Shown piece by piece: positions 1 through 64,000 of a stretch of 64,000 nucleotides of DNA. The position numbers and the translations under genes are program-made. Location of the stretch: NCBI RefSeq assembly GCF_900129815.1, contig NZ_FQWX01000001.1, positions 1 through 64,000 on the forward strand. Direction: 5' to 3'. Under the pieces are notes generated by a model. That model was given only the letters and a program-made list of their open reading frames with translations, did no database searches and was not told the DNA's origin. Position 1 is the stretch's first letter. The number at the start of each line of letters is the position of its first letter. This stretch comes from Asaccharospora irregularis DSM 2635. Lineage in GTDB: Bacteria; Bacillota; Clostridia; Peptostreptococcales; Peptostreptococcaceae.

Positions 1-168
1 CAAATAAAACAAAATATGGAATTTAGAAGATTTTTATGTAAAGGCAAAAGTAACATTTTAGCAGAATGTATTTTAATCGCCATGGCTCATAATGTAAATA
101 AATTTCATAATAAAATTAAAAATGGAAAGTGTAGAACATATCTATATTCAACAAAAAATGTTGCCTAA
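1..168 (+). CDS. Transposase C-terminus, IS1182-type (partial, cut by window edge)
   Basis: An open frame enters from the left edge and stops at 166-168, giving 55 residues. The stretch with Phe-Arg-Arg-Phe-Leu followed by Ala-His-Asn-Val-Asn-Lys and a basic tail resembles the end of IS1182-family DDE transposases, where a FRRFLLRG-like motif precedes an IAHN motif. The family call is from recall of that pattern. The rest of the gene is outside the window, so intactness cannot be judged. Confidence 0.75.
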   Translation, partial: QIKQNMEFRRFLCKGKSNILAECILIAMAHNVNKFHNKIKNGKCRTYLYSTKNVA

Positions 169-334
169 TTTTTTGAATATGAAATTTTTAAAAATGGTAT
201 CCCGATACCTATATTTTTTATGCAATTTTTAGGGTATAATGGAAAAGTTTAATTTATCCTTTTATAAATTTGATATTTAACATAGAAAAAGGAGCTTCGC
301 TCAGTAATTTAATTATCACTGATGCGACAGCCCC
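1..334 (+). mobile_element. Right end of an IS1182-like insertion sequence
   Basis: Downstream of the transposase stop there are about 165 non-coding bases ending in GCGACAGCCCC at 324-334. IS1182-type inverted repeats typically start GGGGCTGTC when read inward, so 334 is taken as the element boundary. Just inside is a short inverted repeat, TCAGT...ACTGA (301-322), around an AT-rich centre. The end lies 28 bp from the hsdS stop codon, so the element landed directly behind the R-M operon. The left end is outside the window. Confidence 0.6.
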
Positions 335-362
335 ATTTGTTATATTATATCATAATTATTAT

Positions 363-1550
363 TTAAACAAACATATGTTGTAATAATCCTTTTTTATATT
401 CATTTAAATAATATAACTTCTCTTGCTCTTTCTTAATCTTTAAATCTATATCACTTAAAATCTTAACTATCTTTTCAGTTTCCTCATTTGATGTAGGTAT
501 ATTAAACTGTAACTCCTCTAATTGAGAGTTTTTTAAATTATTAATATTTGTTCCTGATAATAATATATCTAAATACTTATAATACAATTCTATTTGTAAA
601 AGATATTTACCCAATGGATTTTTCGTTCTATATATACTGCAAAATGCACCAACGGTTAAATCATTATAACCATTTGAATTATTAAACTCACCCGATTTAC
701 CAACTAAGTTTCTACTTCCATTTGCCATACATATAACAATATCTTTTTCTCTTAATTTTATTTCATCTTTACACTGCTTCCTAACAAATTGTAAATCTGT
801 ATCAAAAGTTATTGTATTATCTTGTATATTATTTGAACGTAGAACTAATAGACCATCTTCATTCACATCTCCTGCATTATAACTATGACCTCTATAAAAT
901 TTCCCTAAATCCCCAAGCTTCTTTTCTTCCCACGCAGGATAATCTCTACCATCATCATCCTTAAACCTTAACTCCCTGCTAAAAATCTTTTGCATCATAC
1001 CCTTCTTATAATCTTTAAGAGCCTCAACCTTCTCACCTTGAAGATAGATCTTATCATCAATTAAAGAAAAGAAAGAAGCTATTTTTTCTTGTTCTTCTTT
1101 TGATGGTATTGAAACTTTAGTATCAGTTATATCCGTTCTATTTACAGATTCAAAAGTTGACCCCTGCGATATTCTACTCCACTTATCTTCATACTTTATT
1201 AAAAATTGATATATAAACTCATTACTTTGCTTTGGTTTTATACTACAAACACCCCTACCTATACATGCATCATGTATAGATTTTGATATAGCCCCTACTG
1301 GTGCTCTAACTGACATTATTATATCTCCAATGTTACAAGTTTTAGTTATATCACTTGTATATATTCTAGGTGCAGTTTTTCTCCCTTGAACATCTGCATT
1401 TCCTTGAATTAGAGGTAGACCTATATTCCTCTCATTGTAGCATGAAGATGATGGAGATTGACCCATAGTAACATCACAAATAGTTCCTAATTTCTTACTT
1501 TCCCAATCTCCACTAAACTCCTTAAATCTAAGCTTCGGTGTCTTATTCAT
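363..1550 (-). CDS. hsdS: Type I restriction-modification specificity subunit HsdS
   Basis: This is the DNA-recognition subunit of a type I R-M enzyme. The 395-residue protein has the usual two-fold layout: two target recognition domains (about residues 10-165 and 210-360), each followed by a helical conserved spacer ending in similar Glu-Tyr/Asp-Tyr-Lys-Lys-Gly motifs (near 185 and 390). The ATG at 1550 is preferred over an upstream in-frame GTG at 1559, because the GGGGAGGTGG ribosome site sits about 6 bases before the ATG and would overlap the GTG. The gene follows hsdM by 15 bases. The two recognition domains differ, so a bipartite asymmetric target is expected; its sequence cannot be predicted here. 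An insertion sequence ends 28 bp downstream. Confidence 0.93.
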   Translation of the reverse strand: MNKTPKLRFKEFSGDWESKKLGTICDVTMGQSPSSSCYNERNIGLPLIQGNADVQGRKTAPRIYTSDITKTCNIGDIIMSVRAPVGAISKSIHDACIGRGVCSIKPKQSNEFIYQFLIKYEDKWSRISQGSTFESVNRTDITDTKVSIPSKEEQEKIASFFSLIDDKIYLQGEKVEALKDYKKGMMQKIFSRELRFKDDDGRDYPAWEEKKLGDLGKFYRGHSYNAGDVNEDGLLVLRSNNIQDNTITFDTDLQFVRKQCKDEIKLREKDIVICMANGSRNLVGKSGEFNNSNGYNDLTVGAFCSIYRTKNPLGKYLLQIELYYKYLDILLSGTNINNLKNSQLEELQFNIPTSNEETEKIVKILSDIDLKIKKEQEKLYYLNEYKKGLLQHMFV

Positions 1551-1565
1551 ATCATCCACCTCCCC

Positions 1566-3110
1566 TTATAATCCAAGCTCTTTTAAATAAACTGCTAACT
1601 CATCATCAATACTAGCTATCTCTTTATCAATGCTCGCTATTCTCTCACTAACAACAGCTAAGTCTATTGGCTCTTCTTCTTCAAAGGTATCAACGTATCT
1701 TGGTATATTTAAGTTATAATCATTCTCTTTTATCTCACTCATTAAAGCCTTATAGCTATATTTATCAATAGTTTCTCTCTTAACATAAGTCTCCACTATC
1801 TTCTCAACATGAGCATCAGTTAAATTATTTTGATTCTTTCCTTTTTCAAACTCATTTGATGCATCTATAAATAAAATATTCTCTCCGTTTTCTCTACACT
1901 TCTTAAACACCAATATAACTGTAGGTATACTTGTCCCGAAGAATATATTAGCAGGAAGTCCTATAACTGCGTCTAACACGTTTCTTTCCTCTATTAAATA
2001 CTTTCTTATTACTCCCTCTGCTGCCCCTCTGAAAAGTACACCATGAGGAAGAACTACTGCCATTGTTCCTTTATCATCTAAATGATGTATCATATGCTGA
2101 ACGAATGCAAAGTCTGCTTTTGACTTTGGTGCTAATTTACCATAAGCACTAAATCTTTCATCATCTAAAAACTTAGGGTCTGCACTCCAGTTAGCAGAAT
2201 AAGGAGGATTTGCAACTATCGCTTCAAATTTCATACCTTCATGAGCTGGATGTTCCAATGTATCATCATTTTTTATATCAAAGTTTGTATACTCTATATC
2301 ATGAAGTAACATATTCATACGAGCTAAGTTGTAAGTTGTTGACGTAAGTTCTTGTCCATAGAACTTTCTAACATTAGCTTCTTTTGATACACGGAGAAGT
2401 AGAGATCCTGAACCACAAGTTGGGTCATAAATATCCTTTAAATCAGTCTTTCCAACTGTTACTATCTTTGCTAAAATCTTTGAAACTTGTTGCGGTGTAT
2501 AAAACTCTCCTGCCTTTTTCCCTGCATTCGCAGCAAATTGAGATATTAAATATTCATAAGCATCTCCAAGTACATCGATTTCAGAATCTTCATGTTCAAA
2601 GTCTATTCCTGAAATGTTTGCCATTACTTTAGCTATTAGTTTTGAACGGCTCTTTACATCTCTTCCTAGTTTTGTAGAAGCTAAGTCCATATCATCAAAT
2701 AAATTATCAAATTCTTCTTGGCTATTGGCTCCTAATGTAGATTCTGTTATATCATTTATTGCTCCTTGAAGCATTTCTATATCAAAATTTCCGTCTTCTA
2801 TTGATTTAAGTAATTTAGAGAATAGGAATTCTGGCTCTATGAAGTATCCTAGTTGCTCTAAGAACTCTTCTTGTAGTCCTTCTCTATATTCTTCATCTGC
2901 CCAAGCTTCTTCATAGCTTATTTCATCTTCTTCTAATAAGTCTTTTGCTTTGTTTTCTACTTTTTCACTAAGGTATCTATAGAATATTAATCCAAGGATA
3001 TAATTTTTAAATTCATTGGCTTCCATATTTCCTCTTAGGTCATTTGCTATTGACCAAAGTTTTGTGTGAAGCTCTCTTTGTTGCTCTTGTTGTTTTTCAC
3101 TTGTTTGCAT
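1566..3110 (-). CDS. hsdM: Type I restriction-modification DNA methyltransferase HsdM
   Basis: N6-adenine methyltransferase subunit, 514 residues, a normal length for HsdM. An N-terminal helical HsdM_N domain (about 10-150) precedes the Rossmann methylase domain. That domain has GEFYTP (201-206), the AdoMet motif DPTCGSGS (229-236) and the catalytic NPPY (301-304). It partners with HsdS to modify host DNA and with HsdR for restriction. It is 18 bp downstream of the Fic gene and 15 bp upstream of hsdS, so fic-hsdM-hsdS look co-transcribed. All key motifs are present. Confidence 0.97.
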   Translation of the reverse strand: MQTSEKQQEQQRELHTKLWSIANDLRGNMEANEFKNYILGLIFYRYLSEKVENKAKDLLEEDEISYEEAWADEEYREGLQEEFLEQLGYFIEPEFLFSKLLKSIEDGNFDIEMLQGAINDITESTLGANSQEEFDNLFDDMDLASTKLGRDVKSRSKLIAKVMANISGIDFEHEDSEIDVLGDAYEYLISQFAANAGKKAGEFYTPQQVSKILAKIVTVGKTDLKDIYDPTCGSGSLLLRVSKEANVRKFYGQELTSTTYNLARMNMLLHDIEYTNFDIKNDDTLEHPAHEGMKFEAIVANPPYSANWSADPKFLDDERFSAYGKLAPKSKADFAFVQHMIHHLDDKGTMAVVLPHGVLFRGAAEGVIRKYLIEERNVLDAVIGLPANIFFGTSIPTVILVFKKCRENGENILFIDASNEFEKGKNQNNLTDAHVEKIVETYVKRETIDKYSYKALMSEIKENDYNLNIPRYVDTFEEEEPIDLAVVSERIASIDKEIASIDDELAVYLKELGL

Positions 3111-3128
3111 TTTAAGTTCTCCCTTATA

Positions 3129-4205
3129 TTAATACATTTCTGTACCTATAAATACTTTATAGATTCTATCGTATCTGTATTCTTTTTTACGACCTCTTGA
3201 TACATCTACTAAGATACCTAAATCTAATAATTGATTTATAATCCTACCAATAGTACTTGGAGCTAAATCAGTTTGCTCTTCAATATACTTCTTTGTAAAT
3301 ACAACTTTATTCATCATTATTGGGAATACAGTGTGTATTGAACCACCTTTTATACTTTTAATTTTTTCATGGTCTTCTTTATAAATATTTTTAATTATCT
3401 CTAGTTTTCTTATATAGTTGCTACATTGGTCAATTGTACACTGCATAAAGAAACTTATGAACGATTCTAAATTACCTCTTCTAGTGTTCATTAATGCTCT
3501 TTGATATCCAATTTTATTTACTTCTATTATTTCTGATAAATAAAGTATCGGTCTATCATCACTTAAGTATGCCATTTGTATAGGTATTAAAGCTCTTCCA
3601 AGTCTACCATTACCATCATTATAAGGATGTATAGTTTCAAACTGTGCATGAGATATTGCAACATTAACCAATACTGGATCTATATAAGCATCATTCATAT
3701 ACTCATATAAATTAATTAAATCTTCAATTATATCATCTGGGCATGGTGGTATAAATGTAGCTTGCTCTATACCTATACCTTTAGGTCCTATCCAGTTTTG
3801 AGTATCTCTTATTTTTCCTGGTGATTTTTTAGATCCTCTACCACTATTTAAAATTATCCTATGCATCTCATTTACAAGGTTCATAGTGATGCCCTTTTCT
3901 TTAATAGCTTTAGTTGCATATTCTATTGATTTTGTTAGGTTTTTAATCTCTAAACTATCATCATTTTCCTCTATTATATCTAGTGAGAAAATATCTTCAT
4001 GTGAAATCTGAGTACCTTCAATTTGTGTAGATTTATAACTATCACTTTTTAATACTGACTGTAAAAATAGTTCTGCTTCAAATTCCAATGTATTTAAAAT
4101 AGCTTTATATTCTCCATACTTTTCAGAAGCTTCTCCAAGTAATATCATTAAATCTTTATCTATTTTGTACCCCACAGGTAATTTTTTCACTTTATACGGT
4201 TCCAT
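3129..4205 (-). CDS. Fic-domain protein (putative AMP-transferase) inside the R-M locus
   Basis: The 358-residue protein has a canonical Fic active site, HPYNDGNGRLGR, at residues 193-204. His193 is the expected base and Asp198 the metal ligand. An N-terminal autoinhibitory-type motif, STQIEG (59-64), matches the (S/T)xxxE(G/N) pattern with the inhibitory Glu63. The last ~80 residues look like a winged-helix domain. Fic enzymes usually transfer AMP to a target hydroxyl; the target here is unknown. The gene leads the fic-hsdM-hsdS unit, and its promoter holds a palindrome. It could regulate or protect the R-M system, or be an independent toxin-like passenger; the sequence does not decide. Confidence 0.9.
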   Translation of the reverse strand: MEPYKVKKLPVGYKIDKDLMILLGEASEKYGEYKAILNTLEFEAELFLQSVLKSDSYKSTQIEGTQISHEDIFSLDIIEENDDSLEIKNLTKSIEYATKAIKEKGITMNLVNEMHRIILNSGRGSKKSPGKIRDTQNWIGPKGIGIEQATFIPPCPDDIIEDLINLYEYMNDAYIDPVLVNVAISHAQFETIHPYNDGNGRLGRALIPIQMAYLSDDRPILYLSEIIEVNKIGYQRALMNTRRGNLESFISFFMQCTIDQCSNYIRKLEIIKNIYKEDHEKIKSIKGGSIHTVFPIMMNKVVFTKKYIEEQTDLAPSTIGRIINQLLDLGILVDVSRGRKKEYRYDRIYKVFIGTEMY

Positions 4206-4235
4206 AAAAAATCACTCCAATCTATTTATAACTAT

Positions 4236-4264
4236 ATTATACATCAAAACAAGATTGTTTGTTA
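4236..4264 (-). promoter_or_regulatory. Promoter of fic-hsdM-hsdS with palindromic operator candidate
   Basis: Reading leftward, a perfect TATAAT -10 lies at 4236-4241, about 30 bp before the fic start. The expected -35 position (about 4259-4264) is weak. A perfect palindrome, AAACAA-GA-TTGTTT (4247-4260), fills the spacer, a typical place for a repressor site. The regulator is unknown; the winged-helix tail of the Fic protein is one candidate. Confidence 0.45.
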
Positions 4265-4378
4265 CTTGTTTTTTTATATTATCGACTCTAATAATAAAAA
4301 TAAACCATATAAAAATTCATTTTTTCTAAAAAACGAATTTTAAAAACTTATAATATGTTATTTTTCTAAAAAATAAAT

Positions 4379-4399
4379 AAGCAGGGAATCTCCCTGCTT
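4379..4399 (-). terminator. Rho-independent terminator after hsdR
   Basis: A 9-bp perfect stem, AAGCAGGGA / TCCCTGCTT, with a 3-base loop is followed on the minus strand by a T-rich tail. It lies 12 bp after the hsdR stop and separates hsdR transcription from fic-hsdM-hsdS. Confidence 0.85.
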
Positions 4400-4411
4400 T
4401 GATTAAATTAT

Positions 4412-7177
4412 TTATATATTATATTTTGCTACATGATCATATACAAAACTTTTAACTTGCTCTACTTTTCTTTTTCTTTCTAAAAACTTTGGTTTAAGTT
4501 TTTCTTTTACTTCATTGCTTATTTCTTCTCTATTTATAATTCCACAGTATTCATACTCCGCTACTGAATCACTTATAAAGTCTGCACTTAAACCTATTTC
4601 ATCAGCAAAGTAATTTACTTCTTGGATTCTCTTATGTGCTTGGAATTTTGAATATTCAAAGTCTACATTACAATTTTCAGAAAGCTGTGGAACTACTTTT
4701 TCTAGGAATTCTTTTAGTAAGTCTACTTTAAGCCTTAAGTCCATATTATCTGCTCTATCTAGCTCTGTAATTATATTTTTTATATCTTTATCTCTTTTTT
4801 CTTTGCTTGAAAAATCTATATCTTTTATTAAATTCATAATATATGAGGCGTTGATTCTATCACTATGCATAAGCTCTATACCAAAGTCTACATCTAATAA
4901 AATTGATGTTTTTTCATCCTGTGTTTTTCTTACCATTTCATATATCGTAAAGTATTTACTTTTATAGTCTTGGTATTCTTGATTACTTATTTGAAGTTCA
5001 CAATCTTTAAATTCAAAGTCTACAAAAGTTTCTAATTTTACTAATATTTTTGATAGCTCTCTAAATGCTAATATAAATTGCTTTTTAGATTCTTCACTTT
5101 CAAGACTATCTACATCCTGTGGTGTAGGTGTTAAAGCTTTTAGTTTCTTAAGTTCTGTAAGCCATCTATCTAAGTAGTATTCATAACTTTCCATTAGCAC
5201 TATATCTGTTGTTTCTGTTTGTGAGAATAGCTTTAGTGCATCATCTGTATTTTTCTTTAGGTTTCTATAGCAAACTACATTTCCATAAGGTTTAGTTGAT
5301 TTTTCTACTCTATTAGTTCTTGAGTATGCTTGTACTAAATCATGGTATTTTAAGTTTTTATCAACGTATAGTGTATTTAATGTTTTACTATCAAATCCAG
5401 TTAAAAACATATTTACAACTATTAGTATATCTATTTTGGCATTCTTTACTTTTTTAGATACATCTGCAAAATAACTCGAGAATGTATCTGTGCAGTAGTT
5501 AGTATCAAATATTTTATTATAGTCTGTAATTATTCTTTCTAAAGAGTCTCTTGAGTGTTCATCTTTTCCTTCAAGGTCTTCATTAGCTCCAAAACTAAAT
5601 ATCCCAGCTATTTTTAAATCATGGTCTAGTTCTTTGAACTTATCATAGTATTTTACAAGCATTGGAATACTCTGAACAGTTAATATTGCTGTGTATTCTT
5701 TATTTCTAGTTTTTCCATTATGATTTTTTATAATATGGTCTACTATATTTTCTATTCGTTTGTCTGCCATAAATACTTCTTCTTTATCTATTGCAGCTAC
5801 TCTTGTATCATCATTTTCATCTATATCTCCATCAAATGTTTTAATATATTCAACTGAAAATCCAAGTACATTACCATCACTTATTGCATTTTTTATTAAA
5901 TATGTATGTAGGCATTTTTCAAATAAATCTGCTGTAACTCTACCTTCTTGGCTTCTATTTTCAAAGAATCTTGGTGTACCTGTAAATCCAAAGTATTGGG
6001 CATTTGTAAAGTGCTTATTTATAGCTTTATGCATATCTCCAAATTGAGATCTGTGGCACTCATCTATTATAAATACTACTTTTTCTTCTCTATATTGGTT
6101 CATTATTTTAGAATATTTATCATTCTTTATAGAATTAGCCATCTTTTGTATTGTTGTTACTATAAGTTGCTTATTTATATCTTTTATTTGTTTTACTAAA
6201 GTGTCTGTTCTATCAGTTATATCAACACTATCTGGCTCAAAATTATTGAACTCTGCTATTGTTTGGGAATCTAGGTCCTTTCTATCAACTAAGAAAAATA
6301 CTTTTTTAATATTAGGATCTTTTGATAGTATTTGACTAGCTTTGAAAGATGTTAAAGTCTTTCCTGAGCCTGTCGTATGCCAGATAAATCCGTTATTGTT
6401 GGTCTCAAAAGCTCTTGTAATAAGCGCTTCTACTGCATATATTTGATATGGTCTCATAACCATTAATAGTTTATCTGTTTCATTTGTTATCATGTATCTA
6501 GCTATAACCTTTGATACAAAACATTTATCTAAGAAGTTTTCTGTAAATTCTTTTAGAGTACTAATTCTTTTATTATTTTCATCACTCCAAAAGAATGTAT
6601 TACTAAATAAGATTTCTTTATCGCTATTTGCAAAATATTTGGTATCTACCCCATTACTTACTACAAATATTTGAAGGTATCTATATAACCCTTGATATGA
6701 ATGCTTCTTATATCTATTTATTTGATTAAATGCTTCTTTTAAATCAAGTCCTCTACGTTTTAATTCTATTTGAACAAGTGGTAGTCCATTTATAAGCAGT
6801 GTAACATCATAACGGTTTGTATACTTTCCAACCAATGTTACTTGGTTAGTTACTTGAAATCTATTTTTACACCAATTTTGTGTATCAAAGAATTCTATGT
6901 ATACCTCAGAACTATCTTCTCTTTCTAATATAAATTTGTCTCTTAGGATCATTGCACTTTGAAATACTGACTTTCCTTCTACATGTCTAAGTATTCTTTC
7001 AAACTCTTTATCTGTGAATGGCTCATTGTTAAGTTTAGCTTTGTTATGTTCAAATAACTCATTTCGAAAGTTATTTTTAAGTTGATCTTCATCAGATATA
7101 GTTATTCTGTTAAATCCCTGATTTACAAGTTGTTTAATTAAATTTTCCTCTAATTGTGCTTCACTCTGATAGCTCAT
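4412..7177 (-). CDS. hsdR: Type I restriction endonuclease/translocase subunit HsdR
   Basis: A 921-residue restriction subunit. The N-terminal PD-(D/E)XK nuclease has Asp124 and the E-x-K pair Glu138/Lys140. The SF2 motor follows with Walker A TTGSGKT (268-274), DECH (372-375) and TGTP (399-402). A helical C-terminal part should bind the HsdM2S core. It cuts DNA after ATP-driven translocation when sites lack methylation. The start ATG has a strong GGGGGAG ribosome site 5 bases upstream. A terminator separates it from the methylase genes, so it can be expressed independently of them. All catalytic motifs are intact. Confidence 0.96.
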   Translation of the reverse strand: MSYQSEAQLEENLIKQLVNQGFNRITISDEDQLKNNFRNELFEHNKAKLNNEPFTDKEFERILRHVEGKSVFQSAMILRDKFILEREDSSEVYIEFFDTQNWCKNRFQVTNQVTLVGKYTNRYDVTLLINGLPLVQIELKRRGLDLKEAFNQINRYKKHSYQGLYRYLQIFVVSNGVDTKYFANSDKEILFSNTFFWSDENNKRISTLKEFTENFLDKCFVSKVIARYMITNETDKLLMVMRPYQIYAVEALITRAFETNNNGFIWHTTGSGKTLTSFKASQILSKDPNIKKVFFLVDRKDLDSQTIAEFNNFEPDSVDITDRTDTLVKQIKDINKQLIVTTIQKMANSIKNDKYSKIMNQYREEKVVFIIDECHRSQFGDMHKAINKHFTNAQYFGFTGTPRFFENRSQEGRVTADLFEKCLHTYLIKNAISDGNVLGFSVEYIKTFDGDIDENDDTRVAAIDKEEVFMADKRIENIVDHIIKNHNGKTRNKEYTAILTVQSIPMLVKYYDKFKELDHDLKIAGIFSFGANEDLEGKDEHSRDSLERIITDYNKIFDTNYCTDTFSSYFADVSKKVKNAKIDILIVVNMFLTGFDSKTLNTLYVDKNLKYHDLVQAYSRTNRVEKSTKPYGNVVCYRNLKKNTDDALKLFSQTETTDIVLMESYEYYLDRWLTELKKLKALTPTPQDVDSLESEESKKQFILAFRELSKILVKLETFVDFEFKDCELQISNQEYQDYKSKYFTIYEMVRKTQDEKTSILLDVDFGIELMHSDRINASYIMNLIKDIDFSSKEKRDKDIKNIITELDRADNMDLRLKVDLLKEFLEKVVPQLSENCNVDFEYSKFQAHKRIQEVNYFADEIGLSADFISDSVAEYEYCGIINREEISNEVKEKLKPKFLERKRKVEQVKSFVYDHVAKYNI

Positions 7178-7203
7178 ATTCTCCCCCTGAATTTTTATTA
7201 ATT

Positions 7204-7330
7204 TTATCTATTCATAGAGTTCTTAAAGCTGTATAATTTAAATATGAATTTGAAGCCACTGGGCGGGCGTTTAGCTTTAATAACTTTTTATAAACCACTT
7301 TAATTAAGCTACTATTAATTACGGTGGTTT
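7204..7330 (-). pseudogene. Decayed small type I toxin (C. difficile-like), frameshifted C-terminus
   Basis: Reading leftward from 7284 an open stretch encodes VIKAKRPPSGFKF followed by a Phe/Lys-rich tail and a stop at 7204-7206. The Pro-Pro-Ser-Gly-Phe plus alternating Phe/Lys tail resembles the ends of type I toxin peptides known from C. difficile. A stop lies just upstream in this frame. The preceding codons (Val-Val-Tyr-Lys-Lys, Leu-Lys rich) continue in another frame, which suggests a frameshift, and no hydrophobic N-terminal helix is found. The remnant lies directly in front of hsdR. Family assignment is from recall and is tentative. Confidence 0.4.
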
Positions 7331-7506
7331 ATTTTATATCATCTACTTGTAATTTCATTAATTGCATTAAAAAACTCCCATCATTTTTCCGATAATGCAT
7401 TCCAAAAATATAAGAGAAGTTATTATATATATTGTCACATTTGTAGGCATATAATAAAATAATTATATACATAAAAAAGTTATACTAATATTTTTATAAC
7501 TATATA

Positions 7507-7546
7507 AAAAACTCTATTAAGATTCTCTTCTCTTACTAGAGTTTTT
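7507..7546. terminator. Hairpin terminator, possibly bidirectional
   Basis: Stem AAAAACTCTA / TAGAGTTTTT with an 18-20 base pyrimidine-rich loop. A T tract follows on either strand. It is the second of two tandem hairpins when read leftward. Confidence 0.55.
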
Positions 7547-7549
7547 GTA

Positions 7550-7591
7550 AAAGCCAGGATTGAGTTTGCCGACCGTCTCCTAGCTTTTTTT
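7550..7591. terminator. Hairpin terminator, tandem with its neighbour
   Basis: Stem AAGCCAGGA / TCCTAGCTT (one mismatch) with an 18-base loop. Seven T follow on the plus strand, and TTTTA on the minus strand. No recognised gene directly feeds it, so it may end a small RNA or a small ORF transcript. Confidence 0.55.
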
Positions 7592-7853
7592 ATTATCCGA
7601 TTTCTATAAATAAATTGTAACATAAAAACAATGTTTCGTACATAAAAACCGAAATAGGACTAAAATCCCCCAATACTAAGAGCACATTTTTCAATACACC
7701 TATTTTTTTAATACTCATTGTACTTTTCCTAACCAGGTTTTCAACTCTTTAGCTATAGATTTCAAAATTAAACTGTATAATTTCAGTTCTTCGACTTTAA
7801 TTTTAAAATCTTACATTTACTATTGTTTATTAATATATCTTAGAAAATATTAT

Positions 7854-7890
7854 AACAATACCCTCTATATATATAATAGAAGGTATTGTT
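7854..7890 (-). terminator. Terminator after glyA
   Basis: A long AT-rich hairpin with an AACAATACC / GGTATTGTT stem lies about 20 bp downstream of the glyA stop. The T tail is weak, so confidence is moderate. Confidence 0.55.
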
Positions 7891-7911
7891 ATCTACACAT
7901 TAATCTTTATA

Positions 7912-9156
7912 TTAATCCATAATTTTATGTTCTTTATATAATGGATATTTTTCAGTTAACCCTACAACTATTTCTCTTGCCTTTTCTTTGTTGTCATGAG
8001 TTATACATAAATCTATAGCCTCAGCTATTAATTTCATATCTTCTTCCTTCATTCCCCTAGTTGTCACTGCTGGAGTTCCCAGTCTTATACCGCTAGTTAC
8101 AAATGGACCATTTTTGTCAAATGGTATACTATTTTTATTTGTTGTTATATATACTTCATCTAATTTACTCTCAGCCAATTTACCTGTTATGTTTTTATTA
8201 GTCAAATCTAATAAAATTAAATGGTTGTCTGTTCCATCTGTAAGTAATTTGAACTTTCTTTTTATAAGTTCATTTGCTAGAGTTTTTGCATTTTTTACCA
8301 CTTGAAGTTTATATTCTTTAAATTCATCACTCAATGCTTCTTTAAAACAAACAGCCTTAGCAGCTATTATATGCTCCAGAGGACCACCCTGTATGCCTGG
8401 AAATACCGCTTTATCTATAGCTTTTGCGTATTTTTCTTTACAAAGTATAATTCCCCCACGGGGACCTCTCAATGTTTTATGTGTTGTACTAGTTACAAAA
8501 TCTGCGAACTCACATGGATTTTGATGTAACCTTGTTGCTACCAAACCTGCTATATGGGCCATATCTACCATAAGTAGCGCTCCAACTTCATCTGCTATTT
8601 CTTTGAACTTTTTAAAATCTATTTCTCTAGGATAGGCACTAGCTCCTGCTACTATCATTTTTGGCTTTACTTCGTGGGCTATTTTTCTCACTTCATCATA
8701 ATCTATAATTCCTGTTGCTGGATTTACTCCGTATTCATGGAAATTAAAATACTTCCCAGAAATACTTACGGGTGACCCATGGGTTAAATGTCCCCCCTGT
8801 GATAAATTCATTCCCATTATAGTGTCTCCTGGTTCTAACATGGCAAAATATACCTCTAGGTTTGCATTTGCTCCAGAATGTGGCTGGACATTTGCGTGTT
8901 CTGCATTAAATAGTTTTTTAAGTCTTTCTATGGCCAATGTTTCTACTTCATCTATATATTCACATCCGCCGTAATATCTTTTTCCAGAATACCCTTCTGC
9001 GTATTTATTGGTTAAATGACTCCCCATAGCTTCCATCACCGAAATAGAAACCACATTTTCTGATGCAATTAACTCTATATTTCTCTCTTGTCTCTCTAGT
9101 TCCTTTTTCATACTTTTATAAATATGAGGATCTGTATTTTTTAGATTTTCAAACAT
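7912..9156 (-). CDS. glyA: Serine hydroxymethyltransferase
   Basis: The 414-residue PLP enzyme interconverts serine plus tetrahydrofolate with glycine plus 5,10-methylene-tetrahydrofolate in the cytosol. This supplies glycine and one-carbon units. The PLP lysine is Lys227 in the [12 protein letters not shown] motif, and the substrate-site segment near residues 53-65 (Tyr-Ala-Glu-Gly ... Arg-Tyr-Tyr-Gly-Gly) is intact. Length is standard for bacterial GlyA. The ATG follows a strong AGGAGGAG ribosome site. The gene stands alone with its own terminator and a long AT-rich upstream region in which no riboswitch is evident. Confidence 0.97.
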
Positions 9157-9708
9157 TTGTACTCCTCCTTAATTAAAGATATAATTTATTTTAAAAAATA
9201 TATAAATAAATAATTGGTTGTTTTCAATTTTTATAAATATATTTTCGTATATACAAATTAATATGGAAATATTTTTGAATTAGAAATGCTTACTTAGAAT
9301 TTTTATGTTATAAAATTTTATGTTATAAAAATAGTATATTTACATAAAATAAGTTGTGCTTATTTTGATATTATACAAAATTATTTTTTCGTCCGTCTAT
9401 TTTCACTAATTTTCATCACTTTTTTAACGTAATAATAAACTTTTTTGAAATTTTTTATTTTTATCTTTCATATTCATAATATAGTACTTTATTTCTGAAT
9501 AGTCAAGAAATTTGCAAATTTTATTACATATTTTTGTATATACGCTTTATGTATACTTTTTTTTAATAGTTTTTATTTTAATATACCCATAATTAAACTC
9601 ATTAAATATTTGCTTTTCTAAAATACATATGAAATATTTCTATAATGTGTTATTTATTAACAAAAGTCTGTTATAATCATTATTATTAATTTGTTTTGGA
9701 GGTGTGAT
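9157..9708. other. Divergent intergenic region between glyA and the ThrE-like exporter
   Basis: About 550 bp of very AT-rich sequence that must carry promoters for two divergent units. A tandem direct repeat, TTTTATGTTATAAAA-like, lies at 9300-9330. No ORF with a ribosome site, riboswitch or RNA gene is seen. Confidence 0.5.
9669..9677 (+). promoter_or_regulatory. Extended -10 promoter for the exporter genes
   Basis: A TG-n-TATAAT extended -10 lies 31 bp before the ATG at 9709. The -35 region is poor, which is acceptable for an extended -10 promoter. Confidence 0.45.
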
Positions 9709-10497
9709 ATGGCAAATGACTTCAATAAAAATTATAAAGAAAATGTACTTAGATTTTCTTTGTTAGTAGGGGAGCAAATGCTTGCTAGTGGTGCAGAAAC
9801 TTATCGTGTAGAGGACACTATAATAAGGATTTGCAAATCGAGAGGATTTAAACACGTAAATGTATTTACTGCTCCTACTGTAATAATTATCTCAGATGAG
9901 AAATTTGATGGGTTATGCTTTATGAAAACTATAAAAATTAGATCTATTAACTTAGATAAAATTTCACTACTTAATAGTTTGTCTAGGGAATTTGTGGGCA
10001 ATGCAGAATTAAGTATAGAAGAAGCAACTGAAAGGCTCAATGAAATTAAAAGTCGTACTCCATACCCTAAGTGGTTTCTTTACTGTTGCACAGGATTGGC
10101 ATCTGCATCTTTTGCCTGCTTAGTTGGTGGAACACATTTAATAGATTTTCTTCTTACTTTTTTAATAGCTATACTGGCAGTTATAGTATTCGATAAAATA
10201 ATGAGACTTAGCGGTATATCTACATTCTCAACACTTGTTTCATCTTTTTTGATTGCAGTTTCCGGTGTTTTATTGACTGAAATAGGAATACTCTCAACTC
10301 CAAAGATGCTTATAGTAGGATCTATTATGCCGCTACTTCCAGGGGTTTCTTTTATAAAAGGTCTAAGGGATCTAATTTCAGGAGATTTACTATCTGGTAT
10401 TGCTAGATCTTTTGATGCAGGTATGATAGCTATTGCTATTGCATCGGGTGTCGGTTTTGTTCTTGATGTTTGGTTTAGAATGGGAGGTGTGTTCTAA
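9709..10497 (+). CDS. ThrE/YjjP-like exporter, large subunit
   Basis: This 262-residue membrane protein belongs to the ThrE (DUF1212/YjjP) family. A soluble N-terminal half (1-120) precedes about five membrane helices. Family members export threonine, serine or succinate; the substrate here is not determined. The ATG at 9709 is chosen over an in-frame TTG at 9691, because GGAGGTG at 9698-9704 lies at the right distance. Its stop overlaps the start of the next gene by one base (TAATG), implying translational coupling to the YjjB-like subunit. Confidence 0.88.
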   Translation: MANDFNKNYKENVLRFSLLVGEQMLASGAETYRVEDTIIRICKSRGFKHVNVFTAPTVIIISDEKFDGLCFMKTIKIRSINLDKISLLNSLSREFVGNAELSIEEATERLNEIKSRTPYPKWFLYCCTGLASASFACLVGGTHLIDFLLTFLIAILAVIVFDKIMRLSGISTFSTLVSSFLIAVSGVLLTEIGILSTPKMLIVGSIMPLLPGVSFIKGLRDLISGDLLSGIARSFDAGMIAIAIASGVGFVLDVWFRMGGVF

Positions 10498-10964
10498 TGG
10501 CTGATATGCCACTTATTTTACATTTTATACTTTCCGCTATAGCGACAGTAGGATTTTCAGTATTTTTTCAAGTTCCAAAAGATTCACTTTTTCCTTGTGG
10601 ACTTATAGGTGGTATTGGTTGGACCCTTTATGTGTACTTATTTAAAGTAACAGATAACGGTGTTTTTTCTGCGTTTATAGCTGCCAGTTTACTTTCTTTA
10701 TGCAGTGAGATACTCGCTAGAAAACTTAAACAACCAGCTATTTTATTTGTAATTCCAGGCATAATTCCTTTGGTTCCTGGTTTAGGAATGTACAATACTA
10801 TGCTTTATCTAGTTCAAGGAGATTATAATCTAGGTATATCAACTGGAACTAACACTTTGTTTATAGCCGCTGCTATAGCACTTGGAGTTTTGGTTATAAC
10901 TTCTCTATCTAAGACTATAAATTTGGTAGAACTAAGAAAAAAAAGGGCTTTAAATAAGCATTAA
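10497..10964 (+). CDS. ThrE_2/YjjB-like exporter, small subunit
   Basis: A 155-residue protein with four to five hydrophobic helices, of the YjjB/ThrE_2 (DUF3815) type. With the preceding YjjP-like protein it matches the split form of the ThrE exporter, which is a single protein in Corynebacterium. The Phe-Val-Ile-Pro-Gly ... Pro-Leu-Val-Pro-Gly segment is characteristic. Translation is coupled to the upstream gene through an overlapping TAATG. A strong bidirectional terminator follows. Confidence 0.88.
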   Translation: MADMPLILHFILSAIATVGFSVFFQVPKDSLFPCGLIGGIGWTLYVYLFKVTDNGVFSAFIAASLLSLCSEILARKLKQPAILFVIPGIIPLVPGLGMYNTMLYLVQGDYNLGISTGTNTLFIAAAIALGVLVITSLSKTINLVELRKKRALNKH

Positions 10965-10975
10965 CATTAAAATAC

Positions 10976-11013
10976 AAAAGTGGTATAGAAAAATATTTTT
11001 CTATACCACTTTT
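10976..11013. terminator. Bidirectional terminator
   Basis: A nearly perfect palindrome (AAAAGTGGTATAGAAAAA paired with its complement) ends the rightward exporter operon 11 bp after its stop. It can also stop the leftward RseC-like unit. The 120 bp to its right hold only imperfect TTTATTTTT/TATAATT repeats. Confidence 0.85.
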
Positions 11014-11133
11014 AATTTCGAGTTTATTTTTATAATTCAAGTCTATCTTGTTTCTATAATTTAGGTTTATTTTGTTTTTATAGTTTGGTCGTGCTATTTG
11101 TCGTTCTTTGATTATAATGTTGTAATTCTTCTA

Positions 11134-11565
11134 TTATAATATAATAATTTTTGTCACTACAGGTATGTAGTTTCTACTATCTCTAAATCTCTTATCATTT
11201 TGTTTTATTACCAAAAATACTACTGCTGTTAATATTAATCCAACAACTCCACTCATCATTTCTATGTTTGATGTTATATTTAATGCCTGTAATATAAAGT
11301 AAGCTGATATTGTCCCTGCTAAAAGTGCAATTAGTGGTATTACATAAACTATTCCAGCCGCTTTTAGAACGTTTACATTTTCCATGTTTACTTCTACATG
11401 ATCTCCCACCTTAGCTCCAAGTGTATTGTCTACTTCTACTAGAATGTCTTTTTTCTCTGAAGTCGTTTGACACTTTCCACAAGCTGCACATGCCGAATGT
11501 CTTTGAAGCTTTAATTTAGCTGTTTTTTCGTCGATAATTTCAACAATATATCCCTGTTGATTCAT
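11134..11565 (-). CDS. RseC/SoxR-reducing-system family membrane protein
   Basis: A 143-residue protein. A short Cys-rich N-terminus (Cys26, Cys29, Cys32) and a small beta domain precede two membrane helices at about 70-92 and 100-120. This layout fits the RseC/MucC family (PF04246), linked to SoxR reduction or Rnf-associated electron transfer in other bacteria. In this genus the role is unproven. It sits 11 bp after the csoR-type gene, so a metal- or redox-responsive setting is likely. The ATG has AGGAGG upstream. Confidence 0.8.
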   Translation of the reverse strand: MNQQGYIVEIIDEKTAKLKLQRHSACAACGKCQTTSEKKDILVEVDNTLGAKVGDHVEVNMENVNVLKAAGIVYVIPLIALLAGTISAYFILQALNITSNIEMMSGVVGLILTAVVFLVIKQNDKRFRDSRNYIPVVTKIIIL

Positions 11566-11576
11566 TTTCTTACCTC

Positions 11577-11870
11577 CTACTTAGTGAATTTATTTATTGT
11601 GTCCATGAGTTCTTTTATTGTAATATCTGTTTTTTCTTTGTCATCATGTTTTATACTTTCTGCTACACAACCCTTTATGTGGTTTTCAAGTATAATCGTT
11701 CCTACCTTGTCTATAGCAGACCTTATCGCTGATATTTGAATCAAGATATCAACACAATACCTCTCTTCATCTAACATTTTTTGAATACCCTTAACTTGGC
11801 CTTCTATTCTATTTAGCCTTTTTTTTAGGGCATCTTTATCATTAGTTTTTGATAGTTTTTTATCTTCCAT
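11577..11870 (-). CDS. csoR: CsoR-family metal-sensing repressor
   Basis: A 97-residue all-helical DUF156 repressor. Residues Cys39, His64 and Cys68 keep the Cys-His-Cys spacing (25 and 4) known for the copper(I) site of CsoR. This argues against the formaldehyde (FrmR), nickel (RcnR) or persulfide (CstR) subtypes. It should release DNA when Cu(I) binds. No copper exporter lies beside it; its neighbours are an RseC-like protein and a zinc-ribbon membrane protein, so its regulon may be partly elsewhere. Subtype call is from residue spacing only. Confidence 0.85.
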   Translation of the reverse strand: MEDKKLSKTNDKDALKKRLNRIEGQVKGIQKMLDEERYCVDILIQISAIRSAIDKVGTIILENHIKGCVAESIKHDDKEKTDITIKELMDTINKFTK

Positions 11871-11900
11871 AAAGCACCTCGTATTGGTTTTTATACATTT

Positions 11901-12296
11901 TTATTTTCGATTTAGTACTGTTAGTACTGCAAATAACATTATTAATATTATTCCACCAAAAGCTCTACTTTGTGTCTTGAATTTTTCCAATCCCACATTT
12001 TGCCTGTCTTCTTTGAATCCAGCTTCTGGAAATGTAATCATTAAAAGACCATCTATACCAAGGACTATCTCAGTAGCCAGAGTCCATTTTAACATAAAAA
12101 ATACTATTCCCGACAATCCTAGGACAAGTTCTAATTTACTCACAATACTAAGAAACTTTTTATTTTTGTGAAAACTGTCTATTTTTTGCTTACAACCTTC
12201 ACTACATGTATAAATCTGATTGCTTTTATCATCAGTTAATATCAATTTTTTATTTGGTGATTTGATCTTTGAATCACAGTAAACACATCTTTTCAT
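11901..12296 (-). CDS. Membrane protein with N-terminal zinc-ribbon (unknown function)
   Basis: A 131-residue protein with Cys4/Cys7 and Cys31/Cys35, a likely small zinc- or metal-binding module resembling TRASH-type domains. Two membrane helices follow at about 50-88 and 112-128. It stands 30 bp upstream of csoR and is probably co-transcribed with it and the RseC-like gene. The Cys module and neighbours suggest metal handling, but no known family is recognised. Confidence 0.75.
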   Translation of the reverse strand: MKRCVYCDSKIKSPNKKLILTDDKSNQIYTCSEGCKQKIDSFHKNKKFLSIVSKLELVLGLSGIVFFMLKWTLATEIVLGIDGLLMITFPEAGFKEDRQNVGLEKFKTQSRAFGGIILIMLFAVLTVLNRK

Positions 12297-12487
12297 GTTC
12301 TATATCTCCTTAAAATATATACTCTAACACTTGTCTTCAAATTTTTATTTGTAATACTATTATATCAAATAAACCTTAAAAAACAAATTTTAAGTTAAAC
12401 TATACTCTTAAATAGTCTATATTATCTATTTTTAATTGCATATTTTTATTTTCAAAAAAATAATGCGTGTTGTTAAATAAAATCAAA

Positions 12488-12522
12488 AGGTCTAGTTTTG
12501 ATAAAATATCTAAACTAGACCT
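12488..12522 (-). terminator. Terminator after the ABC transporter operon
   Basis: An 11-bp stem, AGGTCTAGTTT / AAACTAGACCT, lies 7 bp after the permease stop, followed on the minus strand by TTTTGATTTT. Confidence 0.85.
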
Positions 12523-12528
12523 CAATTT

Positions 12529-14601
12529 CTATTCCTTTATTTCTTTTATTTTGCTTGTATTTCCTATATTAAGTATTTTCAATCCGACAAATACTAATAT
12601 AATTATTAGAGCTATAAGTATCAATAACTTGCCTATATTAGGGTGTGAGAAGTTTACTTCAATAAACCCTAGTCCTTTTACTACGTTGCTATTTGGATAA
12701 CTTCCTGCCAATATTGATACTGTATTATTTACAAAATGGATAAACATAGGTACAAATATAGAACCTGTCTTATAGACAAAGTATGTAAACACGATTCCCA
12801 GTATAGACGTAGGTATTATCCTTAAAAAATCTATATGCATAAATCCAAAAAGAATTCCTGTAGCTATTATAGCTGTTCCTATAGATTTTTTGCTATTACT
12901 ATCATTTCTAAATGCCGAGAATACAAAACCTCTAAAAAATACTTCTTCACATATACCAGGTAGTACTGCTACTATCAGTAGGTTTATAAGTATATTTTTT
13001 TCTCCTAATAATGTTTTGTTTAGTGCTTCTATTACTTCTATATTTTGTGGGAATATATATACTAAGAACTGAGTAATAATATTTATAGCTATAAATACAC
13101 CCATCCATACTATTAACCCTCCAACAATATCTTGTATTTTAGGTAATTTTATACTAAGCAGTTTTTTGAAATCCGATTTTATATAGTATGCATATAAAAG
13201 TGGAAGTAGTATTATCATAGCTTGTGTGATAGCAAGCCCTGTCATTCCAAATTTCATCTGGACAATAGATCCTACATATATTAGAAGTACCAATCCTACT
13301 CCATAAAGTGTTATTCCATCGCTAACACCTGGCATCGATCCTTTTTTTATATTAGATCTTTTCTCTAGAAGAGAGAAACTTTTACTGTTTCCAAATAATA
13401 TATCTTCTGAGTTAAACATTTTAGAAAGCAGCATCACTGATAGTATTACAAATGCTATATTAGATACTAAAACCATTCCAATAAGACCTACATCACTTTT
13501 AAATAAAAGTACGCTTTTTATAAGAAGTGATATATTTACTACAGGTATAATTGATGTAACTTTATCTAATTCTACATTGGGAATCATTGAAACATATGAT
13601 GGTAGCATAACCAGTAGCATTACTGGAGTTATATAGTTTTGTGCATCCTTGAAACTTCTAGCCAGTGAGCATACACACATACTCACAGCCGATACGACCA
13701 TTGCAAATAAACAAATACATACTACACTCATCAAAGCTGGGAATACTAGACTACTAAGTTTTATATTTCCCATACCTAGTTGTTCTGCCAGACCTCCACT
13801 TGTTACTATAAACACCATCGTAAGTCCAATTGATAATACATTTAAAAATGCTGTTGTAATTGCACTAAAGGATACTGCCATATATTTACCCATTACAAGT
13901 TCTAAGTTTGATATTGGTAGGGTAAATAGAGTCTCTAATGTTCCTCTTTCTTTTTCTCCTGCCATGACATCTATTGCTGGATATATGGCTCCAAGTAAAA
14001 CACCTATTACTAGTATAAATGGAAGTACTTGCCCTAAAATAGAACCTGCTATCTCCTCATTTTTTGCTACATCTACAGTTTGATATTCAATAGGCTCTAA
14101 TATTTTTTGTTTATCTAGCCCTTCTTTTTCTAGGTTTTTATCAATTAGATTTTCCTTATATTGATTTAAAGCTTCTTTAAGCGTATCGACTACCCTATTA
14201 AATTCTCCTTTAGATGAATTCGTATATATCTTGTAGTTGGTTTTACTGTCTTTTTCTTCTACTTTTATGTATGCATCTATTTCTTCATTTTCTAATGCTT
14301 TTTTATAATCTTTGACCTCTATTATATTTACTTTTCCACTTTGTACTGTTGATGAATTTTCTTCATCTGGGTTATTATTTAGTATCTCTAAAAATTCTTG
14401 GTTTGGTTTTGTGTTAAATGCTATATTTACGTCTTGTTCAATTATACTTTTTACAGACATACTTACTATTTGTGTACCTGCAACCATCATAATAGGATAT
14501 AAAAGTATTGGTACTACAATCATCATAAATATTGTTTTTTTATCTCTTAGTATATCTAGCATTTCTTTTTTGAATATATTTTTTACTATTTTACTCCTCA
14601 T
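12529..14601 (-). CDS. ABC-2 permease fused to a CPBP intramembrane protease domain
   Basis: A 690-residue membrane protein. Residues 1-400 are a NatB/ABC-2 type permease with a large extracytoplasmic loop (45-185) and several helices. Residues 430-690 form a CPBP (CAAX protease/bacteriocin-processing) domain with the expected Glu552-Glu553...Arg557, His589 and His622 motifs, so the protease part looks catalytically complete. It overlaps the ATPase gene by 11 bp. NatAB-type systems export sodium or small molecules, and CPBP domains process or give immunity to peptides. Peptide or lipid export with processing is plausible but not shown. Confidence 0.88.
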   Translation of the reverse strand: MRSKIVKNIFKKEMLDILRDKKTIFMMIVVPILLYPIMMVAGTQIVSMSVKSIIEQDVNIAFNTKPNQEFLEILNNNPDEENSSTVQSGKVNIIEVKDYKKALENEEIDAYIKVEEKDSKTNYKIYTNSSKGEFNRVVDTLKEALNQYKENLIDKNLEKEGLDKQKILEPIEYQTVDVAKNEEIAGSILGQVLPFILVIGVLLGAIYPAIDVMAGEKERGTLETLFTLPISNLELVMGKYMAVSFSAITTAFLNVLSIGLTMVFIVTSGGLAEQLGMGNIKLSSLVFPALMSVVCICLFAMVVSAVSMCVCSLARSFKDAQNYITPVMLLVMLPSYVSMIPNVELDKVTSIIPVVNISLLIKSVLLFKSDVGLIGMVLVSNIAFVILSVMLLSKMFNSEDILFGNSKSFSLLEKRSNIKKGSMPGVSDGITLYGVGLVLLIYVGSIVQMKFGMTGLAITQAMIILLPLLYAYYIKSDFKKLLSIKLPKIQDIVGGLIVWMGVFIAINIITQFLVYIFPQNIEVIEALNKTLLGEKNILINLLIVAVLPGICEEVFFRGFVFSAFRNDSNSKKSIGTAIIATGILFGFMHIDFLRIIPTSILGIVFTYFVYKTGSIFVPMFIHFVNNTVSILAGSYPNSNVVKGLGFIEVNFSHPNIGKLLILIALIIILVFVGLKILNIGNTSKIKEIKE

Positions 14602-15409
14602 TTAAAGTCCCCCCTTCTTTGGCAAGGCTTATAAACACTTCCCTTAGGTTGTCAGTCTTTGTCTGTTTTTTCAAATCATCTGGGGTACCTGAAGCAATTA
14701 TTTTTCCCTGGTGCATCATTATTATTTTGTCACATAATGTTTCTGCTTCTTCCATGTAATGTGTAGAGTAAAGTACTGTTTTTCCTCTATCCCTCTCCAT
14801 TTTCATAAAATCTATTATAGATGCACTACTAATTACGTCTAAACCAAGGGTAGGTTCGTCAAAAATATAGACTTTTGGTGAGTGTATAAGACAACGAGCT
14901 ATTGATGTACGCTGTGTTTGACCTGTAGATAGATTTTCTATTCTATTGTCTATAAACTTTTCCATAGACATTACTTTTGTCACTTCTTCTATTGACTTTT
15001 CTATTTCATCTTTTTCCATTTCATATAGGCCTCCAAATGTCCTAAGAAGCTCTCTTGGAGAAAATCTACCATATAACTTTGTATTTCCTGATAGATAACC
15101 TATATCTCTCTTTCCACTATTTTTGTCAATAGAGTAATCATAATTAGAGATTTTTATATTACCTGATGTGGGGGTTAGTATTCCTCCTAACATTCTTAGT
15201 AGCGTTGTTTTTCCTGCCCCATTTGGACCTAGTATTCCTAGTATTTCTCCCTTATCTGCACTAAAGGATACATTATCTACTGCTAGGAATTCTTCTTTTT
15301 TTGTTTTAAATTTCTTACTTATTTTTGATATTTTAAGTTTTTTCTTTTTTGCATTTTCGTCTTTCACTGTCCTAGTAAATGCTTTGGACAGTCCTTCAAC
15401 TTCGATCAT
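14591..15409 (-). CDS. ABC transporter ATP-binding protein (NatA-like)
   Basis: A 272-residue ATPase with Walker A GPNGAGKTT, a signature region STGQTQR (an atypical LSGGQ) and Walker B IFDEPTLGLD. The C-terminal part is short. Residues 10-30 carry a Lys-rich insertion before the first strand. It is the energising partner of the overlapping permease-CPBP gene. The ATG follows AGGGGGG. The substrate is unknown; NatA-type ATPases act in sodium or drug/peptide export. Confidence 0.92.
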   Translation of the reverse strand: MIEVEGLSKAFTRTVKDENAKKKKLKISKISKKFKTKKEEFLAVDNVSFSADKGEILGILGPNGAGKTTLLRMLGGILTPTSGNIKISNYDYSIDKNSGKRDIGYLSGNTKLYGRFSPRELLRTFGGLYEMEKDEIEKSIEEVTKVMSMEKFIDNRIENLSTGQTQRTSIARCLIHSPKVYIFDEPTLGLDVISSASIIDFMKMERDRGKTVLYSTHYMEEAETLCDKIIMMHQGKIIASGTPDDLKKQTKTDNLREVFISLAKEGGTLNEE

Positions 15410-15439
15410 TCGCTTCCCCCCTATTTATAGGTTTAGTTA

Positions 15440-16870
15440 TTATTTTACCGGTGTGACACTCAGGTAATCATTGCTTACATACCCATATCCGCCATTATAT
15501 TTTATTTTTACCCATCCAGTTGCAAACATTTCTACCATTTCTACTTGGGCACCGTATTCTAATCTGCCTATTACTTTATCTTCTGTACTCGGCATTTCTC
15601 TAACATTTAATCCATCTTGGGCTTTTACATATTTTAGTTTTGTAGAACTCTCAGTTCCTGGCTTATTAGGTGTTAAATAAGATCCACTTACATAGGCAGT
15701 TCCTGATCCAAATTTTATTTTTACCCATCCAGTATTAAAAACTTCTACCACTTCTACTGCTTCGTCTCTACTTAATTCCCCAACTTGAGCAGATGTTATA
15801 ATTGGCTCTAATCTCACCCTTACTTTGTCTGTGTTAGTTACATACATTATATTTGTTTTATTGTCAGGTTCACTAGGAGATTGAAGTTCTTTTAATTCAT
15901 TAAATGCAACCTCATTTGAGCCATTACCTACTTGTGTTATAGAACTTACCTTTTTATTTTTAAATAAAGCTCTTTGAGATGAACTCAATCCATTTCCTAC
16001 TATAAGAACTGGTGAATTTTCCTTAGATGCTAGCACTCCAACAGCTAAGGCATCTATTAATTGATCTTGTTTTAACATACCGCCTTTAGATACAAACACA
16101 TTTTTAAGCTGGTTTTCTGCATAGAATTTTTGTACTACTTTGGTATTTGTTTCAACTCTATCCAATCCACCTATCCTTTCTGGAGATGGTAAATTATTTT
16201 CTACCCCTGATGATATTGAATTATTAGATCCTATAATATATGATTTTTGTATATTGTTTGATTTTATAAAATCATTAAATACAGGTGTTCCTTCTGTTGG
16301 CATTGGAAGTATTACCATTCCTTTGCTCGCGGCCACAGAGGCTATACTTACCGCATCCGCCAATCCTGTATATCCGTTTACTACTGATATTTCTGTTATA
16401 TTTGTCATGTTTTTTATATTTTTTGCAACATTTAAGGCAGTTTCATGTCTATCATTTCCACCTATTCTCTGAGTCTGAATTCCTATGGATTCTAGTTGTT
16501 TAGCTACATTTTCAGATACAGAATTAGATAGGCCTATTATATATACTTTTTCCACCCCTAATCTTTCTAGTTCCTGTTTAGTATCTACATTAAGTGAATT
16601 TTTATCTGTTAATAGAATTGGTGCATCATTTAACTTTGCGAAAGGCGTTACTGATAGTGCATCTACTATTGATCCACTGTTTACTATTATAGCTTGTTTT
16701 GAACTAACCCAGCCTTTTTTACTTACTTCTACTGCTGTTTTGTATCTATCTGGTCCTGCTAACTTTTCCAAAGATGAATTTGCAAATACTTCATTTGTGT
16801 TTAATAAAGGTATTGACCCTAATGCCAATCCTATAGTTAATACAGATGGTAATATTTTTGATTTTTTCAT
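15440..16870 (-). CDS. Cell wall-anchored protein: three CWB2 repeats and two SH3b domains (Cwp14-like)
   Basis: A 476-residue secreted protein with a signal peptide (1-30, Lys-Lys start, ...Val-Phe-Ala). Three tandem CWB2 (PF04122) modules span about 33-345; each begins with a Gly-x-(D/N)-Arg-x-x-T motif (LAGPDRYKT, IGGNDRHET, IGGLDRVET). Two bacterial SH3 domains follow at about 345-405 and 412-476, both containing Gly/Trp-Val-Lys-Ile. CWB2 triplets anchor S-layer-type proteins to an anionic wall polymer in C. difficile, where Cwp14 has the same architecture. The SH3 pair probably binds peptidoglycan. No enzymatic domain is seen. It lies 30 bp upstream of the ABC transporter genes. Confidence 0.92.
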   Translation of the reverse strand: MKKSKILPSVLTIGLALGSIPLLNTNEVFANSSLEKLAGPDRYKTAVEVSKKGWVSSKQAIIVNSGSIVDALSVTPFAKLNDAPILLTDKNSLNVDTKQELERLGVEKVYIIGLSNSVSENVAKQLESIGIQTQRIGGNDRHETALNVAKNIKNMTNITEISVVNGYTGLADAVSIASVAASKGMVILPMPTEGTPVFNDFIKSNNIQKSYIIGSNNSISSGVENNLPSPERIGGLDRVETNTKVVQKFYAENQLKNVFVSKGGMLKQDQLIDALAVGVLASKENSPVLIVGNGLSSSQRALFKNKKVSSITQVGNGSNEVAFNELKELQSPSEPDNKTNIMYVTNTDKVRVRLEPIITSAQVGELSRDEAVEVVEVFNTGWVKIKFGSGTAYVSGSYLTPNKPGTESSTKLKYVKAQDGLNVREMPSTEDKVIGRLEYGAQVEMVEMFATGWVKIKYNGGYGYVSNDYLSVTPVK

Positions 16871-16970
16871 GATATCCCCCCTATTCCTATTCTATAAAAA
16901 TATACCATAAGTTGTATAAAAAGGCTAGAAACAAAGCTATATAGTAAATAATAGGATTCTTAATAAAAAA

Positions 16971-17019
16971 ATATAACCCATAAAATACACTCTTTATTTA
17001 GGTATTTCATGGGTTATAT
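16971..17019 (-). terminator. Terminator after the DUF1858 gene
   Basis: Stem ATATAACCCAT / ATGGGTTATAT, extended by further pairing inside, about 20 bp after the stop. A T-rich run follows on the minus strand. Confidence 0.8.
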
Positions 17020-17040
17020 CTTACTAATAATATTCTTGGT

Positions 17041-17226
17041 TTATTTTTCGTTTAACTTTGCTAATACTTCTTCTAGGTCTAATCCATGTATTTCACAAGC
17101 ATCTTCTAAGCTTTCCATTTGAGATGAAGGGCATCCTAAGCATCCCATTCCTAAATGCATAAGTATTTGTGCTGCATTTGGGTTTAATTTTAATATATCT
17201 GCCATTATAGTATCTTTAGTTATCAT
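17041..17226 (-). CDS. DUF1858 redox-disulfide protein
   Basis: A 61-residue protein of the DUF1858 / hybrid-cluster-associated disulfide family. It has the typical Ile-Thr-Lys-Asp start and a Gly-Met-Gly-Cys-Leu-Gly-Cys motif (two Cys, spacing CxxC). The ATG at 17226 is preferred over an in-frame start at 17265, because GGAGAG lies just upstream. DUF1858 proteins are often linked to redox enzymes. It lies about 100 bp downstream of a siroheme [4Fe-4S] protein, with which it may work. Confidence 0.85.
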   Translation of the reverse strand: MITKDTIMADILKLNPNAAQILMHLGMGCLGCPSSQMESLEDACEIHGLDLEEVLAKLNEK

Positions 17227-17324
17227 ATTATTTTCTCTCCTTTTTATAATTTTGTATTTATACAAAATTTATTATTTATTATTTATTATTAATTATTTAT
17301 TACTAATTTATTATAAACTTAAGA

Positions 17325-17996
17325 CTATTCTAATGTCCTAAATTTTTCTAAAACATCTTCTCTAAACTTTTCTATTCCTATTTTATCTATAAACTCTCCT
17401 AGTTTTTCTCCCATTGCTGCATATTCATTGTAATAGTCTAGGATCACTTTAACTAAATTATAGGCTTCTTCTTCTGATAATCCCTTTGTAACTATGTCAG
17501 CCTGTCTAGGATTAAATCCTGCACTTCCGCCAACTGTTATAAAAAATTTCTTATCCACGTCTACTAGTACACCTATATCTTTTGAGTATACACCGCCACA
17601 GGCATTTCTACATCCACCTACTCCAATTTTTGTTCTATTTGGAAGGGCCATTCCGTGGAAGTTTTTACTTATTTTCATACCTATCCCTATAGTTGGGTGT
17701 TTTGAACGTTTACAGTAGTTTGCTGGACATATCTCTACGTTTTTTATAGAGTACTGACTTCTGACAGCTGGTTCCATACCTAAATCATTCCATATATCTT
17801 TTAAATCTTCTTCTTTTAGGTTTGTTATTAGTATCCTTTGTCCTGAAGTTAACTTCAAAACTCCCTTGTATTTTTTTGTAACCTCTCCAATTTTTATAAG
17901 ATTATCAGCTGTTATAAATCCTCCTGGTATGTGAGGCGTTATAGCGAAGGTTCTTTTTCCATCTTTAATCTTTTGTAAATTCCCAAATTCACTCAT
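17325..17996 (-). CDS. Small siroheme/[4Fe-4S] sulfite-nitrite reductase-like protein
   Basis: A 223-residue protein with one ferredoxin-like half domain (about 10-75) and one siroheme/iron-sulfur domain (80-190). Cluster cysteines Cys90 and Cys95 lie in CPANYC; Cys129 and Cys133 lie in GGCRNAC. Ordinary assimilatory enzymes have two such halves (>500 residues). This size matches the low-molecular-weight sulfite reductases known from Desulfovibrio and methanogens. The ATG at 17996 has AAGGGG upstream and is preferred over a TTG at 18017. The substrate is not established. It starts 7 bases after the 214-residue gene, so the two are co-transcribed. Confidence 0.85.
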   Translation of the reverse strand: MSEFGNLQKIKDGKRTFAITPHIPGGFITADNLIKIGEVTKKYKGVLKLTSGQRILITNLKEEDLKDIWNDLGMEPAVRSQYSIKNVEICPANYCKRSKHPTIGIGMKISKNFHGMALPNRTKIGVGGCRNACGGVYSKDIGVLVDVDKKFFITVGGSAGFNPRQADIVTKGLSEEEAYNLVKVILDYYNEYAAMGEKLGEFIDKIGIEKFREDVLEKFRTLE

Positions 17997-18003
17997 TAGA
18001 AAA

Positions 18004-18648
18004 TTACCCCTTAACAATTTTATTTATAGTTGTATCTCCTTGTTTTTCTATTGTGTAGTTGTATTTAACGTCTAAGTTTTCGATAAAAGTTTTTACCCAT
18101 AACTCTTTCAGGTGATACATATAGTCTAAGTTTGCCTTGCCCATTTCATAATTTGCTCTGTGTATACATCCTGTTTGATGATAAACTATAACTTCTTCAT
18201 TTTTCTCAGTTATAGAGTTCACTCTATCACAAGGCATTCCTGATAGTATATAATTGTTTAATGACATATATACGTTTTCTGGAGTGTTTGTCTTGTTTTC
18301 ATCATTCGCTGCACACTTCTTAGCTTGAATTTCGTATTCATTTTCAGTTATTTCTTTGCTTTGTTCTTTGTACATATCATGGTACTTAGTTATTATATAT
18401 GCACTTCTACTTTCTACTTCTTTTATTCTTTCTTGTAGCCAACCATGTATATTATCTGTATCTATAAGTTCTTCTAGAGGTCTTGAATCTATATATTGTC
18501 CATATATATCTTGTGCTTCTTTTTGAACATTACTAGCCTCTTCTCCAAACTTATCTATATGTGACTTTACTATACTTAACTCTAAGTCTTGTAGCAATTT
18601 TATTTTACCAAACAACCAGCTGTGTATTGGTGCTAAAAATAAACTCAT
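18004..18648 (-). CDS. Uncharacterised partner of the small siroheme protein
   Basis: A 214-residue soluble protein not assigned to a named family. It is rich in charged helices. The C-terminal half has a conserved-looking block with Gly-Met-Pro-Cys-Asp-Arg, then Gly-Cys-Ile-His-Arg-Ala-Asn-Tyr-Glu, and an aromatic Trp-Val-Lys-Thr-Phe-Ile-Glu-Asn segment. Cys and His placement suggests cofactor or metal binding, but this is inference. It is immediately upstream of the siroheme protein (7-base gap), so it may supply electrons, chaperone the cofactor or act on the substrate. A good ribosome site (AAAGGAG) precedes the ATG. Confidence 0.7.
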   Translation of the reverse strand: MSLFLAPIHSWLFGKIKLLQDLELSIVKSHIDKFGEEASNVQKEAQDIYGQYIDSRPLEELIDTDNIHGWLQERIKEVESRSAYIITKYHDMYKEQSKEITENEYEIQAKKCAANDENKTNTPENVYMSLNNYILSGMPCDRVNSITEKNEEVIVYHQTGCIHRANYEMGKANLDYMYHLKELWVKTFIENLDVKYNYTIEKQGDTTINKIVKG

Positions 18649-18932
18649 ATCGTGTTCTCCTTTGTGTTTAGATATTAATAGTGTTTCCCTATTTGTTGTT
18701 TTTATTATAAACTATTGCCTCTTTGCAAGTATGTAACGTATGTTACAAATCTTATATCTAGTTATTTTTTGGCAATATTTTGTTTGTATAAACTCTATTA
18801 TAATGTCTAGTTTATAAAATTCATATAGATTTTATCTATTTATCAGCATCTCTTAATAGATATTAGGTATTTTCTGTAAAATTGATACTAATATATAATT
18901 TATATTAACAGTAATTATATCTAATACCACTT
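18649..18932. other. AT-rich intergenic region, divergent promoters
   Basis: About 280 bp between the leftward redox unit and the rightward ECF remnant. No ORF, structured RNA or strong hairpin is evident. It does not contain an intact N-terminus for the ECF gene in any frame. Confidence 0.45.
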
Positions 18933-19400
18933 TTGTTTTTGGATACTGTAGGAACAATATTAGGAGCAGTAATTTTGGGTCCACTTTATGGTGCACTTGT
19001 TGGTGGGTGCACGAATTTAGTACTAGGAATTATATCAGGTCCTACAAATATACCATTTGCATTAGTTAGTATTGCAATAGGTTTGGTTGTCGGACTTATA
19101 GCTAAAAAAAGAAAATTCAGCTACAAGGAAGCTATAATAACAGGACTTATATTAGCTGTTTTATGTCCACTTATAGGAACACCTATATCAGTTCTTGTGT
19201 TTGGTGGGCTAAGTGGAAGTGGAGCAGATTTTCTAGTAGGATTTTTAATGAAATCTGGAAAAGATATATTTACAGCAGCCTTTATCCCAAGGATATTAAC
19301 AAATATAGTTGATAAAGTGATTTCTTGTTTAATTGTAGTATTCTTTATTGATAGAATGCCTAAGAGTTTTATCAATGACGCCAAAAAATCTTTAGTATAA
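18933..19400 (+). pseudogene. ECF transporter S-component, N-terminally truncated
   Basis: The 155-codon frame encodes five hydrophobic helices. It begins in the middle of the usual Leu-Pro-Leu-Phe-Leu-Asp-Thr-Val-Gly-Thr-Ile motif, which in ECF S-components follows the first membrane helix. The only starts are TTG codons at 18933/18939 with no ribosome site. In-frame codons upstream reach a stop at 18912, so the first helix is missing. S-components bind vitamins or precursors and pair with EcfAAT. No ATPase is adjacent. It is likely a non-functional remnant, though a non-canonical start is possible. Confidence 0.6.
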
Positions 19401-19447
19401 ATAAAAAAATTTTCTATCTAAAACTTTTAAAGGATAATTTTTTTGAA

Positions 19448-19507
19448 ATGCATATACGAAAATTATATTTATCAACAGTCTGAAAATGAATATAATTTCC
19501 TATGCAT
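19448..19507. repeat. Interrupted inverted repeat, cruciform-like
   Basis: The outer arms ATGCATA / TATGCAT (19448-19454, 19501-19507) and the inner arms AATTATATT / AATATAATT frame a 17-base loop. It lies between the ECF remnant and the aspS terminator. It could be a structured RNA 3' end or a protein site. Confidence 0.4.
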
Positions 19508-19510
19508 TAT

Positions 19511-19563
19511 AAAAAAATAGCCTTTATAAAATGAAAATTCACTTTATAAAGGCTATTTTTTTA
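19511..19563. terminator. Strong bidirectional terminator
   Basis: A 19-bp stem (AAAAAATAGCCTTTATAAA and its complement) with a 12-base loop. It ends the leftward aspS operon 5 bp after its stop and faces the rightward ECF remnant. Confidence 0.9.
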
Positions 19564-19567
19564 TTTA

Positions 19568-21358
19568 TTATTCTTGTTCACCTAACTCAACTTTTATACT
19601 TAATTCTTCAAGTTGAACTTCTTCAGCGACTGCTGGGGCATTTGTCATTGGACAAACTGCACTTTGATTTTTAGGGAATGCTATAACGTCTTTTATATTA
19701 GTAGTTCCCGCAAGTATCATAGTAAGTCTATCAAGCCCAAAAGCTATACCTGCATGAGGAGGAGTTCCGTACTTGAATGCATCTATTAAGAACCCGAATT
19801 TTTCGTTTGCTTCTTCTTGGCTAAATCCTAAAGCTCTAAACATTTTTTGTTGAAGTTCTGCGTTAGAGATTCTAACACTTCCTCCACCTACTTCGTATCC
19901 ATTTATTACTATATCATAAGCCTTTGCTCTTAGAGATGCTTTGTCTCCATCTTCTAGCTTATCTACATCTTCGTCCATAGGAGATGTGAATGGGTGGTGT
20001 TTAGCTACAAATCTTTTACTTTCTTCATCTTCCTCAAATACTGGGAATTCTGTCACCCATAACATTTTATATACACTATTATCCATAAGACCTAGTCTTC
20101 TACCAACTTCTAGTCTAACTTGTCCCAATGCATCAAACACTACTTGATCTTTATCAGCTACAAATAATAGTAAGTCTCCTGAGTTTGCATCCATTCTATC
20201 AAGTATTGCTGTAATCTCGTCTTCTGTAAAGAACTTGGCTATTGGTGATGTAACTTCTCTATTTTCTCCTACTTTCATCCAAGCAAGACCTTTTGCCTTG
20301 TATGTTTTTGCATGGTCTTCTAAAGAAGTAATTTGTTTTCTAGTGAAGTCCTCAGCATGTCCTTTAACATTTATACCTCTAACACTCTTTCCATCTTTTG
20401 CAGAGTTTGAAAATACTCCAAAACCACAGTCTGCAACTATATCAGATATATTTTTAAATTCAAATCCAAATCTAGTATCCGGTTTATCAGAACCATATCT
20501 CTCCATAGCTTCAGCATAAGTCATTTTTTGAAGTGGTAACTCAACGTCAACATTTATAGTTTCCTTAAATATTACTTGTACCATTTTTTCCATTATCGCC
20601 ATTACATCATTTTCATCTACAAACGACATCTCACAGTCTATTTGAGTAAACTCTGGTTGACGATCTGCTCTTAAGTCTTCGTCTCTAAAGCATTTAACTA
20701 TTTGGAAGTATCTATCCATTCCACTTACCATCAGTAGCTGTTTGAATAATTGAGGTGATTGTGGTAGTGCATAGAATTTACCTTGATTTACTCTACTTGG
20801 TACAAGATAGTCTCTTGCTCCCTCTGGAGTTGGTTTTATTAAAAAAGGTGTCTCTATTTCTATAAAGTTATTGTCTGATAAGTAATTTCTAACTATATTA
20901 GCTATTTTGCTTCTTAAAATTAAATTCTTTTGCATACTTGATTTTCTTAAATCTAGATATCTATATTTTAATCTTAATTCCTCTGAAACATTGTCGTCAT
21001 CTTTTATGTATATAGGTGGTGTCTCAGATTTATTTAATATTCTAAGCTCGTTTGCAAATATTTCAATATCACCAGTAGGTAAATTAGGATTTTTTGATGA
21101 TCTCTCTGCAACCTTACCCTTTACTGCTATTACAAATTCAGAACCTAATTTTTCTGCTTTTTCAAATGCCTCTTTATTCACATCTGTATCAAATATTATT
21201 TGGCATATTCCACTTCTATCTCTTAGGTCTACGAATACCAATCCACCTAAATTTCTTTTCTTTTGTACCCATCCCATAAGTACTACTTCTTCGTTTATAT
21301 TTGAAGATCTCAAGTCACCACAATAATTGGTTCTCTTTAATCCATTTAAAGTATCCAT
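19568..21358 (-). CDS. aspS: Aspartyl-tRNA synthetase
   Basis: A class II synthetase of 596 residues. It has an N-terminal OB-fold anticodon domain (1-105), the catalytic core with motif 2 (Phe-Arg-Asp-Glu-Asp-Leu-Arg-Ala-Asp-Arg) and motif 3 (Gly-Ile-Ala-Phe-Gly-Leu-Asp-Arg), and the GAD insertion domain (about 290-420) typical of bacterial AspRS. The ATG at 21358 has a GGAGGGAG ribosome site and is chosen over an in-frame ATG-like start at 21394. The gene follows hisS by about 25 bp, a pairing common in Firmicutes. Whether it is discriminating or also charges tRNA-Asn cannot be told here. Confidence 0.97.
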   Translation of the reverse strand: MDTLNGLKRTNYCGDLRSSNINEEVVLMGWVQKKRNLGGLVFVDLRDRSGICQIIFDTDVNKEAFEKAEKLGSEFVIAVKGKVAERSSKNPNLPTGDIEIFANELRILNKSETPPIYIKDDDNVSEELRLKYRYLDLRKSSMQKNLILRSKIANIVRNYLSDNNFIEIETPFLIKPTPEGARDYLVPSRVNQGKFYALPQSPQLFKQLLMVSGMDRYFQIVKCFRDEDLRADRQPEFTQIDCEMSFVDENDVMAIMEKMVQVIFKETINVDVELPLQKMTYAEAMERYGSDKPDTRFGFEFKNISDIVADCGFGVFSNSAKDGKSVRGINVKGHAEDFTRKQITSLEDHAKTYKAKGLAWMKVGENREVTSPIAKFFTEDEITAILDRMDANSGDLLLFVADKDQVVFDALGQVRLEVGRRLGLMDNSVYKMLWVTEFPVFEEDEESKRFVAKHHPFTSPMDEDVDKLEDGDKASLRAKAYDIVINGYEVGGGSVRISNAELQQKMFRALGFSQEEANEKFGFLIDAFKYGTPPHAGIAFGLDRLTMILAGTTNIKDVIAFPKNQSAVCPMTNAPAVAEEVQLEELSIKVELGEQE

Positions 21359-21383
21359 TATGTCTCCCTCCAAGTTCTTATTT

Positions 21384-22646
21384 TTATAATACATTTTTTA
21401 ATTCTTTTACTAACTCACTTAATTTTACTACTTTTTGTTCTGATGTTTTCATATTTTTAAGTGTAGCACTATCATTTTCAAGCTCATCATCGCCTATTAC
21501 TATTGTAAATTTAGCGTTTATTTTATCTGAATATTTAAACTGTGCCTTTACGCTTCTATCTAAATGATCATTGTCTGCACTTATATGATTCCCTCTTAAT
21601 TCTTTTAGCAACTTAAAGCTCTTAGTTTTTGCAGCGTCCCCTATTGTTACTATAAATATATCTGTTGAGTGAGGATTTTCTATTTGTATATCGTTGTTCT
21701 CAAGAGTCAATAAAAGTCTCTCTACTCCAAGTGCAAAACCTATTCCACTTGTTCCCTTTGGACCTCCGATTTGCTCGATAAGACCATCATATCTTCCTCC
21801 GCCGCAAACAGTGCTTTGCGCTCCTATGTCATTAGATATGATTTCAAATGCTGTTTTTTTATAATAGTCAAGCCCTCTAACTATAGTTTTGTCAACTACA
21901 AAGTTTATATCCATCTCTACTAAGTACTCTTTTAGTTTTGCAAAGTGAGTTTTGCAATCATCACATATATGATCTATCATAAAAGGTACATCTTGTAAAT
22001 TAGTCTGACAAGTTGGGTTTTTACAATCTATAACCCTCATCGGATTTTTTTCTTTTCTTTCATTACAAGTATCACAAAGTACGCTTGATTTTTGGTCTAA
22101 GTACTCTCTTAGTTTTTTGTTGTAAGTTTCTCTACAAACTGGGCAACCTACTGAATTTATGCTTACTGCTAAATCTTTAAGACCTAATTCTGTGAAGAAT
22201 TGAACTGCTAAGGCTATAACTTCGGCATCTATAGATGGGTTGTCACTTCCTATCGCCTCTATTCCGAACTGATGGAATTGTCTTTGTCTCCCTGCTTGTG
22301 GTCTTTCATATCTAAAGCAAGGTGTTATGTAAAATAATTTTGTTGGTTGAGCATCTGCGTACAACTTGTTTTCTATAAATGCTCTAACTGCACCTGCAGT
22401 TCCCTCTGGCTTTAGAGTTATATCTCTTTCTCCCTTGTCTTGGAATGAGTACATTTCTTTTTGTACTATATCCGTAGTGTCTCCAACACTTCTTTTAAAA
22501 AGCTCTGTGTGTTCAAATATTGGAGTTCTCATTTCTTCATATCCAAATAAATCACATATCTCTCTGAATTTATTTTCTAAATAAGTCCACTTATAAGAAT
22601 CTTTTGGTGTTATATCTTTTGTTCCTCTAGGAGCTTTAGTTAGCAT
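21384..22646 (-). CDS. hisS: Histidyl-tRNA synthetase
   Basis: A 420-residue class II synthetase. It has the N-terminal Pro-Arg-Gly-Thr-Lys-Asp start of HisRS, motif 2 (Cys-Phe-Arg-Tyr-Glu-Arg-Pro-Gln-Ala-Gly-Arg) and the histidine-specific motif Arg-Gly-Leu-Asp-Tyr-Tyr. The C-terminal anticodon-binding domain covers about 325-420. Four Cys in a 60-residue central stretch (CPVC ... CDTC) suggest an inserted zinc-binding-like motif. It overlaps hemZ by 11 bp, so they are co-transcribed. No T-box leader is possible at this internal position. Confidence 0.97.
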   Translation of the reverse strand: MLTKAPRGTKDITPKDSYKWTYLENKFREICDLFGYEEMRTPIFEHTELFKRSVGDTTDIVQKEMYSFQDKGERDITLKPEGTAGAVRAFIENKLYADAQPTKLFYITPCFRYERPQAGRQRQFHQFGIEAIGSDNPSIDAEVIALAVQFFTELGLKDLAVSINSVGCPVCRETYNKKLREYLDQKSSVLCDTCNERKEKNPMRVIDCKNPTCQTNLQDVPFMIDHICDDCKTHFAKLKEYLVEMDINFVVDKTIVRGLDYYKKTAFEIISNDIGAQSTVCGGGRYDGLIEQIGGPKGTSGIGFALGVERLLLTLENNDIQIENPHSTDIFIVTIGDAAKTKSFKLLKELRGNHISADNDHLDRSVKAQFKYSDKINAKFTIVIGDDELENDSATLKNMKTSEQKVVKLSELVKELKNVL

Positions 22647-24108
22647 TTTTATTGACCTCCTCCTTTTTCCTATCTACCATCTCTTGAACTCTAGCTATAT
22701 ACTGTTCTACATTTTTTACATTGTCTACTCTTTCTATTCTATCTTCATCGACATATACGAATTTGGATATAGCACCTGCACCTAAGGCGTAGTTACTTTG
22801 TTTTTCTTCCATAATTTGCATATTGTAGATACATTCGTAGCCTTCTTTAGCATAACCTATATTTTCTAAATTTCCTAACATATGCTTTTGTCTATACATA
22901 TAATATGGGTTAAGTCCCATTTTTTTTGCGTACTTCATAGATAAATCTATCATTTTTACCATTTCCTCATATTGAGTAAGGTGGTATTTGTCTATGTTTT
23001 CTTTTAAATTAGAAGCCCTCTTTATTGCAAGTGTATGAACTGTCAAACTCTCTGGAGAAAGTTTTTCGATTTTCTTTAGAGTGTTTTCAACCATAGCTAA
23101 ATCCTCATCCATAAGTCCAAGTATTAAATCCATATTTATATTATCAAATCCTAATTCTCTAGCCATGTTAAAGCAATCTACTATATCAGATACTTTATGT
23201 TCTCTTCCTATTTTTACTAGAGTGCTATCATTCATAGTCTGAGGATTTATACTTATTCTAGTTACATTGTGTTTTTTTAATACTTCTAATTTACCTCTAG
23301 TTATTGAGTCCGGTCTACCTGCTTCAACTGTAAATTCTTTTATCTTAGTTAAATCCAGCTCTTTAAACAAAGAGTTTATAAGTAAGTCCATCTCTTCTTC
23401 GTCTAAAGTAGTAGGTGTTCCTCCTCCAATATACAAAGTTTCTATTTCTTTGTTGGTTTCTTCTAATAACTTAGAAAGCCCTTTTATTTCCTCTATTAAT
23501 TTGTAAACATACTCTCTCTTTAGATGCCCAAATTGTTTTAGTGGGTTTGCTGGAAAAGAGCAGTACAGACATCTAGTAGGACAAAATGGAATACTTACAT
23601 ATAAAGATATCTTATTTTTATCTATAGGGTAAATAAATAGTCTTTCTCTTTTTGCTATTTCAAGAGCTAAGTCTATTTTCTCATCACTTATTAAATAGTT
23701 TTTCTTTAGATTTTCTCTAATAGACTCATCATCTAGACCATTATCTAGAAGTTTGTGAACTATTTTTACAGGTCTTATCCCCGTCAAAATTCCCCAAGGA
23801 ACATAAGAGTTGAATATTTTCATAAGAACATTAAACATACTCCTCTTTATAGTTTCCTTGGTGATTTTTTTAACTTCCTGCTTCGTCAAACCTTTTATAG
23901 ATCTATTGTCTAAGTGTTCAAATTTAACCTGGTAATTTTCACAATAAACGGTTTTAGAAAACACATTATCATTATAGACAATAACTGTGTTTTCTAAAAT
24001 CATTCCAACATCTTTACTATCAACAAATTTGAATTGGGTAGTAAATAATTTTAATAACTCGGCAACCTCATAATTATAATCGTGCCCCTTTAAAACTACA
24101 CCTAACAT
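22636..24108 (-). CDS. hemZ: Coproporphyrinogen dehydrogenase HemZ (radical SAM)
   Basis: A 490-residue radical SAM enzyme of the HemN/HemZ group. The cluster motif is Cys176-x3-Cys180-x2-Cys183 (CPTRCLYC), followed by the Gly-Gly-Gly-Thr-Pro motif near 225. The long N-terminal domain (1-165) is typical of the Firmicutes HemZ branch. Annotated function is oxygen-independent oxidation of coproporphyrinogen III; some relatives act as heme chaperones, so exact activity is inferred. It overlaps hisS by 11 bp. Most relatives lack full heme synthesis, so its role may be in a partial tetrapyrrole pathway. Confidence 0.9.
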   Translation of the reverse strand: MLGVVLKGHDYNYEVAELLKLFTTQFKFVDSKDVGMILENTVIVYNDNVFSKTVYCENYQVKFEHLDNRSIKGLTKQEVKKITKETIKRSMFNVLMKIFNSYVPWGILTGIRPVKIVHKLLDNGLDDESIRENLKKNYLISDEKIDLALEIAKRERLFIYPIDKNKISLYVSIPFCPTRCLYCSFPANPLKQFGHLKREYVYKLIEEIKGLSKLLEETNKEIETLYIGGGTPTTLDEEEMDLLINSLFKELDLTKIKEFTVEAGRPDSITRGKLEVLKKHNVTRISINPQTMNDSTLVKIGREHKVSDIVDCFNMARELGFDNINMDLILGLMDEDLAMVENTLKKIEKLSPESLTVHTLAIKRASNLKENIDKYHLTQYEEMVKMIDLSMKYAKKMGLNPYYMYRQKHMLGNLENIGYAKEGYECIYNMQIMEEKQSNYALGAGAISKFVYVDEDRIERVDNVKNVEQYIARVQEMVDRKKEEVNKNAN

Positions 24109-24156
24109 TTCATCATTCCTTTTCTTTTGATTAACACAAGGAGATGCATACCTACC

Positions 24157-24771
24157 CTACATATAAGGATTTGTGTTTTTTTCTACACCTAATGTAGTGC
24201 TAGGCCCATGACCTGGGTATACAAATAATTCATTTTCATATTTTGATAACTTTTTAAGAGATTTTTCCATTTGATTATAGTCCCCTCCATATAGGTCTGT
24301 TCTACCTATACTTCCTGCAAACAGTGTATCTCCTGTAAACATATGATTGTCTATTCTTATACACATGCTACCCTTTGTATGTCCTGGAGTGTGTATAAAT
24401 GTTAATTTCATATCGCCTACACTAAGCTTATCTTTATCATTTACATATATGTCAGCTTTAAATGCTTGAGGCCCATAAGGCATTCTATATGATAAATTCT
24501 TCTTTTCATCTAATAGTATTTCTTCTTCGTCTTTATGAGCTACAACCTTAACACCTGTTCTTTCTACAAGCTTAATTACTCTTCCTATATGGTCTCCATG
24601 TCCATGAGTAAGTACTATATATTCTACTTTTAATGACTTTTCTTCTAATATCTTTAGTATCTCTTCTACCTTAGCCCCCGGATCTATAACTATACATTTT
24701 CTAGTCTTTTCATCACCTACTATATAAGTATTAACTCCAAAGTCCATATCAATAGCTTTTTCTATAATCAT
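24157..24771 (-). CDS. Metallo-beta-lactamase-fold hydrolase (glyoxalase II-like)
   Basis: A 204-residue MBL-fold hydrolase. The binuclear metal motif is His56-x-His58-x-Asp60-His61 (THGHGDH), followed by TPGHT, the metal-bridging Asp in FTGDTLF and the final His in PGHGP. This size fits short GloB-like thioesterases that act on hydroxyacyl or acyl thiols. There is no C-terminal extension. It lies between hemZ and dtd in the same direction; its substrate is unassigned. Confidence 0.88.
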   Translation of the reverse strand: MIIEKAIDMDFGVNTYIVGDEKTRKCIVIDPGAKVEEILKILEEKSLKVEYIVLTHGHGDHIGRVIKLVERTGVKVVAHKDEEEILLDEKKNLSYRMPYGPQAFKADIYVNDKDKLSVGDMKLTFIHTPGHTKGSMCIRIDNHMFTGDTLFAGSIGRTDLYGGDYNQMEKSLKKLSKYENELFVYPGHGPSTTLGVEKNTNPYM

Positions 24772-24870
24772 AATTTAACATCTCCAATCTATACTTATTT
24801 CCCTCATTTTTAAGTATTAGAAATTTTAATTTCCATTGTGTATTGTTAATATATTCTAATAAATTGTGTT

Positions 24871-25320
24871 TTAGAAAAGTTTATTTGATTCAAGTAACAT
24901 AGTTACAGGCCCATCATTTGTTAAATCAACCATCATGTGCGCTCCAAACTTTCCTGTTCCAACTTCTACACCATTGTCTCTAAGCTTTTTTACAAACTCT
25001 TCATATAGAGGGTTTGCTAACTCTGGTCTAGCTGCATCTGAGAAACTTGGTCTTCTTCCTTTTCTACAATCCCCATATAAAGTAAACTGAGAAACTGCTA
25101 AAATTTTACCATTTATATCTTTTAAAGATAGATTCATTTTCTCATTTTCATCTTCAAAAATTCTTAAGTTTAATATTTTGTCTACCATATAATCTACATC
25201 TTTTGATGTATCTTCATGTGTAACTCCCAACAAAACAAGTAATCCTTTGTCTATCTCTCCTGTTATTACGCCATCTACTGTAACTTTAGAAGAAGATACT
25301 CTTTGTACTACTGCTCTCAT
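24871..25320 (-). CDS. dtd: D-aminoacyl-tRNA deacylase
   Basis: A 149-residue DTD protein that removes D-amino acids from mischarged tRNA. It contains SQFTLYGD (about 78-85) and the Gly-Pro-Val-Thr-Met motif near the C-terminus that forms the chiral-proofreading pocket with the Gly-cisPro element. The gene is 9 bp downstream of rel, as in many Firmicutes, and its start has AGGAGG upstream. Confidence 0.96.
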
Positions 25321-25329
25321 ATAGTCCTC

Positions 25330-27534
25330 CTATTTGTTTACTCTGTATATACTTTCAACACCTGAAATCAATTTTATTTTTTTCATTATATCATCTAATT
25401 CTTTTATATTGTTAACCTCAACTAGTATACTTACGTTTACCATCGAGTCCTTAGTTTTTCTTGCATTTATCCCCATAAGACTTATTTTTGCTACAGCAAT
25501 TGTATGGGTTATTTCATTTATGATTCCTCTTCTATCGACAACTCTCATTTGAACTTCTGCTTCAAATTTACCTTTGTCAACATCACTCCAAGCTACTTCT
25601 ACCAATCTATTTTGGAAAAACTCTCCATGTATATTTGCATTTGGGCAATCAGCTCTATGAATCGCCACTCCTCTTCCCTTTGTCACATAACCTATTATCT
25701 CATCTCCAGGAAGCGGTGTACAACATTTTGCAAATCTAACCAATATATTATCAAGACCCTTTACAGTTATCCCTTGTGATGATCCCTGTCTTCTCTTGCT
25801 TTTATATTCTTGGTCTGTTAAGTTATGTTCGCTTAAGTTGTCTGCCTCTGTTTCTTTTTTACTTTTTTTGATTTCCTTTTCGTATAAATCTCTTATTTTT
25901 GGTACAACTTGAGAAGCCATAATTCCACCATAGCCAATAGTCGCTATTAAATCTTCTACATTTGGCTGGTTAAATTTTTTGCTCATCTGTAACATGTACT
26001 TGTCTATTAGAGGATCCTTTGATGGAATACCATACTTTTTAAATTCTCTCTCTAAAATTAGATTCCCACGTTCTAAATTTTCTTCTCTTCTCTCTTTTTT
26101 AAACCACTGTCTAATTCTACTTTTAGCATTTGGTGTTTTTACGATATTAAGCCAGTCTCTACTCGGTCCATTAGAATTAGCAGATGTTAAAACCTCTATT
26201 ATGTTTCCATTTTGAAGTTTGTAGTCAATAGGTACTATCCTGCCGTCAATTTTAGCTCCGACGCATTTGTTACCTACATTTGTATGAACTCTATACGCAA
26301 AATCTATTGGAGTTGATCCTGCAGGAAGCTCTATAACATCACCTTTTGGAGTAAATACATATACTTGACTGCTAAAAACATCTTCTTTTAAGGCATCCAT
26401 GAATTCGTGAGGATCCTTTAAGTCTTTTTCCCATTCCATCATCTGTCTTAGCCATTGAAGTTTTTCTTCTACTTTATCTTTTCCTGAGCTTGCTTTTCCT
26501 TCTTTATATTTCCAGTGTGCTGCTATACCGTACTCTGCTATATTGTGCATTTCCTGAGTTCTTATTTGTATCTCAAGAGGTTCTCCATCAGGTCCCAAAA
26601 CAGTAGTGTGAAGTGATTGGTACATATTTGGCTTTGGCATAGCTATATAATCCTTAAATCTCCCTGGCATTGGCTTCCATAAAGTGTGCACTATACCAAG
26701 TACAGCATAACAGTCTTTTACTGTGTCAACTATTATTCTTACTGCTGTTAAGTCAAATATCTCCTCAAAATCTTTGTTTTTGTTTTTCATTTTTCTATAG
26801 ATGCTGTAAAAGTGTTTTGGCCTTCCATATACTTCACATTCTATATTAAGGGCCTTAAACTTTTCTTCTAGTAGTTGTACAATTTTTTGTATATACTCTT
26901 CTCTCTTGCTTCTTTTCATAGATACTTTGTTCACTAATTCATAGTAGCCATCTGTATCTATATATCTAAGTGCTAAATCTTCAAGTTCCCATTTTATCTT
27001 GGAAATACCTAATCTATGGGCAATACCACCGTAAATTTCAAGAGTTTCCTTTGCTTTTGACTTAGCTTTTTCTGGTGGCATAAATTTTAGTGTTCTCATG
27101 TTGTGAAGTCTATCTGCTAGTTTTATAAGAATTACCCTTATATCCTTAGCCATTGCTAAAAACATTTTTCTTAAGTTTTCAGATTGAGTTTCTTCTTTTG
27201 ACTGATACTTTATCTGACCAAGCTTTGTCACTCCATCTACAAGGTCAGCTATTTCTTTTCCAAATTCTTTTTCTATATCTTCATAGGTATAAGAAGTATC
27301 CTCTATTACATCATGTAAAAGCGATGCTGATATAGTTTCAATATCCAACTCCATATCTGCTAAAATATTAGCTACAGCTATGGGGTGAATAAAATAAGGT
27401 TCTCCAGACTTTCTAAATTGTCCAACATGTGCGTTTCTTGCAAAATAATAAGCCTTTTCGACAGTCCCAATATCACAGTTCGGTGCATAATTTTTTATTT
27501 TTTCAATTAATTCTTGTAATTCCTTGTCATGCAT
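25330..27534 (-). CDS. relA: Bifunctional (p)ppGpp synthetase/hydrolase Rel
   Basis: A 734-residue long RelA/SpoT homologue that makes and degrades the (p)ppGpp alarmone in the stringent response. Order of domains: HD hydrolase (1-200, with intact Leu-His-Asp-Val-Ile-Glu-Asp), synthetase (240-350), TGS (about 390-450), zinc-finger-like CC region (about 590-640) and ACT/RRM at the end. The intact HD motif argues for both activities, as in most Firmicutes Rel. It is followed by dtd and preceded by apt and recJ, a conserved order. The start ATG has AGGTGG upstream. Confidence 0.96.
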   Translation of the reverse strand: MHDKELQELIEKIKNYAPNCDIGTVEKAYYFARNAHVGQFRKSGEPYFIHPIAVANILADMELDIETISASLLHDVIEDTSYTYEDIEKEFGKEIADLVDGVTKLGQIKYQSKEETQSENLRKMFLAMAKDIRVILIKLADRLHNMRTLKFMPPEKAKSKAKETLEIYGGIAHRLGISKIKWELEDLALRYIDTDGYYELVNKVSMKRSKREEYIQKIVQLLEEKFKALNIECEVYGRPKHFYSIYRKMKNKNKDFEEIFDLTAVRIIVDTVKDCYAVLGIVHTLWKPMPGRFKDYIAMPKPNMYQSLHTTVLGPDGEPLEIQIRTQEMHNIAEYGIAAHWKYKEGKASSGKDKVEEKLQWLRQMMEWEKDLKDPHEFMDALKEDVFSSQVYVFTPKGDVIELPAGSTPIDFAYRVHTNVGNKCVGAKIDGRIVPIDYKLQNGNIIEVLTSANSNGPSRDWLNIVKTPNAKSRIRQWFKKERREENLERGNLILEREFKKYGIPSKDPLIDKYMLQMSKKFNQPNVEDLIATIGYGGIMASQVVPKIRDLYEKEIKKSKKETEADNLSEHNLTDQEYKSKRRQGSSQGITVKGLDNILVRFAKCCTPLPGDEIIGYVTKGRGVAIHRADCPNANIHGEFFQNRLVEVAWSDVDKGKFEAEVQMRVVDRRGIINEITHTIAVAKISLMGINARKTKDSMVNVSILVEVNNIKELDDIMKKIKLISGVESIYRVNK

Positions 27535-27577
27535 AATACCACCTATTTTAAGTATGAATTTTTATATATATATGAAA

Positions 27578-27600
27578 ATAGTTGGCAATATACCAACTAT
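27578..27600 (-). terminator. Hairpin after apt
   Basis: Perfect stem ATAGTTGG / CCAACTAT with a 7-base loop, about 10 bp after the apt stop and before rel. The T tail (TTTTC) is short, so it may attenuate rather than fully stop. Confidence 0.5.
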
Positions 27601-27610
27601 TGTAAAAGTA

Positions 27611-28123
27611 TTAGTATTTTATAAGAGAATTTACATCATATTTAGATAATTTATCTCTTCCATTTAAGAATTCTAGTTCTATTAAGAATTGAATAGAAAC
27701 AACCTCTCCGCCTAATTTTTCTATAAGCTTAGTAGCGGCTTCTACAGTACCTCCTGTAGCTAATAAATCATCAACTATTGCAACTCTTTGTCCTTTTTTG
27801 ATTGAATCTTTGTGTATTTCCAAAGTATCAGTTCCATATTCTAACCCATATTCGTAGCTTTCAATCTCTCCAGGTAATTTTCCTGGCTTCCTGATAGGAA
27901 TAAATCCTACTCCTAATCCATAAGCTACTGGAGTTCCCATTAAAAATCCTCTAGCCTCTGGACCTACTATTAGGTCTACGTCCTTTTCCTTTAAGTCTTT
28001 TATTATAGCATCTACACTATATCTAAATGCGTCTGCATTACTTAACAAAGTAGTTATATCTTTGAAATTTATGCCTGGTTTTGGGAAATCTTCAATCTCT
28101 CTTATTGTTTTTTTTAAATCCAT
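27611..28123 (-). CDS. apt: Adenine phosphoribosyltransferase
   Basis: A 170-residue purine-salvage enzyme that makes AMP from adenine and PRPP. It has the PRPP-binding motif [10 protein letters not shown] (about 120-130) and the Gly-Pro-Glu-Ala-Arg-Gly-Phe segment. Its start is 12 bp after the recJ stop. The recJ-apt-rel order is widespread in Firmicutes. Confidence 0.97.
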
Positions 28124-28135
28124 GTTGGACTCCTC

Positions 28136-30628
28136 CTAATAACTATTTGAATATTTATTCTTTAGTGCTTCTAAATTATTAAGTATTAAGCTACTGTTTA
28201 GATCCAATTTTTGGTTTGGTTTTGGTAGCAACTTTATAAAAATAGAACTTTTGGTATAGTCTAAATTGAAATCAATTAAACTTAACTCTTTAAATATATT
28301 TAATATAGCAAATAATTTTATAGGAACCATATTAAATACCTTTTTTATATCTGCCATATTCATATTAATTTTTTTGTTGGTAAGAATAGACTTGTAAACA
28401 AATACAAACTCATCTCTATTCGGTGTTATATTATTTATTATACTATTCAAATACAATAAATTTACTGATGTATAATACTTTATTAGCAAAGTTTCTTCTC
28501 TTTTATAATTGTTTATATGATAATATTCGTCTTTATTGTACAAATAATCATAAAGAATAATATTATTATATCTTTTTAAGTCTATTTTATCAATATTAGG
28601 AGAAAATATAAGTTGTACTTTGTCAATATTTTGTTCTGCATCCTCAATAATATTATAGTCTACTGAAAAATCGTATTCTGTAAGCGATATATCCGATATA
28701 GCTTTATAAAATCCATTTACCGAGTTTGCTATCACTAAAGTATCTGAATTTATGTATTCAAAGATATTTATATCTGTACTGCCTCCTAAAACATCATTCG
28801 GCATAAAACTATCTATATTATTATTTTGTCCATCTATAGAAGATAAATTGTATAAAGTTTCTATGTTTGATGGAATTATTTTTGACATTAACTGTAATGA
28901 TAATGTATCGCTACTTGAATCTTTTGGGTAGGCTAGCCTTATATCCTTGAGTAAAAACTGAACCTTTCTATTTCCCATATATACATTTTCGTCTAGCTGA
29001 AATAAAACATCTATCTTATCCCCTACCTGATACTTTTCTCTTAGGTAACCCATATTAAAACCTATACATTCATATGTATTTTCTTTTTGTATATTAAGTT
29101 TAAGATGTTGCTGCTTTTTTCCTATTGTCCTTATTTCACTTAGTTCACAGTTTCTAATTATAAATCTAGGATTAGGGTTTTTAAGTCCAAAAGGTTCTAA
29201 TTTATGAAGTTCATTAACTAAATCTAGGTTTACAACATCCTCAGATAATTCAAACTCTACACTTATATTTTCTATCATGTCTTCTTCAGTTAAGTTGTAT
29301 TCTGCAAACTTATTTATCTGATTTGACAATTCTTCTACTTTGTCTGAGTCTAGTGCCAACCCTGCTGCCTGGTCATGCCCACCAAATTTGTTCATTAAAT
29401 GTTTACATTTTGTAAGAGCATCAAATATACTAAAGCCTTTTATAGATCTAGCTGAACCTGTTGCCTCTTTACCTTCTATAGTTAGTAGTATAGTCGGTTT
29501 ATAGTACTTTTCTGTAAGTTTGGATGCAACTATTCCTATTATTCCGTGCTGCCATCCTTCTTTTGCTATTACTAGTACTTTATCATTTTCGTATCTTTCA
29601 TTAGCTTTTATTATTTCCTCAGCCTCGTGATACATTTTCGCCTCTATCATCTGTCTTTCATTGTTTTTTTCTTCTAATAACCCTGCAATTTCTATAGCTT
29701 CTTCTTGGCTAGTAGTTGTGAAAAGTTCAACACCTAGATAAGAATAGCCTAGCCTTCCTGACGCATTTATTCTAGGTCCTATTGCAAATCCTATGTGTGA
29801 TGAACCTATTTTATCACTTTCAACTCCGCATACCTTTATAAGCTCTTTTAATCCTATATTCTTGCCATCTCTCATCAATTTTAGTCCATTTTTAACTATT
29901 ATTCTATTTTCATCAACCAAAGGCACTATATCACAAATCGTAGCTATTGTTACAATTTCTAGATAATCGTACATAGTAGTTTTAAATTCTTCTTTTGGAG
30001 TTAGTGCTTGTATAATTTTAAATGCTACTCCACATCCACAAAGCATATCAAAAGGATAATTACAATCATTTTGCTTAGGATTTATCACTGCAAATGCATT
30101 TGGTATTTTTTCTTGACACTCGTGGTGGTCTGTAATTATTACATCTATACCTAACTTGTTTGCTAGTTCTACCTCATTTACAGATGTTATTCCACAATCA
30201 ACACTTATAATTAAGTCGCATCCATTTGAATGTATTTTTTTTATAGCTTCTTCGTTTATTCCATACCCTTCTTCTAGCCTATTTGGAATATAGTAGTTTA
30301 CTGGATAATTTATAGATTTAAAATATATACACAGTATAGATGTTGACGATACTCCGTCGACATCATAGTCTCCATAAATCCATATTCTCTGATTATTTTC
30401 TACTGCAAATTTTATTCTATCTACAGCCTTATCCATATCTTTCATTAAAAATGGATCCCTCAAATAATCTAGTGATGGATTCATAAATATTTCGGCATCT
30501 TTTTCATTATCTATTCCTCTATTTTTCAATATTTGACTAATTTCCGGGGAAATATTGATTTTTTGGCTTAGATTGTCCTTTTCTATTTTGGATTTGTGTT
30601 TTAAAGTCCACTTCTTATTAAATTTCAT
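28136..30628 (-). CDS. recJ: Single-stranded-DNA exonuclease RecJ
   Basis: An 830-residue DHH-family 5'-3' ssDNA exonuclease for recombination and repair. Catalytic motifs include Asp-Tyr-Asp-Val-Asp-Gly (87-92), the central ITDHHE motif, and a DHHA1 domain with Gly-Gly-His-Asp-Gln-Ala-Ala-Gly. An OB-like domain follows. The last ~250 residues (about 580-830) are an Asn/Ile-rich C-terminal extension typical of Gram-positive RecJ and absent from E. coli RecJ. Confidence 0.95.
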   Translation of the reverse strand: MKFNKKWTLKHKSKIEKDNLSQKINISPEISQILKNRGIDNEKDAEIFMNPSLDYLRDPFLMKDMDKAVDRIKFAVENNQRIWIYGDYDVDGVSSTSILCIYFKSINYPVNYYIPNRLEEGYGINEEAIKKIHSNGCDLIISVDCGITSVNEVELANKLGIDVIITDHHECQEKIPNAFAVINPKQNDCNYPFDMLCGCGVAFKIIQALTPKEEFKTTMYDYLEIVTIATICDIVPLVDENRIIVKNGLKLMRDGKNIGLKELIKVCGVESDKIGSSHIGFAIGPRINASGRLGYSYLGVELFTTTSQEEAIEIAGLLEEKNNERQMIEAKMYHEAEEIIKANERYENDKVLVIAKEGWQHGIIGIVASKLTEKYYKPTILLTIEGKEATGSARSIKGFSIFDALTKCKHLMNKFGGHDQAAGLALDSDKVEELSNQINKFAEYNLTEEDMIENISVEFELSEDVVNLDLVNELHKLEPFGLKNPNPRFIIRNCELSEIRTIGKKQQHLKLNIQKENTYECIGFNMGYLREKYQVGDKIDVLFQLDENVYMGNRKVQFLLKDIRLAYPKDSSSDTLSLQLMSKIIPSNIETLYNLSSIDGQNNNIDSFMPNDVLGGSTDINIFEYINSDTLVIANSVNGFYKAISDISLTEYDFSVDYNIIEDAEQNIDKVQLIFSPNIDKIDLKRYNNIILYDYLYNKDEYYHINNYKREETLLIKYYTSVNLLYLNSIINNITPNRDEFVFVYKSILTNKKINMNMADIKKVFNMVPIKLFAILNIFKELSLIDFNLDYTKSSIFIKLLPKPNQKLDLNSSLILNNLEALKNKYSNSY

Positions 30629-30639
30629 ATTCTCCCCTC

Positions 30640-32304
30640 CTAGTTCTTTTTATATTTTGATTTAATCATCTTTATAACAAGCAATAAACCGATAATAAAT
30701 GATGTGAAAAAACCAGCCATCGCTACTAATTTTATCCAAATTATTTGCTCTATATTAGGCGATGCAATGATTAAAGAAGATCCTACTATTATTGCCGCCA
30801 ACACTAAACTAAGTGATGTTTGAGTAGCTAGGTCTGTTATTCTTTCTTCTAGTTTTGTTACTTTTACTTCTTCTATATTTATCTTTAAGTTGTTTTTTTC
30901 TATATTTCTTAAAATAACTCTAAGTTGTTTAGGGATAGTTTTTAAGTCTAAAAGCACTTCTTCAATACTATTTTTGGAGTTTAAAAGTAAATTCTGCGGT
31001 TTAAATTTATTTGTATAGTAATGTTTCATGAAGTTTTCTCCAGCTGACCCTATTGAAAATTTTGGATAAAGCTCTCTACCTGTTCCCTCTAGAGTTATTA
31101 TTGTTTTTGCGAGTATCGCCAATTGAGACGGCATAATCAGCTTATATTTTCTAAAAAACCTAAAAACTTCATTTAATATTCCTGTTATACTTATCTTTTC
31201 TATAGGAGCATCATAGTAATAATGTATCATATACAATAAATCCTGTTTTAAACCTGGTATATCTGCATCTGTTCCTATAGCATCTATCTCCATTAATAAA
31301 TATATTACCCTATCTACGTTCTTTTCTATCGCCGCTAATACGATTTCATTGAGTAATTTCAGTGTTTTTTTATCTATGATTCCTATCATTCCAAAATCTA
31401 TATATGATATACACTCTGAACCCAGTACAAATATATTACCAGGATGAGGGTCAGCATGGAAAAATCCCGCTTCAAAAATCTGTTTGAACATGGACTCTAC
31501 CCCTACTTCACTTATTCTTTTTGTATCCCATCCTAAGCTATTTATTTTTTGTATGTCACTTAATTTTACCCCTACTATCTTCTCCATAACCAATACTCTC
31601 TTTGTCGTGTACTGGGAATATACTTCTGGGATATATACTTTTTTGCTATCCTTAAACATTTTCTTGAATTTTATAGCATTTATAGCCTCAAAGTTATAAT
31701 CAAGTTCTTTTATTAACTGTGTCTGGAATTCCTCTATAACTTGATATAAATCTATATCTATATCTTTTTTCAAGTCTTTTAGTGTGGATGCTACCGTTCT
31801 CATTATTTCTAAGTCAGACTTTATTGTTTCTTCTATATTAGGTCTTTGTATCTTTACTATTACATCTTCTCCTGTTTTTAACTTAGCCTCATAGACCTGA
31901 CCGATCGATGCTGCTGCAATTGGTTTTAGATTAAATTCCTTGAATACCTCATCTACACTTAATCCTAGTTCTTTTATAAATATTTCTTTTGCAAGTTCTG
32001 TACTAAATGACTCTACATTATCCCTAAGCTTTGATAATTCATCTATTATTTCTTGATCTATTAAATCTTTTCTAGTACTCAATATCTGACCTAACTTTAC
32101 ATATGTAGGTCCTAGTTCTTCAAATGCAGTCCTTATTCTCTCACCTGTTGTCATCATTTTAATTGTGTCTGAAGGATTTGTTAGTGGTATTTTATACGCT
32201 ACCCCTTCTATATTTAGTTTTTCTACTATAAAACTAAATCCATACTTAATTAATATGTGTGCTATCTCTTTGTATCTTCTTAAGTTTTTGTAGCTTATTC
32301 TCAA
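30640..32304 (-). CDS. UbiB/ABC1 family atypical kinase-like protein
   Basis: A 554-residue ADCK/UbiB protein. The family signature Lys-Leu-Gly-Gln (in YVKLGQ) lies in the N-terminal extension. An Ala-rich nucleotide loop (AAASIGQV), the Phe-His-Ala-Asp-Pro-His-Pro-Gly-Asn catalytic segment and an Asp-Phe-Gly metal motif follow. Two membrane helices end the protein (about 495-550). Ubiquinone is not made by such anaerobes, so the role is probably in lipid or isoprenoid metabolism. The TTG at 32304 is preferred over TTG/GTG at 32313/32310 by its spacing from AAGGAG; the choice is not certain. Confidence 0.88.
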   Translation of the reverse strand: MRISYKNLRRYKEIAHILIKYGFSFIVEKLNIEGVAYKIPLTNPSDTIKMMTTGERIRTAFEELGPTYVKLGQILSTRKDLIDQEIIDELSKLRDNVESFSTELAKEIFIKELGLSVDEVFKEFNLKPIAAASIGQVYEAKLKTGEDVIVKIQRPNIEETIKSDLEIMRTVASTLKDLKKDIDIDLYQVIEEFQTQLIKELDYNFEAINAIKFKKMFKDSKKVYIPEVYSQYTTKRVLVMEKIVGVKLSDIQKINSLGWDTKRISEVGVESMFKQIFEAGFFHADPHPGNIFVLGSECISYIDFGMIGIIDKKTLKLLNEIVLAAIEKNVDRVIYLLMEIDAIGTDADIPGLKQDLLYMIHYYYDAPIEKISITGILNEVFRFFRKYKLIMPSQLAILAKTIITLEGTGRELYPKFSIGSAGENFMKHYYTNKFKPQNLLLNSKNSIEEVLLDLKTIPKQLRVILRNIEKNNLKINIEEVKVTKLEERITDLATQTSLSLVLAAIIVGSSLIIASPNIEQIIWIKLVAMAGFFTSFIIGLLLVIKMIKSKYKKN

Positions 32305-32352
32305 ATTCACCAACTCCTTGAATCAGTATATAATTTTCATCTTAAAATTTAA

Positions 32353-32399
32353 AAGGAGGTATCCCTTTAATGACTCTTAATCATTTAGAGACCCTCCTT
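32353..32399 (-). terminator. Hairpin after the gamma-carbonic anhydrase gene
   Basis: Outer stem AAGGAGG / CCTCCTT plus a smaller inner pairing, about 40 bp after the stop. A T-rich tract lies beyond on the minus strand. Confidence 0.55.
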
Positions 32400-32437
32400 A
32401 GAGATTACCTTATTTGAGATAGCCTCTTTAATTTTTA

Positions 32438-32941
32438 TTATCGTCTATGTTTATCTGCTGTTTTTATATAATTTGTAGCAGAATCTATTAAACTTTGTTT
32501 TTCTTCTTCTGATAATTCTCTTATTACCTTGGCTGGAGATCCTAGTGCCAATACTCCTGATGGTATTTTTTTGCCAGGAGGAACCAAACTACCAGCCCCT
32601 ATTAAACTGTATTCTCCTATTTCGGCACCATCTAATATTATAGACCCCATTCCTATTAGAGTGTTGTCTCCTATTTTGCATCCATGTATCAATGCTTTGT
32701 GTCCTATAGTTACATTTTTACCTATTTCTGTCTTTAGATTATGGCCAATATGGACAACTGTTCCATCTTGAATATTCGTATTCTCTCCTATAATTATGTC
32801 CTCTTCATCAGCTCTTATAACTACGTTATACCATATATTCGCATTTTTTTCTATTTTCACTTTGCCGATTATATCTGCAGACTCTGCTACAAATACTGAT
32901 TCATGTATCTTAGGTTCTATACCTTCGTAACTTTTTATCAT
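32438..32941 (-). CDS. Gamma-carbonic anhydrase-like hexapeptide protein
   Basis: A 167-residue left-handed beta-helix protein with repeated Ile-Gly-x-x hexapeptides across residues 15-130. Three histidines, in the Val-His-Ile-Gly-His and Gly-His-Lys-Ala-Leu-Ile-His-Gly segments, match the zinc ligands of the CamH/YrdA group. Many such proteins have unproven carbonic anhydrase activity. It starts 4 bases after the SCIFF maturase stop, so the two are translated from one mRNA. Any link to SCIFF processing is unclear. Confidence 0.9.
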   Translation of the reverse strand: MIKSYEGIEPKIHESVFVAESADIIGKVKIEKNANIWYNVVIRADEEDIIIGENTNIQDGTVVHIGHNLKTEIGKNVTIGHKALIHGCKIGDNTLIGMGSIILDGAEIGEYSLIGAGSLVPPGKKIPSGVLALGSPAKVIRELSEEEKQSLIDSATNYIKTADKHRR

Positions 32942-32945
32942 AAAA

Positions 32946-34322
32946 TTATTCTTCTCCTTCCATCATTAGTTTTGCTTGTATCATAAGTGCACATTCAGTA
33001 CGTTTTCTTTGCATTTCACACCCAAGTTCATATGGTTTGTTTATGTCATCATTGAAATTAGTCGCATTGGCATGACACCCACCTGAACAGTAGAATTTAT
33101 TCCAACAATTTTTACATTCTTCTTTATTGTATACATGGGCATTTCTAAATTTATCTTTTAATTCTTTTGGAAGTGATATTTCTTCATCTAATATGTTAGC
33201 CATTTTATATTCTTCATTTCCTACAAATTGGTGGCATGGGTATATATCTCCATTTGGAGTTATAGAAAGATATTCATTTCCTGCCCCACATCCTGTTATT
33301 CTCTTTATTACACATGGACCTTGGTTTAGGTCAATCATAAAGTGGAAGAACTTGAACTCTTGTCCTTGTAACTTTCTATTGGCATACTCTATTGCTAAGT
33401 TTTCGTATTCCTCAAATATTTTTGGTAAGTCCTCTTCTCTAAGAGCATATGGATTTGATTCATCTCCAACAACCGGTTCTACTGATGTAAGTTCAAATCC
33501 TAAATCAGAAAAGTGTAAGACATCTTTTGAAAAATCTAAATTATCTCTTGTAAATGTACCTCTAACATAGTAATACTTGTCTTTTGGTCTTTTATCTACT
33601 AATTTTTTAAACTTAGGTAGTATTATATCATAACTTCCTTTGTCGTTTATGGTAGGTCTCATATTGTCGTTTATATCTTTTCTACCATCTAAACTCAACA
33701 CTACATTGTGCATATTTTCATTTATGTAATCTATTATCTCATCATTTAATAATATCCCATTTGTAGTTATTGTATATCTTATGTTTTTATTATGTTGTTT
33801 TTCTATACTTCTGCCGTACTCAACCAATTGTTTTACTACTTCAAAATTCATTAGAGGCTCTCCACCAAAGAAGTCTATTTCTAGATTTTTTCTATTTCCT
33901 GAATTGGCTATCAAATAGTCTATAGCAGCTTTACCGACTTCAAAGCTCATCATTTCCTTTTCTCCACCGAAATCTCCTTGGGCTGCAAAACAGTATTTGC
34001 ATTTTAAATTGCAATCATGGGCAACATGAAGACATAAAGCCTTTACAACAGGCTTTCTATTCACAAAACTTGGATGAAATTGATATGTATCTTCTGTATA
34101 TAAAAGTCCGTCACTCTCTAAATTTTTTATTTCTTCATACGCTTCTTTTACTTCTTGTTCGCTATATTCAAATTTTAACTCATCTACTATTTCTTCTTTT
34201 GTCTTGTCCTTATAAAAGTCTAAGACTCTATACGCTGTATCGTCTAAAACATGCACAGCCCCTCCATTTACGTCTAAAACTATATTATATCCGTTCATTG
34301 AAAATTTATGTATCATACTCAT
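32946..34322 (-). CDS. scfB: SCIFF peptide maturase (radical SAM/SPASM, thioether-forming)
   Basis: A 458-residue radical SAM enzyme that forms thioether cross-links in the SCIFF peptide. The N-terminal RiPP-recognition-like domain covers 1-90. The [4Fe-4S]-SAM motif is Cys104-x3-Cys108-x2-Cys111. A SPASM domain follows with Cys in GCGAGNEYLS, YPCHQF and the C-terminal CKNCWNKFYCSGGC segment, which supplies two auxiliary clusters. It is encoded 480 bp downstream of its precursor gene in the same direction. Tandem direct repeats lie just upstream of its ribosome site. The assignment rests on length, motif pattern and the adjacent SCIFF precursor. Confidence 0.95.
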   Translation of the reverse strand: MSMIHKFSMNGYNIVLDVNGGAVHVLDDTAYRVLDFYKDKTKEEIVDELKFEYSEQEVKEAYEEIKNLESDGLLYTEDTYQFHPSFVNRKPVVKALCLHVAHDCNLKCKYCFAAQGDFGGEKEMMSFEVGKAAIDYLIANSGNRKNLEIDFFGGEPLMNFEVVKQLVEYGRSIEKQHNKNIRYTITTNGILLNDEIIDYINENMHNVVLSLDGRKDINDNMRPTINDKGSYDIILPKFKKLVDKRPKDKYYYVRGTFTRDNLDFSKDVLHFSDLGFELTSVEPVVGDESNPYALREEDLPKIFEEYENLAIEYANRKLQGQEFKFFHFMIDLNQGPCVIKRITGCGAGNEYLSITPNGDIYPCHQFVGNEEYKMANILDEEISLPKELKDKFRNAHVYNKEECKNCWNKFYCSGGCHANATNFNDDINKPYELGCEMQRKRTECALMIQAKLMMEGEE

Positions 34323-34346
34323 ACTACCACTCCTAAAGTTTAAATT

Positions 34347-34372
34347 TTGTCGTATACCCAGTTGTCGTATAC
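34347..34372 (-). promoter_or_regulatory. Tandem 11-bp direct repeats upstream of scfB, operator candidate
   Basis: TTGTCGTATAC occurs twice (34347-34357, 34362-34372), a 15-base period, each copy containing the GTATAC palindrome. They lie 25-50 bp before the scfB start, just upstream of its ribosome site. The arrangement looks like a binding site for a regulator. No matching copies are seen in front of scfA. Confidence 0.45.
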
Positions 34373-34522
34373 ACAGTTAAAGTTTTTAAAACTCTATTTT
34401 TCATTATATATCCTATGTAAAATGTAGGCAATATGATTTCTATAGCGATATTAACCTAATACTTTAATCTATATATTACCATATATACTTGTGATATCTT
34501 TAATAATTATTTCAAGCACAAA

Positions 34523-34549
34523 AAAATGACCTTTGAATTAGGTCATTTT
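34523..34549 (-). terminator. Hairpin between scfA and scfB
   Basis: Stem AAAATGACCT / AGGTCATTTT with a 7-base loop and A/T runs on both sides. It could stop transcription in either direction and so insulates scfB from scfA. Confidence 0.65.
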
Positions 34550-34653
34550 ATCGTAACTACATATCCCCCATAATAATTAAAATACCCCTTTTAGGTAAAA
34601 TAAATTTTAACATATTCATAATAATACTTTTTTTTATTAATTTCAATACTTTA

Positions 34654-34685
34654 TGCATAACTGGTCAGTTTTCGAGCATAACTGG
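34654..34685. repeat. Direct repeats resembling an IS21-type element end
   Basis: GCATAACTGG occurs twice (34654-34663 and 34676-34685) in a context (AACTGGTCAG..., AACTGGACAC...) that resembles the multiple end repeats of IS21-family elements. No transposase is nearby, so this would be a solo end or remnant. Similarity is from recall and needs a search. Confidence 0.35.
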
Positions 34686-34746
34686 ACACTTTTATTATAT
34701 TTTCATTATACTTTCATTTGAAAAGTTACTATATTTTTAAAATTAA

Positions 34747-34784
34747 AAGGCCCGCATCAAAATTAAAAATTTTAACACAGACCT
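34747..34784 (-). terminator. Terminator after scfA
   Basis: A G/C-rich stem (AGGCCCG paired with CAGACCT, containing G-T pairs) lies about 20 bp after the scfA stop. A T run (CCTTTTAATTTT) follows on the minus strand. Confidence 0.65.
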
Positions 34785-34801
34785 CACACTTTATAATTTT
34801 A

Positions 34802-34945
34802 CTATCTTTCACACTCTTGATTTGCAACTGTGCAAGAAGTTTTACAAGCTGACTGGCAAGAAGTTTGACACTCCCCACATCCACCTTTTTCTGCACTTCT
34901 CTTTAGAGTAGCCTTAGATAAAGTTTTTATATGCTTTTTTTCCAT
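34802..34945 (-). CDS. scfA: SCIFF precursor peptide (six cysteines in forty-five residues)
   Basis: A 47-residue RiPP precursor. The leader (1-22) is Lys-rich. The core has six Cys at positions 23, 26, 30, 34, 38 and 45, in the pattern CGECQTSCQSACKTSC...C. It is converted by the SCIFF maturase to a thioether-linked peptide whose biological role is still unclear. The ATG at 34945 follows GGGAGG. A promoter and a terminator of its own suggest separate high-level expression, apart from the maturase 480 bp downstream. Confidence 0.96.
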   Translation of the reverse strand: MEKKHIKTLSKATLKRSAEKGGCGECQTSCQSACKTSCTVANQECER

Positions 34946-34977
34946 TTCTGTTGCCTCCCATAAATTAATCTTTGTTA

Positions 34978-35007
34978 ATTATATCATAATTTTTCCACAA
35001 CAGTAAA
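34978..35007 (-). promoter_or_regulatory. Sigma-A-like promoter of scfA
   Basis: Reading leftward: TTACTG (35001-35006), a 17-base spacer, then a perfect TATAAT (34978-34983). It lies 33 bp before the scfA ATG. Confidence 0.5.
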
Positions 35008-35370
35008 CTATTTAAAGTTAACTCCTAAAACTCCACCTATACCCCCAGATATAACTGAGAATCCAATCTTATATAAAGTATCTATTTCATATGTAAAGTT
35101 ATCTTGTGCCAAAAATACTATTAATATAAGACAAATTATGTATAAAAATCCAACTAGGACTCCATATATTAGTCCCTTTTCTTTTATATTTTTTGACGCA
35201 TAAAACCCACCAAATGCAGATGATAATGTTGTTATAAAGGATGATGCCATGGCTATTGTATTTCCACCTAAGTCTGTAAACGTTATCAATAGGTTATATA
35301 TCAGTAAAATTGCTAAGGTTATTATATAAGAGTAGCCAAGCCCCTTTAACACGTAATTAGTTTTTTCCAT
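35008..35370 (-). CDS. TIGR04086-family membrane protein
   Basis: A 120-residue protein with four hydrophobic helices and a Gly-rich C-terminus, of the TIGR04086 family found next to yajC in clostridia. The function is unknown. The ATG at 35370 has GGAGG upstream and is preferred to a TTG at 35403. It is about 55 bp after yajC and may belong to the tgt-yajC operon. Confidence 0.8.
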   Translation of the reverse strand: MEKTNYVLKGLGYSYIITLAILLIYNLLITFTDLGGNTIAMASSFITTLSSAFGGFYASKNIKEKGLIYGVLVGFLYIICLILIVFLAQDNFTYEIDTLYKIGFSVISGGIGGVLGVNFK

Positions 35371-35425
35371 TAAAAAAACCTCCTCTCTAAACAATATATT
35401 CAAGAGGAGGTCTTTAAATTACAAA

Positions 35426-35713
35426 TTATTCTACTACTTCTTTCTTTTCTTTTACAGTTCCTATAGCCCATTTTTCAAACGGAACTTTAGTTCTATTTGG
35501 TCCTAATTCTAGTATTACACTATCTTCTTCTACCTTAGCAACTCTAGCTATCATACCAGCTATAGTGACAACTTCATCTCCTACTGATAAGTTTGCTCTC
35601 ATTTCTTTTAATTGCTTATCTTTTTTCTTTTGTGGTCTTATTAAAAAGAAATAAAATACTCCCATTATAACTACCCACATAAGTAAACTTGTTATAAACG
35701 TTGTTTGTTGCAT
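35426..35713 (-). CDS. yajC: Preprotein translocase accessory protein YajC
   Basis: A 95-residue protein with one N-terminal membrane helix (about 10-27) then the conserved Arg-Pro-Gln-x-Lys-x-x-Lys segment and an SH3-like beta domain. It associates with SecDF in protein export; SecDF itself is not in this window. The ATG at 35713 is chosen over a GTG at 35722 because AAGGGGTGG is correctly spaced. The queA-tgt-yajC order is classical. Confidence 0.95.
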   Translation of the reverse strand: MQQTTFITSLLMWVVIMGVFYFFLIRPQKKKDKQLKEMRANLSVGDEVVTIAGMIARVAKVEEDSVILELGPNRTKVPFEKWAIGTVKEKKEVVE

Positions 35714-35756
35714 CTTTACCACCCCTTTTTCAATTACTTAACTTTATTTTATAAAA

Positions 35757-36896
<1,140 letters not shown>

Positions 36897-36907
36897 TCAC
36901 TTTTTCG

Positions 36908-37363
36908 TTATTCTACTCTATTATCTTCTGCAATTTCTTTTTCACCGACACATCCTATTTTCATAGGTAAGGGATTTTTGTCTACTAAGTATTTTTTTAT
37001 ACAAAGCAAGCCTCCTATTGCTATTACACCAATTAGTATGTCAAACATACCATGAGTTTTTGGAATAAGTAACATCTTTCTTGCTATTGCATATAAAAGT
37101 GCCTCTATTAGAGCCCCCGGTATATGAAGACTTAACATTACTACAAGTTCCACACCTATTACTAAAATCAAAATTTGACCTAGTATATCATTGAGTTGGT
37201 TGTATTCAATGGGGTGTTGGAAATCTATTATGTAGACATTTAATATTACCCTTAAAACATCTACCATTCCTAGTAACACTACTATCAATACTACTACTGC
37301 TAATATTTTCTCAAAAATAAACGCTATTTTTAGAATTAAACCTTTTGTCTCTGAAGCATTCAT
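36908..37363 (-). CDS. PsiE-like membrane protein
   Basis: A 151-residue protein with about four hydrophobic helices (15-40, 65-95, 110-128), resembling the phosphate-starvation-inducible PsiE family in size and topology. The function is unproven. It lies between queA (17 bp) and tgt (29 bp), so it is translated within the queuosine operon. The start has GGAGG upstream. Confidence 0.65.
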   Translation of the reverse strand: MNASETKGLILKIAFIFEKILAVVVLIVVLLGMVDVLRVILNVYIIDFQHPIEYNQLNDILGQILILVIGVELVVMLSLHIPGALIEALLYAIARKMLLIPKTHGMFDILIGVIAIGGLLCIKKYLVDKNPLPMKIGCVGEKEIAEDNRVE

Positions 37364-37380
37364 ACGGGGGACAACCTCCT

Positions 37381-38406
37381 TTATTTTATAATCATTGCAT
37401 CTCCAAAACTAAAAAATCTGTATTTCTCTTCAACTGCAACATTATAGGCATTTAAAACATTATCTTTTCCACAAAGGGCACTTACAAGCATAATTAAAGT
37501 AGATTCTGGAAGATGAAAATTTGTTATAAGTTTATCTACTAATTTGAATTTATACCCTGGATAAATAAATATATTCGTCCATCCACTACTTTCTTTGATA
37601 TTTCCGTTTTCATCTGCAGCTGACTCTATAGTTCTGCAGCTAGTTGTTCCAACACATATTACATTTTTACCATTTGATTTTGCCAAATTTATTTTTTGTG
37701 CCGCTTCCTCTGTCACCATATAGTATTCCGAATGCATTTCATGATTTAATACATCATCTACCTTTACTGGTCTAAAAGTTCCAAGACCAACGTGTAAAGT
37801 TACAAATGCTATTTCTACACCCTTGTCTTTTATCTTTTGTAGAAGTTCATCTGTAAAATGAAGACCTGCTGTAGGAGCTGCTGCTGAACCGTTGTGTTTA
37901 GAATAAACAGTTTGGTATCTTTCTTTTTCTTCTAACCTCTCTGTTATATATGGAGGCAAAGGCATATTACCTAATTCATCTAGAACCTCTTCAAAAATTC
38001 CTTCATAATAAAATTTTACTATTCTAGACCCTTCCTCTGCAAGACCTATTACTTCTCCAATTAATTTTCCATCTCCAAAGGAGAATTTAGTACCAACTTT
38101 TGCTCTTTTTCCTGGCTTAACTAATGTCTGCCAAGTATCTTCTTCTGTTCTTTTTAGAAGTAAAAATTCTATCTTTCCACCAGTATCTACCTTTTCTCCT
38201 ATTAATCTAGCTGGTATAACTCTAGTATTATTAAGAACTAAGCAATCTCCTGGATTTAGATAGTCTAATATATCTTTGAATATCTTATGCTCAATCTGCC
38301 CGCTTTTTTTGTCTAAAACCATTAATCTGGAGCTAGATCTATCTTTTATTGGAACCTGAGCTATTAACTCCTCTGGTAAGTCAAAATAAAAGTCACTTGT
38401 CTTCAA
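37381..38406 (-). CDS. queA: S-adenosylmethionine:tRNA ribosyltransferase-isomerase
   Basis: A 341-residue enzyme that turns preQ1 in tRNA into epoxyqueuosine using the ribose of AdoMet. It has the typical start ([10 protein letters not shown]), Asn-Asn-Thr-Arg-Val, and the Pro-Thr-Ala-Gly-Leu-His-Phe-Thr segment. A TTG at 38406, spaced correctly from AGAGGAAG, gives this conserved N-terminus; a TTG at 38427 would add 7 residues and overlap poorly. About 175 bp separate it from ruvB. Confidence 0.95.
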
Positions 38407-38582
38407 TGTAAAACTTCCTCTCCGCAAATTTGTACAAACATAATAACAAAATTTTACATTATTTATTTTTGTTACTGTTTTATATTATTTATTTTTTCTA
38501 TTATAAAAATTTTATTTTATATAATTTCTTATGAATTATAACAAAAAAACTATGAACTTTCCATATAATTAGAGTAATTTAG

Positions 38583-39599
38583 TTATTTTTGCTGATATGG
38601 GATATTTAGATGTTCATAAGCTCTTGGCATTGCTATTCTACCTCTAGGACCCCTATTTATAAATCCCAACTGAAGCAAATACGGCTCATAGACATCCTCT
38701 ATAGTATTTCTGTCCTCTCCTATTGATGCCGCCAATGTATCTAAGCCTACTGGACCGCCTCTAAATTTCTCAATTATCGTTAAAAGTAATTTTTCATCTA
38801 CATAGTCAAGACCTAGATCATCTACCCCAAGCAATTCTAGTGCTTTGTCTGCAACATCATCCGTTATATTTCCATCTGCCCTTACTTGAGCATAATCTCT
38901 TACTCTTTTTAGTAGTCTATTTGCTATTCTTGGAGTTCCTCTTGAACGCTTTGCTATTTGCATAGCACCACCTACCTGTATCTGTGCTCCTAAAATTTCC
39001 GCAGACCTAGTCACTATTTTAGTTAGTTCATCAACTGTATAGTAATCCAATTTGCATATAACTCCAAATCTATCTCTAAGAGGGTTTGTAAGCATACCTG
39101 CCCTTGTAGTCGCACCTATCAATGTGAATTTTGGTAAATCTAATCTTATACTTCTAGCTGACGGCCCTTTACCTATTATTATATCCAAACAATAGTCTTC
39201 CATAGCAGGATATAAAACTTCTTCTACACTTCTATTTATACGATGTATCTCATCTATAAATAATACATCATTTTCATTTAGGTTTGTAAGTATCGCTGCC
39301 AAGTCTCCTGCTCTCTCTATAGCAGGCCCTGAAGTAATTCTTAAGTTTACACCCATCTCATTTGCTATTATACTCGCTAAGGTAGTTTTTCCAAGACCTG
39401 GTGGTCCATATAAAAGAACATGGTCTAATTGTTCACTTCTAGATTTTGCCGCTTCTATAAATATACTCAACTGTTCCTTAGCTTTTTCTTGACCTAAGTA
39501 GTCTTGAAGTGTCTTAGGTCTTAAACTATTTTCTATATCTACATCTTCATTTTTCATTGTAGAGGTTATTATCCTATTTTCATCTTCATATTCGTACAT
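38583..39599 (-). CDS. ruvB: Holliday junction branch migration ATPase RuvB
   Basis: A 338-residue AAA+ motor that drives branch migration with RuvA. Walker [10 protein letters not shown] (65-73), Walker B LFIDEIHR, sensor GATTRAG and the C-terminal winged-helix with Arg-Gly-Pro-Arg-Gly-Arg are present. It lies 125 bp after ruvA in an AT-rich spacer and before queA. Confidence 0.98.
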
Positions 39600-39724
39600 C
39601 TAAATCCCCCTATCATGCTAATTTATATATTATTAATCGCTACTAATTATCATTAATACTGGTTTATCATAAGTACTTATTTACCATGAGTATTGCTTAA
39701 TCACGAAGTTATTGTATGTTAAGT

Positions 39725-40327
39725 TTATCTTAACGATTTACTCATTATGTAAGTCAAAGATTTTTTTATTATATCTTCTGTATTCATACCGGCTTTTTTA
39801 CATTTTTCAACTGCCTCTTTAGACTCTTGTTGAGAATACCCTAATGCTACAAGAGCATCTACCGCTTCATCTTGAGATATTCCAATAGGTGTCTTTGATA
39901 ATAATGTAGGTTCAAACTCAACACTATTTTTATCTATCTTATCTTTTAATTCTAAAATTATTCTCTCAGCTGTCTTCTTTCCTACTCCCGGAGCCTTTGA
40001 TAACTTAGCTGTATCCTCACTTAATATAAATGCACCTAGTTGACCTGGAGAGGCAAATGATAATATAGAAAGTCCAACCTTAGGCCCTATTTTAGATACT
40101 GATGTCAATAAATTAAACATATTTTGTTCTTCTCTAGTCGCAAACCCACAAAGGCTTATATCATCTTCTCTAACTATCATCTTTGTATATATCTTGGCTT
40201 CTTTCCCTAACTCAACATTCTTTATAGTGTTTGATGATACATTTATCTTATATCCTATGCTATTATTCTCAATCACTATACTATCTAAATGAATTTCTTC
40301 TACTATTCCTTTTATATAACTATACAT
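39725..40327 (-). CDS. ruvA: Holliday junction branch migration protein RuvA
   Basis: A 200-residue junction-binding protein. It has the N-terminal OB domain (1-64), paired HhH motifs (Ser-Lys-Ile-Gly-Pro-Lys and Gly-Val-Gly-Lys-Lys-Thr) and a C-terminal RuvB-binding domain (150-200). It overlaps ruvC by 8 bp. Confidence 0.98.
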   Translation of the reverse strand: MYSYIKGIVEEIHLDSIVIENNSIGYKINVSSNTIKNVELGKEAKIYTKMIVREDDISLCGFATREEQNMFNLLTSVSKIGPKVGLSILSFASPGQLGAFILSEDTAKLSKAPGVGKKTAERIILELKDKIDKNSVEFEPTLLSKTPIGISQDEAVDALVALGYSQQESKEAVEKCKKAGMNTEDIIKKSLTYIMSKSLR

Positions 40328-40829
40328 ATCTTCCCCCTATATTCTTGAGAGTTTTCTCTAGTTTATTTGAATGAGCATGGCAAATCGCTACTGCAAGGGC
40401 ATCCGCAACATCATCAGGCTTGGGTACTTCTCTAAGATTTAAAAATGATGTAACCATTTGCTGTACCTGAGATTTTTGAGCACGCCCATACCCTACAACC
40501 CCTTGTTTGACTTGAAGTGGAGTGTATTCATATAATGGTTTGCCATTATGAGCGCAAGCAAGCATTGTTACACCTCTTGCCTGTGCCACGGTTATAGCAG
40601 TTTTTACATTTTTATTAAAAAACAGTTCTTCTATACCAACTTCATCTATATTATTATTTTTTATTAGAATATCAATTCCTTTGTATACCAGCTCCAACCT
40701 TTTCAATGTATCCATATGAGCAGGTGTAGTTACTGCACCATAATCTATGACTTTAAATTTATTGTTTTTATATTCTACTATTCCATAGCCTACTATCGCT
40801 ATTCCTGGATCTATTCCTAATATTATCAT
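40320..40829 (-). CDS. ruvC: Holliday junction resolvase RuvC
   Basis: A 169-residue resolvase with the RNase H-like acidic residues: Asp7 in Gly-Ile-Asp-Pro-Gly, Glu in Glu-Glu-Leu-Phe-Phe, and Asp residues in the C-terminal Pro-Asp-Asp-Val-Ala-Asp-Ala. It resolves junctions moved by RuvAB, encoded directly downstream. The ATG has TAGGAGG at about 13 bases, slightly long. Confidence 0.97.
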   Translation of the reverse strand: MIILGIDPGIAIVGYGIVEYKNNKFKVIDYGAVTTPAHMDTLKRLELVYKGIDILIKNNNIDEVGIEELFFNKNVKTAITVAQARGVTMLACAHNGKPLYEYTPLQVKQGVVGYGRAQKSQVQQMVTSFLNLREVPKPDDVADALAVAICHAHSNKLEKTLKNIGGRYV

Positions 40830-40938
40830 CCGTAAAAGAAAACCTCCTAATATTACATAAAACTTATGTTCTATATTATTATATCATAAGATTATCATTA
40901 GAATTTTTTTTAAATTCCAATGGACTTTTACAAAAAAC

Positions 40939-41002
40939 AAAAGTTACTCCTTATATATGAATTCCAATTATTTATGAACTACATATATAAAGAGTAACTT
41001 TT
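40939..41002 (-). terminator. Terminator after the BofC-like gene
   Basis: An extended hairpin (AAAAGTTACTC and TATATAT arms paired across an AT loop) lies directly after the stop at 41017 on the minus strand. Confidence 0.7.
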
Positions 41003-41016
41003 ATGTTTTTTTGTTC

Positions 41017-41643
41017 CTAGCTTCCGAAGTCTTCTAATCTAGAATATGCCTCATCTTCACTATTCATATATATACCTTGTTTTATATCATTTTGAACAGC
41101 CTTAGGAAGAGAATCCACCTTTACATGAGTTTTCTCTATTAATTTTCTTTTTCCTTTATTATCGTATTTATAAAGTCCTATATATCCATTATCATCTTCT
41201 ATTGTATATTTGTTAGCTTTAGATATATCATCTTTGTTGGATTTGTCTTGTTCAGAATTACCATCTTTATTAGAATCTGATAGTACTATTTCGTACTCTC
41301 CTATGCTCTCTATATTTTTATCTGGGTATTTATCTTTGAGATAAGATACTATTTCACCTTGTGTTTTATTAAGAAGTCCTTTTGGAACTGTTCCTAACAT
41401 AACACTTGATTGTTCTGCGTCGGTTTCATCTTCTATATCTTTATGAAGCCATATTTCACAACTATTACTCAGTTTAAAAGCTTCATTTGTCTTCTCTTTG
41501 GATTGTTCATGTTTTACAGGATTTTGTACTGTTTTTTTATCTTGAGTTTTTGATCCTATGTAAATGCCACTCACCAATACAACTACTCCTACTAAAACTA
41601 ATGTTATTCCTTTCCAAGCTGGTTGATCTTTTTTTTCGAACAT
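41017..41643 (-). CDS. Membrane-anchored BofC-C-terminal-like protein
   Basis: A 208-residue protein with a short cytoplasmic start, one membrane helix (about 12-30), a Lys/Asp-rich linker (120-145), and an exposed domain ending in Leu-Pro-Lys-Ala-x-x-x-Asp-Ile-Lys-Gln-Gly-Ile-Tyr-Met...Leu-Glu-Asp-Phe. The last 60 residues resemble the C-terminal domain of BofC, which restrains SpoIVB during sporulation in Bacillus. The family match is from recall. A SpoIVB-like protease is encoded at 54.3 kb. It lies upstream of ruvC but has its own terminator. Confidence 0.6.
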   Translation of the reverse strand: MFEKKDQPAWKGITLVLVGVVVLVSGIYIGSKTQDKKTVQNPVKHEQSKEKTNEAFKLSNSCEIWLHKDIEDETDAEQSSVMLGTVPKGLLNKTQGEIVSYLKDKYPDKNIESIGEYEIVLSDSNKDGNSEQDKSNKDDISKANKYTIEDDNGYIGLYKYDNKGKRKLIEKTHVKVDSLPKAVQNDIKQGIYMNSEDEAYSRLEDFGS

Positions 41644-41803
41644 ATTGCATAACCTCCTTCTACCTCTATTTTGTCCTTCATTCGTGTTTTTATACAGTTA
41701 TGGTAAAATTTAGTTATATTTTATTTCTCTCTTTTTATATCATTTTCCTCACTTCATACATAGTATAAATTATCATTTGAATTTAATCTTAGGAGGGATT
41801 TTT

Positions 41804-42124
41804 TTGAGCGAGTATATTCAATTAATTTACGATAGAATTGAATTTTTAGAATTTAAGCAAGATATTCTTTTCTTAAAACAGCCTCAGCACAAAGCATCAG
41901 AGTTTTACGACCTAACATTTAACAATTTCCTAGACATGAAAAATTTTACGAAATCATTTGAAGAAAGAATTTATAACGGAGAGATACTGAGTATTGATAA
42001 CTACGAAAAAGAATTATTCGACATTTGTCCAAGTATAAAATCTTACCCTTCGTCTTCTATTCTTATTGCAAAAGCTCTAATGAACGAGAATACTTTTAAT
42101 TCTTTATTTGCAAATTATAACTAA
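41804..42124 (+). CDS. Small helical protein of unknown function
   Basis: A 106-residue protein, no family recognised. It is acidic/aromatic, with no membrane segment or Cys cluster. The likely start is a TTG at 41804, 7 bases after TAGGAGGG; an upstream in-frame TTG at 41777 lacks a ribosome site. It is divergent from the BofC-like gene and followed by a good terminator. Confidence 0.75.
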   Translation: MSEYIQLIYDRIEFLEFKQDILFLKQPQHKASEFYDLTFNNFLDMKNFTKSFEERIYNGEILSIDNYEKELFDICPSIKSYPSSSILIAKALMNENTFNSLFANYN

Positions 42125-42147
42125 TATCTACATTTTCAATTGCACAT

Positions 42148-42175
42148 AAAAAGCTGATTTATTTTCAGCTTTTTT
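42148..42175 (+). terminator. Terminator of the 106-residue gene
   Basis: Stem AAAGCTGA / TCAGCTTT with a short loop, followed by a T6 run, about 25 bp after the stop. Confidence 0.85.
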
Positions 42176-42345
42176 AAGTGCCTTAATTTTTTAATTCTAT
42201 AAATGGCTATATTTTTTCTAAAAGATGGACATAATCCTTAATGATAAAAAGTCTCCCTTTAAAATACAACCGGGCCGATTTTTTTATTAATATATGTTTG
42301 ATAAATATATAAGGATTACAAAAGATATTATTAGGAGGTAATGTT

Positions 42346-42672
42346 ATGTCAAGAATTAGTTGTAGTGTAATGAATTGTTCTCACAATGATGGAGGTACTT
42401 GCTATGCAAATAGAATATCTATAAATGGTAAGAAGGCCAGAACTAGCAATCATACTTGTTGTAGCTCATTTTTAGATAAATCTACTTATAGTACTTTAAC
42501 TAATAATACAAACGATGATGGTCCATGTGCGATTATTGGCTGTAATGTCAAGACTTGTTCTTACAATGCAAGCGGTACTGTATGTTCACTTAATGACATC
42601 AATGTAAATTCAGATGTTGGTAATGCAAACCTTTATTCTGAGACACATTGTTCTAGTTTTAAATGCAAATAA
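42346..42672 (+). CDS. Tandem DUF1540 Cys-rich protein
   Basis: A 108-residue protein with two DUF1540 modules (about 5-41 and 60-106). Each has Cys-x-x-x-x-Cys near its start and further Cys towards its end (Cys6, 11, 19, 38, 39; Cys61, 66, 72, 81, 102, 107). Such small proteins probably bind metal; a spore or vegetative role is not established. The start ATG has TAGGAGG upstream, and a strong terminator follows. Confidence 0.85.
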   Translation: MSRISCSVMNCSHNDGGTCYANRISINGKKARTSNHTCCSSFLDKSTYSTLTNNTNDDGPCAIIGCNVKTCSYNASGTVCSLNDINVNSDVGNANLYSETHCSSFKCK

Positions 42673-42709
42673 TTTTTTTAGTTTAAAGGTCAATGTAATA
42701 TAAACAGCA

Positions 42710-42770
42710 AATAAACACCTCTGATTATTAGATATATACTATCTATACATCATAATCAGAGGTGTTTATT
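42710..42770. terminator. Strong bidirectional terminator
   Basis: A 19-bp perfect stem (AATAAACACCTCTGATTAT and its complement) between the convergent DUF1540 gene and yebC. Confidence 0.9.
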
Positions 42771-42780
42771 ATTTTTTAAA

Positions 42781-43503
42781 TTATTCAGCTATTTCCCAGT
42801 TGTGTGCTACATTTTGAACATCATCATCGTCTTCTAACATATCTATAAGTCTGTTCATAAACTTTAATTGTTCTTCATCAGTTAACTCTGTTGTAGTTTG
42901 AGGTATTAATTTTACATCAGCAGATATAAATTCATACCCTTTGGCAGCTAACTCATCTCTAACAGTTTGGAAATCTTCTGGAGTAGTAACTACTTCATAT
43001 CCATCTTCCTCAACTATGAAGTCTTCCGCTCCTGCTTCTAAAGCAATCTCCATTAGTTCATCTTCTGAAACTCCATCTTCTGCTCCCACTAATATTTGAC
43101 CTTTTCTATCAAACATAAATGATACACAGCCACTTGTTCCTAGGTTTCCACCGTTTTTATCAAAGTAGTATCTTACATTACCTGCAGTTCTATTTTTGTT
43201 GTCAGTTAATGTTTCAACTATAACAGCAACTCCACCTGGTCCATATCCTTCGTAAACTATAGTCTCATAGTTTTCATTGGCTCCAGCTCCAGCTCCTTTG
43301 GCTACTGCTCTGTCTATATTATCATTTGGCATATTGTCTGCCTTTGCTTTATCTATAGCTGCTTTTAATGCTGCATTGTACTCTGGATCTGCTCCACCAT
43401 CTTTGGCCGCAACAGCTATTGCTCTAGCATGCTTAGTAAATATTTTTGCTTTTTTGGCATCTTGTTTGCCTTTTCTATTTATTATATTCCCTATACGTCC
43501 CAT
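42781..43503 (-). CDS. YebC/PmpR-family protein
   Basis: A 240-residue YebC/PmpR-type protein. The Gly-Arg-Ile-x-Asn-Ile start, the Ala-Ala-Lys-x-Gly-Gly-Ala-Asp-Pro segment and the acidic C-terminal domains fit the family. Members are annotated as transcriptional regulators, and recent work links YebC to translation of proline-rich stretches. In this window the neighbours do not hint at the target. The start has AGGAGTGG upstream. Confidence 0.93.
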
Positions 43504-43593
43504 AGTTCCACTCCTTAATACGTATAATTGTTTTGATAATTATGTAATTTGATATCACTCGTAAATTTTAGCACAAATTTTGTAATTAGTAAA

Positions 43594-44346
43594 TTAGAAC
43601 TTCGGAGGCTTTGCTGGTACTTCTCTTTTGTGTTGGCTAACCCTATGAAGTCTCGCTATTATATCTTGATCTTTTTGAGGAACTTCGTCTATTTTCCCCT
43701 CTACTACAGCATCTATCATGTTGTAAGTAGTTCCCATTTCATTTTCATCAGTTTGACCTTCCCAAAGCCCAGCTGAAGGTGCCTTATTTATTACATCTTC
43801 ATGTACTCCTAATTCCTTTGCCCACTCATAAACTTCTCTTTTAGTAAGATTTGCAAGAGGTACAAGATCTACTCCTCCATCACCATATTTAGTAAAGTAA
43901 CCAGTGTGTATTTCAGCTGCATTGTCTGTTCCTACAACTAAATATCCTAAATTATTTGCAACTGCATAAATAGAGCTCATTCTTATTCTGGCTCTTAAAT
44001 TTGCATCAGTCATTTTTTTGTATTCTTCTTTATATAAATCTTTTTGCTTTAATTTTTCTGTAACTAAATCTAATATAGATTCTTGAGGCTCAGTAAGTTC
44101 TAAATCAATATGCTCAATTTGACATCCGTTTATAACTTTAAGTGCATCTTCTTTATCGTTTGGATTGCTTTTGATGCTCATTATAACTCCCATAGAGTTT
44201 TGAGGAAAAGCTTTTTTTATCAAGTACGCCACCACTGCTGAATCAATTCCTCCAGACACACCTACTATTAACCCCTTAGCATTTGCCTCTTTCACTTTTT
44301 CTTGAAGCCATTCTACAGTTTTGTCTATACGTGCTATTCTATCCAT
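43594..44346 (-). CDS. nadE: Ammonia-dependent NAD+ synthetase
   Basis: A 250-residue enzyme that amidates deamido-NAD with ammonia and ATP, the last step of NAD synthesis. The PP-loop Ser-Gly-Gly-Ile-Asp-Ser (about 31-36) and the Gly-Thr-x-x-Ala-Ala-Glu segment are intact. No glutaminase domain is present, so it uses ammonia. It stands 90 bp upstream of yebC. Confidence 0.96.
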   Translation of the reverse strand: MDRIARIDKTVEWLQEKVKEANAKGLIVGVSGGIDSAVVAYLIKKAFPQNSMGVIMSIKSNPNDKEDALKVINGCQIEHIDLELTEPQESILDLVTEKLKQKDLYKEEYKKMTDANLRARIRMSSIYAVANNLGYLVVGTDNAAEIHTGYFTKYGDGGVDLVPLANLTKREVYEWAKELGVHEDVINKAPSAGLWEGQTDENEMGTTYNMIDAVVEGKIDEVPQKDQDIIARLHRVSQHKREVPAKPPKF

Positions 44347-44533
44347 AATTTCTCTCCTATTCTATTAATTACATTTTTCATAAATTTATTATATCATATA
44401 TCATATCCATTCTACATTCAAACAGACATAAGCGTAGTTTTATTATGCCCGTATAATCATTTTTGATTAACTTTAAAAGTTTTATAAATATTATTTTCTA
44501 TTTATGTCAAAACTAGGTTTAAAGGGTGATTTA

Positions 44534-44902
44534 ATGAATAAAAAATATTTTGAATTTAATATTAAAAATACGATAACAGGTTCATTCACTGGTTTTATCA
44601 ATGGTGTTTTTGGATCTGGTGGAGGAACTCTTTTAGTTCCTATTTTAAACGACATCCTAAAACTAGAAGAACATAAATCCCATGCTACGGCTCTTAGTAT
44701 AATAGTTTTTTTAACTACTGCTAGTTCAGTGGTTTATATATCAAAGGGGACATATGATGTTTCCCTAACAACTAAGGTGGCTATTGGCAGCATTTTGGGA
44801 GGATTTGTTGGCGCTAAATTACTTAGCAAGGTTACAGGTAAATTTCTTAGGATTTCTTTTGGACTAATAATGATTATAGCAGCTCTAAGGATGGTGTTTT
44901 AA
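44534..44902 (+). CDS. TSUP-family permease, N-terminal half protein
   Basis: A 122-residue protein with about four helices and the family Gly-Gly-Gly-Thr-Leu-Leu-Val-Pro motif near residue 30. It covers one of the two repeats of TSUP (TauE/SafE) sulfite/organosulfur permeases. The ATG at 44534, spaced from AAAGGGTG, is preferred over an ATG-like start at 44504. Its stop overlaps the next gene's start by one base. Together they equal a full-length TSUP. Confidence 0.88.
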   Translation: MNKKYFEFNIKNTITGSFTGFINGVFGSGGGTLLVPILNDILKLEEHKSHATALSIIVFLTTASSVVYISKGTYDVSLTTKVAIGSILGGFVGAKLLSKVTGKFLRISFGLIMIIAALRMVF

Positions 44903-45294
44903 TGTTTTACGGGTTAATTGGATTTTTTGCAGGTATAATAGGAGGTATGGGTATGGGTGGAGGAACTATACTAATCCCTGCTTTAGTTTTGTTTGCAAAT
45001 ATAGATCCTAAAATAGCTCAAAGTATCAATCTAATTTCATCTATACCCATGACTTTAATGGCACTTGTGATACATATAAAAAATAAAAATGTAGTATTTA
45101 AGTTGGTAGTTCCTATAGCATTATTTGGAGTTATTGGAGCTATATTTGGTTCATTCGTTGCCAATTATCTATCTTCCGAAATTCTAAGAAAAATATTCGG
45201 TGCTTTTTTACTTTTAGTAGGTATTTTTGAGGTAAAAAAAGGGTTCTGCCAACCTTCCAAAAAAAACTCCTCACAGAGTACTAGGGAAGAATAA
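44902..45294 (+). CDS. TSUP-family permease, C-terminal half protein
   Basis: A 130-residue half-permease with the mirrored Gly-Gly-Gly-Thr-Ile-Leu-Ile-Pro motif near residue 22 and four helices. It starts at an ATG overlapping the previous stop (TAATG), so it is translationally coupled. The two proteins probably assemble into one transporter. The substrate (sulfite, sulfoacetate or similar) is unknown. Confidence 0.88.
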   Translation: MFYGLIGFFAGIIGGMGMGGGTILIPALVLFANIDPKIAQSINLISSIPMTLMALVIHIKNKNVVFKLVVPIALFGVIGAIFGSFVANYLSSEILRKIFGAFLLLVGIFEVKKGFCQPSKKNSSQSTREE

Positions 45295-45307
45295 AAAGAT
45301 TACAATC

Positions 45308-45346
45308 AAAAGCCTGCGCTAAATCTTAATAATTTGCACAGGCTTT
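45308..45346 (+). terminator. Terminator after the TSUP pair
   Basis: Stem AAAGCCTG / CAGGCTTT with a long loop, 10 bp after the stop; T-rich downstream (CTATTTTTCT). Confidence 0.7.
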
Positions 45347-45411
45347 CTATTTTTCTAAAACTTCAACTATAAATATATTATCTTCTAATTTATTATTGAA
45401 TCTATTATTAT

Positions 45412-45535
45412 TTATAGTTTGTCCAGAATATTTTTATATCTATCAATATTTTTTAATGGTTCATATGCTGGATTTTCCTCTAAACTCTTCTATATAATCA
45501 CATGCCATTTCATAGTCTCCATTTTCTGTACACAT
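45412..45535 (-). pseudogene. Frameshifted C-terminal remnant of a TPR-like protein
   Basis: On the minus strand, codons from 45535 read Asn-Gly-Asp-Tyr-Glu-Met-Ala-Cys-Asp-Tyr-Ile-Glu, then shift frame to Leu-Glu-Glu-Asn-Pro-Ala-Tyr-Glu-Pro-Leu-Lys with a stop at 45412. Each part resembles the end of a tetratricopeptide-like gene. A stop precedes the only ATG and no ribosome site is seen. Best explained as a decayed gene end. Confidence 0.4.
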
Positions 45536-45564
45536 TTAGTTAAATTTTATAATAATTACAATCT

Positions 45565-46209
45565 CTATAATATAACTTGTCCATCTTTTTCAGACAGATA
45601 AAACTCTTCTCCTAAAGCTATTTGTGCTGTTGCACTAGTTATATCAGTCATTTTAGATGTAAGTGTTTCTATCTCCTCTATTCTAGAGTATACTATTATT
45701 TCAACATTATCCTCATATATTGTGTCCTTTACAAAATACCCCATGTTCATTATTTCATTTTGAACTCTTCCAAGTAGTGTGTAATCTATCTTTATTTTAA
45801 CTTCTTGATACATTACCTTTTCAATTATTTTCCCGGCCTCTAAGCCTATTTTTGCACCTTTTGTATATGCCCTAACTAGGCCTCCTGCTCCTAATTTCAC
45901 ACCTCCAAAGTACCTCGTGACTACCACTACAACATCCCTTAAATCTTCTTTTTTTATAACCTCTAAGGTTGGTATCCCGGCAGTCCCCTGTGGTTCTCCA
46001 TCATCACTATACCTCTGTATGTTCATATTGTTTCCTACCGTGTATGCCCATACGTTATGTGTTGCATCCTTGTGCTTTTTCTTTATTTCATTTATAAATT
46101 CTACAGCTTCTTCCTCAGTTTTTATAGGTTTCGCATATCCAATAAATGTAGATTTCTCTATTATAATTTCATCCATCCCAAATTCGTGTAGCGTTTTATA
46201 GCTGCCCAT
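45565..46209 (-). CDS. yigZ: YigZ/IMPACT-family protein
   Basis: A 214-residue protein with an IMPACT N-terminal domain (about 15-120, including Asp-Asp-Gly-Glu-Pro-x-Gly-Thr-Ala-Gly and Arg-Tyr-Phe-Gly-Gly-x-Lys-Leu-Gly) and a smaller C-terminal domain, as in E. coli YigZ. Cellular role in bacteria is unclear. The ATG at 46209 is preferred over a TTG at 46215, given the GGAGG position. Confidence 0.9.
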   Translation of the reverse strand: MGSYKTLHEFGMDEIIIEKSTFIGYAKPIKTEEEAVEFINEIKKKHKDATHNVWAYTVGNNMNIQRYSDDGEPQGTAGIPTLEVIKKEDLRDVVVVVTRYFGGVKLGAGGLVRAYTKGAKIGLEAGKIIEKVMYQEVKIKIDYTLLGRVQNEIMNMGYFVKDTIYEDNVEIIVYSRIEEIETLTSKMTDITSATAQIALGEEFYLSEKDGQVIL

Positions 46210-46278
46210 AACCAACCTCCTTGTATAACTTATATTATATATTTAATTTTGAAATATATAAATTTCACCTTAAAACTT

Positions 46279-46327
46279 AAAAGCTGTCTTTAATTAGAAA
46301 GTGTTTCTAATCAAAGGCAGCTTTTTT
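46279..46327. terminator. Terminator between the Nudix-fold gene and yigZ
   Basis: Stem AAAAGCTG...CTTT paired with AAAG-CAGCTTTTTT, with a loop containing a second small pairing. It lies between the two leftward genes, downstream of the Nudix-fold gene. Confidence 0.8.
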
Positions 46328-46364
46328 AACAATTTAACTTTTAGTTATTTATAATTATAATCTT

Positions 46365-46808
46365 TTAACCTTCAACTGCAGGCGTTCTTTCCGGAACTGC
46401 TTTTTTTAATTCTTTGTACTTTTTATAAGAAATATCAACCAAAGATTTTTCTTTGCTATGAGTTAACATTTCAATAGCCTGCTTAACTTTAAAAAATCCG
46501 CCTTCGCTAAAGTCCTCTCTTAGTATGTAGTCGGTACTATCTGTCTCCATTATATACCATGCAATTGCATTGCAAACCTGTTGTTGTCTACTTCTTGAGA
46601 AAAACTCATACATGGTATTACCTGCTACATCCATTATCCTACAATCTACACCTGTTTCTGCTTTCACTCTCTGAATAGCACTATCATAAGCTAACTCCCC
46701 CTCATCGATTCTTCCCTTTGGCAGTGTCCACTCACCTCTGTCATTTTTTAATATCAATACCTTATTTGCATAAAATACAACTCCACCTGCACAATGTCTT
46801 ACTATCAT
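46365..46808 (-). CDS. Nudix-fold protein with degenerate Nudix box
   Basis: A 147-residue protein with a Nudix-like fold (Gly-Gly-Val-Val start; Trp-Thr-Leu-Pro-Lys-Gly-Arg). The Nudix box begins Gly32-x5-Glu38 but has Gln46 and Arg47 in place of the Arg-Glu pair, and Ala50 in place of the first Glu of the Glu-Glu pair; Glu51 and Gly53 remain. Loss of these metal-binding residues suggests weak or no hydrolase activity, or an altered role in ligand sensing. Start has TAGGAGGG upstream. Confidence 0.82.
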   Translation of the reverse strand: MIVRHCAGGVVFYANKVLILKNDRGEWTLPKGRIDEGELAYDSAIQRVKAETGVDCRIMDVAGNTMYEFFSRSRQQQVCNAIAWYIMETDSTDYILREDFSEGGFFKVKQAIEMLTHSKEKSLVDISYKKYKELKKAVPERTPAVEG

Positions 46809-46916
46809 TTTAAACCCTCCTATTAACTCATTATTTTTTTAATGTTAACTTCTGGAGATACATCATAGGTAAATAATTAGATTTGTAAATTATATGTTAA
46901 GTCAAAAATCATTATG

Positions 46917-47582
46917 TTAATTACCTGATTTTTCTAATGCATCAATAGCCTCATCATATGCCCTCAATACATATTCCTTTTCAAAGGATTTATTCTTTTT
47001 TAACTGTCTTAACATTTTTAAACTATTTTTATTTCCTATTTTTGCAAGAGCTTTTGCACAATATTGTCTTGTCTGTGGATTTGTGTCATATAGACCTCTT
47101 TGAAGATATTCTCTACTACTATCTGAGCCTATTTTCCTAAGCGCTGAATAGGTTATTCTCCTTACGTCAGAATTTCTATACTCTGTAAATGCATGAAGTA
47201 ATCTTAAAAATCTTTCATCTTTGAGTTCACCAGTTGCCCAAATTAGAATTACAAGGTCTTCATTATTCTTTTCAGTTATTATTCTTTTATATATCTTTTT
47301 CTTAAAGTATAGCATCTTTTCTTCATCTAAGCTATTCATAAAATCAAGTCTTTGATTTTTATTTAACTCTAAGAATGTTTCTAGCATATCCTTAGATGAC
47401 TCACTTTGGCTTTTTAGAGCCTCTCTTATTTGTAACTTTGCCTCTATTAACTGTTCCTTAACTTCTGAAACCGATATATTTCTTATTTTGCTTATTTGAG
47501 ATACTGTCTTTGATTCTTTATATAGAAGATAAGTTATAAAATAATCTGGTAATTCATCTATATTATCCCAAGTTATATTCAT
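46917..47582 (-). CDS. HEAT-repeat protein
   Basis: A 221-residue soluble protein. The first third has a helix-turn-helix-like segment (Ser-Gln-Ile-Ser-Lys-Ile). The last 100 residues hold three or four HEAT/PBS-like alpha repeats (Asp-Glu-Arg-Phe-Leu-Arg-Leu..., Ser-Asp-Ser-Ser-Arg-Glu-Tyr-Leu..., Asn-Lys-Asn-Ser-Leu-Lys...). Such repeats usually bind proteins. It starts 9 bp after the hflX stop, so it is in the hflX operon. Function unknown. Confidence 0.75.
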   Translation of the reverse strand: MNITWDNIDELPDYFITYLLYKESKTVSQISKIRNISVSEVKEQLIEAKLQIREALKSQSESSKDMLETFLELNKNQRLDFMNSLDEEKMLYFKKKIYKRIITEKNNEDLVILIWATGELKDERFLRLLHAFTEYRNSDVRRITYSALRKIGSDSSREYLQRGLYDTNPQTRQYCAKALAKIGNKNSLKMLRQLKKNKSFEKEYVLRAYDEAIDALEKSGN

Positions 47583-47591
47583 ATTTTTTAC

Positions 47592-48884
47592 CTACTTACA
47601 TAAAATATACTCTTTATATATATTATAATCCTCTTCGTCTAAATTTACATCAACTGTCGTTCCATTTTCTACATATTCGAAGTTCTCTATATTGTATTTG
47701 TCCTTTAACTTACTAAATACTTGTCCCTTATCATAAGGAAGTAGCAGTGTAACTGGATAAGTATTTCCCATCAAGTTTTTCTCTATCATATTTAGTAGCT
47801 TATCCATATTTATACCTTGTTTTGCCGATATATATACTACATTATCAGTATTTTTTGGATATATATCTAATTCTAATCTATCTATTTTATTATATACAAG
47901 AATAGTCTTCTTATCTTCTACCCCTAGTTCTTTAAGAACAGATTCAGTAGTATTTTTTTGTAATTCATAACTATCATTTGTAGCATCAATTACATGTAAA
48001 ATTAAGTCTGCATATTGAACCTCTTCTAGGGTTGCCTTAAATGCTTCTACTAAGTCATGAGGTAATTTACTGACAAATCCAACTGTATCTACTGCTAAAA
48101 ATTCTTTTTTATTTGGTAAAAGTGCTTTTCTTAAAGTAACATCTAATGTTGCAAATAACATATCTTTTGCAAAAACTTCTTTTTCTTTTTCATAGTCTTT
48201 ATGAGTCTTTATTAACTCATTAAGAAGTGTAGATTTTCCTGCATTAGTATACCCAACAAGTGCAACTATAGGTATATTAGATTTTATACGTTGAACCCTC
48301 TGAGTTTCTCTGTTTTTCTTTACTTCTTTAAGTTCTCTTCTAATGTCTGCTGCCTTATTTAAGATATTTCTTTTATCTACTTCCAGTTTTTGCTCTCCTG
48401 GACCTCTTGTTCCTATTCCTGCACCAGTTCTACTCATTTCTCCTCCCATCCCATAAAGTCTTGGAAGTCTATATTTCAACTGTGCAAGTTCTACCTGAAG
48501 TTTACCTTCTTTGCTTTTTGCCCTCTGTGCAAATATATCAAGAACTAAAGTAGTTCTATCTATAACTTTTTTTCCTACAATTTCTTCAATATTTCTTATC
48601 TGTGCCCCCGATAATTCATCATTGAAAACTATCATTGTAGCCCCCAATGACTCTGAATATGCTTTTATCTCTTCTACTTTACCTTTACCGATGTAGCTTG
48701 CTGCTTCTTTAGATTGCCTGTTTTGAACTACACTCCCGACAACCTCTGCCCCTGCAGCTTTTGCCAGTTCTTTTAATTCCTCCATAGAGTCATTTATATC
48801 TATATCATCACTTCTTCTCGCTGTAGATGTTATATTTAGTCCTACAAGTAATGCCTTTTCTTGTAATTCCTTATTTTCCTGCAT
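47592..48884 (-). CDS. hflX: Ribosome-associated GTPase HflX
   Basis: A 430-residue GTPase with the HflX N-terminal domain (20-190), the Gly-Tyr-Thr-Asn-Ala-Gly-Lys-Ser-Thr P-loop near 211-219, switch Asp-Thr-Val-Gly-Phe, Asn-Lys-Ile-Asp specificity motif and a C-terminal domain. HflX splits stalled or stress-inactivated 70S ribosomes. The HEAT-repeat gene follows immediately. Confidence 0.95.
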   Translation of the reverse strand: MQENKELQEKALLVGLNITSTARRSDDIDINDSMEELKELAKAAGAEVVGSVVQNRQSKEAASYIGKGKVEEIKAYSESLGATMIVFNDELSGAQIRNIEEIVGKKVIDRTTLVLDIFAQRAKSKEGKLQVELAQLKYRLPRLYGMGGEMSRTGAGIGTRGPGEQKLEVDKRNILNKAADIRRELKEVKKNRETQRVQRIKSNIPIVALVGYTNAGKSTLLNELIKTHKDYEKEKEVFAKDMLFATLDVTLRKALLPNKKEFLAVDTVGFVSKLPHDLVEAFKATLEEVQYADLILHVIDATNDSYELQKNTTESVLKELGVEDKKTILVYNKIDRLELDIYPKNTDNVVYISAKQGINMDKLLNMIEKNLMGNTYPVTLLLPYDKGQVFSKLKDKYNIENFEYVENGTTVDVNLDEEDYNIYKEYILCK

Positions 48885-49069
48885 ATTAGCACCTCTCTTT
48901 TAAATTTTATTTATTTAATTAATAATAATTCACGCATTAAGGTAATTTTACTTCTAAAAATATACAATTTATGTATAAGTATTATACCATGTATAAAAAA
49001 CTCTAGTATAATTATATTATTACCAAAGGTTGATCTATTAGAACACAATATTATTTGGAGGTAATTATA

Positions 49070-49336
49070 ATGAGTGAAAATTATAAGTTTTTTAATCATA
49101 AAGACTGCGAATTCTTTCCCTGTCATAAAACTAATAAACCTGATGAGTTTAACTGTTTGTTCTGCTATTGCCCACTTTATGCACTAGGAGAAAACTGTGG
49201 TGGAAACTTTAAATATACACAAAACGGGATTAAAGACTGTTCTTCGTGTATGCTCCCTCACAACAAAAATAACTATGACTATATAATGAGTAAATTTAAA
49301 GATATATTAGAGGTATCCTCTAAATCGGGTAAGTAA
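49070..49336 (+). CDS. Cysteine-rich small domain protein (PF04071-type)
   Basis: An 88-residue protein with a Cys-rich core: His-Lys-Asp-Cys-Glu-Phe-Phe-Pro-Cys-His-Lys, then Asn-Cys-Leu-Phe-Cys-Tyr-Cys-Pro-Leu-Tyr, then a Gly-Gly-Asn and Asp-Cys-Ser-Ser-Cys pair. This matches the cysteine-rich small domain family of unknown function. The ATG at 49070 with GGAGG upstream is preferred over 49055. Confidence 0.85.
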   Translation: MSENYKFFNHKDCEFFPCHKTNKPDEFNCLFCYCPLYALGENCGGNFKYTQNGIKDCSSCMLPHNKNNYDYIMSKFKDILEVSSKSGK

Positions 49337-49381
49337 AATAAAATAGAGTAATATATATAAATAGGGATAAATTATAAAACA

Positions 49382-49425
49382 GGCTACCTAAACGATGTCT
49401 AATTAAGTACACATTTGAGGTAACC
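49382..49425. terminator. Hairpin between convergent genes
   Basis: Stem GGCTACCT / AGGTAACC (one mismatch) with a long loop, then a T-rich tract on the plus strand. It separates the rightward Cys-rich gene from the leftward DUF1461 gene. Confidence 0.45.
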
Positions 49426-49437
49426 CGCCCTTTTATC

Positions 49438-50109
49438 TTACCAATGATAGTTTGTCCTATGAAAAATAGAACGCCTACTATTATATTTTTTATTTAATTT
49501 TTTATATAATATTCTAGTTACTAGACTAAATATTAATACAAGAATTATAATCATAACCCCTGCATGAAAAAAGAATTCCTGAGGAAGAATATTTATAACA
49601 GGATCCATACTAGGGTCAAATATCCAATAATCATTGTCAAAAAACAACTTATGAAAAATAATAAATGTCTTATCAAAACTTATCAACATTGGTACCAAAA
49701 CTATTATAGGCAATATTAATAATAGTTTTGAAGTTTTATTTAAGAAGTCTATCTGTTTATTTTTTATTTTTATAAATACACCTACTATACACACAGCTAA
49801 TAATCCTAAAGTAATTTTATTTATACCTTGAAAAATATCTCTGACTTCTTCAAAGTGTATTTTACCTTGTGGTGAAAATTGTATAGTTGGTAATTTGAAC
49901 TCTTCTTCTTTGATATTTAAATTGTAATCAATTAAATAGTCATAATTGGCTTTTATCTCATCTTCAGACAACGAAGATATTTTAGGTATATCTAAGTAGT
50001 TTATATCAAAATAGTATAGTTGTCTAAATCCTACAGTAAACCTTATTATTCCCAATATTATGAATAAACTAAAACATATCGAAAACAGCATATTAAAAAA
50101 CTTCTTCAT
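49438..50109 (-). CDS. DUF1461/TIGR01906 integral membrane protein
   Basis: A 223-residue protein with an N-terminal membrane helix (6-26), an extracytoplasmic loop with Ile-Ser-Ser-Leu-Ser-Glu-Asp-Glu-Ile and the central Tyr-Asp-Tyr-Leu-Ile-Asp-Tyr motif, then three further helices (95-115, 128-146, 182-203). This matches the TIGR01906/DUF1461 family of unknown function, common in clostridia and streptococci. No clear operon partner. Confidence 0.82.
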   Translation of the reverse strand: MKKFFNMLFSICFSLFIILGIIRFTVGFRQLYYFDINYLDIPKISSLSEDEIKANYDYLIDYNLNIKEEEFKLPTIQFSPQGKIHFEEVRDIFQGINKITLGLLAVCIVGVFIKIKNKQIDFLNKTSKLLLILPIIVLVPMLISFDKTFIIFHKLFFDNDYWIFDPSMDPVINILPQEFFFHAGVMIIILVLIFSLVTRILYKKLNKKYNSRRSIFHRTNYHW

Positions 50110-50274
50110 ATGTGACCCCCTAGGCTATCCATTATAAATAGTAGTGAACATAAACAGCATCAATATATTAATAATGATAAATTTAAGTACTAGCTTTCTT
50201 TATTTTAATATCAATCACTTTACTCTAATACTATCATGTTTTTACATTATTTTATACCATATTTTCCCAATAAA

Positions 50275-51825
50275 TTATACTATTTTGGTAGTGAAGTCCT
50301 CTATATTCCAAACATCATCTACTATATCCATATAAAATTCAGGTTCATGGCACACTAAAAGTACTGTCCCTTTAAATTCTCTTATAGCTTTTTTTAATTC
50401 TTCTTTTGCTTCTACATCTAAATGGTTTGTGGGCTCATCTAGTACCAGGAAATTTATGTCTTTAAGCATAATTTTGCACAGTCTAACCTTTGCCGCTTCT
50501 CCTCCACTTAAAACTCTCATTTGACTAGTTATATGTTCATTAGTCAATCCACATTTCGCTAAAGACTGTCTAACTTCAAAATTTGAAAGTCCAGGAAACT
50601 CAGACCAAACCTCATCCATTGGAGTATTATAATTATCTTTTGAACTTTCTTGTTCAAAGTATCCTATTTCTAAATAATCTCCATTTTGAAGTTTTCCACC
50701 AAAAGGTTTAACTATGCCTAATAGAGTTTTTAATAGAGTTGATTTCCCAATACCATTCATACCCTTAAGAGCTATTTTTTGACCTCTCTCTAATTGGAAA
50801 TTAAGTGGTTTTGTTAAGGCCTCATCATATCCTAAAATTAAATCTTCTGTCTCAAATATTATTCTACTAGCAGCTCTAGCTTCCTTAAATCCAAATATAG
50901 GCTTTATTTTTTCCTTTGGTCTTTCTAAAATTTCCATCTTGTCTAACTGCTTTTGTCTACTGTTTGCCATACCACGAGTAGCAACTCTAGCTTTGTTTCT
51001 AGCAACAAAATCTTCTAACTTTTTTCTTTCCTCAACTTGTCTATCGTATGCTTGTTCCTCTTGGCGTTTCTTTATATCGTTAAGTCTTACGAACTCATCA
51101 TAGTTTCCTTTGTATCTGTTTAATTCTCCGTTTTCCATATGATATATTACATTACATGTGTTATTTATAAATGGTATATCATGTGATACTAGTACAAAAC
51201 TATTTTCATATTCTTGTAGATATCTTGTAAGCCAATTTATATGTTCCTCATCTAAATAGTTTGTAGGCTCATCCAGTATAAGTATTGTAGGATTTTCAAG
51301 TAATAGCTTAGTAAGAAGTACTTTTGTTCTCTGTCCTCCACTTAAATCAGCTACATCTTTATCTAAACCTATTTCTCCTAATCCCAGTCCATTGGCAACT
51401 TCTTGTATTTTTGCATCTATCATGTAAAAACCACTATTTTCTAATATGGTTTGTATTTCAGCTGTTTCATTAAGTAATTTAGCCATTTCTTCGTCGTCAG
51501 CTTCACCCATTCTATCATACATAGCTATCATTTCTTGTTCTAATTCAAACATATTCTTAAATGCATCTCTTAGCACTTCTATTATTGTCTTTCCTTTAGT
51601 CAGTACTGTGTGTTGATCTAGGTAACCTACAGTCGCTCTAGATGACCATTTTATATCACCTGCATCAGGCATAAGTTTTTTTGTTATTATATTTAAAAAA
51701 GTTGATTTTCCTTCTCCGTTAGCTCCTACTAATGCTATATGTTCACCTTTTCTCAGTCTAAAAGAAACATTTTCTAGTATAGTTCTAGCCCCGAATCCAT
51801 GACTTACATTTTCTACTACCAGCAT
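50275..51825 (-). CDS. ABC-F family ATPase
   Basis: A 516-residue cytosolic protein with two ABC cassettes (about 1-230 and 315-505) separated by a charged, Arg/Lys-rich linker that contacts the ribosome. Walker A Gly-Ala-Asn-Gly-Glu-Gly-Lys-Ser and Gly-Met-Asn-Gly-Ile-Gly-Lys-Ser; signatures LSGG; Walker B LDEPTN in both. ABC-F proteins act on stalled ribosomes or protect them from antibiotics. Whether this is a housekeeping (YkpA/EttA-like) or resistance type is not resolved. The gene stands alone. Confidence 0.93.
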   Translation of the reverse strand: MLVVENVSHGFGARTILENVSFRLRKGEHIALVGANGEGKSTFLNIITKKLMPDAGDIKWSSRATVGYLDQHTVLTKGKTIIEVLRDAFKNMFELEQEMIAMYDRMGEADDEEMAKLLNETAEIQTILENSGFYMIDAKIQEVANGLGLGEIGLDKDVADLSGGQRTKVLLTKLLLENPTILILDEPTNYLDEEHINWLTRYLQEYENSFVLVSHDIPFINNTCNVIYHMENGELNRYKGNYDEFVRLNDIKKRQEEQAYDRQVEERKKLEDFVARNKARVATRGMANSRQKQLDKMEILERPKEKIKPIFGFKEARAASRIIFETEDLILGYDEALTKPLNFQLERGQKIALKGMNGIGKSTLLKTLLGIVKPFGGKLQNGDYLEIGYFEQESSKDNYNTPMDEVWSEFPGLSNFEVRQSLAKCGLTNEHITSQMRVLSGGEAAKVRLCKIMLKDINFLVLDEPTNHLDVEAKEELKKAIREFKGTVLLVCHEPEFYMDIVDDVWNIEDFTTKIV

Positions 51826-51920
51826 CTTAACACCTCTTCATAAAATTTTGTCTATATTCTATACTATAATATATTCTTTTTGTACTTAAATCAAGTGTTA
51901 CCAATGGTATTATAATTTTT

Positions 51921-52628
51921 TTAGGAGTTTATTATATCCCTATAAAACATAAGCATGCACCCTGCTGTGCTTCTTTGTGCTAGAGTTATGCTTTTTGTTG
52001 CTATAAGATAAAATTTAGTACTTAAGCTTTCTATGTTTTTATACATATAATCCAACTTCAAAGCATTTTGGGCATTAAAATTAATGTATTCTTCTATACT
52101 ATATAAATAAATTGGTTTTTCATGAGACTTAAATCTTTTTATATTTTTATAATTTGATTTTACATATACCTCAAATTGTCTATGATTATCTAATAACTTT
52201 CCTTTTGCATGTTGTGGAATAGTCAAATCTTGTACTATATGGCATGCAGCTCCAAAATAAAACATAGATCTTTCATAGTTGCCCATTGCAAAAAACTTTA
52301 GCGCTTTATTGTAATAACTTCTAGTAACAGTCAAAGCATTATCCTCATATCCGAATCTACCTCTTTCAACTCTTGGGTTGTAAAAATGATGATAAGATTT
52401 AAAGTCTAAATCTGCCCATACTAATCCCTTATTAATTTGAGGTATAAATGCCTGAAATAGTTCAAACTCCCTATGATACCCTTCTGATTTTAGGATATCT
52501 AGTGCACTTTGTTGTATAAATAAATGTACTTCGCAATCTGTTTTTATTACTGTTTTCTTTATAGGATTTATAGCCCTAAGTGTTTGTGATAGAGCCGTTC
52601 CATATACATTTTCTAATCTTTTTCTCAT
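51921..52628 (-). CDS. Zinc-dependent phospholipase C-like protein (no signal peptide)
   Basis: A 235-residue protein related to PF00882 phospholipases such as C. perfringens alpha-toxin. Likely zinc ligands, numbered from the ATG at 52628: His35, Asp73, His80/81, His130, Asp134, His140, His149 and Glu153. The spacing 130-134-140-149-153 closely follows the toxin (126-130-136-148-152). It lacks a signal peptide and the N-terminal Trp ligand of secreted enzymes, and has no C2-like domain, so it is probably intracellular or anchored by partners. ATG 52628 is preferred over a GTG at 52637. It is 15 bp after an amidase gene. Confidence 0.82.
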   Translation of the reverse strand: MRKRLENVYGTALSQTLRAINPIKKTVIKTDCEVHLFIQQSALDILKSEGYHREFELFQAFIPQINKGLVWADLDFKSYHHFYNPRVERGRFGYEDNALTVTRSYYNKALKFFAMGNYERSMFYFGAACHIVQDLTIPQHAKGKLLDNHRQFEVYVKSNYKNIKRFKSHEKPIYLYSIEEYINFNAQNALKLDYMYKNIESLSTKFYLIATKSITLAQRSTAGCMLMFYRDIINS

Positions 52629-52643
52629 CAACATCACCTAATA

Positions 52644-53456
52644 TTATTTAGTCATAAAATATTCCTCTAATCCATCCGCTATAGTCTGCATTAGTTTTCG
52701 TTGGTACTCTGGACTTGACATTAGTCTGTCTTCGTTATAGTTGCTCATAAACCCCATTTCAACTAGTACTACAGGAACCTTGGACCAATTAAATCCAGTC
52801 AAATCATCTCTTTGAAAAATACCATTTACCTGAACCCCGCCTTCTCTCATTTTTCCTTCTACTATCTGAGCACATACACTACTTTCCTCATAAATAGATT
52901 TAGTATATTTGCCATCTTTTTGAGGTATTAAAATAGATGCTCCAGTTTTTGAAGGATTATTTAAGCTGTCGGCATGAATTCTAACTACCATATCTGCTTT
53001 TTTATCGTTTGCAAAAATAGCCCTTTCAGAGTTGCTTATATTTACATCGTGGCTATCCCTTGTCATAACCACCTTAAATCCCTTACCTTCTAATATATGT
53101 TTTAAAACTGTAGATGCTTCTAAATTAAGAACATATTCAGGTTTTTTTGTAGCTACTCCGGCAGCACCTGATGATACCCTAGGTTTTTTAGAAGGAGAAC
53201 CTGGGGCTATAGGTTCCAAATTGCTATCTCCTTTTTCTTGATGACCAGGATCTATACAAATCAAAAATTTCTCATTTATTTGTGAATTTTTTTGTACATT
53301 TCCATCTTTTTTATTGTCATCTGTCTGTAAATTAGCTTTATATCCTTTATTTATAAATCCTGTTGATTTTCGTATGTTTCTTATAGGGTCCGAAGTGCCT
53401 ATAAGCAACAGTCCTATTGCAATTATAGATGTAACTAAAATCTTATATCTTTTCAT
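52644..53456 (-). CDS. N-acetylmuramoyl-L-alanine amidase (Amidase_3)
   Basis: A 270-residue peptidoglycan amidase. It has an N-terminal membrane segment (5-20), a disordered linker (35-65), then the zinc domain with His72 (DPGHQ), Glu113, His161 (RIHADS) and catalytic Glu233 (VEMGF). It cleaves MurNAc-L-Ala bonds outside the membrane. The layout is similar to CwlD/LytC-type amidases; no wall-binding domain is present. It is followed by a phospholipase C-like gene 15 bp away, so they share a transcript. Confidence 0.92.
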   Translation of the reverse strand: MKRYKILVTSIIAIGLLLIGTSDPIRNIRKSTGFINKGYKANLQTDDNKKDGNVQKNSQINEKFLICIDPGHQEKGDSNLEPIAPGSPSKKPRVSSGAAGVATKKPEYVLNLEASTVLKHILEGKGFKVVMTRDSHDVNISNSERAIFANDKKADMVVRIHADSLNNPSKTGASILIPQKDGKYTKSIYEESSVCAQIVEGKMREGGVQVNGIFQRDDLTGFNWSKVPVVLVEMGFMSNYNEDRLMSSPEYQRKLMQTIADGLEEYFMTK

Positions 53457-53653
53457 AACTGTACCCCTCTCATATGTTAAGTTTTTTATTTTATCTATCT
53501 GATTATTATTTCCAAATATGCTATTTTTATAATTAGTAGAAAAGCATATTCTTTTTTAATGTAGCTTGATTTATTTTAATTTGATTTTAACTAGTCTTTT
53601 ATTTTCGTGAGTACTCATATATATTTATATACTGTTTATTTAAGGAGGGTGCT

Positions 53654-53998
53654 ATGAAGAGAGATAAGGATTGTTCTAAAAAACCTACCGAGTCTAAACT
53701 TTGTTGTTTTGGATATGTTGACTATATAGTACTTGCTTCTACATTGGCAATTGCACTTGGAGAAGAGTTATCTAACCAGGATGTTGAAATATTGTCTACT
53801 TTTTTTGCGGTTTTATCTGATGAATTAGCTCTTATATCTACAGTAAACGGTTGTTCCTCTAGCGATACAGAAGAGACATTCGTATCTCCTGTTCCAGATG
53901 TTGCTATAACATCTAATCGGCATGGTCAAAAAAACACTGATGAAAATCCCTCAAAAAAAATAATTCGAAAAAAGATCAAAAAATATAAAAGGTATTAG
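53654..53998 (+). CDS. Small conserved clostridial protein of unknown function
   Basis: A 114-residue protein. Its middle (about 22-65) is a hydrophobic, helical segment with an Asp-Tyr-Ile-Val-Leu-Ala-Ser-Thr-Leu-Ala-Ile-Ala pattern common in small clostridial proteins. The tail (88-114) is Lys/Arg-rich and may bind nucleic acid or membrane lipid. Cys pair Cys17/Cys18 precedes the helix. The ATG has AGGAGGG upstream. No named family is recalled. Confidence 0.7.
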   Translation: MKRDKDCSKKPTESKLCCFGYVDYIVLASTLAIALGEELSNQDVEILSTFFAVLSDELALISTVNGCSSSDTEETFVSPVPDVAITSNRHGQKNTDENPSKKIIRKKIKKYKRY

Positions 53999-54298
53999 AT
54001 TATGAAAATATTTCTATACTTGTCTTTCTATTTTATTTATACATATTATTTATTGCCAAATATTAAAGGAACATAATTCCCCTTTATGTAATTAAACACA
54101 TAATCGTAGTTTTTCATTTATATGAACTATTTTTTAAGCACTTGAATTCGCTTAGCTTAGCTATGGTTTTAATTTATACCTAAAAAAACTAGGTTTTATT
54201 GTGTTCGTTTTCCAAGCATCAAAAAGTAATTCTTGTACAACATAATATTAAAGCACCGATTAGACAACAAACTATTATCATTAGAAAGAAGGTGTTTT
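53999..54298. other. Intergenic region before the SpoIVB-like gene
   Basis: About 300 bp of AT-rich DNA with one weak hairpin (AAAGGAA...TTCCCCTTT, near 54064-54086) that may end the preceding gene. It carries an in-frame extension of the next ORF from 54233 without a ribosome site; the real start is at 54299. No other ORF is supported. Confidence 0.45.
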
Positions 54299-55288
54299 AT
54301 GAATTCTCAAAAATATCATTTTAAAAAACAAAGCTTCTTTAAATTTAAAGTAATATGTTTTATATCTTTCTTACTATATTTTTTCTCAAATAATTTAACA
54401 TATGCACAAAATTTACAAAAAAATGAACCTAATTATTTGATACCTATTGGTAATGTACTACAAATCGATGCTGAACTTAAAAATATTATTGTAAGAGAGA
54501 TATCAGGAAAATCACCTTTTAACTTAGGAGATGCAATAGTAGAAGTAGGTGGTAAACCTATAGATGGATATGCAGACTTTGCAAAGAATTTATGCTCATT
54601 AAACCCTGATGATAAAGTTGATGTAGTAGTTAACAGAAATGGCTCTCTTATAAACATCAATACTACTAAAGATATACTTGAGAAAATCCATTTTAATAAT
54701 TTACTGTCGGGATTTGCAACGCTGACTTATATAAATCCTGATAGTAAGGAATTCGGAGCTGTAGGACATGCAATCAGTCTGGGTTCTTCTAAAAAAATAC
54801 CTATTAAAACTGGGTCTGTATCTACAACATCAGATTTAAACATTGAAAAATCTGAAAAAGGTAGTGTTGGTTATATAAATGCAAAAAGAAACAATACTAT
54901 AGGTAGTTTTACAAGTAATACTAACTTTGGTATAAAAGGTAAAGTTTCAAATTTTGATACTTCAAATTTAAAAAGATATAAAATAGCTTCATTAGATGAA
55001 GTAAAACATGGTAAAGCCCAAATAATATTACAAACTAATACTAATTATTATAAAAAATACGATATTGAAATTTTAAGTGTTGAAAAACAAAAGTATCCTG
55101 AATCTAAAAGTTTTAAAATAAAAATTACCGATAAAGAACTTTTATCTCAAACAGGAGGGATTGTCCAAGGTATGAGTGGTACTCCAATAGTTCAAGGAAA
55201 TAAAATCATAGGAGCTATCTCTCATGCTGTAGAAAATGATCCTTCTGTTGGATATGGTATATTTATAGGTTGGATGCTAAATAACTAA
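54299..55288 (+). CDS. SpoIVB-like S55 peptidase (SpoIVB paralogue)
   Basis: A 329-residue secreted/anchored serine peptidase. A hydrophobic N-terminal segment (14-36) is followed by a PDZ domain (about 60-118) and an S55 peptidase domain. Catalytic candidates are His157 (VGHAIS), Ser293 (GMSGTP) and Asp314 (NDPSVGYGIF). SpoIVB proteins pass a signal from forespore to mother cell by cleaving SpoIVFA; C. difficile has a second paralogue (SpoIVB2) in a similar neighbourhood. The gene lies next to yunB and a PBP, both linked to sporulation. The start at 54299 has AAGGTG upstream. Which role this paralogue has is inferred. Confidence 0.85.
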   Translation: MNSQKYHFKKQSFFKFKVICFISFLLYFFSNNLTYAQNLQKNEPNYLIPIGNVLQIDAELKNIIVREISGKSPFNLGDAIVEVGGKPIDGYADFAKNLCSLNPDDKVDVVVNRNGSLININTTKDILEKIHFNNLLSGFATLTYINPDSKEFGAVGHAISLGSSKKIPIKTGSVSTTSDLNIEKSEKGSVGYINAKRNNTIGSFTSNTNFGIKGKVSNFDTSNLKRYKIASLDEVKHGKAQIILQTNTNYYKKYDIEILSVEKQKYPESKSFKIKITDKELLSQTGGIVQGMSGTPIVQGNKIIGAISHAVENDPSVGYGIFIGWMLNN

Positions 55289-55368
55289 CAAATAAATTAA
55301 TATAAATAAATTAATATATAAATGTACTTTTTATATTTTAGTTTTTATATTTTAATTTTTATATTTAT

Positions 55369-55433
55369 AACTTATAAGTAGCTATGATTTTATATACTCT
55401 ATTGTGTATTATTGACATCGCTACTTATAAGTT
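55369..55433. terminator. Strong bidirectional terminator
   Basis: A 14-bp stem (AACTTATAAGTAGC and its complement) with a 37-base loop between the convergent spoIVB-like gene and yunB. Confidence 0.8.
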
Positions 55434-55472
55434 ATTATTTGTTATTTTTTATATATTATGCTTAAATTTTAT

Positions 55473-56180
55473 TTATTTTTTAGGTTTTGAATTTGTAGAG
55501 TTCATATTAGGTAGAATATTTTCTATATTATGCTCTGGTACGTTTACATAGCTTTGAGGTACATCTCCAACTATTATAGTTTCACATATAGGTATTTGAG
55601 CTTTTACTTCTTTTGTTGCTGTTGTCAGCGGTATAACAACTTTTACTTGAGTTTTAGCTTGAAGATATATTCTATGTCTGGTTTGATTTATACCCGAGGA
55701 CTCAAATTCCGTTTTAAAATCTACGGAAACTGTTCCTATTGGTTCTATAGATACTTTTAACTGGGGTCCATATTTAGCTAGTATCGGACTACCCAAAGCT
55801 GTTCCTATTGGTATGTATGCACTCGTATTTTTTACTTTCTTAAGTTCATCCTGTATTTCTAATGCTATGTCAGATGCTATCTCATTCATCATAACTGTAT
55901 TTGCTTGTATCATGGATATATTTCCATTGCTGTCTAATTGAGCATTCATTAAGTCCTCATAATCAATCCGACCTTCAACTATCTCGGCTACTGATTTGTT
56001 TATTGATCTATTTGCCAATTCCAAGGCTTTTGTTTCCGCTAAAACAGTTATAGTTGGTCTTAATGTCTTATCTATATATATAAAACTTCCTATAAAAACA
56101 GATGCTATAAAAATCATTACAAAAATTACTACTGTTTTTTTAAGACTGTTTCTTCTTCTTTCTAACATTATCTTTTTCAA
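55473..56180 (-). CDS. yunB: Sporulation protein YunB
   Basis: A 235-residue protein with one N-terminal membrane helix (15-35) and an extracytoplasmic domain. It contains Thr-Lys-Ala-Leu-Glu-Leu-Ala-Asn-Arg-Ser-Ile near 50-60 and the Ile-Glu-Pro-Ile-Gly-Thr-Val-Ser-Val-Asp segment that typify YunB. In Bacillus it is a sigma-E-controlled sporulation protein. The start is a TTG at 56180 with GGGGGTG six bases upstream; the in-frame ATG four codons later is too far from it. Confidence 0.85.
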   Translation of the reverse strand: MKKIMLERRRNSLKKTVVIFVMIFIASVFIGSFIYIDKTLRPTITVLAETKALELANRSINKSVAEIVEGRIDYEDLMNAQLDSNGNISMIQANTVMMNEIASDIALEIQDELKKVKNTSAYIPIGTALGSPILAKYGPQLKVSIEPIGTVSVDFKTEFESSGINQTRHRIYLQAKTQVKVVIPLTTATKEVKAQIPICETIIVGDVPQSYVNVPEHNIENILPNMNSTNSKPKK

Positions 56181-56300
56181 AAAAACACCCCCTTCTGTAT
56201 TATATGTATCTATAGCATATTTTTTCTGTGATTGATCAAAAATAATTATTAATATAATTAATATTATAAATATCTATATTGAATTCATTTTTTTCTATAA

Positions 56301-56331
56301 TTTACACTTAAGGTCTTATATATGTTATAAT
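56301..56331 (+). promoter_or_regulatory. Extended -10 promoter of the PBP1A gene
   Basis: TTACAC/TTTACA at 56301-56307, an 18-19 base spacer, TG-t and perfect TATAAT at 56326-56331, 27 bp before the ATG. A vegetative sigma-A type promoter is inferred. Confidence 0.55.
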
Positions 56332-56358
56332 ATTACATTAAGTAAGGAGGTTAATCTT

Positions 56359-58995
56359 ATGAGCTATGATAATAATGATAGAAATAAAATAAGAAGAAAA
56401 AAAGTTAGCTCCTCTACTAGTAAGAGTAGTTCAACTTCTAGTAAAACCCAAAACAAAAAGAAATCTAAGTCAAAATCTAAAAAAGATAAATTTAGGTACT
56501 TTAGATCTGCTGGAGTAATATTTTTAATACTTTTAGTTGTTGGGTCAGCTGGTTTTTGTGGGTTAGTCTTTGCTTCTCTTAGAGATGTAGAACCTGTAAC
56601 AGAAGCTCTGCTAAACGAAAAAACGCATCAGACAACTACTATTAACTATGCTACTGGAGATAAACTATCAAATGCACCAAGTATAAATAAAAAAACGCCA
56701 GTGCCACTAGATAAGATATCAAAAGATTTGCAAAATGCAGTCATCTCTATAGAAGATGAGCGTTTTTATGAGCATAATGGTGTAGATATCAAGGGACTAC
56801 TTAGATCTGTTGTAAAAACATTGACTGGTACCAAACAAGGTGGGAGTACTGTGCCTATGCAGGTATCTAAGATGTTGTTGACAACTGAGCAACAAACTTT
56901 GCCTCGTAAAATCAAAGATATATATTATGCCTATGAAATGAGCAAAAACGTAAGCAAAGAAAAGATTTTAGAGACTTATCTGAATAATTTCTTCGTAGGT
57001 AAAGGACTTGCAGGTGCAGAAGCTGGTGCCCGTGGTTACTTCGACAAATCAGCATCAGACCTTACTTTAAGTGAGGCGGCTCTATTAGCTGGTTCTACAA
57101 AAAATCCATCTAAGTTCTCTGCATATACTACAGCGAAGTTAGACGGTTCGGAAACCAAAGAGCAATTAGAGAATAAGCTCTTGTTCTTTACTAATACCAC
57201 TGACGATAGTCTTGATGATCCAACAGAAGTGGACTTTAATATGATAGATAAAATAAACTCTTGGGGACTAATATCTGATCGTGATATTTATAAACAGCTT
57301 AAAGACGGAACTCTTGTAGTTAGAAAAGCTATAAATAACCCAAAAGCTAAAGAAAGACAAGAAGTTGTTCTTAAAAAGATGTTAGAATTAGGTCATATAA
57401 ACGACCAAGAATACAGCAAGGCTATGACAGATGAGATAAACATAAAACTTCCTAAGTCTGCTGAAAAAGTATCTTCATCAGTTGAGGACTATATAGAATC
57501 AGAAGTTATAGATGCTCTTATTGAGCAAGGACATACTGTAGACGAAGCTAGAAATATGTTCTACAACGGCGGTCTAATAATTAATACTACTATAGACCCT
57601 AAAATGCAAGATGCCCTAGAAACTGAGTATGAAAACAATGACAACTTCCCTGGTCACACTATTGGTGCAGATGGAATAAGTCAACCTCAGTCATCTATGG
57701 TTATACTAGACTACAAAAATGGAAATATAAAAGCCTTAGTTGGTGGAAGAAACATAAAAGGTAGAAAAACTTTAAATAGAGCTATTACACCTAAACAACC
57801 CGGTTCTACTATAAAACCTCTATCTGTTTATACACCGGCTATAGATACATTAAAAATTACTCAAGCAGATGCTGTTAGCGATGTTAGGGGTGGATATAAA
57901 TTTAAGGATAACATTAGATGGAATCCTAAAACTACTACTCCAGGTAAAGGAACTATGAGCCTTCGCAAGGCTTTAGCAAAATCTTCAAACACAATAGCTG
58001 CTAAAACAGCTGAAATGCTTGGAGGAACTTATGACGAGTGTGTAGATGTAATGATTGATTATTTGAAAAACTTCGGTATAACAACATTAAATAATAGTCC
58101 TGGAGCCAACACTGACAGAAACTTCTCTGCACTGACATTAGGTGGTATGGCTGAAGGTGTATCGCCTCTACAAATGGCTGTAGCTTATGGTACTCTAGCC
58201 AATCAGGGTACTTATGTTGAACCAAGTATATTTACTACTATAACTACTTATGACGGTCAGTTAATAGTAAAAAATACTCCTGAGGAACACAAAGTTGTAG
58301 ATCCTGAGGTTGCTTATGTACTTACAGATATGTTGTGCTCTGTTGTCACTGAAGGTACAGGTGGAGCTGCATCATTGCCAAATGGAATGCCTGTAGCTGG
58401 TAAAACTGGTACAACTAACAACTCCAAAGATGCTTGGTTTGTAGGATACACTCCTTATTATGTAGGAGCCACTTATCTAGGAGATGATGCAGGAACAAAG
58501 GATGCTAATGGTAACAATGTTGCACGTAGAAAAGTAAAGGGTGGAAGTGGTTCAACTGCTAGACTATGGGCTAAGGTTATGGCCAAAGTTCACCAAAACT
58601 TAACTGTTACTAAATTCCCTATACCTAAGAATGTATACTTTACAAAAATAAACCTAATAGATGGTGGAAGATCACCTTCAGGTTCTAAGGCAGCATTTAT
58701 AAAGGGTACTTACCCTGGAAGAATAAGTTCCTACAGAGATGTAGAAGAAACTGATAAGCCTGAAGAAACTGAGCAAAACAATGATCCTAGTCAACCTAAT
58801 AATAATGAAAATCCAAATCCTGGGCAACCGACAAACCCAAATCCTACTCAACCAAATCCAGGTGGCGGGTCAGAATCACCTGCTCCTCCTCCAGTTGATA
58901 ACAATAATCCTGGGGGCGGTAATAGCGGTGGTAACAACGGCGGATCGACTCCTCCTCCAGCTCCAAACGAGCCTGAGGGCGGTAATAATCCTTAG
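56359..58995 (+). CDS. Class A penicillin-binding protein 1A
   Basis: An 878-residue bifunctional peptidoglycan synthase. Residues 1-45 are Lys/Ser-rich cytoplasmic, 50-73 the membrane anchor, about 110-300 the glycosyltransferase (Glu132 in IEDERFYEH; GGSTVPMQVSK at 161-171), and about 425-770 the transpeptidase with STIK (483-486), SSN (542-544) and KTG (682-684). The last ~85 residues are a Pro/Asn/Gly-rich low-complexity tail. The second GT motif deviates from the usual GGSTITQQ form. The catalytic sites are otherwise complete. Confidence 0.95.
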   Translation: MSYDNNDRNKIRRKKVSSSTSKSSSTSSKTQNKKKSKSKSKKDKFRYFRSAGVIFLILLVVGSAGFCGLVFASLRDVEPVTEALLNEKTHQTTTINYATGDKLSNAPSINKKTPVPLDKISKDLQNAVISIEDERFYEHNGVDIKGLLRSVVKTLTGTKQGGSTVPMQVSKMLLTTEQQTLPRKIKDIYYAYEMSKNVSKEKILETYLNNFFVGKGLAGAEAGARGYFDKSASDLTLSEAALLAGSTKNPSKFSAYTTAKLDGSETKEQLENKLLFFTNTTDDSLDDPTEVDFNMIDKINSWGLISDRDIYKQLKDGTLVVRKAINNPKAKERQEVVLKKMLELGHINDQEYSKAMTDEINIKLPKSAEKVSSSVEDYIESEVIDALIEQGHTVDEARNMFYNGGLIINTTIDPKMQDALETEYENNDNFPGHTIGADGISQPQSSMVILDYKNGNIKALVGGRNIKGRKTLNRAITPKQPGSTIKPLSVYTPAIDTLKITQADAVSDVRGGYKFKDNIRWNPKTTTPGKGTMSLRKALAKSSNTIAAKTAEMLGGTYDECVDVMIDYLKNFGITTLNNSPGANTDRNFSALTLGGMAEGVSPLQMAVAYGTLANQGTYVEPSIFTTITTYDGQLIVKNTPEEHKVVDPEVAYVLTDMLCSVVTEGTGGAASLPNGMPVAGKTGTTNNSKDAWFVGYTPYYVGATYLGDDAGTKDANGNNVARRKVKGGSGSTARLWAKVMAKVHQNLTVTKFPIPKNVYFTKINLIDGGRSPSGSKAAFIKGTYPGRISSYRDVEETDKPEETEQNNDPSQPNNNENPNPGQPTNPNPTQPNPGGGSESPAPPPVDNNNPGGGNSGGNNGGSTPPPAPNEPEGGNNP

Positions 58996-59022
58996 TTGAA
59001 ATATTGAATAATAAGATAAATA

Positions 59023-59065
59023 AAAAGAGAGTCGCATTTAACAAAATAGCGATTCTCTTTTTTTA
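59023..59065. terminator. Terminator after the PBP gene
   Basis: Stem AAAGAGA-TCGC paired with GCGA-TTCTCTTT and a T7 run, about 30 bp after the stop. Confidence 0.85.
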
Positions 59066-59147
59066 AATTCTAGTTTTTATTTACATTCTATCTTTTACTT
59101 ATATAATTCATATTTATATATTTTATGGATTTGTTATAAAATTCTTC

Positions 59148-59510
59148 TTAAGGCTTCGCTTTAGGTGTAAATACAACTGCCATTATATATCCAAAAAATA
59201 CTGCAGCAGCTATTCCTCCAGCTGTAGCTGTTGTACCACCTAAAAATACACCGAGAAGTCCATCAGTTTCTATAGACCTTATAACTCCTTTTGCAAGAGA
59301 ATATCCAAACCCTATTATAGGTACTGTTGCCCCTGAACCTCCAAATTTTACAATTGGCTCATATAGTCCTAAAAATGTAAGAATAACTCCACTAGTTACG
59401 TAGGTAACCATTACATAAGGAGTTTGCATCTTAAAATAATCCATCATTATCTGTGCGATTAAACATATAATACCACCTACTAAAAAGACTTTTAAATATT
59501 CAATTAGCAA
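59148..59510 (-). CDS. spoVAE: Spore dipicolinate-channel protein SpoVAE
   Basis: A 120-residue membrane protein with about four helices and the Gly-Gly-Ser-Gly-Ala-Thr-Val-Pro-Ile motif shared with SpoVAC. SpoVAE sits with SpoVAC and SpoVAD in the spore inner membrane to move Ca-dipicolinate. Start is TTG at 59510 with AGGAGGCGG upstream. It is the last gene of the leftward spoVA operon, 11 bp after spoVAD. Confidence 0.93.
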   Translation of the reverse strand: MLIEYLKVFLVGGIICLIAQIMMDYFKMQTPYVMVTYVTSGVILTFLGLYEPIVKFGGSGATVPIIGFGYSLAKGVIRSIETDGLLGVFLGGTTATAGGIAAAVFFGYIMAVVFTPKAKP

Positions 59511-59521
59511 ATTACCGCCTC

Positions 59522-60535
59522 CTAATTATTTACAATTACTACTGCATGGGCAATGCAAGGTATAGTCTGTTTTTGTAGTGTACTTGTAGGGGATAATAAA
59601 GCTCCTGTTGAAACTAGCATTACTTTTTTAAATTCATTTTTTACTAATTTATCATAGATATAGCCTGCGAACACAGTCGCTGAACATCCACATCCACTTC
59701 CTCCACAATGTACATCCTGTTTTTCTAGGTCAAACATTTCTATACCGCAGTCTACATATACATTTGATATATCTATTCCTCTTTCCTTTAGAAGATCCTC
59801 TGTTATTTTCTTTCCTACTACGCCCAAATCTCCTGTAGCAATTAAATCAAAACTATTTGGATCATCTTTTGTATCTTCAAAGTAAGAGTATATTGTGTCT
59901 ATGGCTGCTGGAGCCATAGCTGCTCCCATATTATTTCCATCGTCAATTCCTTTGTCTATTACCTTACCTGTTGTTATATACTTTACCTTTGGACCATTAC
60001 CTTCTGATGCAATCAATACAGATCCAGCACCTGTAACTGTCCACTGAGCTGTCATAGGCTTTTGATTTCCTAGTTCTAGTGGAAATCTAAACTGTCTCTC
60101 TGCCGTACAATAATGACTTGATGTTCCAGCTAAAGCCAAGTCGGCAAATCCTCCATCTACAATCATAGATGCTAAACTTATTCCTTCTGACATAGTTGAA
60201 CATGCTCCATATATTCCAAAGAATGGTATCTCTAGTTCTCTAGCTGCAAACGATGCAGGGAATAACTGGTTGATTAAATCTCCTGCAAATAGATAGTTTA
60301 CATCAGTTAATTTCTTTCCTGCCTTATTGACAGCCTTTTTCATAGCAGTTTCTACCATCTTGCTCTCAGCCAATTCCCAAGTTTTTTGTCCATATAAATC
60401 ATCTGTTAAAACTAGATCAAAATACTGGTTTAGAGGTCCTTCTCCTTCTTTTGGCCCTACAACTGAGCCAGTTGATATTATGGTTGGCTTGTTCTCTAAT
60501 TTCACCGTCATTTTACCAATTCGTTTACTTTTCAT
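59522..60535 (-). CDS. spoVAD: Dipicolinate-binding protein SpoVAD
   Basis: A 337-residue thiolase-fold protein that binds dipicolinic acid in the spore inner membrane complex. Features: the Gly-x-Tyr-Gly-Ala-Cys-Ser-Thr-Met-Ser-Glu-Gly segment (near 130), Gly-Ala-Gly-Ser-Val-Leu, and the C-terminal Cys-Gly-Gly-Ser-Gly-Cys-Gly-Cys. Length is that of B. subtilis SpoVAD. The start follows AGGAAG and is 12 bp after spoVAC. Confidence 0.95.
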   Translation of the reverse strand: MKSKRIGKMTVKLENKPTIISTGSVVGPKEGEGPLNQYFDLVLTDDLYGQKTWELAESKMVETAMKKAVNKAGKKLTDVNYLFAGDLINQLFPASFAARELEIPFFGIYGACSTMSEGISLASMIVDGGFADLALAGTSSHYCTAERQFRFPLELGNQKPMTAQWTVTGAGSVLIASEGNGPKVKYITTGKVIDKGIDDGNNMGAAMAPAAIDTIYSYFEDTKDDPNSFDLIATGDLGVVGKKITEDLLKERGIDISNVYVDCGIEMFDLEKQDVHCGGSGCGCSATVFAGYIYDKLVKNEFKKVMLVSTGALLSPTSTLQKQTIPCIAHAVVIVNN

Positions 60536-60547
60536 AGTGTCACTTCC

Positions 60548-60979
60548 TTACTTTAGAATATAATATATTAGTCCACATAAAATGGAAGATCCTATTCCAT
60601 AAACTAAAACTGGACCTGCTATTTTAAATAAATTTGCTCCAACTCCTAAAACATAACCTTCTCTTTTGTACTCCATAGCTGGTGAAACTATCGAGTTTGC
60701 AAACCCAGTAATAGGGATTATTGACCCTGCTCCTGCCCTTTTCCCAATAATATCGTAAATTCCTACACCTGTTAAAAATGCCCCTATAAAAATTAATGTG
60801 ATTGATGTTGCAGTAGCAGCTCCCATCTTGTCTAACCCGGCAAATTTAATATAGGAATTATTTATTATTTGTCCTATTACAGATATAATTCCACCTACAA
60901 CGAAAGCCAAAGTATAGTTTTTTATATAAGTTGGCTTAGGACTTATATCATCTACATACTTTTTATAATTATTATCCAA
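60548..60979 (-). CDS. spoVAC: Spore channel protein SpoVAC
   Basis: A 143-residue membrane protein with four helices and the Gly-Ala-Gly-Ser-Ile-Ile-Pro-Ile-Thr-Gly-Phe-Ala-Asn motif. SpoVAC is thought to be the mechanosensitive channel of the dipicolinate complex. The TTG at 60979 is preferred over GTG at 60988 because of AGGAGG spacing. It is 13 bp upstream of spoVAD. Confidence 0.93.
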   Translation of the reverse strand: MDNNYKKYVDDISPKPTYIKNYTLAFVVGGIISVIGQIINNSYIKFAGLDKMGAATATSITLIFIGAFLTGVGIYDIIGKRAGAGSIIPITGFANSIVSPAMEYKREGYVLGVGANLFKIAGPVLVYGIGSSILCGLIYYILK

Positions 60980-61000
60980 ATTAAACACCTCCAGATTACT

Positions 61001-61426
61001 TTAAATTATTATCCAACCTAAAAAAGAACCTAGTACTTTACCTATTAATAAGGAAAGTATTACATACTTTAAGTATTCACTCGGCAATCTCAATCTCCTC
61101 GATACAACTGGTATATAATCCATTATTTCGGTCAAACCAGAACTTAAAAAACCTATGAAGATGCCATAGGCTAAACCTGAGATTATAGTCTTTAATTTTA
61201 CTATAGTAGGTATATTTAAGACTAAGGAGTGCAGGTCATATAAATATATAATTCCTCCCATAAAAGCACCTACTACAAGAAGAGTCTCATATAATCTTAT
61301 AAAGCTTGTTGTTTTGCTTACATGTGCCATTCTAGGAACTACTCCTACTAAAATAAATATCGCTATAACTCCAGATCCAACTATAATCCCTGCCGACAAT
61401 CCAAATATAACTAAAAATACTCTCAC
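61001..61426 (-). CDS. spoVAB: SpoVAB membrane protein
   Basis: A 141-residue protein with four membrane helices matching SpoVAB in size, topology and position between spoVAA and spoVAC. The start is a GTG at 61426 with GAGGAA upstream, one base after the spoVAA stop. C. difficile is known to lack this gene. Confidence 0.85.
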   Translation of the reverse strand: MRVFLVIFGLSAGIIVGSGVIAIFILVGVVPRMAHVSKTTSFIRLYETLLVVGAFMGGIIYLYDLHSLVLNIPTIVKLKTIISGLAYGIFIGFLSSGLTEIMDYIPVVSRRLRLPSEYLKYVILSLLIGKVLGSFLGWIII

Positions 61427-61427
61427 T

Positions 61428-62018
61428 CTATTTCCTCTTGTTCATCAACTGATTTTTTATTTCTTTGTCTAATGAGACCATCCTTAGATCTAAAGGACTA
61501 GGCTCATACCTTGAGTATGTCGGTATAAACTTATTGAAAAATAAAGCCACTCCTATCCCTATTCCCAGTGAATATGGTATTTGAAAATAGGGAAGATAGG
61601 TTTTACTGTCATTAGTTATAAAGTCTACTAGCCTAGATTGAGACTGCATCATATTGACATCTGAATGGAAATTCATTATTCCCATTATAGATCCCATCAA
61701 CACCACTATAGACACTATTAAAACTCTTATAAGTTTTGTACTATCTCTCTTATTTCTTTCAAATAAGATAACTACATCATCCAGTTTTGTAAAATTTATG
61801 CGAACTAGAGGAAGTTTCTTATTTATAGCTTCTATCACCTCCCCTAAATGTATTACATCATATTTAAGATTATTGTCATCATAACATCTCAAACAGATGT
61901 CGTTGATTTCAGTTCGATAATTTTCAGGATAAACTTCGTATACATCCTTTAGATAAACTTCCTTTTTGTTGATATCAAATGATTTTGTCTTTATTGGTAT
62001 TAAATAAATATCTTTCAT
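61428..62018 (-). CDS. spoVAA: SpoVAA protein
   Basis: A 196-residue protein whose soluble N-terminal half (1-90) is followed by two membrane segments (about 99-117 and 145-165), as in SpoVAA. It is immediately upstream of spoVAB (1-base gap) and downstream of sigF, a classical position. It begins the spoVA operon with GAGGAAG upstream. Confidence 0.85.
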   Translation of the reverse strand: MKDIYLIPIKTKSFDINKKEVYLKDVYEVYPENYRTEINDICLRCYDDNNLKYDVIHLGEVIEAINKKLPLVRINFTKLDDVVILFERNKRDSTKLIRVLIVSIVVLMGSIMGIMNFHSDVNMMQSQSRLVDFITNDSKTYLPYFQIPYSLGIGIGVALFFNKFIPTYSRYEPSPLDLRMVSLDKEIKNQLMNKRK

Positions 62019-62060
62019 AATCTATAACACTTCCTCTTTGTTATTATTTGTTAAATAGCA

Positions 62061-62144
62061 AAAAAATAAACCCCTAATTTTTATATAGTTTATTAATTTA
62101 TAAATATATAAATTAATAAACTATATTTAGAAGGTTTATTTTTT
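62061..62144 (-). terminator. Terminator between sigF and spoVAA
   Basis: A long hairpin: an outer arm AATAAACC/GGTTTATT and an inner arm ATATAGTTTATTAATTTATA pairing across a short loop, with a T-rich end. It separates the spoIIA operon from spoVA on the minus strand. Confidence 0.75.
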
Positions 62145-62171
62145 AGTTTTATTATTTCTTTATTTTTGTAT

Positions 62172-62936
62172 TTAACTTATGTACGATTTTAACTTTGATA
62201 AAACTTTCTTTTCTATTCTTGATACTTGAACCTGAGATATGTCTAGCATTTCACCTATCTCACTTTGAGTTTTATCTTCAAAGTATCTAAGCATAATTAT
62301 CTGTCTTTCCCTTTTTTCTAATTTTCCTAGTACTTCTTTGAGTAATAAATTATCTATTAACTTCTCCTCTTCACTTTCTCCTTTCTGACTAATTTTATCT
62401 ATTAGACATATAGGAGCGCCTTCTTCTTCATGTATAACTCCGTGAAGATACTCAACATTAAAATTAGACTCCATAGCCATTACTAGCTCTTCTTTTTCTA
62501 CTCCAAGTTCATCTGCAATCTCTTCTATACTTGGATCCCTACCTAACTTTTTTGTTAAAGTTTCTTTTTGTGTTTTAGCTTTTATAGCTATTTGTTTTAG
62601 GGATCTAGATACTTTTATCATGCCATCATCCCTTAGGTATCTCTTTATTTCACCTAAAATCATTGGCACTGCATATGTTGAAAATCTTACATTAAATTTT
62701 GGATCAAATTTATATATTGACTTCATAAGTCCTATAGAGCCCAGTTGGAATAAGTCATCTCTATCGTATCCTATATTTAAAAACTTTGTGACAACACTTC
62801 TAACTAGCCCTAAGTTGCTAGAAATAAGTATTTCCTTTGCCTCCTCATCTCCATATTGAACTCTTTGAATTAAATCTAAAGTTTCCTCATGAGTTAGGAG
62901 TGCTTTTTTCTCTTCTTTACTTGCAGTTATCCCCAT
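62172..62936 (-). CDS. sigF: RNA polymerase sigma factor SigF
   Basis: A 254-residue sigma-70 group factor, the first forespore sigma. Region 2 (about 45-115) includes Asp-Leu-Phe-Gln-Leu-Gly-Ser-Ile-Gly-Leu, region 3 (about 120-180) and region 4 (about 195-250) with the HTH Thr-Gln-Ser-Glu-Ile-Gly-Glu-Met-Leu-Asp. It is held inactive by SpoIIAB, encoded 26 bp upstream. The start has GAGG upstream. Confidence 0.96.
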   Translation of the reverse strand: MGITASKEEKKALLTHEETLDLIQRVQYGDEEAKEILISSNLGLVRSVVTKFLNIGYDRDDLFQLGSIGLMKSIYKFDPKFNVRFSTYAVPMILGEIKRYLRDDGMIKVSRSLKQIAIKAKTQKETLTKKLGRDPSIEEIADELGVEKEELVMAMESNFNVEYLHGVIHEEEGAPICLIDKISQKGESEEEKLIDNLLLKEVLGKLEKRERQIIMLRYFEDKTQSEIGEMLDISQVQVSRIEKKVLSKLKSYIS

Positions 62937-62962
62937 AATAAAACCTCTATTCTATTTGGTCT

Positions 62963-63391
62963 TTATTTAGGCAAGTTTATCTTTTTTGTCATTACTATTT
63001 TAGTCCCATCACCCTTTATTGAACTTACCTTTACATCATCCATAAAACTTTCCATAACAGTAAATCCCATACCGGATCTCTCAAGCTCTGGTTTTGATGT
63101 ATAAAGCGGTTGCATAGCCATCTGTATATCTTCTATTCCATTTCCTCTATCCTCTACTACGATTTTTATTGTATTTTTTTGTATTGTACATCTTAAGTAT
63201 ACAAATTTAGATTCATCTTCTTCATATCCATGTATAATAGCATTTGTAACAGCTTCTGATACAGCTGTTTTTATATCAGCTATTTCATCTAATGTCGGGT
63301 CTAGTTTTGCAGCAAAAGATGCAACTATCACTCTTGCTAAACTTTCATTTTCGGATTTAGCAGAAAACTTAACTTCTATAGTATTACTCAT
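62963..63391 (-). CDS. spoIIAB: Anti-sigma-F factor/kinase SpoIIAB
   Basis: A 142-residue GHKL-fold kinase. The N-box Glu-Ala-Val-Thr-Asn-Ala-Ile-Ile-His-Gly, the Asp-Arg-Gly-Asn-Gly-Ile G1 box and the Gly-Met-Gly-Phe segment are intact. It binds SigF, and phosphorylates SpoIIAA using ATP. It is encoded 14 bp after spoIIAA. Confidence 0.96.
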   Translation of the reverse strand: MSNTIEVKFSAKSENESLARVIVASFAAKLDPTLDEIADIKTAVSEAVTNAIIHGYEEDESKFVYLRCTIQKNTIKIVVEDRGNGIEDIQMAMQPLYTSKPELERSGMGFTVMESFMDDVKVSSIKGDGTKIVMTKKINLPK

Positions 63392-63405
63392 TATACATTC
63401 CCCCC

Positions 63406-63741
63406 TTACAAAGAACTTTCGGCTTCTTCATATGTGTCATAAATAAAAATTATTTTATTTAGGCCAGATAAATCAAATATCTTTCTAACTCTTGGACTCA
63501 CATTCACTATAGCTACCCTGCCATTTTCATTAGAAATTTTCTTATATCTGCCTATTATGACCCCTATGCCTGAAGAGTCCATAAAACTAATGTTTCTAAA
63601 ATCAAACACTATATTCTTAATTTGTCTAGCGGATAATAACTCATCTAGAGTTTCTCTAATTTCAGTTGAAACATGATGATCTAACTCTGATATCGTGAAT
63701 TCAACTAACAAATTACTCTCGTCTAAAGAATACTTTATCAT
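63406..63741 (-). CDS. spoIIAA: Anti-anti-sigma-F factor SpoIIAA
   Basis: A 111-residue STAS protein that releases SigF from SpoIIAB when unphosphorylated. The Asp-Ser-Ser-Gly segment at 55-58 carries the phosphoserine site. It is the first gene of the spoIIA operon, with a GGGGGG ribosome site 7 bases upstream of the ATG. Confidence 0.96.
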   Translation of the reverse strand: MIKYSLDESNLLVEFTISELDHHVSTEIRETLDELLSARQIKNIVFDFRNISFMDSSGIGVIIGRYKKISNENGRVAIVNVSPRVRKIFDLSGLNKIIFIYDTYEEAESSL

Positions 63742-63928
63742 CTACATGCCCCCCTACAGTTTATAAAACTTACTCCCTTTCTATCAATTCTATAAGCAAA
63801 TTTCTTATCCTTCGATGAAATATAACTAGTTTTGTTTTATTATGTCTATTATTAGTTTATTTCTATTTTTGTGCGCCGTTTAACCATAGATATGCTCCTG
63901 TTTGTAAACTATATTTGTATTATGTATT

Positions 63929-63957
63929 ATATTCAGATGCAACCTATCTTTTCCTAC
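63929..63957 (-). promoter_or_regulatory. Sigma-H-type promoter of the spoIIA operon
   Basis: Reading leftward, GTAGGAAAA (63957-63949) matches the sigma-H -35 consensus RnAGGAWWW. TCTGAATAT follows after 11 bases and matches RnnGAATWW except for the first base. The spoIIA operon is known to be transcribed by sigma-H with Spo0A. The start point would lie near 63920, leaving an unusually long 5' leader of about 180 bases before spoIIAA, in which no riboswitch or other ORF is evident. No clear Spo0A box is seen upstream within the window. Confidence 0.6.
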
Positions 63958-64000
63958 ATTATTATTTATTTCCAATTTATGAATAATATATTCATTAAAA

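Follow-up and report, generated by a model that had tools for sequence, protein, structure and literature searches.

A putative HcpR2-controlled nitrosative-stress operon of Asaccharospora irregularis encodes a small NirB-like siroheme protein, a DUF1858 protein and a partner without a family name

Nitrite and NO can confront anaerobes of this group in the host gut, and in C. difficile the regulator HcpR protects against NO, with hcp and frdX as its targets (PMC12915319). The HcpR2 consensus operator, GTAACnnnnGTTAC, has been described in the hcp upstream regions of Clostridium and other genera, where it is linked to a proline at recognition-helix position 181; C. difficile is said to carry a variant motif (Rodionov 2005, PMC1274295). 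The same source lists ferredoxin-, hemerythrin- and cytochrome-like genes as additional targets and, in delta-proteobacteria, nrfHA and others.

YtfE of E. coli is reported to be an NO-generating nitrite reductase. Its di-iron site receives electrons from the cysteines of the N-domain, and it has been proposed to act together with Hmp and Hcp (PMC9052748). A YtfE-like hemerythrin gene of Desulfovibrio desulfuricans rises with NO (PMC5701242), and the early response of Bacillus cereus to NO stress includes the joint up-regulation of a RIC gene, of nitrite reductase and of siroheme genes (PMC8151001). Among siroheme proteins, DEACI_1836 of Acididesulfobacillus acetoxydans (300 aa) is NirB-like without FAD; its transcript increases 16-fold with nitrate and it was proposed to turn nitrite into ammonia (PMC10949509).

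We analysed a stretch of 64,000 nt from A. irregularis DSM 2635 (NZ_FQWX01000001.1, positions 1 to 64,000; hereafter the window). A preliminary description, made from the letters alone, had claimed three ORFs at 17041-18648, and all of them are present there on the minus strand. They encode a 214-aa protein without a family name, referred to here as the partner (18004..18648, ORF call), a small NirB-like siroheme/[4Fe-4S] half-protein of 223 aa (17325..17996 from the ATG; Pfam, NCBIfam and cysteine spacing) and a DUF1858/TIGR03980 redox-disulfide protein of 61 aa with the motif CLGC (17041..17226 from the ATG; Pfam and NCBIfam). Only 7 bp separate the partner stop codon from the siroheme ATG, and a ribosome-binding-like AAGGGG lies inside the 3' end of the partner gene. 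The siroheme and DUF1858 genes are 98 bp apart, and this gap may hold an internal promoter. RNA folding revealed a terminator-like hairpin followed by a T-run directly past the DUF1858 gene (16968..17022, minus strand; -25.8 kcal/mol, z -6.28, none of 200 shuffles as stable), so that the transcript plausibly ends behind this gene; a simple terminator scan reported no terminator, this hairpin included. A sigma-70 promoter scan gave 13 promoter-like sites against 13.0 in shuffles, that is, no excess. The gene set recurs, its arrangement varying, across several families of the order and also in the single Fusobacteriota record examined, and owing to this recurrence the grouping is not attributable to chance. 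Judged from their arrangement, the partner, siroheme and DUF1858 genes look like a single minus-strand operon. At 18933-19400 there is an ORF that by eye resembles the S component of an ECF transporter; its N-terminal part is absent and the upstream frame is rich in stops, which suggests that the gene is possibly truncated.

The main clue to this operon, which is absent from the preliminary description, is an HcpR2 palindrome. An exact match to the published pattern GTAAC-N4-GTTAC (PMC1274295) is located on the minus strand at 18733..18746 and reads GTAACGTATGTTAC. It is the sole exact match in the window, where one-mismatch matches occur at chance level. Its centre lies 30 nt ahead of a TATAAT hexamer (18704..18709, minus strand), a candidate -10 box, and if the hexamer does serve as such the operator is centred at about -42.5. 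Eight exact sites are found in the 2.62-Mb genome, compared with one for a reversed control pattern. Besides the site at the siroheme operon, one is upstream of an hcp gene adjoining a Crp/Fnr gene, one precedes a second hcp that stands behind a hemerythrin gene, and one is upstream of that hemerythrin gene. Of the four left over, three fall within ORFs and the fourth precedes an ORF named by eye as rpsL-like; these four were counted against the explanation of the locus as an HcpR2 operon, as was the third hcp gene of the genome, which has no exact site. The Crp/Fnr protein encoded beside hcp contains the helix IPRPSLSR, placed by eye, with the Arg-Pro that HcpR2 requires; the genome combines a regulator carrying proline at the specificity position with an operator of the GTAACnnnnGTTAC type at an activator position, two features of an HcpR2 regulon. 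The palindrome at 3915-3928 of contig C61 of this genome (G000), exact and HcpR2-like, falls between rpoC-like and rpsL-like ORFs and may be due to chance.

Conservation of the operator was analysed at 61 partner loci, made up of the window and 60 loci fetched from the 70 match places outside it. The ten match places left out were mostly weak ones, two genomes contribute two loci each, and the sample is phylogenetically clumped. In the stretch from -300 to +40 relative to the operon start, 28 of the 61 loci have an exact site and nine a one-mismatch site, compared with 0.03 and 0.42 in mononucleotide shuffles. Of the remaining 24, 11 have a Crp-like TGTGA-N6-TCACA box with up to two mismatches (3.1 in shuffles). 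Neither type of site is present in this stretch at 13 of the 61 loci, and these too were counted against the HcpR2 explanation; among them, L063 has an exact site slightly further upstream and L056 offers a short upstream stretch only. When the stretch was widened to -400 to +60, exact sites were present at 29 of the 61 loci, with 0.54 sites expected from the rest of the loci. Around these 29 sites the agreement with TATAAT is highest at a single spacing (on average 4.86 of 6 positions matched, against 3.55 at the runner-up); with this spacing the site is centred at -41.5, from which the window deviates by one base. Class II Crp/Fnr activators occupy this position. One further point was counted on the negative side: the C. 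difficile study of HcpR (PMC12915319) does not use the words siroheme, sulfite reductase, hemerythrin or DUF1858 in its main text. Overall, we consider it almost certain that the operon is linked to HcpR.

The siroheme protein matches both Pfam half-domains above the cut-off (NIR_SIR_ferr, E 1.6e-15; NIR_SIR, E 3.4e-22) and has its cysteines spaced C-X4-C-X33-C-X3-C, with the motifs CPANYC and GGCRNAC, as expected from its earlier description as a 223-residue single-half siroheme-type protein. No NCBIfam model reaches its cut-off. The best one is NirB (TIGR02374), with 124.7 bits against a required 578, a full-length score that falls short in a protein lacking the FAD and NADH domains of NirB, whereas the sulfite models give 46.5 bits or less. 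AsrC scores 32.8 bits against a cut-off of 324, and the extra ferredoxin-type cluster cysteines of that type are absent; of the two tandem halves required of NirA/CysI one is present. The earlier idea of a dedicated redox operon distinct from the AsrC and NirA types is likely to be right. Three other NIR_SIR-domain genes are present in the genome. A 322-aa protein with extra ferredoxin-type cluster cysteines is encoded elsewhere in it, and it has a siroheme-dehydrogenase-type gene near porphyrin/cobalamin-looking ORFs (neighbours named by eye). A single-chain structure prediction of the siroheme protein was unusable (pLDDT 43.9).

An alternative view is that the protein is a sulfite reductase, small and of the assimilatory type, for which DUF1858 and the partner would act as accessories in sulfur handling. 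The fold superfamily and the single-half size are the same, and alSir, the low-molecular-weight enzyme of D. vulgaris, has been described as monomeric and small, carrying a single coupled siroheme-[4Fe-4S] centre (PMC3448663). Against this stand the far higher score of NirB than of any sulfite model and the HcpR2-type site at the operon, the two reasons for which we lowered our estimate of this possibility, together with the alternation of the partner with hemerythrin genes (see below) and the three other NIR_SIR-domain genes. Sulfite, which the preliminary description had kept among the substrate options, is thus disfavoured, and we rate a sulfite reductase as rather improbable. As far as can be judged from the protein sequence and its regulatory setting, nitrogen-oxide chemistry is the probable function of the siroheme protein.

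The canonical first pair of cluster cysteines in this superfamily is C-X5-C, within the pattern C-X5-C-Xn-C-X3-C. The shorter C-X4-C of the window protein was found in all 43 rows above 370 bits and in the six rows at 280-370 bits, which constitute a second small family, and in these same rows the next cysteine pair follows 33 residues on. C-X5-C is seen in the siroheme-DUF1858 fusions of L169 and L170 and in the larger reductases of the genome. A search of 119 genomes with the small siroheme protein gave matches in 53 at 1e-5; going by the match listing, the close form occurs in 41 genomes besides its own. We fetched 23 loci in which a close siroheme gene lies away from the partner. DUF1858 adjoins it in 13 of them and is absent in 10, and the exact HcpR2 site is upstream in eight and not in 15; six loci of one genus lack both. 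One of the 23 loci, L127, has the order hcpR-hcp-siroheme-DUF1858. The second small family (L138, L139, L140, L141, L142 and L144) shows the motif CSANFC or CSSNFC, and no exact HcpR2 site or DUF1858 gene was found beside the siroheme genes of these six loci.

The CxxC protein previously placed downstream of the siroheme gene and assigned to DUF1858 scores above the cut-off with both Pfam (DUF1858, E 6e-21, with CLGC present) and NCBIfam, where TIGR03980 bears the name hybrid cluster protein-associated redox disulfide domain. Its strong structure matches are 2k53 and 2k5e. It also aligns over its full length, weakly, with ScdA N-domain structures (E 0.043 and 0.19), and Pfam ScdA_N gives E 0.0011, below the cut-off. 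Since the operon contains the DUF1858 protein only, and no protein that joins ScdA_N to hemerythrin, it does not encode a RIC (YtfE/ScdA) protein. Siroheme-DUF1858 fusions with a NirB-like half are encoded beside the partner in L169 (404-1477, plus strand) and L170 (2118-3149, minus strand), as identified with Pfam and NCBIfam. HCP-DUF1858 fusions occur in L081 (Pfam, NCBIfam) and in L080 and L087 (local profile). On the basis of the weak homology to the ScdA N-domain, the pairing in operons and the fusions, we infer that DUF1858 delivers electrons, and this small protein is a plausible candidate for the electron donor of the siroheme protein.

At a threshold of E 0.001 the partner was detected in its own genome and in 66 of 118 related ones, in five of which the match was weak or partial; among 398 genomes sampled across the phylum, 22 contain it, its own included. 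It gave no match above the cut-off in Pfam or NCBIfam and none in PDB, in agreement with the earlier statement that its family is unknown, and neither it nor the operon carries a name in the open-licence PubMed Central literature that was searched. Several candidates were discarded. For a remote hemerythrin/YtfE identity there was a single weak YtfE match among the 48 members scanned, that of the window protein (E 0.04); comparison with the profile of the neighbouring hemerythrins put the probability at about 0.1%, and no relation was found to the hemerythrin, siroheme, Crp and HCP profiles built in this work. Sub-threshold matches to other Pfam families were scattered, the commonest occurring in seven of the 48 members, and the single-chain structure prediction (pLDDT 45.7) was unusable. 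Viral contigs yielded three pattern matches and no relative, and a scan of genome contigs gave a single locus, L002, with a 24-residue match. In 60 aligned rows the residues M1, S2, H9, K15, N66, I67, H68, L71, Q72, E79, G137, P139, C140, D141 and H163 are invariant; at position 161, 51 rows have Cys and nine have Asp. These invariant residues, H9, H68, E79, C140, D141 and H163 among them, suggest a probable metal site.

Two records deserve separate mention. In L157 (NZ_CP128848.1, 9041-19664), labelled as a Streptomyces flavofungini plasmid, the partner gene is surrounded by clostridial-looking neighbours, which we take from their accessions to be C. perfringens-like; this record is possibly a contamination. 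In L077 (G032, contig C6) a second partner copy is accompanied by DUF1858, the same genome having a siroheme-linked copy as well, and a 58-residue match to the small siroheme protein is found near L077.

The preliminary description had linked the partner to the small siroheme gene and had named an unlinked partner in other genomes as the observation that would speak against it. Of the 60 loci fetched outside the window, 17 have the two genes side by side, so the linkage stands, but it is not exclusive. Including the window, the partner adjoins a small siroheme gene in 18 of the 61 loci, a hemerythrin-domain gene instead in 27, neither in 16 and both in none, and the view of the partner as specific to the siroheme protein is not supported. 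DUF1858, or an HCP joined to DUF1858, is near the partner in 15 of the 18 siroheme loci and 19 of the 27 hemerythrin loci, as read from the table; at least one DUF1858 gene was missed by ORF calling (L159, visible in the annotated record). The genes of Cetobacterium somerae (Fusobacteriota) run siroheme-DUF1858-partner and are preceded by an exact HcpR2 site; Paraclostridium bifermentans has partner-hemerythrin-NifU-DUF1858-hcp and Peptoclostridium acidaminophilum DUF1858-partner-hemerythrin. In a quick partner tree, in which 19 of the 57 inner branches are weak, most siroheme-linked partners group in one clade, and a minimum of two switches between a siroheme and a hemerythrin neighbour is required. 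The three hemerythrin neighbours tested match Pfam Hemerythrin and no NCBIfam model, those for YtfE and ScdA included.

The 16 loci with neither neighbour are what would be expected if the partner were under HcpR control yet took no part in the same reaction. We regard this as very improbable: the partner occurs in 34 of the 41 genomes with a close siroheme gene and in 32 of the 77 without one (Fisher 1.5e-5, kinship not corrected), and the linkage holds in the Fusobacteriota record. HCP occurs in 66 of the 67 genomes that have the partner and in 42 of the 52 others (Fisher 0.001, kinship not corrected), a difference that says little because HCP is nearly universal (108 of 119 genomes) and kinship is uncorrected.

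The alternation with hemerythrin-domain genes bears on another possibility, namely that the siroheme protein and DUF1858 do not act as a turnover enzyme but form a repair or sensing pair that binds NO or shields other metal centres, while the partner serves as a chaperone for iron or clusters. RIC proteins of the same hemerythrin-domain class have been proposed to repair iron centres (PMC9268430), one related operon (L158) contains a NifU gene, and the partner has its conserved set of His, Glu and Cys. However, the siroheme protein still has all four cysteines of the cluster and the arrangement in two domains that siroheme reductases show, and YtfE itself is described as a nitrite reductase that donates iron only upon damage to its di-iron centre (PMC9052748). 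A repair or sensing role is accordingly unlikely, if less so than a sulfite reductase.

We therefore favour, as reasonably probable, an HcpR2-controlled nitrosative-stress operon in which a siroheme protein reduces nitrogen oxides, DUF1858 supplies electrons and the partner binds metal. The alternation of hemerythrin and siroheme genes beside the same DUF1858, often under the same operator, fits a modular design with DUF1858 as the source of electrons for a catalyst that acts on nitrite or a related nitrogen oxide. The HcpR2-type Crp/Fnr regulator, encoded next to hcp elsewhere in the genome, would bind the palindrome at about -42 and switch the operon on under NO or nitrite stress. The small siroheme protein, probably resembling the single siroheme half of NirB, would then act on a nitrogen oxide; its most likely reaction is the reduction of nitrite to ammonia, and NO or hydroxylamine are possible substrates as well. 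The CxxC motif of DUF1858 may pass electrons to it, as the N-domain of YtfE does with its vicinal cysteines to the di-iron site. In the weakest step, the partner might work as a metal-binding protein with either catalyst, siroheme or hemerythrin di-iron, handling nitrosylated iron or protecting or reloading the metal centre of the catalyst. More tentatively still, the partner could represent a new family of metalloproteins in the defence of anaerobes against nitrogen oxides, an enzyme or dedicated helper whose His/Glu/Cys site serves either of two unrelated catalysts, siroheme or di-iron, both fed by the same detachable DUF1858 thiol carrier and the siroheme one bearing a shortened cluster motif. 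HCP is known in the nitrosative response; a second arm, based on siroheme and sharing its operator, would be a little-studied route for the disposal of nitrite or NO. It would show how these anaerobes turn over nitrite and would provide a function for DUF1858, so far annotated as HCP-associated. The exchange of siroheme for di-iron beside a constant partner makes the role of the partner directly testable.

In comparison with known systems, the siroheme protein is most similar to the siroheme domain of NirB (TIGR02374), its best NCBIfam match, with which it shares the Pfam domain pair; it differs in that 223 aa leave no room for the FAD/NADH part and in having C-X4-C instead of C-X5-C. DEACI_1836 is, by its description, likewise NirB-like without FAD and adjoins a hypothetical gene, DEACI_1835, but it is longer (300 aa) and its other neighbour is a ferredoxin gene (PMC10949509). 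The alSir protein of D. vulgaris is described as a small single-half siroheme protein as well, although it is named an assimilatory-type sulfite reductase (PMC3448663). With YtfE/ScdA (RIC) the locus has in common a DUF1858 protein weakly resembling the ScdA N-domain and, in the alternative neighbour of the partner, a hemerythrin domain; here, however, the N-domain-like protein is separate, the catalyst of the operon is siroheme and not di-iron, and the three neighbouring hemerythrins tested match none of the YtfE/ScdA NCBIfam models. Finally, the siroheme operon shares its operator with two hcp genes of the genome, as expected of the HcpR2 regulon, whereas the targets named for that regulon in PMC1274295 are hcp and frdX, with no siroheme operon among them. 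The regulon and each class of catalyst are already known; what appears to be new is the combination of genes, the family of the partner and the shorter spacing of the cysteines.
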